Source: Cliona cf. orientalis (taxonomy: Eukaryota > Porifera > Demospongiae > Clionaida > Clionaidae). From it: a stretch of DNA of 64,000 nucleotides. A program made the translations under genes and the position numbers. A model generated the notes under the pieces. That model made no database searches. It saw only the letters and a program-made list of their open reading frames with translations, and was not told where the DNA came from. The DNA is taken from NCBI GenBank assembly GCA_963930775.1, contig OZ005689.1, positions 17,321,775 to 17,385,774 of the forward strand. Direction: 5' to 3'. The number at the start of each line of letters is the position of its first letter. Positions within the stretch are counted from its first letter, which is position 1. Positions 1 through 64,000 of this stretch are shown here, one piece after another.

Positions 1-1026
1 CTATAGTACTAAATCTTGCTACGTGATAATAACCGTATTCCTTGTTCTCGTGAGCCATTATGGCTTTCCTGGAATATTATTGACATGTCATGTCCAACAG
101 CCCATGTTGACTACAAATTAGGTAGAAATTAGGCCTTGTGGATCACTGTTGCATGTTACATGGCAATTTGTCAGCAATCGGTGTTTACATAAATGATAAA
201 AGTAGTAATTTTATAGTAGTAAGGCTTGTACGTGTTGTATCAAGATGCAAGATCAACACTTTATTGGAGCAGGATACATTTACGTTTGTCAGAATGACCT
301 GCATAGTACCAGTGTATAATGACTTGGTGCATGCACACACTGACATACAAACACATACACTCAGAATCAGTCATTTGTTCTGTTCTGTACTTCTGAACGT
401 TACCTTACCAATGACACCTCTCTAAGATACACTGACAAGAGTTGATCAATTAATGCAGCTAAAAAGGGAATGAACCAGTTAGAAAATTCCCATATTTTAT
501 AGGTTCCTGATACATAATGACCAATTAACTCACAGGTACAATGTTATAGGATGTAGCGGTGTCAAGTAACAGCAGCAGTTGAGTCAGTGTATAGTAGAGG
601 TAGAATAGTCAGTGATTGCCAGCAAGTAGCTGAATCTTTACACCTATTCAGGACTCAATCTGTGCAGTGCCAGCTACAAATGTGATAATATGGGGCCCAC
701 AAAAGTCTGACAAAACTATCAACTACAATAATAATTTATGACTTTGATATTTTCGTATGATGTATCATGCAGGATGTAGCTGTTACCCTGATGGCCATTC
801 ACAAGCATGTCATTCATGCACCTTTTCCCTTTGCAATTCAGAAGCACTGTAAGTGCACCGGCTTCCATGGAAAAAGGCATTCCAATAGGTTTAATTGGGT
901 ATGAAGCCTACTAAATCAGCAGTTATCAAAAACAAGGTCAGCCTGATTATAATAATTATGGACAGTATCATAGACAGTCAAATGCAGTATTGTATCAGTG
1001 GTTGACCGTCAGTCAGTGAATTCGCA
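1..1026. other. Upstream intergenic, no gene seen
   Basis: AT-rich sequence with stops in all frames beyond short chance ORFs. No repeat or conserved motif was recognised. It presumably contains the promoter and 5' leader of the gene starting at 1027. Confidence 0.6.
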
Positions 1027-2802
1027 ATGCTTTGTATCCTTCTAATATTTTGCATTTGTTTGCAAGGAGTGGATGGACAAAATAATCTATCAAGAAATTC
1101 TTTGGAGCAAGAAGACAACATGAACTGTCCTCCTTGGTTCCACTATAATTCCACTAGTGAGAAATGTGAGTGTTTTCATCACCCTGATGTGAAAGTTGAT
1201 GTGATATGTACTGAATCAGAAGCTCTGTTGAATTTTGGCTCTTGCATGACTTACGATAATACAACAAGGATTACTTCACTAGGTCAGTGTGTGTCATTCT
1301 TGGTCAAGGATAGAAAGGTATCCATGTTGAGAAACTATATCCAATTGCCAAAGAATCTATCTGAATTGAATGAATACATGTGTGCACCAATGAACCGTAA
1401 AGGTCGTGTGTGTAGTGAATGTATCGATGGGTTTGGTCCTTCTGTGTTCACATATGGGTTCCAATGTGCCAACTGCACTGGTGCCTGGTATGGGATACCA
1501 GTATATCTATTGTTGGAGTTTGCACCAATCACAATATTTTACTTCATCATCTTAGCTTTTCAAATCAGTGTGACAAAAGCTCCCATGACTGGTTTTATCC
1601 TTTACAGTCAGTTAGTAGCTTTATTTCTCGAATCATTTGCAACATTTCGAGCTTCTATTGTATATGAACAAGGTGCTACAATGTACATCTTGTTCCAGCT
1701 TGTGACTATGTTTTATGGTGTATGGAATTTGGATTTTGTTAGATACATACTGCCGCCATTTTGTATCTCTCCTCATTTTAAACAATTGCATATTATCTCT
1801 CTGTTCTACATCTCTGCCTTTTACCCTTTAATTTTGATTGGCCTGACGTGGGCATGTATTGAGATACATTCTCATAATTTTAAACCCCTTGTCTGGCTGT
1901 GGAACAAAGCAAGAGTTATTACTGCAAAGAAAAGGGAATCTAAAGGAACTATTGTTGACGTATTTGCCTCTTTTCTCCTTCTGTCATATACTTAGATGAT
2001 GCAGACATCTTTGTACATCCTATTTGCAACATATATACTCAACATCAACAATGAACCACCCATAGCTGTTGTTGGCAATGATCCTAATGTTAAATATTTT
2101 AGTAGCAAGCACATTCCATTTGCTATTCTTGCCTTTTTCATCCTGCTTGGACCAGTGCTACTACCTGCATTGCTGTTAGCACTATACCCCATAAGGTCTT
2201 GCCGTTTAGTTTTAGAAAAATTTGGACTTGGTGGACACACTAAAGCGGCCCTAGATATTTTTGTGGAGACGTTTTACAGTTGTTACAGAGATGGGCTTGA
2301 TGGTGGAAAGGATCTGCGAAGCTTGGCGTCCCTTTACTTCTTTATTAGGATACTTATCTTTCTTGTAATAGCTGTGCAGTCTGAAGTTATCTTTTTCATT
2401 TCTTTAGCACTGATCTTCTGTGGCACTTTACTCCTCATCGCTACAGTTCATCCTTACAAGAAAGCCTATATGACTAACATGGATATCTTACTTTTAACCG
2501 CCTTATCTCTGGTCAGCACACTATATGTGCTTTATCTCTACCTTGTTCCTGGATATGCAAGATTCATATCAATTGTTATGATCATTATTTATACCCTTCC
2601 ATTGGTTGGATTTTGTGTTATAGTATCAAGCAACATTGTTAAGAAGATGCCGCTCCTAAAACAAGTCAAAAATTTCTTTTTAGTTCATATCCCAAACAGT
2701 ACAACTGTTCATGGTCAGACGGTTAATGCACACGACTTAGAAGGTAATATTGAACTGCCAGATCGAATAGTTCATGCAGATGCTTACTTGGATACGTATT
2801 AA
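1027..2802 (+). pseudogene. Cys-rich multi-pass membrane protein split by in-frame TAG
   Basis: Two ORFs in the same frame (1027-1995 and 1996-2802) are separated only by a TAG at 1993-1995. The first begins with a signal peptide (MLCILLIFCICLQGVDG), then a Cys-rich extracellular part with NxS/T sites and a C-x2-C-like block (residues about 118-150, with CSEC and CANC), then about four hydrophobic helices. The second continues with about six more helices and a short cytoplasmic tail. Together they read as one polytopic protein of about 590 residues, single-exon as far as I can see. The layout resembles uncharacterised invertebrate proteins that carry a Cys-rich ectodomain ahead of many helices; here the large N-terminal repeat domain often seen in such proteins is absent. 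The TAG falls inside a continuous hydrophobic/linker run, so a sense-to-stop change is likeliest. No typical readthrough context follows (TAG ATG ATG). Function unknown. Confidence 0.7.
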
Positions 2803-4956
2803 TACACTTTGATTCTTAACTGATATTGTCGACAGTAGACTTGGTGAAAGAACATAAACAGTGCTTTCCTGTACATGAACCCGTAGTAGTCAGTCATACA
2901 TAAAATGAATATCATCAACTGTATAGGAATTGGGATCTCCTACTCATAGCGAACATGGAGTGACTGATTCTAACCAGTTCCCCTTTATCTTTACACCTTT
3001 TAATGTTCATCATCATCTCATGTATTAAATTTTGATTGTCTTATTTTATCTGTTCTCTTAATGATAGTGATCATATGATAATAATATAGTAGCCTAAGCT
3101 GATAATTATAAAGACCAGAGTTATGAACACTGTGCATCCCAGCAATTAAATGTGATGCAATATTCTACTGTGATAAGCCCGAGGGAGAGACCAGATCTTC
3201 TAGAGAACATTTTTAACTTAATGGTATATAGCTAGAGAAGTGGCGGCAACAGATCTATGGTCAATTAAAATGCACCACTCAAACGCTTCACTCAATACAT
3301 CGATAACTATGAATCTGAGTCAGAAGGATCTTTTCCTGGCTGAAGAATGATCTGTAAGACAAAATCTCTGACTCATGTGAGATGAATATAACCATGGTGC
3401 AACATGGCTATAAAAAGCTTATAGAGAGAGGGCTAGTGAGAGAAATTGAGGTGCAAATAAAAATTAACAGAAGCTGCATAATAATAATTATGTTCCATCC
3501 GATTTTTGTCTGACCTGAGGTGCAATAGAGCTTCTGATGATACCAGGGTATGAATAAGATCAGAGGTGCTGGCACTTTGATTTTAGAAGTGCAATCAGAA
3601 TTGAGGCTATTGTCAGTGTTTAAAGGCAAGGGAGCTTGGAGAATGATATCAAAGGCCAGGATACATGTAGGTGACAGGTCTTCTCGAATAACGGGCAAGC
3701 CAGTGGTAGTAGTTAAAATAGACGACCACAAGCTGATTCAGCAGGAAGAATAGACAAGTATGGGCTCGAAATTAGCCTTAAAATGGATCATTCAGCTTCC
3801 AATTCCATGTACAGTGTGCAAGAATCAGTTTTGGTGTGCCTCTAGCTATCTACTTAACTTCCAGGTCGTCCCTCTTTATGTTATTGTTGGCTAGCCTGTG
3901 CAATGTCTAGCCAAAACTTAGTACCATGATAGTGCAGAGATATTGGCATCCACCTCTCCCAGCCAAACCAGACTACTCCCCAACTGATTGCTGCTGAAAT
4001 ATGTACCACCACACCCCCGGACTTAACTAGGGGGTGGGTTCTCTTCAGTGCTGGGAAAATGATGATTCCTGCTATTGCACTAAATATTATATCGATCCTT
4101 ATATCACTGAGATATAGCTATGAGGCCCACTGGGCCACAGTGCTACTGTAAAAAGCCAAAGGCTCTATTATATTGGAGCTATAATATTTTCAATGTGTAC
4201 AGGTCATCACAGAACGCTCTTGATGGGTGTGGTCATTCAATTATTCCATTCTATTCCACCGACACCACAACATGGTACAGTATTGTGCAACTAATAATAT
4301 TATAACAGTGCTGGAATTAGGATACATTACATTTTCTCTTTGATATATAATAGCCAATTATTGTTCCTGATCTAGCTCATTCAGGCATTTATAGAGTGTG
4401 CAAACACAAAATTTAATGGTTCCCTTCTATGTTAGATGCAGAGGAGTAGCGAAGAATTTTGAGCCACGTGGCTGTGTGTGTGCATGCATATAATATTATA
4501 CTCCCCACTCCTACACTTGAGGTAATCAAATTACGAGAAAAATAGAAAAGCTACATACAATGAAATAGGATACTCTTTCTCTCTTTATTACTCTAGCTAT
4601 TATCAAATAATATTAGGTTACCTTCACCTTCTGACATTAGAAAATTCTAAGTTTAAATTTCTGTGGGGCATGCTCCAGGCTTCAAGGTTACCATACTGGG
4701 CCATCCAAAAGCCATATTCAACAACACTGGTATGTATCATAAAATAACCTGATTTTGTGCGTAAGTTAATTAGCTATACTGAATGTAACCAGGGAGATAG
4801 CATTTGAAGTAGATGGAGTCAGGAGTTCACGTAACTTGATCAAAGGTCTCAAAATTACTAGGTTGTAACAAGTACATAGGCTATTGCATTGTTATTGCTT
4901 ATGAAAGAAGAAAAACATAATTATGTGCCTATAGAATCAAATTCGTACAATAATAA
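2803..4956. other. Intergenic, no gene recognised
   Basis: AT-rich non-coding sequence. The short ORFs on both strands (for example around 3408-3753 and 4120-4305) have no domain signature and no plausible splice partners. No clear inverted repeat was found. Confidence 0.5.
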
Positions 4957-5267
4957 CAGTGGCGTATCTAGCATGGAGCTCAGGGTGCTGGAGCACCCCC
5001 CTCAGCTCTGGCACAACAGCCAGCTCAGTACCTCAGCACAAATTATTGTCAATGATAATCGATAACTGGCAGCTCCTACCAACAATAAACTTACTGGCCT
5101 CTAAAATTCGCTCCTTAACCAGCGTTTTCTCATCGTCACTAGGCCTAAAACAGCCTTCTTTGTCTTCAAGAACGCCTAAATGAGGGGCGTGGCTAAAAAT
5201 TTTGCGCGCGCGCTTCGCGCGCAATCGACCTAGCACCTCCCTCCTTCAAATCCTGGACACGCCACTG
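4957..5267. mobile_element. 311-bp MITE, CAGTGGCG termini, 5-bp TSD
   Basis: The ends are CAGTGGCGTATCTAG and its inverted counterpart (...CTGGACACGCCACTG). The flanks are an exact AATAA at 4952-4956 and 5268-5272. The interior holds a GC-rich stretch with alternating CG (about 5183-5221) that is shared with the element at 52594-52925. No coding capacity. Confidence 0.75.
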
Positions 5268-5560
5268 AATAATGTCAAAGTAGTTTTATAGTGAACATGT
5301 AGTAAACGGTTGTAAATATAGTGCGTGCACAGTCTAAATTCGATCTGCCTCACGTCTCAAAGAGCTCTGTTGAGGCCCTGAATTTCCTATCACTACAACA
5401 TAGATTACCTCATAATTACATCACCTCAGAAAAATAAATCACAACTGATGATCTATGCTAGAGGGATGTTGGGGACTGTTTCAATCAGATCGTCGAGATT
5501 CCCATAATATTATTAATATACATGGTTCTCAATACCAGTTCATACTACATATCATTATAA

Positions 5561-6057
5561 CTAGAGCTCTGTAGAGCACATACCCCGCGCGCTCTGTAGC
5601 CACTGTAGCTGTACTGCACTGTAGAGTAGTAGTGCACACTGCGCAGAGCTTTTATGACCTGACGACCCTTTCCAACACTGCTTGAGCATGCGCAGTCGTA
5701 TCATCATGCTAAAAGAGTGGGTGTGGTGGATAAACCACAGGCATGTTGAACAGAACATGCACGATTTTTAGCGCTAGTAAGCCTTTTTGAGCAATTCGAA
5801 GCCCGTACAAACCAGTTTTTCACCGATATCTATCGATTAGTTGTGCTTACAGCACGCACAGACGCCTAGAACTCGAGATCTGGCGATTTTCGTGCCGACG
5901 ACAACGACAACGACGACAACGACAACAGACGGACAAACCGATTGCTTTACCCCTTGCGCATGCGCGCGGGGTAATTAGTTGTGCACATGACCAGAAGCAC
6001 TGGCAGGCACTATAGTAATTAGAATAATTGGAATTTATATTAAATATTATAATTATT
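5561..6057. mobile_element. Fragment of CTAGAGCTCTGTAGAG repeat family
   Basis: The left end CTAGAGCTCTGTAGAGCACA followed by TACCCCGCGCGC matches the terminal repeat of the complete copy at 35570-36343. The block near 5935-5975 (ACCCCTTGCGCATGCGCGCG, inverted) matches internal sequence at 35695 and 56661. The block 5650-5790 is also present, diverged, at 6163-6720. Confidence 0.55.
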
Positions 6058-6163
6058 ATACCGTATAGCGGGAAATTTTCGAGGGTATTAATTTTCGCTG
6101 TTTTCGCGCATCAGGGTGAATCCGCGAAATTTTATGCCTCGAAAATTTCCCGCTATACGGTAT
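6058..6163. mobile_element. 106-bp hairpin MITE (ATACCGTATAGCGGG termini)
   Basis: About 27-bp inverted termini beginning ATACCGTATAGCGGGAAATT enclose a short loop, so the whole unit could fold as one hairpin. The right half of a second copy ends at 7137. Confidence 0.75.
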
Positions 6164-6229
6164 GACTTGACGACCCGTTCCTACACTCGAGCATGCGCAG
6201 TCCCACGTGCACCAGCACATGATATCAGT

Positions 6230-6619
6230 TAGTCTCGTCCCCAGACCCCACCCCCAAAAGGAGGAAAAGGGTCTGGTGAACTTGGGCTGAATCCTCGGTT
6301 CTCGTTCTACGGCGCATGCGCATATGTGCCGACAAGGCCATGCAAAGCTTGGTTCTGATTGGTCGCTATGGCTGCGTTTGCATGTGATCGCATGCCCGCA
6401 ACGGCAGTAAAACAAACCTTGAATCTGATTGGTCGGTGAAATTGAATAGCTATACAGACGGTATAGCGATGTTGCATTCCTGCGGTAAGCTTGTCATATG
6501 ACTGAGCCAAAGCTACGATCTCATTGGCGCGTGGAAATTCCTCAGCGCAGGCCCAAGGATGCTGCCCAAGTTCACCAGACCCTTTTCCTCCTCGAGGGTG
6601 GGGTCTGGGGACGAGACTA
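6230..6619. mobile_element. 390-bp TIR element with 9-bp TSD (MULE-like MITE)
   Basis: The ends are TAGTCTCGTCCCCAGACCC and its inverted copy, inverted for about 50 bp. The flanks are an exact 9-bp duplication, GATATCAGT, at 6221-6229 and 6620-6628. It is inserted in an older repeat (6163-6720) whose two halves continue on each side. A 9-bp duplication is the Mutator-superfamily hallmark. No coding capacity. Confidence 0.8.
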
Positions 6620-7049
6620 GATATCAGTAGATTTATAGAATGGGTGTGGTCGATATAAACCACAAGGCATGCTGAATAGAAAATGCACTATTTGTAGCGC
6701 TAGCAAGCCATTTTCGAAGAAAGAGCGAACATATAGCTGACATTTTTCTTGGGACGTGTCCAACTATTGTTGAAGACTCGGGTTTTGTGACAGCTACAGC
6801 GTAGGGGTCACGGACGTTGCCGGGCTCTCGGATACACGTCAGATTTTCTCCAACTTCAGCCTCCCAAATGCTTTGATACTCGTGCCGTGGTAGCCACGGA
6901 TCATCGCCTCCACAACACAGCTTCGTAGTTCAGACATAGTTAGCTCGTGTTTAACACTATCTGCTATATATGATTTCCACGCACGTGTGAAAGAAGAGGG
7001 GCGTGGTTTTTATTGCATCCAATTTGGGGGTGTGGCTTTGTCTCAGGGC

Positions 7050-7137
7050 TGATCCTCGAAAAATAAAACGCGAAAAAGTTCAAAACCCCACATCCGCGAA
7101 AATTGCTACCCTCGAAAATTTCCCGCTATACGGTATT
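7050..7137. mobile_element. Truncated copy of the ATACCGTATAGCGGG MITE
   Basis: The right terminus (CCCTCGAAAATTTCCCGCTA then TACGGTAT) is intact. The left terminus is reduced to a diverged CCTCGAAAA stretch. Confidence 0.6.
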
Positions 7138-7347
7138 ACCTAGCCTTTCCCCACTAGTTCACACAAATTCTTCTATGTTTATTAAATCAGGATTTATGCC
7201 TGATACACCAAATCCTATACTATAATCAAATAATATTCATAGTCACAGTATTGATAACCATATGCATGCATGCATGGCTTGGCTCTGGAAGGGGGGCATT
7301 TGGCATTGCCCCAGTGCAGGGCTGATCCAGGGGAGGTGGCTAGCCAC

Positions 7348-7808
7348 TAGTCTCGCAAGCCAGACCCTCACACTCCACAGCGTTTTAGTTCTTTCAGGAA
7401 AAACACGCGGAGGGAGGGTCTGGCCCACTGCCTATACCCGTTTGGATCCAGCCAGACAAGATGTTGTCTGGCCAATCAGATTCGTGGAAAATATGATTAC
7501 GTCACGTTCAATGTTGATCCTGCGTATAGCTGGTGAACGGCGAGGTTTTTTGGAAGTTGACTTACTGTTTGGGCATTTTCTACTATCGAAAAAGTAGCGT
7601 CGCTTGTTCAAGTTGTTTCTTTGTGCTTCCGTGGCTACCATTTTCGAGCGAGATTTTGAATTACATCACGCAGTTGAACGTCATGTGTCGAAATGTTACG
7701 AAATCATGGATCCAAACGGACATAGGCAGTGGGCCAGACCCTCCCCCCGCGTGTTTATCCTGAAAGAATTAAACGCTGCGGAGTGTGAGGGTCTGGCTTG
7801 CGAGACTA
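7348..7808. mobile_element. 461-bp TIR element with 9-bp TSD (MULE-like MITE)
   Basis: The ends are TAGTCTCGCAAGCCAGACCC and its inverted copy; the inverted termini run about 87 bp with few mismatches. The exact 9-bp duplication GCTAGCCAC lies at 7339-7347 and 7809-7817. The terminal TAGTCTCG is shared with the elements at 6230 and (as TAGCCTCG) at 62174, while the interiors differ. ORFs crossing it (for example 7262-7597) are shadows. Confidence 0.85.
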
Positions 7809-7832
7809 GCTAGCCACCTCCCCTCACTAGTT

Positions 7833-8380
7833 AACCCTCGGCGCATGCGCCGTAGGGTTACGGTAGTCGTTCTGTGTGTGTGTGTGTGTCTGTCTGTCTG
7901 TCTGTTACCACGAAATCAGCCGCCTACCTCATTTTTACGTCGCAAACAAAGCTTTATAGGGTTCTTTATGGTGTTTTCAACGTTTTTACCGTTTGACTTT
8001 CCCTGAAAACGCTTCGTTCAAGAGTTCTGGCATCATTTGCCGGACACCGCTGCCTTCCTCGCTCCCTGGCGAACTTTCGACGGCCAAACGAGACAGTGAT
8101 GACTTCTTTTCAACTCGAAAAGTATATATGGTTGGCTATATGCCCAACAACACGACTGGTTCATCACTGATCATAGTACACTGACAGAGAGGCTTCTTGG
8201 CTATCTCTGCATTCTACAAAATGCTGACACAGCATTGCACACGTGATATTGCTGGACATTACGCAATCGCGTGCAATGTGCATTTTTGTGGTTACTCTGA
8301 CAGTTTGCTATTGTAAGCATCTTGCAGTAATGTTGGACAGCTAGGCAGTACTGCTCAGTGCTTGCGCGCCGAGGGTTTTG
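7833..8380. mobile_element. TIR repeat, AACCCTCGGCGC termini, with microsatellite
   Basis: The left end TTAACCCTCGGCGCATGCGC and the right end TGCGCGCCGAGGGTTTT are inverted. Just inside the left end is a (TG)n/(TCTG)n microsatellite at about 7872-7905. A related terminus (AACCCTCGCC) bounds an inner unit at 38558-40043. Confidence 0.5.
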
Positions 8381-8445
8381 CACTATAGTGCTTCATTCTT
8401 TTATGCAATGTATTATAGGAGATGTCCACCGTTATTAACCAGCCA

Positions 8446-8473
8446 CCCCCCCCCCCCCCCCCCCCCCCCCCCC
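8446..8473. repeat. Poly-C run of 28
   Basis: Uninterrupted C homopolymer. Similar runs of 25 and 26 occur at 16070-16094 and 16159-16184. Confidence 0.9.
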
Positions 8474-8736
8474 GTTGGCCACCTCTATGCAAATTTTCTG
8501 GATCAGCGCCTGCCCACTTCAGGTGCCACGTGAGAGCAATGGTCGACACAAATCCTATATAATAGTCCCATATCAGTTGGCAATGGTACTATTCTTTCTA
8601 ATCCCATCCTCGCCTTCCAATGTCAACGGTAGCATAGTATTTCTTGAAGGAGTGAAATCCATCGGTTGAAAGCCTATTATGCGTAAACCTAATAATTATT
8701 GTTATAGTGCATCCTACATTAAAATATAGACATTAA

Positions 8737-8775
8737 AGGCATTGTGTCCATACATAAGGCCTAATTGCTTTAACT
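8737..8775. mobile_element. Solo end of the TTAA/AGGCATTGTGTC MITE
   Basis: TTAA at 8733-8736 is followed by AGGCATTGTGTCCATACATA and more of the same terminus seen at the far end of the complete copy next door, then unrelated sequence. Confidence 0.6.
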
Positions 8776-8880
8776 AGCCCTCTTGGTTAAACATGCATGC
8801 ACCAAGAATAATCAGTAGGCAAAAATGGAATAACAACTATCTAATCATTAACACTACTGTACCTTTGAGAATGATATTAA

Positions 8881-9292
8881 AGGCATTGTGTCATGCTATA
8901 AGCGCTGATTGCCTGCTAATTGAAGCCGCACGCGCCCACGCGGTAAACGAACACTGGGCGTGGCGGATGGCTGATAAGTTCGCGTGTACATTCAAATCTG
9001 CCCGCTGAGGCTCACTCTGCTGGGCGTTCGACTTTCTAGGCGTCGTGTAGGCTCTCGATCCTATACTTATCAGCTTTCTTACTCTTTAACCGTCCATAAC
9101 CGAAGATTGCAGGCTTCTCAACTCGACCGTCGCGAATGTCTTTTGCGCTGCACGTGTTCGATCTCCGCGTACTTCCGTGGACTATACCGTGATATTGGGC
9201 GTGCCCGTACTTCCTGTGCCCACTTTAATTGAATTTTTGAACTAATGAGCTCATTAAGAAGCAATTAGGCCTTATGTATGGACACAATGCCT
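8881..9292. mobile_element. 412-bp piggyBac-like MITE, TTAA TSD
   Basis: Flanked by TTAA (8877-8880 and 9293-9296). The termini are AGGCATTGTGTC and its inverted copy. A second copy of exactly the same length lies inverted at 34386-34797. An 82-codon ORF (8984-9232) is open in both copies, but it lacks any domain signature and is probably shared only because the element is. Confidence 0.8.
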
Positions 9293-9532
9293 TTAAATTT
9301 AAATATGAGGTATGTAACCTATGGTGCTCGTACATGCATGCAGGCTCTGATCATACGTAGTAACCCAGAGTTGACTGCAATTATTAATGGTTAAAGCCTC
9401 AGGAAATTCCAAAGCTGTAATTAACCACAACTATGCATCATTAAGGTTCCCCCCATATTTAGGTTCTGTTTGTGGTTGTGACTACTGTAGCCCATAGAAA
9501 TATCAGTTACATAAGTAATACCAGGCTAGGCT

Positions 9533-11120
9533 ATGGAGATGCTGATTGCTTTTTTCTATTGTACAACCACTCTCATAGCTGCTGTTGCCTCATATAAGGC
9601 TGCTGTGGTGGAGTTCAAGACAGACAGCAATCATTTAAGTCCTCAGTACGTGCAGAATAATCTGATTGGTTTCGAAAAAGTATTAAAAAGGATCACAGCA
9701 GAAGGTGGGGCACAAATTGTTGTATTTCCTGAAAATGCTATCCTAGGAGTTGATCTGGAAAGAACAAGGAAGAGCATTTACACCTACCTGGAGGTAATCC
9801 CCACTCCGCAGTCGAATAAAATTCTTCCTTGTAATGATATCGAATACTCAGATCGTCCAACTCTTACAAACTTGAGCTGCTTTGCTCGCAATTACAATGT
9901 AGTCCTTGTAGCAAATATGGGTGAAGTGCAACCCTGCAGTGGTGGTTTTATAGATTGTCCCAAAGATGGACACTTCCAGTTCAATACTAATGTGGTATTT
10001 GAAAATGATGGACATTTAATAGCCAAGTATCAAAAGCAACATCTATATGACATAGAGAACAACATTTTCGATATTGGTAGTCAAATTTATTCAAGTATTG
10101 CATTCAATACCTCATTTGGAGTCACATTTGGAACACTTTTTTGTTTAGATATCCTCCATAAGGAACCTGGAAGTGGCTTGGTGAGCATATTGAATGTGAA
10201 AAACATCATACTGCCACTAGCATGGGGTAACAACTTTCCATTTCATATGTCTTTAGTAGTGGAGCAAAGTTGGTCTTTGAAACATAAAGTTAATCTTCTT
10301 GCTGCAAACCTCCAATATAGCTATGAATCCTTCAAAGGACATTCAAAACTGGCATACTATAGTTCAGGAAGTGGGATATATTCTTCTGGACATGCTATTA
10401 ATTATTATATCAGTGATAATTTATCTTCAGCAATGGGTGACATTATCATCGCAGAAGTGCCAGAAGATCCAGAGAGAAGCAACACTGGAAATGATAATGG
10501 AAATATACTTTACCCTGAGAACATTAAGTCTCGAATATCAACTTATCTAACTTACAGATTTCTTGAACACAGCAACGGAGTTATTGAAGTGACTCATAAG
10601 TATTTAGAAAAGAATTCTATAACTTGTAGATTGGAATATTCCATTCAGATTCATGGACTACTTGAGAGATATGCTCTTGGTGCTTTTATTGGAGTTAAGC
10701 CACATGATCAGTCGTTTGGGTATGCTGTCTGTGTGATAGTCAAGTGTAGAACATCAAACATTCAAGATTGTGGATCACCAATTGAAGGATACTCTTCTAA
10801 TACTCTCTTTAACTCACTTCATAGCTATTAGTGGGACATTTCCAAATGACTCCGAAGTGTATGCTGGTGCGCTTGGTAGTGGATTAAAATTATTACAGCC
10901 TGACTTGCTAAAAGTAAGCAGTAACAGCTTGACTATCATTGGCTATGACAGGCCATTGCTTTCTGCAAGTCTCTGGGCAAAAACAAATCTAAAAGACTCT
11001 GTGACTGAGGAATGTGATGACAAGGCATATGATTTCACCGTTGTCCTAGCCAGTTTCATTGTTGCATGTATAAGGCTATATCATATCAAATTTAGAAAGC
11101 AGAATAATTGTAAAAAATAA
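9533..11120 (+). CDS. Vanin/biotinidase-type nitrilase-superfamily amidohydrolase
   Basis: Opens with a signal peptide (residues 1-20) and carries the nitrilase-fold catalytic residues in the vanin/biotinidase arrangement: Glu67 in VVFPENA, Lys168 in AKYQKQHLYD and Cys204 in TLFCLDIL. By family, the enzyme hydrolyses an amide such as pantetheine or biocytin at the cell surface or outside the cell; the substrate cannot be told from sequence. The first 432 codons (9533-10831) are uninterrupted. The expected C-terminal segment (SGTFPNDSEVY..., then a hydrophobic stretch FTVVLASFIVACIRL and a basic tail) follows in another frame from about 10818 to 11120. Either a 1-nt indel near 10805-10823 or a tiny intron ending at CTTCATAG (10817-10824; candidate donor at 10770) explains the change. 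The hydrophobic C-terminus suggests membrane attachment. Confidence 0.8.
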
Positions 11121-12822
11121 TTGTTCGTCATCAATACCTTGTTTATTAACACCTTCTGGCACAGTGTGATTACTTTCAGTATAAATACTATGATATAATA
11201 TAGCCCCCCCCCCCCTTGGGCAAGTATCAACGCTACAGTAGCTCTGTACTGAGGAGGGCGGACTTGAATTGTACATGCAGCCATAACAGTATTAGAGACG
11301 ATGTTTAAACGTCAATGGGGCAAGCCTCCGCGAATCCCACACAAGTATAAATGTTTGGTATACAGATCAGAATTTATGAATGTATTAATAATATTGTAGC
11401 TATGTAGATGATTGACTCAAAACTATAATAATAATAATTTCGGTGAACACACCATTTAAGGTGTACAAGAGATAGAAGTAATAGGTAACTAAGTAGAAAT
11501 TACAGGTAATCACAACAGACAGTGCATAATATCATTGACTCCACATCCAGGTCAGATTTGAGTCGTAAGTATCTCACAAAGTTGGCACAGATGAAATCCT
11601 CTTGGAAGTATATATGTTTTCCAATACTTGTGCCCAATGTAGTGATTATGTCCAATAGGAGTATTAGAGCAGGAGATAAATTGGAGAACGCACCACTTAG
11701 CAAAGCAGAATTCAACTGGCAGATGAAACGGTTATGGTTTGAACGTGTCTCTAGCTACTTGGCTAGTGGCCTCATATATAGTTCAGTGTAGCTAAGATCC
11801 CTCAGTGGCTCTATATTATTTAGGCTCTGTTTCATTTTAACTCTTAGCATATTATACCGATAGCTTGCATGTTGCTAGGCTTTAATCAGTTGCTGCATGG
11901 CTATGTCATGCTGTTGGACTCTACTATGATAGTATCTGAGTATGATTTTTAATTGCATGTATGTATGTTTGCTTATTAACTACCATTAGGCAATTTTTAA
12001 TTAGTGACTGTCTTGAATATCCACTCTAACTACTTTTGCATTGCTTGACTGCATATACTTATGAAATTGCATAATATTATAGCCATTCCCATGTGATCGA
12101 GTGTTTTGTTTTACTCGCTAATTTAATTGTTTGCCTGCTGGTTGTTTCCTACCCTTCTTCTGCATAGAGGCATGCATACTGCTATATTTGCCCATTTACT
12201 TGCTCCATAGCACAGGAGCATACTCTCAACAGCACCATGCAAGAAACAAGCACCTCAGCAGAACCAAGCAGCAGTAGAGCAACAAACATAATTAAGGAAG
12301 CCAAACAAGCTGATATAAACAGTTTCAAATGATAAACTAATTCAAGCAGAATGCAGGCTCATTAAGGCCGCAAATTATAGCATTCAGCAAATTCAAAGAC
12401 TAATAACTATTAGCTATATTCCCCTCACACTATTAAGCGCTGACAGCCAAGCAGCAAATAAGTCAATGCCTTTTTGATGTGTGAATTGCAACAATATCAT
12501 AATTATATAAGTTAGCTATAATTATGGCTATAGCGATCCAGACTCTAAATTTAAGTTGTTATCACCTAAATCACGTTTTCATCATGTCCAGAAAGAAAAT
12601 TGGCCCTGCATAAGTACTGTACCTTCAATTTCTTGACAGATAAGTGCAATTTCTGGAATGTAGTCCTAATTATATATGGACTAGAATTCTCAGCAACCAT
12701 AATTTTGTTAAGGTGAACTACATGACTGTATGCACTACTTAATTTAACACTAAGTCTTAATACAGCTAGTCCAGGATTAGTTGAAGTTATATATACAGTC
12801 CAACTTATGAATTAAAATCAAA
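11121..12822. other. Intergenic between vanin-like and kelch genes
   Basis: AT-rich. It holds a short poly-C run near 11205. An open stretch on the minus strand (11500-11715) looks faintly exon-like but could not be assigned. No repeat with clear ends was found. Confidence 0.5.
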
Positions 12823-15009
12823 CTATACTTTAAAGTATAGAGTGCCCTTGTACACAATATTAAGTCTATTCTCATCATGATATCCTCCTATCAATAGGAT
12901 CTCTGTTGATGACAAAACAGCAACCATAGAGCCAAACTGTGGAGCTGGTAGATCACTGAAATAGATCCAAGAGTTAATAGCTGGCACGTACATGTATACT
13001 TCCTTTGCATTTGCTCCAGATGGCACCTTCTTTCCTCCCATTGTGAGAATGCTGCCAGCTAGTACAGCTGCAGCTGGTTGATTACTTGGGATACTTGGAT
13101 ACTCTTTCCAAGCAGATGTAGGGTGTTCATTCTTACTATGACTGTGAAAGGCCTGGCTTGCTGGTACAGCGTGATGAAGAAGATCATCTACTGAAACATA
13201 GAGGGCTTGATTGAGTCGTGATAGATACTTGTAACCTCCCAGTGCATAGCAAGTGCCATTGGTGATACCCAGTGATATACTGCTGCATGCAACAGGAAGG
13301 GGATAAGTCTTGTACCACTGGAGTGTTCCATGGTTAAAAATTTCGACAGCATTTGTAAACGAAGATGAAGTATTTCGTCCACCTGCCACTACAAGATTAG
13401 ATTTAAGGCTCAGGACACTTGCTGCAAATCTAGCTGATGGCATGGGAGGCACTGTCTGTTTCCATCGCTGCACTCGCTCATCAAAAGAATATATTCCATC
13501 AGTTGCTCGATCATCAATCTTTTTCTTTCCTCCAACAGAGACCAGTTTCCCTAAGACTTGACCTAGACCAAAATATTTAACAGAAAGTGGTGGTAGAGTG
13601 ATCCAGTTGTCTTGAGATGGATCATAGCAGTACACAATGTACTCATTGTCCTCCCTGTCTGTTGTGCCTCCACCGCAGTAAACTCTATCATCAAGAACTG
13701 TTGTGTTTCCTTCACTTAACTTTATTGGTAGGTTAGAACATGGTTTCCAAGATAGACTAGCATATACAACCTGAGTATGTAAATTAATAATAATATGAAT
13801 TCATTGTTGTTGAGCATTATTATAAATTTTAATAGTCTGCATCACAAATTGTTTATTAATTTCAACTATCAAGATAATTATAATGGATTACGATCTTGAT
13901 TATACTGGAGTGAAAAACGGATCTCAAAGGTGCTAGAGCCTTTAATGGATATATATAACTGGAGACTGTATGCCAGTCTTGCACACACACAAAGATTAAA
14001 ACTGTTTGGCTGGCATCAATGACAATTCTTAAGATGTGAATGCCATCATGGCATGCTATGATTATAAATCACTGCCAATACTATTATAAAGATATCAATA
14101 ACAATTTTAAGGAAAGTGCATCAGGGAAGCACTCAGATCAGCAAATGTTGTCCCAGGGTTGCATGTTACACAGCAAATCATTGACAATGTCATGGTTTTG
14201 ATAATACATACTATTTCAAAGGTTGCATGACCTTAAGCTGGCACTATGGATGCCATGAATTTTGCTACCAAGCATGTGCTCCTGTACTCCGGAAGGCAAT
14301 CTATGGTTTTATGGCCTTTATAACAATCCAGTTGCTTTCATGCACGATCCTGGGACATCGTTTAATAAACCAAACATGGTAGTATAGAGACTGAGGTTAT
14401 GATCATGTCAGGTTTATGTTGCATGTGCTTATCATGCAGTTTGAATTTCCTTGAATTAAGAATTGAAAATGTAGTAGAATCTGTAAATTACTAACTGAAG
14501 AGTGTTTATTTATTATCATGTGTTATAGATATATTGTACCAATACCCTATGCATGATACATGGATACTGGGAACTCACTGTCAGTTTTTGGAAATAGAAA
14601 ATGCTTGACAAATCCACTATGAAAAACTTATGAAAGTGTTACAATAATACCAAAATGTCTACACCACCAATACTGATGTTTGTGTACCAGCACGCACAAC
14701 ATAGTGCATACTTGTTACTGAAGGTAGTTAAATATGCTATTATAGCCTCTTACATTAGCTACCAGAATTGATGTATACTATGAATAGTACAGTGTAGGTG
14801 AGTGGAAGGCTTACCTGTTTCTTAGTTGCTAGGACATCTGTTGCCCTGTAGGGTGGCCTACGGGGTGGCACTTTCCTTTCAGGAATAGCCGTATCTTTTT
14901 CTTGCACTGACTGAATGTGTTGTCTAGTGATATTGTATCTCTTTTGCTCGAGTGTCTGTCTAAGTTTTCTCTTTTCCTCTTCATGAGTGACTGTGGATGC
15001 AACTTCCAT
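12823..15009 (-). CDS. Kelch-repeat protein with coiled-coil exon
   Basis: The terminal exon 12823-13770 encodes about 315 residues of kelch repeats, with recurring GG pairs followed by W and a hydrophobic start (for example LVVAGGRNTSS, YALGGYKY, SILTMGGKK, ILLIGGYHDE), ending TLYFKV-stop. It extends upstream of the first Met: in-frame sequence (VVYASLSWKPCSNLP) reaches a good acceptor at 13770. The preceding exon (14815-15009, bounded by CTGTTAG acceptor and CAG/GTAAG donor, both phase 0) encodes a charged helical segment (EEEKRKLRQTLEQKRYN...). Joined, they give a coiled coil followed by a beta-propeller, a layout used for cytoplasmic scaffolding or ubiquitin-ligase adaptors. The 5' end of the gene is not resolved. 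The region 13771-14814 appears to be intron. Confidence 0.7.
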
Positions 15010-15154
15010 CTAACAGAATGTTATAATACAACAAATCTATTGGTTTGGTGTTCTTATAACTATTTCAAAGTGCATGCACATCTATCTATAAAGTCAGTAA
15101 AGGAGGATGTACAAACAATAGCTATTATATAATAAAAAATATCAATAGAGAGTC

Positions 15155-15246
15155 TCAGTGAATGTGATATTCAGGTTGACCTGGTTCAAACCAGTGGCTG
15201 TCTTTAGCTACACCTTGCTGCATGATGTCAATGACAATGCTGTCAG
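15155..15246 (-). CDS. Possible terminal exon, unassigned
   Basis: On the minus strand, an acceptor TTTTCTAG is followed by an open phase-1 reading (DSIVIDIMQQGVAKDSHWFE...) to a TGA at 15155-15157. It could end the gene that contains the duplicated coiled-coil exon at 15573. The domain is not recognised, and the phase does not match that exon's phase-0 donor, so the link is weak. Confidence 0.35.
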
Positions 15247-15572
15247 CTAGAAAACATAAACATACTTCCTTGAGCGGGACGAAAGACATGTAGAGAGCAT
15301 TATAATAATATTTATTCTAGTCATACGTTTACGTGGAAGTATAATATGCTTTGGTTAATCTGATACTTCATGGATCTTGATACTCATTCAAACATCCTCA
15401 TCAAAGAAAATAAGATAATCCCCTTTGGAAACTCATGAGAGTGTGTTTATGCTATCCATACAAGCTCTATTGTTTTTCAAATTAATTTGATAGAACAAAC
15501 TACAACAACAATTATGACTAGATGTTGGTTTTGTACATCATTATATAGCAAGTGAGTGGAAGGTGTAATTAC

Positions 15573-15641
15573 CTGCTTTTTAAGTGATAGATCATCGGTT
15601 CCCCTTTTAGAGTAGGGTAGCACTTTTCTTTCAGGAATGAC
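15573..15641 (-). CDS. Duplicated coiled-coil exon, cut by gap
   Basis: The end of this exon reads VIPERKVLPYSKRGTDDL then SLKKQ before a GTAATT donor, closely matching AIPERKVPPRRPPYRATDVL then ATKKQ in the exon at 14815-15009. The intron flanks also match (GTGAGTGGAAGG after the donor). This indicates a local duplication of exon and flanks. The 5' part is lost in the N run. Confidence 0.6.
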
Positions 15642-15841
15642 NNNNNNNNNNNNNNNNNNNNNNNNNNNNNNNNNNNNNNNNNNNNNNNNNNNNNNNNNNN
15701 NNNNNNNNNNNNNNNNNNNNNNNNNNNNNNNNNNNNNNNNNNNNNNNNNNNNNNNNNNNNNNNNNNNNNNNNNNNNNNNNNNNNNNNNNNNNNNNNNNNN
15801 NNNNNNNNNNNNNNNNNNNNNNNNNNNNNNNNNNNNNNNNN
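15642..15841. other. Assembly gap (200 N)
   Basis: Exactly 200 N, so the true size is probably unknown. It removes part of a duplicated kelch-gene exon and abuts a C-rich run. Confidence 1.
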
Positions 15842-16929
15842 CGCCCCCCCCCCCCTCACGAAAATCCTAAATGAAACCCTGGGGCTGAGCCAGCCATTTT
15901 ATCACATGTCCATACTATAAAATTACAGCAACATAGTTGTGGGTATTTGCAAAAGAGTGCTCGAGTAAAAATAGCTACTAAATTAGTCCAAAAACTGCTG
16001 CCAGAATGCATCAGAAATGCTCTCAGAGAGTCAAAATTTCTAAACTTTTCCGGGGGAGGATGCCCCCTTCCCCCCCCCCCCCCCCCCCCCCCCCAGGCGG
16101 GCTATTGGCACATGCCCACAACCTAACTGTTGTCACAGTACACAGTCAAAGGTCTGAGCCCCCCCCCCCCCCCCCCCCCCCCCCGCTTTTGCTCCGCCCT
16201 TGATAAAGTATCGATTATGTTTCCTTGTTTGCATGTTTGTGGTTGATTGAATATTGACCACTTGCTGATTGAGATACTAAAATTATTGATCTTCACTGAA
16301 TAACAGCAGGCTCTCTCTAATGCTATGCTGAGTTTCTTGGTTCCAATCATATGTATTCCGGAGCAACTCTTGGTCTTATAATAATATTATGTTGAATTGC
16401 CACGGTCATAGGAAATTCAAACCCCACGAACTCTACACTCACACCAACATTGAACTTTAACACTGATTTTCAGCCTATGTACACCAGCCCCCAATATTAT
16501 CAGCATGCTACAATGTACACCTTATTAAAGTTAACCCACTCTAAACTGGATTCACTACATTAAATTTTGCTGCAGTGAATAAATACACACTATTTGCATG
16601 CAGTCGCAATAATGATTACCTAATAATCTCAATGCCATCGGTTGAGTGGAGCAGTCACTTAGTGATGTAGTCTTATAATATTATATTGAAGACAACACTA
16701 AGTCTTAAGCTTGCAATTGTTTTCCTTACAACTTTCAGCAATAAACAATGATCTGATATTAATAGAATAAGTCATGGAACGGACAATATTATTATTATTA
16801 TTAGCTGTATACCAGTATTAGTCTATTACAGTAATAAAATTGTAGTATTGTTCTATTACAGTAATTAATGTAGTATTACTCCATTACAGTTATTAGTAAT
16901 ATTAATGTATAGAAGTTTTTCTATTGCAG
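15842..16929. other. Non-coding: poly-C runs and short tandem repeat
   Basis: Contains C runs at 15844-15855, 16070-16094 and 16159-16184 within what looks like a degraded repeat. About three tandem copies of a roughly 35-bp AT-rich unit (core CTATTACAGTAAT) lie at 16815-16890, just beyond the stop codon of the minus-strand EGF gene and so possibly in its 3' UTR. Confidence 0.6.
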
Positions 16930-17453
16930 CTAAATATCAAATTGTTTCTCTTCATCTTCAGTAAAGTTTATAATATTAAAATCATCTTCATCACCAACAT
17001 TCGAAGCAGCACTCCTGCGTTTGTTAGATTCCCATCCTTTCTGACCAAACTTCATTACACGACGTTCAGCAAACAGCGGATTTTCATACACACTGCATAA
17101 AGGTGCAAGAATTATTACATTATGCCATAAACTCACAATCGCCGAAATTTCTCACAGAGAATTTTGAGTCTCAGGATATTGATTTGGATCGCGTTGTGCT
17201 TGAGCTTCTGCGCCCTTCCTCCTGGCCCTGTATATGTAGATGATGACGCAGGTTGCTAGGATAGCCACAATAAGCAAAAAGAATCCCCCAATGCCACTGA
17301 CTCCAGCAGCAAAGCTGGTAATGCCATCACATGAATGCCCATCATTGCCGAGGGTGTAGAACGATCTGCAGGTACACCTGTAGTTCCCTTCAGTATTGAT
17401 GCAGCCCTGTTCGCATCCTGTCTGGAATCCTTGCACTTGGCACTCATCAACGT
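16930..17453 (-). CDS. C-terminal exons of EGF receptor: last EGF, TM helix, tail
   Basis: Exon 17156-17453 reads [17 protein letters not shown]... (the last EGF), then the transmembrane segment [22 protein letters not shown], a basic stop-transfer (RARRKG) and the tail start. A GTGAGA donor at 17154-17155 joins it in frame to 16930-17092, where the junction gives [12 protein letters not shown]; without splicing there is a stop two codons on. YENPLF is an NPxF-type motif that could bind a PTB-domain adaptor. The end is acidic ([12 protein letters not shown]-stop). The cytoplasmic tail is about 80 residues with no kinase. Confidence 0.8.
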
Positions 17454-20400
17454 CTATATAAAAGTGATTTACTCAGCTAACTATACAAAACCGCAATAAT
17501 ATGCATTAATTAGTACTGACAAAGCACCCGTTACTTCCTAATTGTTATTAGCACCTTGAGGAGAGCACAGCTCAGACAAAAGCACTTTTAAGTAGCTTTT
17601 ACTCAGCCATGCACTAATTTCCAGAACTCTTATAATTATGTACCTTCACAAGTGTGCTGATCATCTGTTAGGACGTATCCTTGTAGGCAACTGCAAAAGT
17701 AGGAATCATGAGTGTCGGTGCAGTTGTGATTACATCCACCATTGTTCAATTCACATTCATCGATATCTGAAATCAATAGAAGCAGTAATTTTACGATTCA
17801 CTGAAAGTGGATTTGAAAGCTTACTAGTGCAGCTAAATCCGTTGGGAGCAAGCATGAAGCCAGGACTACATGAACAAGCATATGAGCCAACGATATTGAT
17901 ACACGACTGCTCACAGTTATAGTTCCCTATAGTGCACTCATCAATGTCTGTGATCAATCATACCACAGATAAAGCCATGGGAGAAGGGAGTATGGGATGG
18001 AGATGATTGCATTACCTAGACAAGTTCCATTGTCAGCCATCCTGAAGCCTTCTCCACATGTGCATATGTATGAACCAACAGTATTCTTACAAACATGATG
18101 GCAGGTGTCAATCTCCAAAATGCACTCATTGATGTCTATAATAATAGTTGTCATTAATGTTTCTGTGTATGTTTTTAAGTGTGCATGCCTATTGTGATGC
18201 ACTTACCATCACATATTCGTCCATTCCTATTGAGGGAGTAGCCAGGGTTGCAAGTGCAACTGTAGCTACCCAGTGTGTTATTGCAGTTCTGGTCACACAG
18301 GTCTGCTCCCAGTGCACATTCATCAATATCTAGGGAGCAATGTAATAATATTACTGCAGGTGAGCAACTAGAACGTCCTAAGCACCAGGCACCACAAATA
18401 ATTATTGTTCTATGACAGGAGATCTATAGACGTCTGATGACAGCTCATAGCACCAGCAATAAACTATAAAGCTGATGAACTAGTCCTGCTGGTATGGAAA
18501 GCTAGACGCAGGTTGCACTCTAGAGTGCTATTAGCTAGCTCTTTAATTAAGTAGCCATAGACCACATACCATTACATGTGCGTCCATCATTGTTCAGATT
18601 GTACCCTGAAAAACATTCACAGGCGTAGGAACCATCTGTGTCCCGACAAGCTTGTTCACAATTATCCATGCCTAGCCTGCATTCGTCAACATCTAGAACA
18701 GTGAAAACAAGGAAAATAAACGCTGTCATTGTAATTATTATCATTATAGCTTTATGTACAGCTTATTGCAGTATGTACTGAATTTGCCAGGAAAAGAAAT
18801 GAAAGCACACAACACACTCTCTTCACTTATAGTAGAATTGAGCAAAGAGGATTGTGTTTCATGCTGCCCGCCAAAGCATCTACTTTTAAGTTTTAAATCC
18901 AGCTTTATGGTTAGTTGGCTAGGTATGATCTCACTGTTGCAGCTGAATCTGTTGATGGATAGTGTGTAGCCAGGATTGCAAGAGCACTCGTAAGAACTTT
19001 CAGTGTTAGTGCAGATCTGCTCACACAAATGCAAATTTTCATCACATTCGATAATATCTGCAGCAAATCAAATTCATTCGATGCTTAGCTTTGCAGTTCT
19101 TATCATTTTAAATTTACTAACCACTACAAGTTCTTCCATCTAGTGGGTTCAGCCTATAGCCAGTGTTGCAGCCACACACGTAGGACCCAACAGTGTTGAT
19201 GCAGACTTGCTCGCATGTGTTCATGGTGGAGTTGCACTCATCAAAGTCTAGAAAATGGGGTATATACAATAGCATCAATTTAATAATAATACTTTATGCT
19301 TTGATTTCACCATTGCATGAGCGGCCATCTCTACCCAGGACATAGCCGGCGTCGCAGTCACATGTGTAGCTGCCAATGGTGTTCTGACATATATGCTCAC
19401 ACAGGTCAGTTCCCAGAGTGCATTCATCAATATCTGTTAAAATAATAAATCATATCATATTAAGAAGCATATCTGACACAAATGCATTAAATTTTAGCTA
19501 TGTCAATGCTTTGGGCTAATGTTCAACAAAATGGCATGACTATTCGTGCACTGCATGCATGTGTAATGTTGTGAAGAGGTAAGAGAATAGCAAAGTGGAA
19601 TCCGTGGCTGAAAAAATGTATGAGCCCACTTGGGGAACCCAGGATTTATTCAGAATAATATTATCATGACATTGCATGATATTGTAGTAGTGTACACATA
19701 CCACCACAGGTGAATCCATCAGATTCAAGGTGGTAGCCAGTGTTGCAGCTGCATGTGTAGGATCCAACCGTGTCCATACAATTTTGCTGGCAAAGATCGA
19801 TGCCCAGGCTGCACTCATCAATGTCTACCATTGAAACAAGAGGGACATTAATTACATTGTATCATACTGGACTTTATAGTACTCTCTTACTCAAGCAGTT
19901 AAATCCATTGATGGAGAGAGAGTAGCCAGGATCGCATGCACAGCTGTAAGAGCCATTGGTGTTTATGCAAACTTGCTCACAAATATGAAGATTTTCACTG
20001 CATTCATTTGTTTCTAGAGTATGCAATACATCATCAACGGGGTTAGACTCTAGTGGTTAGTCTTGACTTACCATTACAAGTCTTTCCATTCTCATTGAGC
20101 CTATACCCTGTAGGACAGCGACAAGTGTAGGATCCTGGAGTGTTGATACAGATTTCCTGGCAATTGTTGACACTGCTATCACTGCACTCGTTGATGTCTG
20201 CACAAAGTAAATAGTAGTTAGTCTATTATAAACAAATGGGCATAAGAAGCACTACATATGAGTGGGCATGCTACCACACATTAAGGTGACTAGGCAGCCA
20301 GTATCATGTCTCAAAGACATTGAGATGGCAATATATTAATTTCAGCTTAAGAGTGACCACTCTTCAATTTCAAGTTATAGCATACCATCACAGGTGAATC

Positions 20401-23400
20401 CATTTTTGTTGATTGTGTATCCACTGTGGCAGATGCAGGTGTAATTCCCAGGATTGTTGTTGCATTCCTGATCACATACATTGGTCCCTGTTTCACACTC
20501 ATCAATATCTATGCATATCAATATAATAGGATGGAGTGTATTATACAATAAGCTTACAGGCTAAAAATTTAATGCTTTCTGAAGGGGACCAAAAGCAAGG
20601 ATATAACAGTATTACATTAGACCCTTCCTTCCAATCTCAGCAATTTTTTACAGGTGCTACATGTAGTCTTTTCATAAATACTATGCCTTGTACTTTAAAT
20701 ATTACCAGTGCAGGTGCGCCTGTCACTCTGATCCAGGGTGTAACCCGGTCGACAACTGCATGAGTAAGAGCCTGGTGTGTTGTGGCAAATGTGGTCACTG
20801 CAGGCATGGGTGTTCACAGTACACTCATCAATATCTGTCAAATGAAAATTGTTATGTGTGTAGCTCAAGATCCTAAAGTACATAATAGTAATACCATTGC
20901 AGCTAAATCCATTAGAAGCAAGATTGTAGCCATCAAAGCAAGAGCAAACAAAGGAGCCATGTGTGTTGTTGCAGATATGCTGGCAGGTGTGATCATCTTC
21001 ATTACACTCGTGTATCTCTAGATGAAGAAAAGAGGAGCATGCTGCTGATACAAGACTGCATTTCAACTGGTCATACCTTCACACTTGCGCCCATCAAGCC
21101 TAAATCCAGGATTACACTGACATGCATAAGAGCCAGGAGTGTTGACACAGATTTGTTGGCAGGCATTGGTTTCATTTGAAGCACATTCATTATCATCTAA
21201 ATCATACCTGTAACTATTACAACAGGGCTCGGTTTTAGATAGAAATTATGGCGACATACCATCACATCTGCGGCCATCAATATCAAGGGTGTATCCAGGG
21301 TCACAGCTGCATGTGTAGCTTCCAATGTTGTTGTGACAGGTCTGATCACATAGATCATTGCCCAGAGCACACTCATCCACATCTATGAAAACGCCACACA
21401 ATTATTCAGGTGTGTCAAAATATTACGTATCTACTAATGTACCATTGCAGCCATTTCCATTTGAATCAAGTGTGTAGCCATCACGACAGCTGCATGAGTA
21501 AGAGCCCTGTGTATCACGGCAGATTTGGGCACAACCGTTAATGCCAAGGCTGCATTCATCTATGTCTATAGAGTAGAATCAAATACGTTCATATCCACGA
21601 AATAACACAATGAGCAGCTAGCTTACTTGTACAGCTGATTCCATTATTAGAAAGGATGTAACCAGTATAGCAGGAACAATTGTAAGAGCCAGCTGTATTT
21701 GTACACTCCTGTTCACACAGTGAACCTTCAATACACTCATTGATATCTGTGTGGAAGAGAATAAAGGGAAATGATATCAGTGCCAACGATCATGTGTTGA
21801 TTGCATTGTCGGTTATTTCAATCAACAGAATGAGTCAGTCTCACCAGTACAAGTTCTTCCATCAGAACTCATCCTATATCCGGGATTGCACTGACACGTG
21901 TAAGACCCAAGAGTATTGATACAGATATGTTGACAGTCATTGGTGGTAACTGAATCGCACTCATTGATATCTGTATGCAATCATTGTAGTGAGCTACTAT
22001 AGCTGCAGGTGTTGTAAGACCTTGCCTACCATCACATGCATGTCCATCATTATTGAGAGTGTATCCAGTGTTGCAACTGCAGTTGTAGCTGCCTGCTATG
22101 TTGTGGCAATTCTGCTCACACTGGTTGCTTATTTCGTCACATTCATTGCGCTCTATAATTATGTCACAAATAATGATATTGTTCCCAAACCTCATAATCT
22201 TATTATAAGCATATAATACAGATACAGTTATGAGGAGCCTAATTTCTGTTTAGGTTAGGCATTAGCTATACAAACCATTGCAAGTGAATCCATCTGCATC
22301 CAGTGTGTACCCTGTTCGACAGCTGCAAGTGTAGGAACCATGGGAGTTCATGCAGTCGTGGGCACAGTTGTCAATCTCCAACGTACACTCATCAATATCT
22401 ATTACATTGAATAATGTCATATGCACATGTATCACATCAATCAGGTTCCAGCCTACGTAGCTCTCCTGCAATGCATACCTGTGCAACTGAATCCATTCCT
22501 GGAAAGACCATAGCCTGGATTGCACGAGCAAACATATGAACCGTATGTGTTGGTGCACAGGTGCTCACAACGACTGCTATTACCAGTACACTCGTTGATG
22601 TCTGCATTCAAGAAAGTCAGACCATGATGTAACACATACATGTACAGCTTCAGTAAAGTAAGAATTCATCTAGCTATGGCACATACCATCACAATTTCGC
22701 TTATTAGCATTCAGCCTGAATCCATTATTGCATTGACAAGTGTAATTTCCAGGAGTGTTGGTGCAAATCTGCTGGCAGGAGTTGGTGGTATTGGAAGCAC
22801 ATTCATTAATTTCTGTGATAGTTTTGCACAATTTTATAGATAGAAATTTCACAGGCAACATGTCTATGTACCATTACAAGTGAGGCCATCACTGTTGAGA
22901 GTGTATCCAGCATTGCAGCTACACCTGTAGCTGCCAATGATATTGAGGCAGTTCTGGGTACACCTGTCCGTTCCCAGTGTACATTCATTGATATCTAAAA
23001 TGCACGACATAATCGTTATGCTTTATCATAAAATTTACTATGCATGATACCATTGCAAGAACGTCCATCAGCATCCAGCGTGTACCCCAACTGACATCTG
23101 CAAGTGTAGGAACCCTCCGTATCTGCACAAGTCTGATAACAGACATCGATGCCAAGGGCACACTCATCAATATCTGGTATAAAATTGTTTCACATGAGGT
23201 ATAAATAATATCAGGAGGGATTTAGCTCACTCTGGCAGGTGAATCTTCCAGAGAGAGTATATCCAGTTCTGCAGCTGCATGTGTAATTGCCAAAGGTATT
23301 CTGGCAGTCTTGATCACACCTGTCCAACTCCAAGGCACACTCATCAATGTCTACACATAATATTAATATAGATAGCATTGTACCCAAATAGTTACAATCT

Positions 23401-26400
23401 GGTGCATAGACATAATATATTATTATGCACATCCAAAAATTATCACTGCAGTCATGAGTAGCCATACTATTATTAATATCATGTGTAATACCATTGCAGG
23501 AGCGTCCATCAGAGTCGAGAGAATATCCTGGAGTGCACTCGCAGCGGTAAGACCCATCAGTGTCACGACATACCTGAGCACAGGCGTCAGTACCCAATGC
23601 ACACTCATCAATGTCTGCAAGATGATATTTACAATTATTATGGTTTGAATTGCTAGTTAGGAACTATTAAGGGTCTCAATTACTTGTGCAGCCATATCTA
23701 TCATTGGCTAGGACATATCCAGCATTGCATGAGCAGGTATAGGAGCCTGGAGTGTTCCTGCAGATTTGCTCACATCTATGAGTTCCAGTGGTACACTCGT
23801 TGATGTCTGAAAAAGGGTATTTGTAATAATAACAACACCATTCATAGCAATCTGGTGATTATAGCTACTCTATGAGCACATACTAGATAGTCCAGTGGCC
23901 TTAAAATTTGCTAATTTTTTTATTGTACTTTTGAGTGCCATGTCTCACCTGTGCAAGTCCTCCCATCACTTCCCAGCCTGTATCCAACATTGCAGCTGCA
24001 AGTGTAGGAGCCAGGAGTGTTGTTGCAGACCTGGTGACAGGAGTTGGTGTCATTGGATCTGCATTCATTGTTGTCTACATACACGGATGCATAACTATGG
24101 TATCACGGGCACACTATGGCAATGGAAGCATATACGTACCATCACAGGAGGTCCTGTCACTGTCGAGGGTGTATCCTGTGTCACAGCTGCATGTGTAACT
24201 ACCATTAGTGTTATGGCAGTTCTGATCACATGCTGCTGTGCCCAATTCACACTCATTAGCATCTAAATAATTTATGGGACATACAGAATTCAGTATGCAC
24301 TAGAGAAATAATTATAATTGGTGTCATTTACCATTACAGGAGTAACCATCTGCAGCCAAAGTGTATCCAAGTCGACAACTGCAAGAGTAGTAGCCTGGGG
24401 TGTCTATGCAGTTGTGAACACACCTAGCTGTACCCTCATCACACTCGTTGATGTCTGTTAGAAACAATTAATTAATGTCTATTATCTAAGTGGCTATGAT
24501 ACAATATTTTTCCCAAGCTGGCTTATTGTAATCATGCTATATAACAAAATTTAATACACATACTAGTGCAGCTGAATCCATTGGCAGCAAGGAAGTATCC
24601 AGAATAGCAGGAACAAAAATAGGAGCCATTTGTGTTGGTGCAATTGTGCTCACAGAGGTGAATATTTTCAAGACACTCGTGCACCTCTGCAAAGAGAAAA
24701 ATAAACACTCAGACTGTAAGCACAAGCTAGTTAACCCATGTAGCTATATTCATGAGCCTCATAGCAAATAGGTAACATTCCACACTGCCTATTATAGAAC
24801 AGGAATGTTTGCCTAATTGAAATTCATTATACAGAGATAGAAATATTTCCAATAACTCGTGATATGCACAATAAAACATCATGATGCAAAGTGGTACACT
24901 ACTGACCTCTACAAGTTTGTCCATCTGAATTAAGCACATATCCATTATTACAACTGCAAGTGTACGATCCAAGGGTATTGATGCAGGCATGCTCGCAGGA
25001 ATTGGTGGTGTTTGAACTGCATTCGTTGATGTCTGCAGAATGAGTGTATAGCTAAATACAAGCTTCACCACGCACTCAAAGTCAGCATACCATCACATGT
25101 AAATCCATTGCTGTTGAGAGTATACCCAGCATTGCAGCTGCATGTGTAGCTGCCTACTGTATCATGGCAGTTCTCACTGCAACTGTTGATCTCCATCCTA
25201 CATTCATTTATATCTGCATAAAACATTACAAAACCATAATAAATATCTACTAGGCAAATTGCATGACTTTTCTTTCATATCTTCTCCCTCTCTGTCACTC
25301 TCTCTGCTTGTCTTTCTATCTGCCTATCTCTCACCCACTTTTCCCCTATTCTCCTTTCTTTCTCTCTTATCTCTCTTTTTTGGTTCCTTTAATAATTACT
25401 ATTCATACTTGAACAAGTGCGTCCATCCAGATTGAGAGCATAGCCTGAGCGACAACTGCAGGTGTAGGATCCTGGAGTATCCTGGCAGTTATGGGCACAC
25501 ATGGCAGTACCTCTTGCACACTCATCAATATCTGATCATGGGAGAAATAGAAAATTCAATGCCATTGTCGAACTGACAAAACACTTATTCAACAGCATAG
25601 TTATGTTGTACGCAGACTTACTTGTGCAACTGAATCCATTGCTGGCAAGGGAGTAGCCAGCATTGCAAGCACAAGTGTAGGAGCCAGCTGTGTTGATGCA
25701 GCTGTGCTCACAAAGATTAAGGCCTTCATTACATTCGTCGATATCTGACAATAGAAAGTGTACAACTCATTAATTTATACGACTCTTCACACCACATAGT
25801 AGTGCAAACCCTCCACAATTGGGATAAAATTAATGGTAGTGTTTCATGTATCCAATATGTGCTAGCTTACAAACAGCAAGCAAAATTGTTCACACCTGTG
25901 CAATTGCGTCCATTGCTGTGTAGCCTGAAGCCACTATTGCACTGGCATGCAAAGGAGCCAGGTATGTTGATACAGGAGTGCTGGCAGTCGTTGGTAGAAG
26001 ATGAATTGCACTCATTGATGTCTATTTGCAAGGGACAACATTACATATACATGCATGTACATCATATAGTAATGCTGGTCTCACCATTGCATGTGCGTCC
26101 ATCACTACCAAGGGTGAATCCAGTGTTACACCTACATGTGTAGTTGCCAATAGTGTCAACACAAATTTGACTGCATCTGCTTGTCCCCAAAGCACACTCG
26201 CCAATATCTGCAAAGTAAATAAACCATTCTCATAAGCGATACTGTGGTTGTTAATTTTTATCCACAATGATGCATAAGATAATAGCCATTATTATGAGGT
26301 AGTTTTCTTCCCATACTGTTGCATGATCGTCCATCAGCATCCAGAGAGTATCCAGGATTGCAACTGCAGGTGTATGAACCCTGTGTGTCATGACAGATGT

Positions 26401-29400
26401 GGGCACAGCCATCAGTATTCAGGGTACACTCATCAATATCTGCAGTGGAGATACATTTATTCTCTTGTAAGGAAAATCTAGCTAACTATCTGGTATTCTC
26501 ATACTCAAGCAACTGAATCCATTGGAAGATAGAGTGTAGCCAGTGAAGCATGAACAGACAAAATCTCCAGCTGTATTCTCACAGTTGTGCTCACAGGAAT
26601 GGCTGCCATCATTACATTCGTGTATCTCTGAAATCAAGAAAATTAATGAGCATTAACATAATAATATTGATTGATGAGTGATATTATTATAGAGTGGATG
26701 CTGGAAATAGTAATACCACCACACAAAACAATACATACCTGCACAAGTCCGTCCATCTCCATTCAATCTGTAACCAGTGTTGCACTCGCATGTGTAAGAA
26801 CCAAGTGTGTTGACACAGGTCTGTTCACAGGCGTTGGTTGAAGTCGAGCTGCACTCATTAACATCTGCAACAGACATTAAATCTTATGAACAATGAATGA
26901 AATGGGTGGAAATAACATACCTTCGCACGTGAGTCCATTGCTGCTGAGTCTGTATCCAGTGTTGCAGCTACATGTGTAGCTTCCTAAGGTATTGCGACAG
27001 TTCTGTTCACATGGGCTTGTTCCAGCACACTCATTAACATCTGAAGGAAAGAGATAAGTCAACAATAATAATTATTGAGCTAAATATGAATGGTGTAAAT
27101 GGTTTATACACACTGTTAATGATTAAAGCTTACCAGTGCATGTTCTGTTGTCCCTGTTTAAGGTGTACCCAGGTTGACAGCTGCAGGTATAGGATCCTGG
27201 AGTGTCTAGGCATACCTGTTCACACCCATCTGTGTTTGCTGCACACTCATCAATATCTAGAGCATATAAAATCATTAATATAAAGCACAACTTGAACAAG
27301 GGAGTATGCAAGCACTCACTTTCACAGCCGCGGCCATTAGACAACAACATGTAGCCAGAGTTACAGGAACAGATATAGGAGCCTTGGGTGTTGGTACAGA
27401 TATGCTCACAGAGATGAGAACCATCATTGCATTCATTGACCTCTGAGGAATGAAATTCAATAGCAAGCGATGCCCTATTATTGTGCTACCATCAATATTG
27501 GTGTGCAATTTCTCACCTGCGCAAGTCCTTCCGTTATTGTTTAATCGGTATCCAGCATTGCACTGACACATGTAAGATCCCACAGTGTTCACACAAACTT
27601 GCTGGCAGCCATTGGTGGAGCTTGAGCTACATTCATTAATATCTGCAAAAGTAATTGCCACCAGTATCATGTACACTAGTAATGATCAGGAAAAGTGTCC
27701 AATCTTTGGACAAGCTAATCACTATAGCAATTCAAAACTGAGCTATGATTTATGCATAAGATGTACTGAGCTAATTTATGCATAGCATGTAGGAGTGTAT
27801 TCTAACTATGGCTCTCTGCTATAGAATAATGTCATCAGCTATAAGGCTATGGGCATTCCAAAATAACATACCATCACATGTATATCGATCAGTGTTGAGG
27901 GAGTAGCCAGCACGGCAGCTGCATGTGTAATTCCCAACCGTGTTATGGCAGTTCTGCTGACAGGAATCAGTTCCAATCGCACATTCATTGATATCTGCAT
28001 CACAGTAACTCATGAATTTCCATAGTTTCATAACATTATTAACAACAGACATGAAGTCTACAACAAAGGTGTACTATCCCATCCACTGTGTATGTAGTAT
28101 TAGTGGAAGGATTGACATGCAGAAAGAACAAAAATAATATTTCATGGGATAGCCTATAACTTACCATTGCAGTTGTATCCATCAGAGTTGAGCACATAGC
28201 CTAATCTGCAAAAGCATGAGTAGGAGCCAGGTGTGTTGACACAAGTGTGAGCACAGCGATCAGTATTGACTGTACACTCATCAATATCTACAAGATCCAT
28301 ACATTGATACAAGTAAGTGCTGAGTTTTCTGATCAAGATACATGATGGCTCAAAAGCCCCCATTGCACATGCTCATCCAATCCACTCAACATTGTAATTT
28401 ATTATGAACATTCACTACAACGGAACATGCATGAAACAATTACACAGTGTATAGCTATTACCAATGCAGCTGAATCCATTCTGGGAGAGGGTATAGCCAG
28501 ACCTACAGGTGCACCTGTATGAGCCCACAGTGTTGATACACTGATATTCACAGAGGTGGGAATTTTCTGAACATTCATTGATGTCTACATATTTATGCAG
28601 GGAGGTGGGAGGAAAGAGTGATGAATTACCTCAAATGTGATGCATTAATACATACCTCTGCAAGTCCTTCCGTCAGGGTTCAACCTATACCCAGGCCTGC
28701 ATTGGCAGCTATAGGAACCAATGTTATTGACACAGAGTTGTTCACAGTCATTTAGACTAGAGGAGCTACACTCGTTGATATCTGCAGATAATCATATTAT
28801 GCAAACTGATGTACATGTAAAGATTGCTGCAAGTTGGAGCTCACCATTACAAGTGCGGCCATTCCCATCAAGTAGATAGCCTGCATAGCAGCTACAGTTG
28901 ATGCCACTAGATATCATATTGCATATCTGATCACACGAATGAGTGCCTGCATCACAACTAACACCTGGTGTGCCTGGGGTTGGTGGGGGTAAAAATTTAA
29001 TAGTATAGTTATGCTCTGCCTAGTATGGATTGCACAAATGACCCTACCAGAGCTCGAGCATGTGTAGCCATTGGAACTCAGACTAAATCCATCATGGCAA
29101 GTGCAACTGTATGAACCTGGCGTATTATGGCAGAGTTGGGCACACCTGTCAGTGCCCAGCCTGCACTCATCAATATCTATACATGTACACAAATGATAAA
29201 AAATAATCGAGGTAGCAGCAGATTTCCCTAATAAAGTCAGCTGTGGCTTATGGATGAATTAAAATTGATCACACAATGCTAGATACATGCATGGATGCCT
29301 ATATAACTCACCAAGGCAACTGAAACCATTATTGGCAAGTGTATAGCCAGCTCTGCATGAGCAGGTGTAAGAGCCCACTGTGTTTGTGCAGATATCCTCA

Positions 29401-30542
29401 CATAGACTCGTACCAGCCCTACATTCGTCAACATCTGCAAATAATAATTTTATTCATAGTTAGCTTAATAATTTAAAACATTAGGTCTCTGAACTTTGTA
29501 ATGATTTTAATCTGTGCAAATTCCTTTAGTCAGCTTTTTTTTATAGTGCTACTGTTCTAGATCATTATTGTATATATGACGGCATACCATTGCAAGTGCG
29601 TCTATTGCTGCTGAGAGTATAGCCTTCACGACATGAGCAGGTATAGGAGCCAGCAGTGTTCAAACAGTTTTGACTGCACTGATCTATGTTCTCTTCACAC
29701 TCGTTTGTTTCTAAGAGAATTAATAGTAATATTCGTTAATATCCTATATATAATATGACAGTTTTTGGTGTGCCTCGAATTTATAGCTATATAGCTCAAA
29801 AAATTGCTACGATAAAACTGCACAGCCCTAATACATGTAGCTTTTGAGCTAAATCACTATAGAGTTACTAAAATTAATGAATATCCTTATCTCACTAAGC
29901 TATTCATCAGTAATCAAGTTTAGAAACACACACTCATGCAACGTCATTAGCTATACCTATTGATTAGCTACACCACATCAATAATAACTATTAGACTGGA
30001 AAATTTAGCAGGGAATTCAAGCAGGTGAAACCACCAAATTGAGTGCACCCTGTGTCCACCAGAAGCTGCAAACTGCCTCAGTTAATCACTTACAGTACAT
30101 CATACCTTGACAAGCATTCACACCAGTGATCCGACGATATCCCGTGCAGCAGTCAAAAATAGATCTATAGAGAGTCTGGTATCTCCTAGATGAAGTCCGT
30201 CCATATGCTCCCCTGCAAAGATGCAGTATATGTCCATAATAATAATAGCTAGCTACACAAAACATTTCCTTACCTTCTGCATCTTCTCCAGCCCCACCAA
30301 CCACAACTGTAGGAGTAGGAATAGTAATACTGTCTGTAGACCACTGTTGATGAGGTATAAGCCTGCTGTCTATAGCAAATCCTAATATTAAATAGAGAGC
30401 ACAAAATGTAGCAGCTGCAATTATTCATCTGAATGAAAAAGCACTTGTCCTACCCAGTTGATTGGGCATTGGTGGGGTAGAGAGTACCCAGAAGACATAC
30501 TAGGACCACACTACCAAGCAGATATAGCCTAGTGTAAGACAT
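16930..30542 (-). CDS. Giant EMI / multi-EGF transmembrane receptor
   Basis: Reconstructed as about 58 exons with consistent phases. Exon 1 (30454-30542) is a signal peptide ([19 protein letters not shown]...). Exons 2-3 (30274-30369, 30106-30212) form an EMI-type domain. Then come 54 EGF-like domains, one per exon of about 120 bp, bounded by phase-1 introns (29588-29711 down to 17156-17453). The last EGF exon also encodes the only transmembrane helix, and 16930-17092 encodes the end of the tail. Total about 2,400 residues. Most EGF domains start D-x-D/N-E-C and carry C-x-N-T-x-G-S-Y-x-C-x-C, the calcium-binding type with an Asn hydroxylation site. EMI plus EGF repeats plus a tail recalls adhesion or engulfment receptors, but the EGF type is fibrillin-like. 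A role in matrix or cell-cell adhesion is an inference. I checked many exons for open frames, but not every base of all of them. Confidence 0.85.
17644..29711 (-). repeat. Array of 53 single-EGF exons with four-exon periodicity
   Basis: Exons of about 120 bp separated by 60-250 bp introns. Two exon classes are easy to score. Class A (ends ...NGFSC, short first loop) starts at 29314, 28464, 27322, 26508, 25622, 24565, 23685, 22482, 21627, 20894, 19892, 18932 and 17820. Class D (two or three extra residues, NECxSxxTNxC, then YRL) starts at 28657, 27518, 26741, 25896, 24906, 23950, 22687, 21846, 21077, 20073, 19121 and 18017. In transcription order the pattern is B-C-D-A, twelve times. Two extra exons (23491, 23232) break the register, and single exons lie outside it at each end (29588, 17644). 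Confidence 0.8.
25260..25385. repeat. Pyrimidine-rich tract in an EGF-gene intron
   Basis: About 120 bp of nearly pure C/T on the plus strand (TCTCTC, CCTTTC and similar), hence purine-rich in the transcript of the minus-strand gene. It lies between the EGF exons at 25092 and 25410. Confidence 0.7.
30106..30542 (-). CDS. Signal peptide and EMI domain exons of EGF receptor
   Basis: ATG at 30540-30542. Exon 1 (89 bp) codes a hydrophobic leader ending ...YPTNAQSTG. Exons 2 and 3 join in phase 2 and read ...[20 protein letters not shown], then [20 protein letters not shown]...NACQ. The aromatic/basic CGWWGWRRC start, the YR-T-YR middle and the terminal CC-GY-C pattern are EMI-domain marks. Exon 3 ends in phase 1, matching the EGF exons that follow. 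The 29712-30105 intron shows no further domain. Confidence 0.8.
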
Positions 30543-31162
30543 GATAGCTGACTACAAGCTAGATACAACTGAGTACCTAAAACCCTTGCTAAAACTAATC
30601 TGCCAACATTCAGACACATGCACGTTTGCAGCATGGGTTACCTGCATGATCATGCCTTTAAGTAGATTTATTGTTCGAGGTCAGCACATTTTAAGGTTAC
30701 CACATGATCACTGAATAATAGTATGATCATGAAAACATACAATATACTTTCCATGGAATGCCCCTTTCAAATAATAACTGAGCATAGCAAAATTACTTCG
30801 CGCGCATGCGCAAATGATAAAGTACCGCCGCTCTCGATTCCACGCCCATTTTCGTGAAAACCACGCCCACATCGTTTGCCGCGAACGAGAGAAACAGCTC
30901 GAGATGTCAATGGAACCCGACTTTCTCACCGTACTAACAGGTTTTTAGCCATATTTTGTGTCAGATCAAGGTTCATTAGTTGAAGGAAGGGTGGTAAAGC
31001 TGGCTGTTTAGCCAAGCACTGCAAGATATTCAGCCCTGGAAGGGGGGGTCATCTGCCCCCCATGACCCCCTCCCCCCGATCCGCCCCTGCATGGTCTTAC
31101 CCCCAACCACTCAAAGATCAAACTACCCTGTCACTAGAAGCGGACAGGCAGGTCATACATAC
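30543..31162. promoter_or_regulatory. Upstream region of EGF receptor, CpG-rich patch
   Basis: About 260 bp above the start codon lies GCGCGCATGCGCAAAT (about 30800-30815), an NRF1-like palindrome, in a CpG-rich patch running to about 30900. Beyond it, 31035-31095 is a G/C-rich fragment of a repeat whose end resembles CAGGGGCGGATC. Confidence 0.4.
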
Positions 31163-32173
31163 ATTGGCGTATTTTAAGAAATATTTCCCTTGGGCCTAAA
31201 GGGAAGATTTTACGCCAGTGTTTCCCTTAGACCTAAAGGGGAGATTTTACGCCACGCTTGCCGTTTTGTACATAACGGGGACATTTTTAATACGCAAGGT
31301 ATTTTGGCGTATATCTGCCCTTGTGTTTGAACATTTAATATTGTAAAGGGAAGATTATATGCCAACCATTTGAGTGGCGTAAAAGCTTCTCTTTATGATA
31401 CACAACAAACACAAGGGCGAGTTTATGTGCCATGAAAAAACTTAGAAAATTTTCGAAAGATGTAAAAGATCAAGCGGGATTCGAACCCATGACCACGTCA
31501 CCACTCCAGCCATGGTCCGCTCAGCCAACCCATGGCCAGCTCCACTATAATACTAACCCCTCGTCATCAACCCAACCCGAAACCCAAATCCTTCGTCACT
31601 AACTGATTACCGAAACCCAACCCCCACTACTAGCCTCACTAGCCGTCTAGCGCTCAGTATTAGAGGCTATAGCTAGAGACTGGATCAGAAATTCCCTGCT
31701 CAGCCCCACTGGTATAATATTATGAATAGCTAATTATTATTATTATTATTATAGCTAAATATCACAAGATTCACCAGAATTGCAGACGCGCTCGCAGCAC
31801 ATAAAATCGCCCTTGTGTTTGTAGTAGCATAAAGAGAAGCTTTTACGCTACTCAATAGGATCCATTGCGCATGCTCAGCCCCGCCCACCTCGTTATTTAG
31901 AGCCGCGAGTTCGCGGCACATAAAGTCGCCCTTGTGTTTGTTTGATATCATAAAGGCAAGTTTTTACGCCACTGAAATGGTTGGCGTATAATCTTCCCTT
32001 TATAATGTTCAAACACAAGGGCAGATATGCGCCAAAATACCTTGTGTAAAATGTCCCCGTTATGTACAAAACGGCGAGCGTGGCGTAAAATCTTCCCTTT
32101 AGGTCTAAAGGAAACACTGGCGTAAAATCTTCCCTTTAGGCCTAAGGGAAGTATTTCGTGAAATACGCCATTG
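31163..32173. mobile_element. Fold-back element, arms about 270 bp
   Basis: Left arm 31163-31437 and right arm 31912-32173 are inverted copies carrying GCGTAAAATCTTCCCTTTAG-type motifs, AACGGGGACATTTT and ACAAACACAAGGGCGA. The loop holds a tRNA-like promoter (31465-31534) and a third partial copy of the arm end (about 31796-31853). No coding capacity; ORFs here are shadows. Confidence 0.75.
31465..31534 (-). repeat. tRNA-like Pol III promoter (SINE head or tRNA relic)
   Basis: On the minus strand a perfect A box (TGGCTGAGCGG, 31517-31527) is followed 29 nt later by a perfect B box (GGTTCGAATCC, 31477-31487). The acceptor stem does not close well, so this is not called a functional tRNA. Confidence 0.5.
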
Positions 32174-32409
32174 TCTACATAACCATAACAGGTATGTTCA
32201 TATGCAAAAATTGGCAATTTTTAGTTCAATGATTTTTGCCAATACTGGCAATCTTTGACATCTTTCTCTCTATAGAAAGAAGACTGCACTTGTCCAAAGT
32301 TGCCAATTCTGGCAATCTTTGACACCCCTCTCTCTAGTATAGAGAAGTCTACACTTAACCAAAGTTACCATTTCTGGCAATCTCTGACACCCGTCTCTCT
32401 ATAGAGAAG

Positions 32410-32895
32410 ACTGTTACGACGCAAATGCGATCTAACGCAAATGCGATCTATCAACACTTAGAAAAATTCGACAGGGAAAAAAAAAAAATCAAAGTGTACG
32501 GCAAGATTTGAACCCGCTCTATTCCGTCCCATACATAAGAGCCCAACCACTTGGCCACCACCGTCATTGCTGCTGGCAGTTGTTATTTCAACTATTTTAT
32601 AGACAAACCCTACACAACCCAGCCCCTCCCACACTAACCCTGCTAACCATTCATAACCCAGCCCCAGACCTCCCAGCCCCTCCAGTCCACGTATACGCAA
32701 ACCCTAGGGACTAACCCTGCTAACCATTCGCAACCCATCCCCAGACCTCCCAGCCCCTCCCACACTAACCCTGCTAACCATTCGCAACCCATCCCCTGAC
32801 CTCCCAGCCCCTCCCATCCATATCGTCCAGCGATCGCGGCAGCGTACGTACCGGCATATCACGAACGGGTCGGGATCGCATTTGCATCGTTACAA
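32410..32895. mobile_element. Insertion with GTTACGACGCAAATGCGATC termini
   Basis: The left end GTTACGACGCAAATGCGATC and the right end GATCGCATTTGCATCGTTAC are inverted. The flanking AAGACT is repeated on both sides. Inside are a tRNA-like sequence (32498-32564) and about three tandem copies of a CCCTGCTAACCATTCGCAAC-type unit (32601-32820). Confidence 0.6.
32498..32564 (-). repeat. tRNA-like sequence (SINE head or tRNA pseudogene)
   Basis: A box TGGCCAAGTGGTTGG, B box GGTTCAAATC, and ends ACGGTGG / TTGCCGT that can pair over 7 bp with wobble. The anticodon loop is too long, so it is not a normal tRNA. A poly-T follows on the same strand. Confidence 0.5.
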
Positions 32896-33147
32896 AGACT
32901 GCACTTGTCCAAAATTTCCATTTCTGGCAATCTTTGACTCCCGTCTCTTTATAGAGAAGACTACACTTCTCCAAAGTTGCCAATTCTGGAAATCTTTGAC
33001 ATCTATCTCTGTATAGAGAAGACTACACTTGTCCAAAGTTTCCAATTCTGGCAGTCTGACTTGTCCAAAGTCGCCAATTCTGGTAATCTGACTTGTCCAA
33101 AGTTACCATGCCAATTCTGGCAATCTTTGACATTTCTTTCTCTCTAA

Positions 33148-33586
33148 ATGATTTGGATACCTGGGTTGACCAGTCTCTAGAGCAGCAGCCAACTACATCT
33201 CGCCACCAGACCACTTCTCAACAGTTGCAGGGTACACCTCACCATTAGAACAGCTCTACACTGTCACAGACTACTTCGAGACAGCAGCAGGGTACACCTC
33301 GCCACCAGACCACTTCTCAACTGTTGCAGGGTACACCTCACCATCAGAACAGCTCTACACTATTGCAGGCTAATCCGAGACAGCAGCAGGGTACACCTCA
33401 CCACCAGACCACTTCTCAACAGTTGCAGAGTACATCCAACCAACAGCCGAAGACACCATCACCATAATATTATGAATCAGAAGATGAAGAATTGCTACCA
33501 CCAGCTAAAAAGCAAAAGTTTACACCCTTGACACTCAAAAAACCGAAGAGAAACATTACAAAACCAAAGCGATATGAACATTAACT
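33148..33586 (+). pseudogene. Decayed Q/T/S-rich coding remnant with NLS-like end
   Basis: One frame reads DLDTWVDQSLEQQPTTSRHQ..., with about three repeats of HQTTSQQLQGTPHH / SRQQQGTP, then acidic YYESEDEELLPP and basic AKKQKFTPLTLKKPKRN before TAA. Two stops interrupt it (TAG where neighbouring repeats have CAG, about 33245; TAA before YYESEDEE). Such codon-phase repetition is unlikely by chance. The family is unknown; it could be part of a mobile-element protein or a host nuclear protein. Confidence 0.5.
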
Positions 33587-33799
33587 CTATACTTATAGTC
33601 TACTAGCTATAAATGTTGCTATTGCCTACTGGCATAATATTATTATCATAATTTAGCCAATTAAGCACATGTAAATACATATTGCCACAAGGATAGCATA
33701 TGATATTAAGTACATTGGCAAACACTATTGAAGGAAAGTAACTTGCAATCATTGGAACAAAGAGCCTATGTGAATCTCTAGAGTTATTAAGAATGGCAA

Positions 33800-34875
33800 T
33801 ATAGTACCAATTATTGTTGAAAATTGCCAATGATGGCAAAAGCTAGGTTACGTAATCAATTTTGGATATCATTTGTATAGAACATTTGTGTATAATAATA
33901 ATAATATATTATATTTTATCCCTTAGGTTGCCAAAATGGTAATATCGGTATATGTCAAGGATTGCCAATAGTGTTAAAAAATTGCCAATAATGGCAGAAA
34001 TTGTTGAACTAAACATTGCCCTTCAGTGTGCACCTCTGAAGTTGCCAAAAATGTCAATATTGGTATGCCAAATATGGTAACAATAATTGATAAATAGTGT
34101 TAAAAAATGCCAAAAATGGCAGAAATTGTTGTACTAAACATTGCCAATTTTGGCTGCAGTGCGCACCACTGAAGTTGCCAAAAATGGCAATATCAGTATG
34201 TCCAACAATATGGTACCAAATAGTATTAAAAATTGCCAATAATGGCAGAAATTGTTGAACTAAATGTTGCCAATTTTGACATTCATTGGTACAGAGCCTG
34301 CAGTGTACACCCTTGAAGTTGCCAAAAAATGGCAAAATGTCAAGGATTGCCAAATATGGTAACAACTGACATAGAATAGTGTTAAAGGCATTGTGTCCAT
34401 ACACAAGGCCTAATTGCTTCTTAATGAGCTCATTAGTTCAAAAATTCAATTAAAGTGGGCACAGGAAGTACGGGCGCGCCCAATATCACGGTATAGTCCA
34501 CGGAAGTACGCGGAGATCGAACACGTGCAGCGCAAAAGACATTCGCGACGGTCGAGTTGAGAAGCCCGCAATCTTCGGTTATGGACGGCTAAAGAGTAAG
34601 AAAACTGATAAGTATAGGATCGAGAGCCTACACGATGCCTAGAAAGTCGAACGCCCAGCAGAGCGAGCCTCAGTGGGCAGATTTGAATGTACACGCGAAC
34701 TTATCAGCCATCTGCCACGCCCAGTGTTCATTTACCGCGTGGGCGCGTGCGGCTTCAATTAGCAGGCAATCGGCGCTTATAGCATGACACAATGCCTTTA
34801 AAAATTGCCAAAAATGGCAAAAAACATTGTCAATGAGCTAAAAATTGCCAACTTTGGCATATGAACATAGCTCGA
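33800..34875. repeat. TTGCCA/TGGCAA minisatellite
   Basis: Degenerate tandem units of about 110-140 bp near 33929, 34040, 34180 and 34318. They are built from ATTGCCAATAATGGCAGAAA, TTGTTGAACTAAACATTGCC and GAAGTTGCCAAAAATGGCAA. The 412-bp MITE at 34386-34797 is inserted in the array, which resumes at 34802. It shares the TTGCC/GGCAA core with the array at 32236. Confidence 0.75.
34386..34797. mobile_element. 412-bp piggyBac-like MITE, second copy (inverted)
   Basis: TTAA flanks (34382-34385, 34798-34801), same length as and highly similar to 8881-9292, opposite orientation. It splits the minisatellite. Confidence 0.85.
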
Positions 34876-35569
34876 TTATAAATATAAAATTAATAATTGT
34901 TTTGTGATCATTAGTATTATGGGACGCCTGTCCCTATTATGAGACACCACATGAGTTATTTTATTTAAAATAATTATTGATGTCCTAGCCATGTGCAATT
35001 AGCATTCTTAAAGTGAGATTTGGGTGTTAGCTAATGACAAAAAAAAATAGCTAAGTAGCTATATAGTTAATTTGATGTGCCAAATAAGCGAAGTTGCAAA
35101 GTTGATACACCAAAAACCGTGTTTTACTACAAAAACCCATATCAAAATAAGGTAGATAGCTAACAAATCCAACTTAATTTGCAGGCAGGTACTAGCTAAT
35201 TAGGTATAATACAATGACCCCCAAACTGGAAGCGTCCATCTTTGTTAGTATATATGGATGTCGGACAGTCCCATAATACCAACTGTCTCATAATATCTGC
35301 ATATAGCTAGCTACTTTAATACCAAACACATGAGTGAGTCGTGCTGGTGATGCAATATATACATCCAATGCTGCGGAAATAGGATGGGTCTGGGTTCGAG
35401 ACTAGCCATGAATGATTCCTGATAGCAGCTACTATAGTGATTTAGCTACATCTCTTTTTAATATGATAGCTAATTTTCTTTGAGTGAAATGTGATTTAGC
35501 TATAATAAATTAATTATAGCTATATTATCTATGTATTCATAAAGCAGAGTAAAACACTACCAAATAAAA
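34876..35569. other. Intergenic; solo MULE-like end near 35385
   Basis: AT-rich, no gene. GGGTCTGGGTTCGAGACTAG (about 35386-35405) resembles the right terminus of the TAGTCTCG elements and may be a relic. Confidence 0.4.
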
Positions 35570-36343
35570 CTAGAGTTCTGTAGAGTACATACCCCGCGCG
35601 CACATTGTGCAATCTATAGATTTACTTTTGGTGCTGAGCTTAATATTATAGCCTATATCTCGAGATATGACGATTTTTGTGCTAACGACAATGCGCAAGG
35701 GGTAAAGTAATCGGTCATGTCGTTGTTGTCGTTGTCGTGAGCACAAAAATCGCCATATCTCGAGATGCAGACGTCCAAGCGACTCGTACGCACAATGAAT
35801 TAATCAAATTCGGCGAAAAACTGGCTTCAGTGTCCGTCAAATCGATGAACATAGTCCATGGGCGTCACAAATAGTGCCTTTTTGTTAGCTAACGTAGCCA
35901 TGCACGCCTATCGACAGTGCCTATCACAATACATGCCCATTGTGTTGTCTGCTCATGCACACAACTGAGTAGCCAAGAATAATAATTTATTGTGACTGGT
36001 AAAGATCGTTGAAGTTAATAATGTTCTTGAAAACATTTAACTATACTCCATCCGAATCCGCTGAAGGAGTTGAAATCTGCAGCCCTATGGAACAGAAACA
36101 TAATGTAAGACGGCTATACTATTACAACAGACTATTGGACGTATCAGTTCATATCTCCTAGTAGTCTAGATCTGGTGCAGAGAAAGTACTTTTGTCACCT
36201 GGACCTCCGGTAGCTATGACATTGTACAGTTAAGCAGCATTTCCACTAATTTTCTGAAGTTCACAAAATTAAAGCCATGCACACAAAGCAATTCTATAGA
36301 TTGCGCAATGTGCGCGCGGGGTATGTGCTCTACAGAGCTCTAG
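35570..36343. mobile_element. 774-bp TIR element (CTAGAGYTCTGTAGAG)
   Basis: About 51-bp inverted termini start CTAGAGTTCTGTAGAGTACA and end with the inverted copy. Internal inverted blocks carry CGATATCTCGAGAT-like and GACAACGACAACGACAA-like sequence. Non-autonomous. Fragments of the family lie at 5561, 37360 and 56661. Confidence 0.8.
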
Positions 36344-36839
36344 TTATAGGGTGCCACTGCGATTGAGTGAGTTCACTCACATGTGGTATCTAGCTACTCT
36401 CCTTCAGATGGACAAACTGAAGAGGCATCTTTTGATGATGAAGACTTAGAAAGTATAAATTAGCTACAATAGCATCCAAGTGAGAGAATGTACCGGTATC
36501 TATAGTCACAGAGTCATGATTACTATCAACTCTAAAACAGTAAAATTAATATTATATCTATAAGTCAATGGTGATCATATAGCTATTACCATTTCTACCC
36601 TTATCACTCTGAACACAAGGTTGTACTGCAGAAATTATCCTGACATGCTTTACAAAGATCTCTAACTCGTGCACATAGTGAGCCCCCGGCCTACCATTCT
36701 ATTAGCACAAGCCCAAAGTAGCTGTCGCGGCTGCAGGATAGCTAGCCCCATGCACCCAGCATTACAGCCACACCCACAGCAAGCGAGGATTCGGAACGCA
36801 CATAAAAACCCACCTGAGTCTGGATTCAGTGGCTAAATA
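36344..36839. other. Intergenic, no gene recognised
   Basis: AT-rich sequence with no clear repeat ends and only short ORFs. Confidence 0.4.
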
Positions 36840-37245
36840 CAAGCTAGGGAGCATTTTACACCAGGTCAAAGTTCACACTTAAAGTTTTAGCAGAGTATGG
36901 ATGTGCATTCTTATTATTATGGGAGAATCTTAAGCGAGGTCAAAGGTCACATGTAAATCTTTGCTCCAGTTACTGTTAGCCATCAGTATTATATGGCATG
37001 ATTTTACACCACTTCAGTACCTGTGGTGGCAATATTGGTGTAAAATCGTCCCTTCTATATAGCGGAGGTAAGTTATATTGGAGAATTTTACGTGAGTAAG
37101 CCCCTTAATTTTGATGTGGTGTAAAATCCTCCCTTATAATATGCTTGGCATACAATAAATACTCAGGATTTTACACTAATTTTGCTGGTGTAAAATCGTC
37201 CCATGAGTTACTCTAGGCATAAAACTCTATTTTACACTAAAATAT
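36840..37245. mobile_element. Copy of GTGTAAAATCGTCCC repeat (unoccupied site)
   Basis: Contains GGTGTAAAATCGTCCC and GAGTTACTCTAGG motifs and matches, inverted, the two arms around the 998-bp element at 53377-54374. The junction that the element occupies there is continuous here (ATGCCATATAATACTG, inverted, about 36980-37000). Confidence 0.6.
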
Positions 37246-37359
37246 GTAGGACCGGGAAAATGATAACAATAATATTATTAATATTAGTAGCAGCTTACAA
37301 TTGTTCTGTGTGTATGTATGTGAAGAGTTACATGTATACACCCTCATGATCATAATTAC

Positions 37360-37694
37360 CCCATGCGCATGCGCAAGGGGCATACTCAATGCACTCAATG
37401 CACAGTGTGCTTTGTGTTCATGCACACAACTAAGTGGTATGACTGCAATGGCAAAGATCGTCGAAATTAAATGCTCATGACATCCAGCTATACTATCCGG
37501 ATCCGGGCTGAAGCCCTAATCATGTGCACTGAGAGTTTGTATATCAGGACCCCGCGCCGTTAGCTACTACAACAGTACAAGCAAGCAGCATTTCTACTAT
37601 TTGTCTGCATAAAGTTCATAAAAATTATAGCCAAAGTAAATCTATAGATTGCACAATGTGCGCACTGGGTATGTGCTCCACAGAGATCTAGTTA
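37360..37694. mobile_element. Truncated CTAGAGCTCTGTAGAG-family copy
   Basis: Starts within the internal GCGCATGCGCAAGGGG block and ends with the right terminus (TGGGTATGTGCTCCACAGAG...CTAGTT). Confidence 0.6.
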
Positions 37695-38081
37695 ATTTTT
37701 TGTGATATAATGGATGCTCCTGTTTCTAATTCCTGCTAAAATGAATTGCAGAATGATGAATTGGCCATCACCAGGAAACCAATATCCTACTGAAGTGGTA
37801 TCTTCAATGCTATCTTGCCCTGATGACTTACATTGCATGACTGTCATCAGCAGTGCCCATTAGTGAGGTCATCAGCTGTGTTGTGGTGATGCTGTAAGGC
37901 TTCAATCAAAGAGCATGTGGTGTCCATGCAAGGGATATTGGATTGTACACAACCAATTCAGATGATACAGCTTCAACGCTACAGCCAAGGGACATGTGAC
38001 TACAGTAAGCTGTACCTTGGATGTAGCGTTGCCTGATGATAGGGTATATGCTTCAAGCCATTTTGTATTAATATTAGCCAG

Positions 38082-40433
38082 TGGTGTCACCAGGGAGGTG
38101 CATATGGGTTCATCCGCACCCAATCCATGTACCAGTGCACCCACCATAATAATATTCAATTTTATCTGTATAATTTTGTTGTTTGCCTAGCCATAACCCA
38201 CTGTTTACTACACTGCCACAGACAGTAACAAATATAATGCCAACACTTGCATAATATAAGACTGTCAATATGGAGTAGTACCTACGGTAGCCCAGAAGGG
38301 CCATTCCATACCATAATTTTTCAAAGTTGAATTTTGCTAATTTTCAATCTTGTACTTTTGCAAACTTGTATGTTTATCAATCTTGCATTTTTGCAAACAT
38401 GCAGTTTGCCAATAATGCACTCTTACAAGAAGTTTTATTTTCGACAATCCAAACTCAATCAGCTAAGATCATGTACTATAGCAGATACGTACTGTGCATT
38501 GTACAAACCTACAGTGGCCCAGAAGCCAGAACAGCCATCCATCTTGTAATATTTAAATTAACCCTCGCCACAAAGCATACGGTGGCCCAGAAGGGCCATT
38601 CATCTTAGCAGTTTTTCACAGTTGCATTAATTTTGTAAACTTGCATTTTTTCAATTTTTCACTTTTGCAAACATGCAGTTTGTCCATCATGCACTTTTGC
38701 AAACTTGCTATTATCAATTGGCATATCCACACCCCCAATACCCCAAAAGTAAGAGATGTACGGTAAGATCTATGAGTTAAAAATGTTTAGTCACATGCAT
38801 CCATGCATCAATAATAATTAATTGGTATACCCGGATATAAACCATACCCAACATCGCAGGCTTGATGTTGCATTTTTACTTGCAAATATACATTTTGACA
38901 ATATTACCTTAAGTTTATGTAAACTTGGATTTAGTTAACTTCATATTAGGGTAAAGTAACATCGTGTCAATTTTCCCTTTTTCATTAGTCAATTTTGCAC
39001 TTTACATGGGGGTAGTACACTTATGATTAAGTAATACGTAGTATTTATGGCCTTATGTTTTTGGATTGTACGAGTGGTGTTTTCAAATTGAGTTTAGAAC
39101 AATGCCAACATAAAAAAAATGCAAAGTTAACAAGCGTCGCTTTCAGTTGTTATCTGTCTGCATAGAAATCCAATATCGGTTTATCAACTTGAAATCAGAA
39201 TGATGCCAAATCTGAATAATAATCGACACAAGACTAGTGCAAGTTGGCCTTAATGACAGGGGGTGTGAGCTTATGTCACTGCAATAAGATTATCAATATT
39301 ATAGCCATGCAACTTGTGTATATGACTTTACAGGGAATCTCAAATCTCATGGCATACACATCAGTTTCACCTAGCTGCTCTTAGATTTAGCTAGTTTGGC
39401 AAACTGCACGTTTTCAAGAGTACAAGATTGAAAAAATTCAACTTCGCAAAAGTGAAAAATTGCCAATTTTACAAAATGCGACTTTGAATGAATGCACAGG
39501 AGTGCAGAACCCTCACCGCTACATGCATGCATGGCTCATGCACTTGTGGATCTATAGCATGTCTCCGACATGTGTATTATGCCGGCTGAGGCCCTGCACC
39601 TGAAAAGGGTTCTGGTACTAGAGTCAGTGAATGGTCCAGGAGTTGGGGAAGGCACCTGGCTATGTCACTATAATAAACTGAAAGCCTCCGTGACATACTT
39701 AAACTAAATTAGCTATATGCACTTAAGCGCCACTGCCTGTTTACACTGTCACTGCATTGACTGACCAGCAAGGCAGTGTGGCAATCAGTCACATACATGT
39801 AGCTCACGTAGGTGCCATGTAAATACAGACTACAGCTGTGCACACTACTACACCACTGGCATGGGCAGGACTTGACGTGACCACTCTTCCTTGACGCCTG
39901 GCATACCATTAATGCATTCTTTCTCTCAGACGACCCTTACCACTCAACACAGGACGGACGGACAAGCTGACGGACTGACGGACAAAAATCGCCAAACGCT
40001 TGCAGTAACCCTCCGTCTACGCTTTGCGGCGAGGGTTAAAAATTACAAGATGGACGGCTCTTCTGGCTTCTGGGCCACTGTAGGTTTGTACAATGCATAC
40101 GCATCTCCTATATACATGATCTTAGCTGATTGAGTTTGTATTGTCGAAAATACAACTTCTTGTAAGAATGCATTATTGGCAAACTGCATGTTTGCAAAAA
40201 TGCAAGATTGAAAAACATACAAGTTTGCAACAGTACAAGATTGAAAAATAGCAAATTAAATTCAACTTTGAAAAATTATGGTATGGAATGGCCCTTCTGG
40301 GCCACCGTAATACGACCTATTACATTATTATATTAATACCATAGATCTGTAGTCAGCATCCTGATCCTTATGCATCCACCTGTGCATGCCGTCACCTTGT
40401 ACCCCCCTAGAAGTTTACCTAGAGACGCCACTG
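38082..40433. mobile_element. Nested inverted-repeat block
   Basis: Three inverted pairs appear to be nested. Outer: CAGTGGTGTC (38082) and GACGCCACTG (40424-40433), a weak match. Middle: arms 38283-38570 and 40050-40309 starting CGGTGGCCCAGAAGGGCCAT next to TA, well conserved. Inner: TTAACCCTCGCCACAAAGCA (about 38558) and its inverted copy ending about 40043. A (GACG)n-like tract lies near 39950-39985. No transposase was seen. Confidence 0.6.
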
Positions 40434-41755
40434 ACCTTAGCTAAAACAATCGTGGACAGGTAACACCTCAACAGAATTAATACTCTCATAATCACTCAGG
40501 ATACATACTGTGCCAAGTGAATAACTGTACACTCTGCCACTCAATTTATATCCTCTTCCCCTCCAGGCCTTCTTCTCTTCAATGTGTGGGAGCACTGGAA
40601 GCACCTGGGGACAAATCGATTCAGGACACATAACATTATTGCTGCTTTTCTACCAATGTATGCACATTTAGGTTCAGATAAAAGTGTACTTATCTTTAAG
40701 TGTATGGTACTAATAAAATTCGGTACTAGCAAGTTAAGGGAGCAGTTGCCTATTAATGTGGCAACAATGCATGATCTTTACTAGTCTGGTGGGTCAACTC
40801 CAGGATGAAGGGGCTGGCCCACCAGATATCTTACATAATATTGTAGTGAAATGGCTAGCAGCTGTGGTATATTTATTATGTGGCTTCAATATACCTGAGG
40901 TTAAGGCGGTGTCCCACAGTACAAGGGTGTAGTATGCAGAGATGTACTGGCAACTCCTACTATATAGTACCAGCTGCATGAATGGTCTCCTATATATCCT
41001 TATTATGTTAGAGAGCATTAATTACACCTATTCATGTCAAACACTATTCAATTCCCAGAGAAATATATGCACTAATAGGAGTTCCTGTAATAGGGGTGCA
41101 TCATATGGCAAAAGGATCCATGCACAAGTTATATGAGTTCTCTATTGTGTCACATATGCATACAGGACCATCTGCACACTATCAGAAAGGTACTTAGCAC
41201 AATGTAGCAGACTATAGGCTAGGCTTAGATGTTCACTATAAGACTATGTGCATGGATATAGGGTGCAGCTGGACTCTGTGATCACAGTGCATATACAATA
41301 CATCAGTGTGTATCCTAGTGTGTACCGATACCTTTGATGCTGCTCAACTGATACACAATACTATTGTACAGCTGTGTAGATGAATGTAATATTTACAAGT
41401 GATCTAGGCTAGGTCATGACAAAGGGCAGCAGCTGTATTGCATGTATTGTCAGGTAGCTATACTCAATATTCCTTTGTGTGCACACACACAAGAGCATAC
41501 ATACACAATGTTAAGATTGTATCAATTGCTGCCCATACACAAAAATGATAAAATCTGATATTAAAATTTAATTTTTATTGATGGGATTTGGTATGCAGAT
41601 ACAAAATAATTATTATTAGTCCAGTTGAAAGGATAATCTTGTACATAATCATAGTGGCCCATTACAAGTGTCACAAGAGAAAGTACAAACCTATTACAAT
41701 AGTAGACTAATGCATTAATAGATGTCGGACTATAATAGAGGATTTGCGGTTTGAT
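40434..41755. other. Intergenic, no gene recognised
   Basis: AT-rich sequence downstream of the minus-strand receptor gene; it would contain that gene's 3' UTR. No repeat ends were identified. Confidence 0.5.
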
Positions 41756-44700
41756 TTAGCTGACAGCTAAAGACCTAGGGTTCTTAACACATAGTTCACT
41801 GACTTCTTGGTATATAGGGAACTCTTCGGCAGGCAGCTTGTCTGGTATAAAATCTGGTGTGTCATAGTTATTACTGCAAGTAGAATGGACAACTCTGGGC
41901 TTTTGTTGATTTTTTTCATTCTCTAGGACATGGTAGACGTGCTCCTGCAGTAAGTGAGAAAAATATACACGCTGTCTCCAACAATAGCATCCTATTGGGA
42001 CGAGGGTGGGGGAAGAGAACAGGTACAGAAACTCACATCCTATTACCAAAATATCATTAACTATCGCCATAATTTAAATTCATTCAAATCAGTTTCATTG
42101 ACATTAAAACAACTCAAAATATTATTTTTCTCTCTAGTTATGACATGACCTGTAGTCTACTCTTTGACCATGGCAGGACCCTCTCCCACTGCCCACTACA
42201 TACACACTCGTTTTGTACAACAGGTGTTCTCGTCTACTACCGTATCGTGTAGACAAACCCTAAAAGTGTATCTAGTAATTGACCAAGACTCAGTAGGGGG
42301 CAATTTGAATAACCTCCCTCTGAATTCATCAGGACAACCTTAATGGTACAGAGAAATTTTCCCCCAATTTCACCACCTGCTCCTGTCAAGCCACAAACCA
42401 ATAAAACTAGTAATGACTGAGTCCACACTAGTGGTCTCTTATTACCTCTTGTAGCATTGCATAAGCAGGGAAGTCATGATCCAGATTGCTCGGTACACTC
42501 TCTTCATACTGATGCATCAAAACATTATAGCTAGGGTCTTCACTAGCCGACTTACACACATCACCATTCTGCAGTGTATGCATGTGTGTGCACGAATGTG
42601 TGTATGTATGTACGTTTAAGCTTTGATCATTATCTGTACGTTGAAGATTCAATAATATTTATAGTGAGAAAGTATAGTGCGCCTATATACAGGATCACTA
42701 CTTACACAAGACACTGCCCTAACAGTTATGAGCTTGGGATACAATGGACAGTTTATATAGTAATCACATCAACTGTGGTAAGGTTAGTGGTTAGTTACAG
42801 AGAAGAAAATATACGCAACATTTGGCACATAATATTATGAGGGACCACCTGATAATCTACAGTGAAATTTTCAACAGTGGACTCTCAAAGATAAGTACAC
42901 AATAATAGTAAGCAATATCTCTATGAGATCCCACATTACTTTCACTACTGTAACAGTTTCAGTATACTGCTCCAAGAGGAGGAAAACCTCTCCATAAAGG
43001 ATAAAACTATAATAATAATAATTGTCCTCAACATGTCTTTGTTTGGAGGTTCCACTGTTACAGTATATCGATGAGATTCTTGCGTTACCTTTTCATCTGG
43101 GGATAAGTTGTTTGGCAGCTCGTAGAGTGGGACATCCTGTTCTTGGGTGCAGTGCAGTAAACCAGGTGGTGCCACAACACTTACAGGAGGTAATCTGTCC
43201 TCTGAATTAATCTTCACAGTCGTTTTGAATTGGGATCTAAACATACAAGAAAAATTCTTTATCGGCTTTGAAAGTGTGAACATGGAATAAATATTAATTT
43301 TAAGGTTCCTCAGACTAGAGTGTCTGTTACAAACAGTCAATCCATAAAATTAATTATTATTATTATGCTTTTGTACTAGTGACACATAGGGACTGGTGTG
43401 GGCAAACCTGCATGAGCTATCAGCTAGCTAGTACAAGACTACTCTACCACAATGTTTAAATTAATATCATGAGCATATCATTTCAGAGAATTGTTGTAAA
43501 AAATAAGAGCTGCAAGCAACAAACTCCAGCCATTGCATTTCAATCATTCACATAATATTATTATAGCTTACCATGGAATTATTTACGTAGCTGTTGACTG
43601 TTAGACGCAGCTCACAGTAATTAAGTGATACTTTTATGTGCAGTATTTAACAGTTCCTGTTACCATAGTGTCCTGGGTAAGCACCCATGGGCACTTAAAC
43701 ATAACTCGCAATTTTTGCCCACATGGGTGCTTATTCAGGATCAAACTTCCACACGTACAGGCCCCCTTGAAATGTGGTACATACATGGGCACTTATATCC
43801 GGGAGTGGGCACTTGCCAAGGACACTATGGTAAACACATATGCCTAGCATTAAGCCTCATAAATGCTGCAAATGATTGATCATGATGCAGAGTCAGGAGG
43901 TTAGTGATTGTTAAAGAGCAGAAACAGCATATGCTCTTCTCATCCTCGCCTTGCCTGTCCCACTTTAATTAACATTCTGCTTCACATAATTTTTGATAAA
44001 TACATTTCCTTGCTGCATATTGAAGTACAAGGGCTTAACAACCAGTGCAGTTCATGCATATTGCACATATTATAATTATGATGAACGCACCATACAATCA
44101 TACACGCATACATCCATAAGCAATTGCGCAATGCTGTATTGTTTATAATAATATTATTATGAGCTCATTCAGGCTCGCTCCAACTAGCTGTAGTGCTAAC
44201 ACATTCTCACTATAATGTAGCTACATGTATATAGCACAGTCACCACTGGATTTTGAGTACCTATCTTAATGGTTACAACTTTGGCTTGAATAAACTCTGA
44301 ACTGGTCAACCCCAAAACGTGTAGAAATGTGAGGCAATCAAAGTAAAATAATTAATACTGTTACAGAAAAACATGTACTACCTCTTTGCCTCTCGGCACT
44401 CTAAGAATCACCTCTCATGAATAATTTAATTATCACGATTGACATAATCTTTGTCTCAAAATCATATTACTACTGGAGTACTGGGCAGCTAATGATAAAG
44501 ACATAATATTCTTGGCTGTAACACCCAGAAAACAATTAAGCTACCTTAAACTAGATACCATGAATTTCGATCTTAAATAATATGGAAGCACCAGCCACTA
44601 GGGAGATAATTAAGTGTGAAAATAACACAATATCCCTTCTGGTAGTCTTATGACACACCCATCAACAAGTTGTCCAAAGGGGCCAGAAATCTCCCACTAT

Positions 44701-46917
44701 CTTGCTAGTACACCCCCTTCTGTGCACATTCCCACCACAAAATGTATCATTGGTCCTACACAATGTTGATATAGTAATACTCTGTACACAAGTGGTAGCC
44801 TTACACACCTTTAAAATAAGCTTGAGAAGTTAGCAAACTTAGTACTGTGCAAAATTAATCAAGCTGTAGTCATTATGTACCTTGTCTTTATAAAGTCGGT
44901 TATCATGAATCATAATAATAATAATTATGTTAGAAATTACACACCGTTCACTTACCTTTTTCTCAGTTTGCATAATAATATTATTATTGTGAGGCATATG
45001 ACAATGCAAATCGTCATAACCAATGTCACACTGATGACAATTAGGACAATCTGCAGTACTGCAAAATGAAAGTGTAATATATTGTTAAAATTAAAATGAA
45101 ACCGCAATACACTGCTTAAATTTGGCCATTCTATTAATGTTATGCATGATGAAACTGTCGGATATAGAAACTCACATGGAAAAGGTGCTTTCTTTTGCTG
45201 TAAACATGTAGCTACTGAATTGGAGGTTGTGTCTGCCAGTATCCTTCCTGGTACAGCTAGGCTACCAACTGATCCATCACTCTCGATGTCATACGCCACG
45301 ACTCTGTTGTAACAGGATGTTGGATGTACAGTGTTTATGACCTCATCAATTTCAGTCCCTCTCATAAAGTTCACAGTGATGTTGCCCTGTAGCTCTCCTA
45401 CTAGTACCACCACACATCCTTGAGCTGTGAAGCCAGCCATGAAGTCACACCTGACTCTGAACGCACTCACATCTCTCAATTCCATGGCACTAACCAGTTG
45501 AACATCTGTAGTATCTGCATTTAAGAAACGAATCACACCTTTCCTTTCATTGTAGACTTAGGTGATGTTTGCAAACAAATAGTGGTTTCAGCATTACTCA
45601 CATATTTCCTTGTTATCAGTAGAGGTGGAACCAAAGGCATTCCAGGCCAAAATTCTGATACAATATACTGTGTTCTCTGAGAGATTATTTATGGAGATAT
45701 ATATCTCATTTGGTGGCAAAAATAAGGACAAAGTCTCAGAGGAATTGAAGGAGTTTTGAACCACAACCGTGTAATTGGTGACAGGATAATCTTCACAGTA
45801 GTAGCTTAGAGCGTCCTTTAATGGAGAAAAAAATTATAACTACAATCATTAATATAAAGCAAAATAATTTGCTGATAAAATTTCACCAAGGAGAGTTGAT
45901 GACAGAATTGATGAAATGTGTCTCTTGATGAAATTTCCAGCTACACGTTATTCTGTGTTCATGCATTCTTCCTACCTTACAACAATCTCTTAATCTATTA
46001 TTATTCAGCTGATCAATATTAAATAGTTTGCTTACCTTGATGGATACAACGATAGATACCGTGTTAGCATCTTCGCGCTCAGTGGAGTAGTTGAGGGAAG
46101 ATTCTAGCCCTTGCTTGTTTGGTAGAGAAGGTAGCATTCTGCTAAGCACTACACTGCAACCAACTCCTGCGCTTGCACCAACACTATCAAAGGTGGCAGT
46201 GAAGTTATAGACCTCACAAGGAGGGGCATCATCAGGAGCAGTGAACAAGAAAGAGGACTGCAATGATTCATGCAACTGAGGCTGAGTGTTTTCACTATTC
46301 ACTGTCAGAGTATAGGATTCATTGGCAAATAAAGTGGACTCCATGAAATGTTGATGAGTTGCAGGCCAAGATCCAATCTTATATTCGGTAGAGAAATTGA
46401 TTCTATACAGATTCAAAATAAAATTGACACACTGTATTAAACCAGAGTACTTACCATCAATTATTATAATGGTTTTGTTAATGATCAAAGATAGTCCAAT
46501 GTCAACACATTCGATTACTGTTCCATTCTTTCCCTCAGTATTATTAATGAGCAGCTGAATAGTCTTATCCAAGACATGCTCTATCTCTGGCATCTTAAAG
46601 AAAGTGTGATTGTTAAAATTTTCAATAGTTTTTTCATTGAAAAAGGGTAGAGGCTGAGCATTATGTAGACCCGGAAGAGTGATAAACCACTCAAGATTCT
46701 GACTCTTCTCCCCTGTACAACTCATTATAACTGAAGAGGATCGTGGTAAGTGCGTTGTTGGTTCCCATGGAGTCGATACTGACACTGTTTTGTTATAAAT
46801 TCATTATGCGTGTGCATCTGAGTCATTTGGCTCACCTTGGCAATTTTGCAGTGATCCTTCGTACAGGAATGATAATAGGATTACAACTTGAGCGGCGAGA
46901 GATCTTAACCGATTCAT
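41756..46917 (-). CDS. Ig/FN3 single-pass receptor with ITAM-like tail
   Basis: Nine exons with matching phases: 46836-46917 (signal peptide MNRLRSLAAQVVILLSFLYE), 46455-46784 (Ig-like, MSCTG..LEWFI..VIECVD), 46036-46402 and 45602-45815 (two FN3-like domains, INISWSP, PPCEVYNFTATF, ENTVYCIRILAWNAFG), 45176-45514 (membrane-proximal Cys domain), 44956-45058 (TM LQIVLIVISVTLVMTICIVI), then tail exons 43089-43236, 42446-42568 and 41756-41944. The tail of about 155 residues has no kinase but many Tyr motifs: LYELP, SYNVL, AYAML, VYHVL, NYDTP, IYQEV. In exon 46036-46402 the start reads in a different frame from the rest; one base appears to be missing at about 46321-46325. Likely a surface receptor that signals through SH2 proteins; ligand unknown. 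Confidence 0.75.
43661..43832. mobile_element. 172-bp TA-flanked MITE in receptor intron
   Basis: The ends TACCATAGTGTCCTGGG and CCAAGGACACTATGGTA are inverted. Short repeats of TGGGCACTTA/TGGGTGCTTA lie inside. It sits in the intron between the TM exon and the first tail exon. Confidence 0.7.
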
Positions 46918-47099
46918 GCTAGCTGGCTACTGTGAGGCCGACACATTGCGGATAGATATTCTGGGAAGCACGTGTCCACTATTGTATCAAGTTTACCACA
47001 TCAAAGAGTGTGCAACGCTACAGTGCTGTTACGTAATGCATATGGCTCGCATGCGCAAGCTGCAAGATCAAGAGCAATAATTATAATTATGGGATTGGC
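46918..47099. promoter_or_regulatory. Upstream region of the receptor gene
   Basis: Short space between the receptor start and the MULE transposon. It contains CTCGCATGCGCAAGC at 47047-47061, an imperfect NRF1-like palindrome about 130 bp above the receptor ATG. Confidence 0.35.
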
Positions 47100-47300
47100 T
47101 TTGTTCACTCAATCTCAGGAACGGAAATTGATTACTCCCACAGCCACACCCCCATGATGCCGCGCTTGCGCTAGCGCGCGCACGGCCCGCTGTCGATGTC
47201 ATACATACATACTGTACTACATGTATTATGAGTCATGGTTTCCCGCGTAAAAGCGCCCAGTACTAGTCCCCACATGTACATGTGAATATTATCGTTCATC

Positions 47301-49828
47301 ATGACTGAGCTTCCCAGAGCAGACTACTGCTGCCCCAGTTGGGCAAGCACGTTGAAGCCAGTGGGCGTTCATTATTATGGAGGAGTAGTAGATGATGCAG
47401 AGAGTCTGTTAGAGCTTCACAGTAGGTGCACTATGTGCACTTTTGGCACAAGAACCTCGACAAGTAAGCCACTTCCCAAGGTGTCTGAACCATCAGATGA
47501 GAATCAGCCTCCCAGTACTGCTAAGCAGGCATCCAAGGTGAGTAATATCTCTTCTGTAACTATAGTATGCCCCTTAATACAGGGTAGCTCTGATCTTACA
47601 TGCCTATTAAAACTATCACAACTTTAGACTAGAGTGTTTTGGAATCATTCAATTGAAGGGCAAAATGTAACATTCAATGGTGTCCCCTTCATTGTTTCAA
47701 CAACAAGAAAACAACACTGCCAGTTTGGTAAACTCTACTTTAAGGAGCGAACTGCTTCATCAGGACGGACACGTCTTCAAGGCACACGCAAGATAGGCTG
47801 CCCAGCACATGTTCACGTACACGAGCTGACACTCTTTCCCTCGTTTGCTGTTTCCGAAGCCTGTACACTTGGATCTAGAAAGCTGAAGGAAACAAAGGCA
47901 AGAAAAATCAATGAGTTGAAGGAGTCACTTGCAGCAGGGAAGAAAGTAGACACAGAAACAAAATATTTTGTTCTTCTACCCACCAAAGAAGCCCACGGAA
48001 GTTACCACCCAACCTCGGGTCCTGCTGGATTTGCCCAAAGAGTTCATCCCAAAATAATTGAGAAAATTAATGTGCTTGTGGGAGAGGGAATAACCGAAGT
48101 TGAAGAAGTCAAACGTGCTCTCAGACATTATGTACTACATATCTTATTTCCAGACCCCAATAATCGTCCTGATGAGACAAATAGGGCTTACTATCCAACA
48201 AAAACAGACATAAAAAATCATGTCTACTCGGCAAAGCGTGCACAAGAGTTGTCTAAGCTGGACCAAGACAACTTAAGCTTGAAGATTGAGCAATGGAAGG
48301 GAGAAAACCCAACAACAAGGTTTCATTATCGACCTTATAAGGAAATAAAACAAGAATACAGTGATTGTACCTTTGTTAAAGCAGATGATCAGCAGGCAGC
48401 ATTTTCACAAACTTTGCTTTACGTCCATCAGGAGCAGTGGCAGCAGCAACTATTAAGGAGATACGGAAATACAATTGTTCTCATAGATGCCACCTACAAA
48501 ACAACAAAGTATGAGCTACCTATATTTTTTGTGACCGTTAAAACAAATGTTGGCTATACACCTATAGCAGAATTTGTAGTTCAATCTGAAACAGGTGATA
48601 AGATCGCAGAGGCACTAAAGGTTTTAGCTAGCTGGAATCCAGAATGGAATCCTCCCTATTTCATGACTGATTACTCTGATGCAGAGATATCCGCCATCGA
48701 GTCTGTATTTCCACAATGCAAGGTGTATTTGTGTGATTTCCACCGTGAACAGTCTGGGAGCGGTGGATCAAGGATAAGAAGCATGGGCTCTCACCTACAA
48801 ATGGAGAAATCCTCCTTGGACTCCTCCGCGCCTGCGCTTGGGCATCACCAGGATCAGATGGTTCACCAGTTGGTTGTCACTTCCAGCAGGCAGTAGATAA
48901 GCTGCAGAAAACAAATATTTGGACAGGAAATCAACAAGTAAGGGATTGGTTGAATGCTAAGTGGCTACCCTTTTCAGAGGTGAGGAATTTGTTCATGTGT
49001 GCACTAAAAGTGTGCTATATTTAGAATATTATTGCATACTAATGTATTATACAACCTGTATGTGGTTATGTATTCCATCCCACAATACACATACAGTACA
49101 TGTACCCTCATTATATCTACACACACAAAATTGCACACATAGAGATGGGCAAGGGCTTTTCGAGACAACGACTATCATGCTGCTGTCAATACGAATAATG
49201 GCACCGAAGCTCTCAATAAAGTTTTGAAATACAATTATCTACCAAGGAAAAAGAATATAACACTATCAGCAGTGTGTACAATAATCATTGAATCATTTCT
49301 GCCTGATGCCCACCAGAGTACCTGTGCTTAAATTACATGCAGTTGAGCCAGTACAGATCTTATAAGTCTCATGTTCCAGACTACCTTCATGACAAACCAA
49401 AAAGTACTATAGTTCACTGTCTTGAAAGGAAGTCCAAAGCTCTCAAGTACACAAATGAGGATGTTACTCGGCTAGAAAATCAAGAAGGTATCTTTACAGT
49501 TAAAGGATCTAAGGATAAGATACACACAGTGAGCTTTGGAGTCGAAGCAGAGAATGGAATGCCTTCGTGTACTTGTGCAGATTGGCAGCAATGGCATATA
49601 CCATGTAAACACTTTTTTGCAGTATTTAATACTCAAGATGGATGGACATGGAATAGATTTCATCCAAACTACCTCAAAAGTCCCTACCTCAGCACTGACT
49701 CAGTGTCCCTAAACAACTACTTCAATGATGACACCAGTTGCCCAACAGAAGGCATTGAACAATCAAGCTTGATACAAAGCCCTACACCATCAGGCCAAGG
49801 TGAACCATCTGAACTTCCAAAACGCAAG
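47301..49828 (+). pseudogene. MULE transposase with SWIM finger, two frameshifts
   Basis: Exon 1 (47301-47537) encodes an N-terminal Cys/His-rich segment (YCCPSW...SRCTMCTFGT). Exon 2 (47628-48979) holds the MULE core: first Asp in VLIDATYKTTKYELPIFF, second in FMTDYSDAEIS, then the CDFHREQ..WERW signature. Exon 3 (49143-49828) holds the third acidic residue (NTNNGTEALNKVL) and a SWIM zinc finger (CTCADWQQWHIPCKH). Junctions are phase 0. One base is missing at about 48753, between HREQ and WERW, and one at about 49318, before YLCLNYMQLSQYRS. In the family this protein cuts and joins element ends; here it cannot be made whole unless these are assembly errors. Confidence 0.85.
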
Positions 49829-50134
49829 GTACATGTACATGTATTTTGTTACTAAAGTTAATAAATCTCAGGATTCTCCCCGGAAAAATTTGAAGGCATA
49901 GTATGTGATCATGGTTTGAGTGGAGATTGTGACCACATAAAAATATATAATGCAGGGGGGACTATACTGACAGGGTTGGAGAAAGCACTAATCCACACAC
50001 CACATACATGTACACTATCTGTTCCCTATTTTGTACACAGAATCCATACACATACATGTACATGTACATGTACAGGTACAGGTAATAATTATAAACACTG
50101 TACAGTGTACATTGTAGTTTTCATTTTCTCATAG

Positions 50135-50804
50135 ACATTTATGACATCACTAAAGCAAAAAAGTGAACACGTAAGGACAAGCTTGAAAGTGCTAGAAACA
50201 CTCACCTACAACTGTACAAGTCCGAAAGAGCTGGAAAAGCTGGCATCAAAGCTGGATTCCCTCGTAGCAGACTTTCGTACTGTCCTACCAAAAACAGAGG
50301 GCTTGATTCTTCGACCTCAGGCTCGTCTTGCTGCAAGAAAGAGGGCAGCAAAGGTCAAACACAAGTATCTTAATCTCACCATGAGATTAAAGCGTGGACG
50401 CACAAGGGCTGATTGGAGGTACCGAAACAGAGTAGGCCAAAGAGCAGAGTCTTTCAGGAAGGTGTGTTTACATATACATGTACATAATAATTATAAGTAA
50501 GTTCACAATGCCATAATGCTCTCAGAGAGCAGAGAGAGTTTACGAGAGTACGGAAGATAAGGCTCCCCAAGAAGAATTCATTTCAGAGGGTCCAGTTGGT
50601 AACATGATAAGGTCACTGAGACAGGTATGTGATATGCAAACACTATTGTACATAATTATTATGTGAACCAAATACAATGTACCAAATACTATGTACCATT
50701 CTTCCAAACAGGCAAAAGAAGGCTTTTTAAACATACGTTGTGGAGACGGAAAAAACACAAGTGAAAATGTGTGCACACACCATGATGAGGGACACTATCA
50801 AAAG
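50135..50804 (+). CDS. Linker exons of the MULE protein
   Basis: Three exons in matching phase 0: 50135-50461 (a charged helical region, SLKVLETLTYNCTSPKELEK..., with a basic RxRR-rich end), 50526-50624 (RAERVYESTEDKAPQEEF...) and 50712-50804 (AKEGFLNIRCGDGKN...). A tiny exon may lie near 49871-49890, but its splice to 50135 would give a stop, so that link is unsettled. No domain recognised. Confidence 0.55.
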
Positions 50805-50935
50805 GTTATGTAATAATAATTATTATACATTACTGCTGACTCAAGTGACCTCTTGCTCATACAATGTACATGTACATGTACATCACTCACTCAGACAGAC
50901 AAATACAAGATATTAGTATAATGATTAACACATAG

Positions 50936-51089
50936 GTCCTAAAGAGGAGAAAGAGATGCTACAAGTGTTCTGGATGTACAAGAGATGACTGTGGGTCATG
51001 TGAGGCATGCAAGGACATGCGCAAATTTGGAGGTAGTGGACGGAAAAAACAGTGTTGCCGATATAGAAAATGCACTTCTTTGGGACAAG
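50936..51089 (+). CDS. CXXC-type zinc finger exon in the MULE protein
   Basis: The exon (CACATAG acceptor, phase-1 donor CAAG/GTATA) encodes RRKRCYKCSGCTRDDCGSCE followed by ACKDMRKFGGSGRKKQCCRY and RKC. The eight Cys in C-x2-C-x2-C-x4-C-x2-C-x2-C order, the KDMxKFGG element and the terminal KQxC-x4-C match the CXXC zinc finger found in DNMT1, MLL, CFP1 and similar proteins. That domain binds unmethylated CpG, with the loop around KFGG-KQ touching DNA. Placed in a transposase, it could bias insertion toward CpG-rich unmethylated DNA; that is inference. The exon itself is intact. Confidence 0.85.
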
Positions 51090-51157
51090 GTATATACAAA
51101 GGAATATTCATGTGCCAATATGTCCATAATACTAAATACCTCTCTTCTGTCCTCTAG

Positions 51158-52180
51158 CATCCATCTCTAGTTTGACAGCCAAAACACATACTAATTCAGA
51201 TCAAACGACTTACACAGCCAAGGTAACAATACAGGATAAATCTAGCACAACCAATGATCCTATTACATTTCTGGCATATCATGGAAGAAAGCTTGATTCA
51301 GTTCTTGGCGATGGAAACTGTATGTTTCGGTCACTTGCTAAGCAGTTGTCAGGTGATTCAGACAAACACGGCCAACTAAGGGACAAATTGTGTGAATTTA
51401 TTTTTTTAAATGGGGAGTTACTGAAGGGGTGGCTTAATGGTGGAGTTATTCTTGATGAACACTTACGATCCATCTGCAAAACCAACACATTTGGAACTCA
51501 GTTGGAACTAAAAGCAGCTTCAACAATGGGCTTTTCCACTTTATAAGCAAACACCCCCTATTGAGGAGCAATTTGTGAAATGACCCCCCAAGAACTAATT
51601 AACTCGTTTTGCCCCCTAAGAATAATTAATTTGGACAGTTGAACCCCCTAGGTTCAATTAAATTTGTCTGAAATACCCTCTGGAAATTAATAAGTGGTTG
51701 CTTGACCCCTCTGGAATCTACTTTTTAGTAGAAAGTACCCCACAAGAGTAATTAAAATCGCCAAAAGAGCCCCATAAGAATCAATTAAATTGCCAAAAGG
51801 ACCCTCAAGAAACTCACAAAAAAAGCCCCCTCAGGATATAATTATCACTCCTAAATGGGGGGTGTATGCCTATTAAATGGAAGAGCCCAATGTTCAATCT
51901 CGATATCTACGTTGCCACAAATTCCCTGCTACGCAATAGTCACTACATCTGGACAAAAATCTCACCAATCAACTCTATTTCTTCATGCACTTTCAGTGAC
52001 AGGGAATGGCCTAGTAAATTTAATTCTGAACAAAAGAGGTGGTTGGAAATCTGTCACCAAAACGGCTGTCACTATGACAGCATAAGGCCTATCCTCCTTG
52101 GAAACAGAGTTTCAGTGGTACCTCCACCTCTCAGGCAAGGGGAGAGTGCCCTTATCCCTTTGGACTTACTAACAGATTGA
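51158..52180 (+). pseudogene. OTU-like cysteine protease exon, split by insertion
   Basis: Joined in frame (phase 1) to the CXXC exon. The first part carries the OTU active-site motif LGDGNCMFRSLAKQL with Asp and Cys. The second part, after the insertion at 51529-51887, continues FNLDIYVATNS... and has the catalytic His in CHQNGCHYDSI. Removing the insertion and one 5-bp duplication restores a single continuous frame (...KAAST-M-FNLDIYV...). OTU proteins are deubiquitinating cysteine proteases. In a transposon it could protect the transposase or act on host chromatin; neither can be shown here. Confidence 0.85.
51529..51887. mobile_element. 359-bp TIR element inside the OTU exon, 5-bp TSD
   Basis: The ends GGCTTTTCCACTTTATAAGC and its inverted counterpart (...TTAAATGGAAGAGCC) pair over about 33 bp. 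CAATG is duplicated at 51524-51528 and 51888-51892. The interior is about nine degenerate units of roughly 30 bp beginning CCCCCTAAGAATAATTAA, a tandem structure inside a MITE. Confidence 0.85.
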
Positions 52181-52593
52181 TGATTAGGTCCTCTTGTCGA
52201 TCTTTCATGTTTTCCGAGTTCTCAGCTCTGATTTCCGTTGTATTGATGCATAATATAAATTGTGTGTACCTTGCACTCTTAGTGTGGCAAGCGCGCGGCG
52301 CCGGCGCGGCCCGGGCGCGATCACGTGACAAAAATTTATTTCCGTTCCTGAGATCGAGTGAACAAAGGTGTAGGCTACCACCCTGAGCTGATTCGCATAA
52401 CCTTGCATGGACAGTTACTGCCTCGTGCATGATGGGTCTAGTAGGACTTTGAACACTTGTCTATAGTGACAGAGTTCTTCCACTCACTCTGATTCAGCAA
52501 TACTCTTCATATGCAAGCTATTATGTATCATGCAAGCATTGGAATGTGGTCCTTCCAGGCTGGGTCTGCACATGCAAGGATGGATGTCACTCT

Positions 52594-52925
52594 CAGTGGC
52601 GGATTTAGGGGGGTTTTGGAGGTTTCGACAGAACCCCCTTTGGGCTGCACCTAGTTGCAAGAAGTACTGATGATAGGCTAACTGGAACCCCCCTCTCAGG
52701 CTACAGAACTAAGAAAACTGCTGCTATGGCTCACCTTAGCATGCTTTAGCAGAAAATTCGTTCAAAATCCATCGATTGGACTGGTAGGGGCTGGTAGTTG
52801 TTCTGAAAACGATCGAAAATGGGCGTGGTTTAGACGAAAGTGGGCGTGGCTTCTAAAAATTTCGCGCGCTTTGCGCGCAAGAATAGAACAGAACCCCCCT
52901 TCAACAAATCCTAGATCCGCCACTG
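52594..52925. mobile_element. 332-bp MITE, CAGTGGCGG termini, 5-bp TSD
   Basis: Ends CAGTGGCGGATTTAGG and CTAGATCCGCCACTG; exact ACTCT duplication at 52589-52593 and 52926-52930. The internal GCGCGCTTTGCGCGC-type block is shared with 4957-5267. Confidence 0.75.
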
Positions 52926-53059
52926 ACTCTGATGCTATCCAGCCCAGTGACTTATTCACCATTTTCCCAGTAATTATTAGTATGGTTGAAATTACTCGTG
53001 TGTTTAGACTATGCAGGTCCTACAGATTTTAGTATAAAAAAGAGATAAATTCCTAGAGT

Positions 53060-54740
53060 AACTCATTGGACGATTTTACACCAGCAAACCTACAGTAACT
53101 CATGGGACGATTTACACCATGTAATATAACCTATAGGCTATAGTAACTCTAGGGACAATCTTACATCAGCAAAATTAGTGTAAACTCCTGAATGTTTGAT
53201 AGTGTGGCAAGTAAGGGGGAGATTTCACACCACTTGGTCAATGGCATCAAAATTAAGGGGTTTACTCGTGTAAATTTCTCCCATACAACCTACCTCTGCA
53301 CTATAATATAATAATAAGGGACAATTTTTCACCAGTTGCCACCACAAATGGTATAAAATCATGCCATATTATTTAAGGTACCATTAAATTGCGTGGGCGT
53401 GAGGATTGGCTAATTCAATTAGCGAATCATGAGGGGGCGTGGCCGAAGAGGCCATACGAGTGCTTTTGGTCGAAGGTGGGCGTGTCCAGAATCGGCCAGG
53501 GATGATTATGCGCGTGTAATTAGCGACCGGAAGTGGCCCCTGAAGAAAACACCGGTAATTGCCCACATCAAAGCAAGATCAAAGCATTCTTTCTTAACTA
53601 TTAACCGCAACGACTTAAAAAAAAAAAAAAAACTAATTAGGCCTAATTAAGCATGTGGGCGTGTTCCTGGCACTGTGTGGAGTGTGTGCATGTGCGTTAA
53701 TGCAGGTTTTGTTGCTTCCGATTGGGCGTGGCTTCACGGGCCAGTGCTTGGACATCGGCGCCTGGGACTTGGCCTCGGCGATGGGTGGGCGTATCCCGGA
53801 AGCGGTGGTGACCTTTGAACCCCGCGAGGAGGCTTTGGGGGCGTGGCAGGAGGTCAAAGGTGAGGCCATGTCAGTTAATGAGGCACTGTACGCCGGTGCG
53901 ATCGAGGGGACCGTACGGCTGGACGGAAGCTGACGATGGTTTGAAGCGGATGTGGTTGCGATGACGTGCTGTTACCCCGCCCACACAGGAAATGAGGTGA
54001 GCCCTTGCGTGGGCGGTGTGGCAGAACGGCCTTGAAGTGTTTGTGTGTGTTTTGGCCTTGAGGAAGCTGTGTGTTTTAATTGGGATTGATTGTGGGCTTC
54101 CGGTGGACATCCGGTGGCCAGTCGGCACTTGATTGAGAATGGTGGTCCTTGAGGCACAGGGTGGGGCCGTTATGGGCGTGGTCAGGCCCCTCCCTTCCGG
54201 CTCGGCTTCCGGTCCATTGAGGATATTAAATGAACACTTCCGGCTCTAGCAGCCACACCCCTGAGACCTGGACAATTAAAAGGGCGTGGTCACACAACAT
54301 GTACCTCACTAATGACTTTGATGTGGTTTAGGTGTCATATTCCCCACCTCACGCCCACGCAATTTAATGGTACCTTAATATCACGCCCACGCAATTTAAT
54401 GGTACCTTAATATAATACTGCAAGCTGGAGCAAAGATTTATGTGACCTTTGACCTCACTTAAAATTCTCCTATGATAATAATCGATGTAACTGGTGTAAA
54501 ATCGTCCCTTATATATATAGTGCAGCTCAAGGTGGATTGTATGGCTGGGAGAAACTTACACGAGTAAATCCCTTAATTTTGATGCAGTTGACCAAGTGGT
54601 GTCCTTAATTATATAATAGCTACTTGCCACACTATCAAACACTCAGGATTTATACCAATTTTGATGTAAAATCGTCCCTAGAGTTACTCTAGATTGTATT
54701 GGTGTAAAATCTTCCCATGAGTTACTCTACACATAAAATC
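53060..54740. mobile_element. GTGTAAAATCGTCCC fold-back repeat, split by insertion
   Basis: Left arm 53060-53370 and right arm 54430-54740 are inverted copies with GTGTAAAATCGTCCC and GAGTTACTCTA motifs. The 998-bp element occupies the centre. A related unsplit copy is at 36840-37245. Confidence 0.65.
53377..54374. mobile_element. 998-bp TTAA element, GGTACCATTAAATTGCGTGG termini
   Basis: About 27-bp inverted termini and TTAA flanks (53373-53376, 54375-54378). The right terminus is repeated in tandem, ending at 54406 with another TTAA. CpG-rich, with several ORFs under 100 codons on both strands but no recognisable domain. The left 250 bp also occur at 57140-57390. Length and composition suggest a non-autonomous piggyBac-like element. 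Confidence 0.75.
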
Positions 54741-56660
54741 CTATTTTATACTAACTTCTACAAGATCAATTATGCATATTACGTACCTATAGTAATGTTG
54801 GCGTTCTCCCCATGCTAAACTAACCTATTAAGTGCACATGATTTGAATGAGTGGAATCCAAAATTACATTAAAGCTTTAGCTCGCTGAGTTGGTCTTTTC
54901 TATTCCCACACTGTCAATCAGATACGGGGAGCAACACTGGTTTATTAAATTGATAATCCATTTGTGTTACATCCTATACTGTAGTTATCTCAAGTGAAAC
55001 TAAAAATACTAATGCACATTAAGTTACTAGCCACTTTGAACATTAAATTAAATGTTGCCATTCACTGTCCAGTGACCTGCAAAGTAATAGCTTCTTCTCT
55101 TTGCTAATTGGTCAATCCCCAAAATTATGATCATGCACGCTGATCGACTGTAGTAGACATACACTGAAAGCTGGCTTGAGTCTCATGCCTTCCCACACAC
55201 TTTGCTTTGCAAGGTAGATTTTTTGCCAATTATTTCTATAATTATCTCCATTTTTTGTACATAGATGATAATATTATTATAATGGTGACCTTCATCACAT
55301 TGATCCACGACCAAATATTTACAAACTTGGTAATATTTTTGTGTTGTTGATCTTTGGAGAGTGGGATTTCAGATTCAAATCAAATCCAGTACAGTTCAGA
55401 GATTATAGACAATAAATTAGACCATGTTGGCATTGCTTCCACTGTCAGCACTGAAAAAAGATAGCTATTAAATCTGAAACACAAGTCATACAAAACTGAA
55501 CGACTTCTTTATTAACTAGCAACAAACCAAAGTAAACTAATATTTCAAGTTATGGGTCAGTATTTATAAGGTACAAGCTTAGTAAGTCAAGCTAGTACTA
55601 ATACTGCTGCATGCATCATAAACCTTCCAGTTTCAATGTAGACAGTGTATGCAGCTATTGGATAGCCGTGGCAGACTATATACCCCAAACAGTATACACA
55701 ATCCAGCATTTCAATATTCCAGTGGTATCCAGGGAGTGCATGTGGTTTATTATTATGCTACAGCTAAATGTAGTAATGCTGTATGTATGTTCGTTATAGT
55801 TACAGTATGGGTTCCTATACTATAGCTAGCTACTGGCCCGACTAAGGTCTAGTGTAGTATAGAGCCCACTCCATAACTGACTTGTAGTATGTTACCACTA
55901 ATGAGCCAATTGAATTCATGTTTGACTACCGAAAGTAGTTTTTTCTAGTTCCTGCACACTAGATAACTGAAATATGCAGTCGATTGGCTAGCTTATCTTT
56001 CTGGTAACTATCTATATTAAATTTTTAGTGCATCATGTAACTCACTGTAGCTAAGCCCTCTTTCCCAGCTGTTTGATATTGCATACAAAATTGGGTGATA
56101 TTATGCAACGTTAAAAAGCTGGCAATTGGCTTTAAGATCCTCTAAGGAACTGCTAACTAATAGCTAACCCTGGCACTGGTGTCCTTACTACACCATGCTA
56201 GGCAATGCATGCTCTTACTAGGATATTCTGTACCACATAAGGCTGTATTACTTTCTCCAAGTTAACGTTTATAAATACATGCATTATGCATTTTTACTGG
56301 ACCAGATAGTCACTGGTAGCATGCAAAAATTTAATATTAAAATTAATTCAAACAGCTAGGCTAGTATATACTGACATTTTTAGCTCAACGTCATCATCCA
56401 TAAAAAATTACTGGCAACATGCAAAATGTTAACCTGAACAACTAGGCTAGTACTCAGGTAATATTTTTGCCATATAAAAAGGTAGTTCAAAGCCGTCAAA
56501 AGCACCCCAATTACTGTCAGAAACAGTTGGTAGTTGACCTCTGTTCATCCTTGGCCTACTTTATGATGACCCAACCCCTTCCCACAGCCGGCAAATTGCC
56601 TATAAAAACTTCGGTTGCTAGGCAACTACCAACAATAGAGAGTATAGGTAGGTAACATAC
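54741..56660. other. Intergenic, no gene recognised
   Basis: AT-rich sequence with scattered short ORFs and no clear repeat ends. Confidence 0.5.
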
Positions 56661-57110
56661 TAGTTACCCCGCGCGCATGCGCAAGGGGGTAAAGTAATCG
56701 GTCGTGTCGTTGTTGTTGTTGTCGTTAGCACAAAAATCGCCATATCTCGAGATGTAGGCGTCTAAGCGACTCGTAAGTACATCGAATCAATCGAATTTGG
56801 CGAAAAACTGGCTTCAGTATGCGTCAAATCGAGGGATACGGTCCACGAGCGTCACAAGTAGTGTTTTTTTTTTGTTGGCCACCGTAGCCACGCCTATCGA
56901 CAGTGCCCATCAATGCATTATGCATGCCATTGTGCTCTCTGCTCATGCGCACAACAAAGTGGCCATGGTAAAGATCGTCGATGTTCTAAACAATGCTCGT
57001 GACGTCTCTTATAGTGACTGTCCCGAAATCTGAAGGCCCTATGGAACCAATCATAATGTAAGATATATAGCTATTTGATATTACAACAAATTTAATATAG
57101 GTAAAAGTGC
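56661..57110. mobile_element. Internal fragment of CTAGAGCTCTGTAGAG family
   Basis: TTACCCCGCGCGCATGCGCA then AGGGGGTAAAGTAATCGGT and the following 430 bp match the inside of 35570-36343 and parts of 5561-5975. The outer termini are missing. Confidence 0.6.
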
Positions 57111-57139
57111 ATGTCTGGGTGCAGAGAGCGCTTTTCAAG

Positions 57140-57390
57140 TGTCACCCGGCGGGCGTGAGCGTCAGGATTGGCTAATTCAATTAGCGAATCGTGAAGGGCG
57201 TGGCCGAAGAGGCCATACGAGTGCTTTTGGTCGAAGGTGGGCGTGTCCAGAATCGGCCAGGGATGATTATGCGCGTGTAATTAGCGACCGGAAGTGGCCC
57301 CTGAAGAAAACACCGGTAATTGCCCACATCAAAGCAAGATCAAAGCATTCTTTCTTAACTATTAACCGCAACGACTTATTAAACACTAAT
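57140..57390. mobile_element. Partial copy of the 998-bp TTAA element
   Basis: Nearly identical to 53388-53625, including a 60-plus-codon shadow ORF. The TTAA terminus is not present. Confidence 0.75.
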
Positions 57391-57399
57391 TAAACACTA

Positions 57400-57880
57400 C
57401 GTAGAAAAAAAAAAGCAAATTTAAATAAATAATCTAATTCATGGGGGGTTTGGGAGCACTTGGGGGGATAATTTTTACATGGGCACGCAGAATGGGTCGA
57501 AACTAGAGATTTGATCCTGGGGAATTATGATTCACGCCTTAGAATTAGTTACGGCCCTTTGAAGTTTCCCCATATTATGTTTGTATAGGAAGCCATGCAT
57601 TTGCAATGTTTTCCGCCCATGCGCTGCGTGAGGGGCGGGGCCACACGCGCACATAAATGTGACGACCTTTACCTACTTTGGTCCAAATTGGAAGATAGGG
57701 TGCCTGCTTGCACTGTATGGCTCATCCAGCTCAACATATGTAGTGGTTTTGGACAATTTTTTTCTGCTTAGTGTTCTGGTCTCCTTGAAATTAAACACTA
57801 AGTTACACACTAAGATAAAAGAATTTCCATATGAGTAATGTTACAACCTAAGATAAAAGAATATGTGAGCGTGTAATGTA
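57400..57880. mobile_element. TTCTTTTATCTTAG-family repeat, copy 1
   Basis: Shares GGGAGCACTTGGGGNGATAA, GGCACGCAGAATGG and TGCAATGTTTTCCGCCCA blocks with 63523-64000. Ends in CAACCTAAGATAAAAGAATA and a (TAATG)n tract (57871-57915). The left end is obscured by the adjoining repeat. Confidence 0.6.
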
Positions 57881-58086
57881 ATGTAATTAATGTAATGTAA
57901 TGTAATGTAATGTAAATAATTCATTCGAAGCACAGGAAAAGATATTGTGCAATAATTTTTATATCAGCATGTAGAGTGGATCAAAAATAATAATTGAATC
58001 ATCTCAGATTTTTGATTTTCACTTTCAGTTTTGAAATACGAGTCATAGTAGTTTCTGACCACTAAAGTATGAAGGAAATGACTACT

Positions 58087-58190
58087 GTCCAGATGGTGCA
58101 ATGGTTAAGCTCAGTGTCTGCCAACTAGTGTCAAATGCGTGCACTGGTTCGAATCCCACCCGGGGCCAATTCTTTTCCATCTTTTTTTTC
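58087..58190 (+). repeat. tRNA-like Pol III unit with terminator (SINE-like)
   Basis: A box TGGTGCAATGGTTAAG (58094-58109), B box GGTTCGAATCC (58146-58156), then CTTTTCC and a T8 run that could terminate Pol III. The acceptor stem pairs poorly. It lies between inverted TTCTTTTATCTTAG ends (57843-57880 and 58456-58494). Confidence 0.5.
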
Positions 58191-58911
58191 ACTGCCAGTG
58201 ATGCTAGGAAGGCAGTCTACATACACCAACAACATTCTATGGGCAGTGCTCCTTACGTTGGATCTAGACTAGGGGATGATTACGTATACAAGCCCCAAGT
58301 CACTCTCAGATATGTTACACATTAGTATTATGACATTATAGTAATCAATGTTTGCAACTTGAGATTTTCTGCCTTACCACATACCTGACCTATTGTAGCA
58401 GACATGTATGATAGAAAATGGTGACATACCGTTAACTAATTACTGCTTGATAAAATTCTTTTATCTTAGGTTGTGGTTTAGCTTGTAATGTAATGTAATA
58501 TAATATAAATAAATAATTCTTGGGGCCTATGGAACGATATTATGCACTAATTTTTATATGCAGGTGAAGAATGGAAGAAATAAAGAAAATGAAATGTATC
58601 AAAACTTTAAATTTCACTTTCATATCTCAGAAAACGCCGTATTTGTTGTGTCAGAGCCATGGGGAAAGTCCCTGTGTATACGTACGTGCATAGCGCCAGT
58701 ACATTACTGTTGATTTCAATTGCGTTTGAACATTGCGTATTGCGTTGCGTGAACCATAGAGTCGAGTTCCATAATATTCATATTCCCACGTATGTTGACG
58801 TATGTTTCCGTTTGCCGCGCTTTTCATGTCAGAGATCTAGTCAAGTTTGCCGTTTGGACTGCCACTCTCAAATTTATATACGCCAAGCACTGACAGGCTG
58901 TACATGCCAGG

Positions 58912-60042
58912 ATGGAGTACAATTATAATAACACCTACAACTACCATTACGCCTCTCATCCGCAGTTGGCGTCATCGAGTCAGCGTGGACCAAGCCTCCC
59001 CCAGTCTTCGGCTACGGTACAGCCACCCTACCCCTGTGATCTCAGCTTAAATAGGCGTGACTCATCATGGTCCTATAATATGTTGTCTCAGGTATGTATG
59101 TTAAGTCTTTTCTTGTACTATTTTAATACAGAATCACCCTGGTGAGCAAGAAATAGGGAGTGAGGTTACCATTACGATTGGCGACAGTGGTTCAGATACA
59201 ATTTCGAGTGATGAAGAAGACCATGACCGTAATGATGCACAACCAGATGAACTTGAAGACGAGTCCGAAACTGTAGATAGTGAGGAAGACAGCCAACAAG
59301 CTCCAGAGCTGACGTACACAATTAAACTCATTAATCCCAAATGTAAGAAAGATTTTTGTTCCGTTGAGCTAGGTAAAGGAAGGATATACAAGTCTCTAGT
59401 CTCCTTTCAAGGATTTATTTCTAAAAAATTATCAAATTTAAACTACCTGATTTGAAGAAAGTGGAGATGGGATATTTAGAACCTGGCCATGGGATGAAAG
59501 GCAGAAAAATCTGGATTCATACTGACGATGATGTAAAGATGATGTATGAAAAGTATGGCAAAAAGAAGACAATACTGCTGTGGTGCTACACTGAAGCTTC
59601 TGTGTGCAAGAAAGGAGCCGTGGCTGGTAGATCCATCGAAACTGGAAAAGGAGGCACAAAGTATGGACAACATTTGGATAAACGATCCGAAGTTGATACC
59701 ATTTACGACCAGCTCCAACAGAAGCACACCGGTTATTCTCCCCGAAGGTTAAGGGCACGGGCTAACATGGTGCATCTCAAGTCTTGGACATCACTGGACA
59801 AGCCCCCAGATAAACCATTTTTTACCCATGGGCGTAAGCGTCGTGAAAGTGAAGGAGAGTCTTCCACACCAAAGAAATCTGTTCCTACATCAGTTATCTC
59901 ACCTGGAAAGAAGGTTAGGGTGCAAAGCGAGTTGATAGACCAGCTGGACAAATTTCATAAGCTCAAAGAGTCTGGTGTTATCTCCTTAACAGAATATGAT
60001 GAACTGAGGAGCACTATTCTTGCTGACATTAAAGATTTGTGA
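58912..60042 (+). pseudogene. Accessory gene of the IS630-class element, 1-nt frameshift
   Basis: Exon 1 58912-59091 (MEYNYNNTYNYHYASHPQLA..., Tyr/Asn/Ser-rich) is spliced in phase 0 to 59132-60042. The order is: an acidic Ser/Glu/Asp stretch (ISSDEEDHDRNDAQPDELED), a compact folded-looking region (TYTIKLINPKC, then EMGYLEPGHGMKGRKIWIHT...LLWCYTEAS), a basic linker (HGRKRRESEG, TPKKS), and a C-terminal helix pair (LDKFHKLKESGVISLTEYDE...) that resembles the SHOCT motif. The frame changes at the A6 run 59423-59428 (one A short of continuity). Role unknown; it may be a DNA- or transposase-binding partner. Confidence 0.65.
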
Positions 60043-60130
60043 ATACAAAGGTGACAAACAATAATACATTCATGTAACTAACTTTAGAATAATAATAATA
60101 ATGATAATCAAATTTGTGTACATTTTTTGG

Positions 60131-61095
60131 CTAATAATATCCTGCATGTTTGATCCATGCTGCACATTTATCTTTTGTAACACTGTCAAAACTTGCTTCC
60201 AGTAAGGGTAAAGGGTCATCCATAGCTTGTAACACCTGATCATGGTCTTTGAGATAGTACTTGATAGAGCTAAACATCTCTTCAATAGGATTCATATCCG
60301 GGCTATAAGGTGGTAGGAAGAGCACAAGAATACCCATTAGTCTCAGTGTCTCCAAGACTGGCTGCACATGGTGAATGGAACAATTGTCCATCACCAGTAT
60401 TGATTGTGGGTTTTCACCATCATATGGTAACATTTCTGGTACCAGCGAAATGTTTCACCGTTTACACTTCCTTGAACAAGGTCGTAGGCCACCAAGCCGT
60501 TGGTTGACATAGCTGCAATTGCAGAGATCCTTCTTCCGCGATGGAGTATCCGATGGCAAATGGGAGATTCACCACTGAGGGCATATCCAAACTTCCTCAT
60601 GCAATTTTTGCGATCACTTCCAGTTTCATCTACCCATACAAACTGGTGCACATCATAAAACAGAACCTCTGCAAAGAATTTACCTCTGCACTCAACAGAG
60701 CGCTGTAATGCTACATGATGAAGCTTCTTACGGGTAAATCCATTTCGATGAATAATCCGACATATAGTAGCTGGAGACACTTCAATACCAGTAAGCATCA
60801 TTATTTTCTGACACACATCGCTCAAGTACATGGAAGGATCCTCTAACAGCAATCCTACAACAGTGAGTTCATCATGCTCACTCAGTGCCCTTGTGCTTTC
60901 TCTGCTGGATACCTTTGCTGGAGCTACTTCGCCGGTTAATTGAAAGCGTTTGAAGTGGTTATGAACAGTGCCAAGGGAAAGGCAAAGATTGTCAGCAATT
61001 TTACGAAACGAGAGTTCCATACCAATTCTTTGCCACACAACACGCCATCTTAAATCACTGGAATAGGGAGCTTTCCGACCTGGTTCAGCAGACAT
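60131..61095 (-). pseudogene. IS630/Tc1-class DDE transposase, 1-nt frameshift
   Basis: N-terminal HTH (RWRVVWQRIGMELSFRKIAD, LSLGTVHNHFKRF), a second helical DNA-binding region (VSPATICRIIHRNGFTRKKL), then the catalytic domain: first Asp in FVWVDETGSDRKN, second in VMDNCSIHH, third acidic in YSPDMNPIEEMFSSIKYYL. Length is normal for the family (about 320 residues). The frame switches near 60455, between VNGETFRW and PEMLPYDGEN, by one missing base, so this copy is probably inactive or mis-assembled. In the family it excises and inserts the element at TA. Confidence 0.85.
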
Positions 61096-61199
61096 ATCAA
61101 ACTTCCCGTGCGCGCACTACTATGATGTTTGAATCTAAGAATTTCCCGCGCGCGCAGATTTGAATTATGAATAATTCGGGGCGAGCCTGAGCGAGCCCC

Positions 61200-61360
61200 G
61201 AATACATATACACGAGGTACAGGAAGCGGTTTTATAATATTGTGGGGTGATCATCTTAGTGAGGAGAGAGTTAAATTTTGAACGCGTAAGGTAATGGTCG
61301 TCATGCGCATGCGCATACGTCCGCACTGTACCATCGATCTGAGGGACGACTCGAGTGTAG
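61200..61360. promoter_or_regulatory. Transposase upstream region with NRF1-like palindrome
   Basis: CATGCGCATGCGCATACG lies about 200 bp above the transposase ATG, inside the element. Confidence 0.35.
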
Positions 61361-61803
61361 GCAAGGCATAAAACTGGAAAGGTGAGTGCTGTACCACTCT
61401 GGCGAGGCTCAGGTCCACGATTAACATGGAGGCTTATCCCCTCAGGGTCTGGCTACAGGTACTTGGACTCATGGTCATGGCATGTGGACTATCAACATTA
61501 TTGGACTAGCTATAGCTATTATACTAGCAATCTGTGATACTTTCACTGCATGTTGTGGTAGCTTCTCAGTCCTAGCTATTGGGGTACCAACCCCATGTGC
61601 GCACGCATACCTGGTGTGTGCTTTCAAAGAAATCTTGTGACATTGGCGAAGGCTCGCCCCGCACAGATGATTTTCATCACCACTAGTTTATTATTACAAC
61701 GGAACTCACGCGTGCGCACGCAACGCAATACGCAATACGCAATACGCAATGTTCAAACGCAATTGAAATCAACATCGCATGCTGTGACGTTCCGCGTACG
61801 GTA

Positions 61804-62173
61804 ACGCCCACCTAAATTGCAATGAACGCGCTCTGAGGTGGCACCTAGGAGAATGAGGTCAAGTTTGTTGGCGTGGTAGACGTGTTCCGTTGCTCATAGC
61901 GGTGAAAGGAGGAGAGAACGAAGCCTATGGAAAGGCTTGGAAGCAACATTGGGCAAGAAGAACGGTACCGATGGTCGTCAACTGAAGCGATCCTCTAGTT
62001 TGTAATGAGAAAAGCCAATGGAAGGTAAGCTAGTTTGATCATAAATCGAGAATGCATGGCATGAATTCTTGTTGTGATGTAGCTAGCTAGACTAGTAATA
62101 ACGTGGCTAAGTAGCTATGATAGTTCCTTTGAGTGTGATAGGCCTCAAACCCTGGTAGAGGGAGAGCTTGGTG
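61804..62173. other. Intergenic, no gene recognised
   Basis: A short ATG-led reading (61928 onward, 23 codons) precedes a GTAAGC donor-like site; it is too short to call. Confidence 0.4.
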
Positions 62174-62422
62174 TAGCCTCGTACCCAGGCCCTTCAAAAG
62201 GAGGAGGAGAAAGGGCCTGGTACACATTGCATGTGCATGCGCCAAGGGACCCTAGAAAAATGTGGGTTAATCGGATACTATTGTATACTGTACGTCATGC
62301 AGAACCCGCAAATGATCACTATGGTAACGCAACCGGTCACTATAGAGACCCCAGCGCATGCGCGTGCAGTATGTACCAGGCACTTTCTCCTCATTCTCTT
62401 GAAGGGTCTGGGAACGAGGCTA
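62174..62422. mobile_element. 249-bp TIR element, near-perfect 9-bp TSD
   Basis: Ends TAGCCTCGTACCCAGGCCC and its inverted copy, inverted for about 45 bp. Flanks AGCTTGGTG / GGCTTGGTG match at 8 of 9. Third member of the TAG-Y-CTCG group. Confidence 0.75.
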
Positions 62423-63522
62423 GGCTTGGTGCTGCAGGTAGCACAATGGTACTACAGCAGTGGCGTGCCATCACTTTATCTCCTGGTGTTCTATCACTGC
62501 ATACACAATAGTCAGTCCATTTCCGCCCCTCCTCCATAGCAACCCTTCTATAGCAATTCCAAGACGGTGACCTCGGTTTGCTATTGATATCAGAGCCTGA
62601 TGGGATTTTTCATTGATCGCTGCCCTTGCAATGCTGACGTCTTATAAGTGATATAAAAAGTTGGTGCGACCTGGAGCATCTTCCTCCACCACTTCACATG
62701 CACTCGTGTATAACAATCTATAGCTGCCAAACTGATCCAGTTTATTGACAAACAACATCATCACCCAGGGGTATTCCATTGATTCTATTGGCTACAACTT
62801 CATCTGGCTGGATCTATTGTAAGTGGACATGTGAGTGGTGTATATGTACATGTATGTGGTGTGTATATATGGTAGAATAATATTAATGTGCATGTAACAT
62901 GTAAGCTAATTTTTATGAAAAGGCATCACTTGTGTACATGTATGTACTTCCCCTACACATATATAGTATACGTACATGTACATGTATATTCTTCTGCTTC
63001 ACAATCTTTGCTTATCCAGGTGACCATGAGGATGTCACAGCGCTTTCATCAGACCAATAGGCATGGACACTCCCAACTAGCTGCCTCTTCACTGCTGTAG
63101 GAACTCCCTTTCGATTTATGTCTGTAACTGTCATTCCTACTACTTTCTGAAGCTGGTAAGTATGGGACTAGTATAATACACACCTGTCCACTTAAAGATC
63201 GTGCATGTAGCTTTTATTGTGGAATTCTTTCACAAGTGCGAGGACTACACGAGGGGTCTGACCAAGATCTTTTCATGTATCACACACATTGTCATAATAT
63301 GCACACACATTGTAGGTACCCAGATGTACGTATACTCTCAGAGAACAATATGTGCCTTGTTATCCCAACAATGGGCTTTCCCTTCACATGTCAGCAAAAG
63401 GAAACATGGCTCGTAAACAATGTACAATTAAAGCTGATACATCTATATGGCTGTGTTACCATTAGGGTAGTGTAAGTACCTGACATTTGAACATGTAATT
63501 TATTTAAGTGCAGCTTGTTACA
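62423..63522. other. Intergenic with possible short transcription unit
   Basis: TATAAAAAG at 62653-62661 is followed by sequence with a donor-like GTAAGT (about 62819) and an acceptor-like TTATCCAG (about 63020). The reading after it (MRMSQRFHQTNRHGHSQLAA...) is under 30 codons. It could be a non-coding RNA; evidence is weak. Confidence 0.25.
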
Positions 63523-64000
63523 ATTCTTTTATCTTAGTGTGTGGTTAGCTTGTAGAAAAAAAAAAGATTTCTGCAATAAATAATGTTTGGGGGAATTGGG
63601 AGCACTTGGGGAGATAATTTTTATACGGGCACGCAGAATGGATCGAAATGCAAGATTTGATGACAGATTTTTTGTATTCACACCTTAGAATTAAAGTTAT
63701 GGCCCTTTGAAGTTTCCCCATGTTTGTATAGGGCCAGGGAAGCCATGCGTTTGCAATGTTTTCCGCCCACGCGCTACGTGAAAAACTGGGAATACCCGTG
63801 GTGTGCGTTATTTAGAAAATTTCTCAAAATTGCAGTAAAGCTTGTTTGCTTGCTTTGTATGGCTCTACTGTGCATCCTAGGTGTATTATGTGGTTTTCTG
63901 GACATTTTTTTTCTGCTTAGTGTTCTGGTTGCCTTGAAAAAAAATTATACACTAAGTAGTTACAACCTAAGATAAAAGAATATGTGAGCGTGTAGTGTAA
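63523..64000. mobile_element. TTCTTTTATCTTAG-family repeat, copy 2
   Basis: Left end ATTCTTTTATCTTAGTGTGT, right end ACAACCTAAGATAAAAGAAT reaching the window edge. The interior matches 57420-57700. Confidence 0.7.

Follow-up and report, generated by a model that had tools for sequence, protein, structure and literature searches.

The window analysed here, a stretch of 64,000 nucleotides from Cliona cf. orientalis, almost certainly holds, to judge by its sequence, a dead copy of a DNA transposon from the Mutator superfamily; this decayed Mutator-like element lies at about 47091-52367. Its coding parts are found on the forward strand in the order ALS2CR8/CARF-type region, MULE DDE core, SWIM, CXXC and OTU, as matched by Pfam. 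The explanation that we favour overall, and regard as probable, is that of a dead MULE copy whose relatives would encode one transposase carrying both a CXXC finger and an OTU peptidase, with the roles proposed below. The sequence-based part of this explanation is made up of the bounds, the domain order, the recurrence, the open frames in several copies and the conserved zinc and active-site residues.

The copy in the window and its damage

MULEs are recognised by a MULE-type DDE core, terminal inverted repeats and a target-site duplication of 8-11 bp, while a SWIM finger is common among them and not universal. The parts of the window copy are listed in Table 1, where IDATYK, TDYSDAE and CDFH are what we take to be the MULE catalytic motifs. 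No target-site duplication was seen when one was looked for at the ends of the window copy, and a DNA search with its own left end matched the window only. An earlier, sequence-only reading had joined all the domains in a single exon chain with compatible phases. The domains, their order and their strand were upheld by Pfam, including the SWIM finger, which scores above its cut-off, and the KFGG, DGNC and HYDSI motifs named in that reading are all present in the window translations. The chain is nevertheless not unbroken in the window copy: two frame breaks fall in the transposase exon (near 48744-48755) and in the exon with the DDE glutamate and SWIM (near 49310-49330), and a 361-bp insertion splits the OTU exon, so that DGNC and HYDSI are interrupted in this copy. 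The stretches that are frame-broken here are single open frames in the copies called C11 and C17 below, and a chain of compatible phases joining all the domains does hold for the C11 copy, as a gene model.

Table 1. Parts of the Mutator-like element copy in the window
Feature	Position	Strand	Evidence
Left terminal inverted repeat (GGGATTGGCTTTGTTCACTC...)	47091..47133	+	Repeat pair 47099-47133 / 52333-52367 (35 nt, 91%); left edge extended to GGGATT at 47091 by reference to C11
Exon 1, N-terminal region (..YYGGVVDDAESLLELH..CTFGTR..)	47304..47540	+	tblastn matches to the C17, C10, C11 and C2:11456482 copies
ALS2CR8-like region and MULE DDE core (IDATYK, TDYSDAE, CDFH)	47628..48743	+	Pfam ALS2CR8 1.1e-33, MULE 3.1e-13
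Remainder of transposase exon, shifted frame	48744..48979	+	Single open frame in C11 and C17; same frame in C10
Exon with third catalytic motif (NTNNGTEALNK), frame break at end	49140..49330	+	tblastn, 60-70% identity to C11/C17/C10
SWIM zinc finger (CTCADW..CKH)	49307..49834 (Pfam-matched piece 49307-49855)	+	Pfam SWIM 2.4e-5, 24.2 bits (cut-off 19.6)
Lysine/arginine-rich exon, perhaps coiled	50135..50461	+	57.8% identity to C10, 54% to C17
CXXC zinc finger (8 Cys, KFGG, RKKQCC)	50936..51092 (Pfam-matched piece 50936-51157)	+	Pfam zf-CXXC 1.1e-12
OTU peptidase, first part (DGNC)	51139..51527 (Pfam-matched piece 51136-51546)	+	Pfam OTU 4.1e-8
MITE-like 361-bp insertion in OTU exon	51528..51888	.	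AAT each side
OTU peptidase, last part (HYDSI)	51889..52180	+	tblastn, 31-35% to C10/C11/C17/C1:264894 loci
Right terminal inverted repeat	52333..52367	-	Inverted-repeat pair

Bounded relatives and recurrence in the genome

Bounded copies holding all the domains, which the sequence-only reading had proposed to look for, were sought and found in three divergent families. In each family one copy has terminal inverted repeats (found in the window copy as well) and an exact duplication of 9-10 bp enclosing all the parts, namely the C11 element of 5257 bp (9 bp, TGACATAAT), the C17 element of 4421 bp (10 bp, TTGTCAAAAA, flanking both sides) and the C10 element of 4742 bp (10 bp, GTAGCTATAC, flanking both sides). 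A duplication was also looked for around the copy at C2:7.31 Mb and none was seen. Pfam domain matches were obtained on the C11 protein and on the C17 and C10 pieces as well, with MULE at 6.6e-13 in C11 and 4.8e-13 in C17. The SWIM score exceeds the cut-off in the window and in C2:277194; it is under the cut-off in the C11 protein, and SWIM is absent from the C17 listing. Copies within several families are 90-99% identical to each other, and the C11-type end pattern was found at 10 places with at most 2 mismatches, as against 2 for the backwards control.

A CXXC finger was found at 34 places in the genome, and in 22 of these it lies 0.3-5.4 kb downstream of a MULE transposase on the same strand, where about 0.03 would be expected by chance. 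OTU is also present, in the same order and on the same strand, at 13 of these MULE-CXXC loci. Searching near the MULE clusters, no CXXC was detected at 20 of 42. A sister family in the genome has Ulp1 in place of OTU and keeps the CXXC, and the tail of CXXC plus isopeptidase (OTU or Ulp1) follows two kinds of MULE transposase. Of the 15 inner branches in a tree built from the SWIM region to time the OTU/Ulp1 swap, only 3 are starred.

The CXXC finger, the OTU peptidase and what they may do

The eight cysteines of the CXXC are invariant in 13/13 aligned relatives, which all have K-F/Y-x-G as well. For the C11 copy the best solved relatives are KMT2A and KMT2B (KMT2B match 3e-14), with KKQCC in common. 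The role of the KKQ residues in CpG binding is known from KMT2A work; KKQ is kept in the window and C11 fingers, and K replaces Q in 5 of the 13 aligned sequences, so that CpG reading may differ there. The finger of the element is likely to read (unmethylated) CpG. As for the OTU, DGNC is found in 13/13 aligned sequences and H-Y/F-D in all of the 10 whose C-terminus is present. Its sequence search gave a match to OTUD5 at 8e-8, and the fold search with the relative P0013 gave OTUD3 (4bou) as best match (8e-10, TM 0.85 by target length), the fold alignments with OTUD5, OTUD3 and OTUD1 being at 20-27% identity. The AlphaFold2 model of P0013 has an OTU fold in the OTU part, mostly above pLDDT 80, and the CXXC part is at pLDDT about 50 or lower. 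We predict with good confidence that the element's OTU is an active deubiquitinase.

The mechanism that we propose for the relatives starts from a single long transposase, which would consist of the exon-1 N-terminus, the ALS2CR8-like region, MULE DDE, SWIM, a basic region, CXXC and OTU. The DDE core would cut and paste the element and so produce the 9-10 bp duplications. The CXXC, being nearest to the KMT2A/B fingers, would bind unmethylated CpG and tether the transposase to unmethylated CpG-rich DNA, which may be either the sites of insertion or the CpG-rich ends of the element itself, and such tethering would favour mobilisation where methylation is absent; we give this step an even chance. 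The OTU, nearest to OTUD5/OTUD3/OTUD1, would strip ubiquitin from the transposase itself or from chromatin or repair proteins in its vicinity.

The sequence-only reading had the CXXC steering insertion to unmethylated CpG-rich sites. At 12 insertion sites the mean CpG o/e is 0.92 as compared to 0.49 for 20 points in the genome (p = 7e-5), which is a clear excess, but over the sites of two MITE families (0.72 and 0.66) the excess is marginal (p = 0.058 and 0.04), and one of these families is itself CpG-richer than the genomic points (p 0.014). Therefore steering of insertion by the CXXC to unmethylated CpG is plausible only. The repeats that carry OTU without detected transposase (flank CpG o/e 0.45-1.10 over 600 bp, with one 35-bp flank at 1.30) are no clean control because the CXXC transposase may move them.

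The finger may instead recognise the unmethylated CpG-rich ends of the element itself and not the target, a possibility that we hold to be somewhat less than even. Both 200-bp ends have a CpG o/e of 0.70-1.45 against 0.34-0.42 in the interiors in 4/4 elements, and four further 3' ends behave likewise (0.66-1.15 against 0.31-0.44 in the preceding 1 kb), although this comparison was made on CXXC-bearing elements alone, the left end could simply contain a promoter, and terminal CpG may have other causes.

It is also conceivable, if rather unlikely, that the element would encode two proteins by analogy with MuDR, which carries mudrA and mudrB, that is, a SWIM-type MULE transposase and a separate accessory protein of CXXC and OTU under a promoter of its own. 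Such a division is suggested by exon 3 of C11, which reaches a stop when its donor is unused, and by database proteins of 234-350 aa that have CXXC and OTU without a transposase (P0013, P0018, P0019, P0025 and P0026; one from Dysidea avara, organism as per NCBI), but these may be fragments of a longer gene, and the six phase-matched exons of C11 give one predicted protein of 1316 aa in the gene model.

That CXXC and OTU are passengers with no part in transposition is improbable. Two of the four transposase-less OTU repeats have 9-bp duplications, so movement in trans, without CXXC/OTU in cis, is likely; the CXXC gives no evidence of constraint in recent copy pairs (7 synonymous and 12 nonsynonymous changes); and in some families no peptidase was found within the stretch examined. 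Against this, the zinc and catalytic residues are kept across sequences that share 31-42% identity with that of C11, the dN/dS, where it could be estimated, is near 0.2 (at high dS), and the sister family exchanges OTU for Ulp1 with the CXXC retained.

The remaining reading, in which the exons for CXXC and OTU form a host gene that lies beside a single unrelated copy of a transposase or was captured by it, draws on the fact that both are common host domains and that some CXXC places look host-like (e.g. the 644-aa frame at C11:5744884 and what we read as a DNMT1-like finger at C9:9853077), but we reject it as extremely improbable given the 13 loci of identical order and strand, the 22 co-locations and, barring an assembly error at these places, the C11, C17 and C10 copies with their boundaries. 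The earlier assignment of CXXC and OTU to the transposon and not to an adjoining host gene is supported by the recurrent loci and by the three families bounded with repeats and duplications.

Known systems and meaning

Animal Mutator-like elements are alike in the MULE DDE core, SWIM, terminal inverted repeats and 9-10 bp duplications; they differ in that CXXC is not reported for them in the literature searched, and in that OTU stands here where MULEs have Ulp1, as given in the available text of PMC2836005. Protein P0003, an ALS2CR8-MULE from an ENA source, has the same N-terminal and DDE architecture and a C-terminal isopeptidase with a weak PHD-like finger, but in it Ulp1 and PHD take the places of OTU and CXXC, and neither the PHD nor the SWIM score reaches the Pfam cut-off. 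Ginger1 DNA transposases likewise end in an OTU or Ulp1 domain, one of them with PHD; they differ in having an integrase-type transposase with GPY/F, and the available text of PMC2836005 does not mention a MULE core, SWIM or CXXC for them. No integrase family, the (rve) core being the Ginger1 hallmark, is among the Pfam matches of the window pieces or C11. The CXXC fingers of KMT2A/KMT2B are within histone methyltransferases and not transposases, and OTUD5 (DUBA), OTUD3 and OTUD1 are host enzymes, unlike the element's OTU. The sequence-only reading knew of no description of the combination. This stands as far as the CXXC is concerned, which our literature search did not find on any MULE; C-terminal OTU or Ulp1 domains, however, are described for Ginger1 DNA transposases, and Ulp1 for MULEs as well, in the same available text (PMC2836005).

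Tentatively, and with less than even confidence, the CXXC with OTU or Ulp1 may form in sponge MULEs a modular 'reader plus isopeptidase' tail that would make transposition methylation-dependent, acting and deubiquitinating at unmethylated CpG-rich ends and targets and so sensing when and where the host methylation defence is absent. The swap of Ulp1 for OTU beside a constant CXXC, together with the Ginger1 parallel, suggests that reversal of ubiquitin or SUMO marks is a recurrent need of cut-and-paste transposition. If true, a transposase with a built-in finger of the kind that binds unmethylated CpG would connect the behaviour of a transposon directly, at the molecular level, with the DNA methylation of its host, and the methylation control of animal transposition and of target choice would become a question about one domain.

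Domain order in the window copy and in its relatives

Pfam matches to all four domains named in the sequence-only reading, the MULE transposase, SWIM, CXXC and OTU, lie in the claimed order on the plus strand of the window (C1:17321775-17385774 of the source assembly G000, 216.8 Mb in size; C numbers denote contigs). That reading also joined them into one phase-compatible exon chain, which is not literally true of the window copy because the transposase exon changes frame near 48744-48755, a second frame change falls near 49310-49330 ahead of the SWIM part, and an insertion splits the OTU region. Both places are open in the relatives on C11 and C17 (the transposase exon there being a single open frame), and the window copy is decayed. 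Its piece at 51842-52180 has no Pfam match and is similar by tblastn to the OTU C-terminus in other copies. One joined frame for all domains is borne out in the C11 copy, where a gene model that splices six phase-matched exons at GT-AG borders yields a predicted protein of 1316 aa, with DATY at 438, CDFH at 520, the SWIM motif at 746, CXXC at 1019, DGNC at 1159 and HYDS at 1287. Pfam matched this protein to ALS2CR8 (2e-30), MULE (7e-13), CXXC (3e-11) and OTU (2.5e-10), SWIM scoring under the cut-off (17.8 vs 19.6). The C2 copy matches exons 2-6 in gap-free alignments of 98.8-100% identity; its exon 1 is interrupted. A divergent minus-strand frame with a signal-peptide-like first exon has its ATG at 46917, and the left end of the window copy is upstream of this ATG by about 170 bp (window 46917 to 47091), so the insertion is probably in a promoter region.

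Features of the window copy and of three bounded relatives in the same genome
Feature	Position	Strand	Length	Basis or remark
Mutator-like element	47091-52367	+		inverted repeats, Pfam domains
Left end GGGATT	47091			set by comparison with C11 copy
Terminal inverted repeat pair	47099-47133 / 52333-52367		35 nt	91% complementarity
ALS2CR8 (1e-33) and MULE (3e-13)	47628-48743	+		Pfam
SWIM (2e-5)	49307-49855	+		Pfam
zf-CXXC (1e-12)	50936-51157	+		Pfam
OTU (4e-8)	51136-51546	+		Pfam
Insertion splitting OTU	51528-51888		361 bp	AAT on both sides
C11 element	C11:5556772-5562028		5257 bp	TGACATAAT flanking both ends
C17 element			4421 bp	TTGTCAAAAA flanking both ends
C10 element	C10:2644525-2649266		4742 bp	GTAGCTATAC flanking both ends

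Recurrence and mobility in the genome

Genome-wide matches numbered at least 81 for the transposase (grouped into 42 MULE clusters), at least 34 for CXXC and at least 26 for OTU, all three counts being lower bounds. At 22 of the 34 CXXC places a same-strand MULE cluster precedes the finger by 0.3 to 5.4 kb, against about 0.03 such pairs expected by chance; none of the 34 has an opposite-strand cluster within 10 kb. OTU follows within 3 kb downstream at 17 places, upstream MULE and downstream OTU occur together at 13, and tblastn on the stretches examined added OTU fragments at another three of the 22 MULE-CXXC loci (C1:22959446, C17:3165318, C1:22924284). CXXC is present at 22 of the 42 MULE clusters and was not detected at the other 20, some of which are weak or fragmentary matches. 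C1, 2.5 times as long as C2, makes up 17% of the assembly, yet 24 of the 42 MULE clusters and 20 of the 34 CXXC places are there, compared with 4 and 9 of 40 scored copies in two MITE families (Fisher p = 6e-6 and 0.002); is C1 an unusual chromosome?

Several locus pairs are 90-99% identical across 0.8-5 kb, and we therefore infer recent movements in several families. Bounded elements were obtained in three (C11, C17 and C10), each holding the exon-1 region, the ALS2CR8-MULE exon, the DDE/SWIM exon, CXXC and OTU, so that full-length copies with all domains between repeats, for which the sequence-only reading proposed a search, do exist and are flanked by duplications on both sides. The C2:7.31 Mb copy is 99% identical to the C11 copy, its right end is interrupted by a young MITE, and no target-site duplication was seen around it. 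At the level of sequence, the element, its domains, its conserved residues and the mobility of its families are established.

Conservation, variants and known relatives

The nearest solved chains to the C11 CXXC are KMT2B (3e-14) and KMT2A, with KKQCC in common. An alignment of 13 CXXC-OTU sequences shows no change in any of the eight Cys, in DGNC or in several further residues; K takes the place of the Q of KKQ in five of the 13. OTU is nearest to OTUD5, OTUD3 and OTUD1 by sequence and to OTUD3 by fold (E 8e-10, TM 0.85 by target length, model of the database relative P0013). Between the window and C17 copies OTU gave dN 0.56 and dS 2.5, and between the window and C10 copies CXXC gave 0.33 and 1.55 over 34 codons, dS being too high for estimation in the remaining window CXXC comparisons. 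Among recent pairs, summed without the distant pair G2, four for OTU have 8 synonymous differences against 4 nonsynonymous ones, and a fifth, 32 codons long, has 0 against 4; eight pairs for CXXC have 7 against 12, and these CXXC counts are not evidence of constraint.

In a sister MULE family (C2:277194-280328, C1:34369996-34373130) OTU is replaced by Ulp1 (Peptidase_C48) behind CXXC, with Pfam matches at the C2 locus to SWIM (4e-7), CXXC (4e-11) and Ulp1 (4e-6) and similar frames at the C1 locus. No OTU match lies within 1.5 kb downstream of CXXC at C1:21781962, C2:2052138 or C1:15950004, the downstream frames having also been read at the first and last. At C1:264894 CXXC-OTU stands behind a distant transposase (PF21056, 2e-9), and the tail therefore occurs behind two kinds of MULE-like transposase; directly downstream (C1:266500-267187) is a frame that we take, from its sequence (GAGMGKTCL...), to be NACHT/NLR-like. 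Among 83 protein-database matches, five (P0013, P0018, P0019, P0025, P0026) have CXXC and OTU together by precomputed Pfam; Dysidea avara P0018 shares a FAPAQKNE segment ahead of CXXC with the C6 locus, and P0003 has ALS2CR8-MULE plus Ulp1 and a weak PHD. Short OTU-exon repeats of about 1.5-2.3 kb (C1:16696282, C3:11208094, C3:10375842, C14:8256189) have inverted ends GGTTCAGGTTAGG, and 9-bp duplications, TTATGCTAA and TAATAAAAA, could be read at two of these loci; the stretches examined there gave no CXXC or transposase match.

The combination had been called undescribed, and this stands in part. The accessible part of PMC2836005 describes Ginger1 transposases with a C-terminal OTU or Ulp1, much as the sponge element ends in OTU, and also OTU in Helitrons. 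For MULEs it reports Ulp1, in hydra, lancelet and plants, where the sponge element has OTU, or Ulp1 in the sister family. No literature joining CXXC to a MULE transposase, or ALS2CR8 to a transposase, was found in a search that reached a minority of subscription journals, in part through titles and the openings of abstracts, and Repbase may hold members. The accessible text of a Nature 2025 chromatin-loop paper (PMC12221973) reports Mutator insertions in placozoan promoters with no occurrence of CXXC, and that of 'Transposon-derived transcription factors across metazoans' (PMC10027918) has neither CXXC nor OTU.

CpG content of ends and insertion sites

CpG o/e is 0.70-1.45 in the first and last 200 bp of four copies (window, C11, C17 and C10), against 0.34-0.42 in their interiors, and four more 3′ ends have 0.66-1.15 against 0.31-0.44 in the preceding kb. 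Copies in one family share history and are not independent; their insertion sites are. Flanks of 12 insertions (17 flanks of up to 600 bp, 7 of the 12 with one flank) have a mean of 0.92 and a median of 0.97, compared with 0.49 and 0.44 at 20 round-number genomic positions chosen in advance (one-sided Mann-Whitney p = 7e-5; all p values uncorrected), the window copy site (0.59) and one other (0.46) being near background. A control MITE of 322 bp, scored without the copy inside the C2 element, has a mean of 0.72 at 11 sites (p = 0.058 against the insertions, 0.014 against genomic points), and a second MITE control has 0.66 over 10 single flanks (p = 0.04 and 0.07). The CpG richness of the insertion sites therefore holds against genomic points, but as both MITE families are CpG-rich too, the bias is partly common to other transposons and any specific excess is modest at most. 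The 322-bp MITE (C2:7307181-7307503) is very young, with 68-bp inverted ends TAGTCTCGTCCC, visible 9-bp duplications, and nearly all of 40 scored copies (of 645 candidates) 97-100% identical; in another abundant family, of 330 bp (window 52594-52930, many contigs), the 40 copies scored out of 1034 candidates are 87-96% identical, the window copy aside.

Enzymes of the MULE DDE type work by cut and paste, unmethylated CpG is the ligand of CXXC fingers that have KKQ-type contacts, and OTU enzymes cleave ubiquitin. The CXXC would keep the transposase on unmethylated CpG, which could belong to the target or to the ends of the element itself, the evidence favouring neither, and the OTU may protect the complex or edit ubiquitin nearby.
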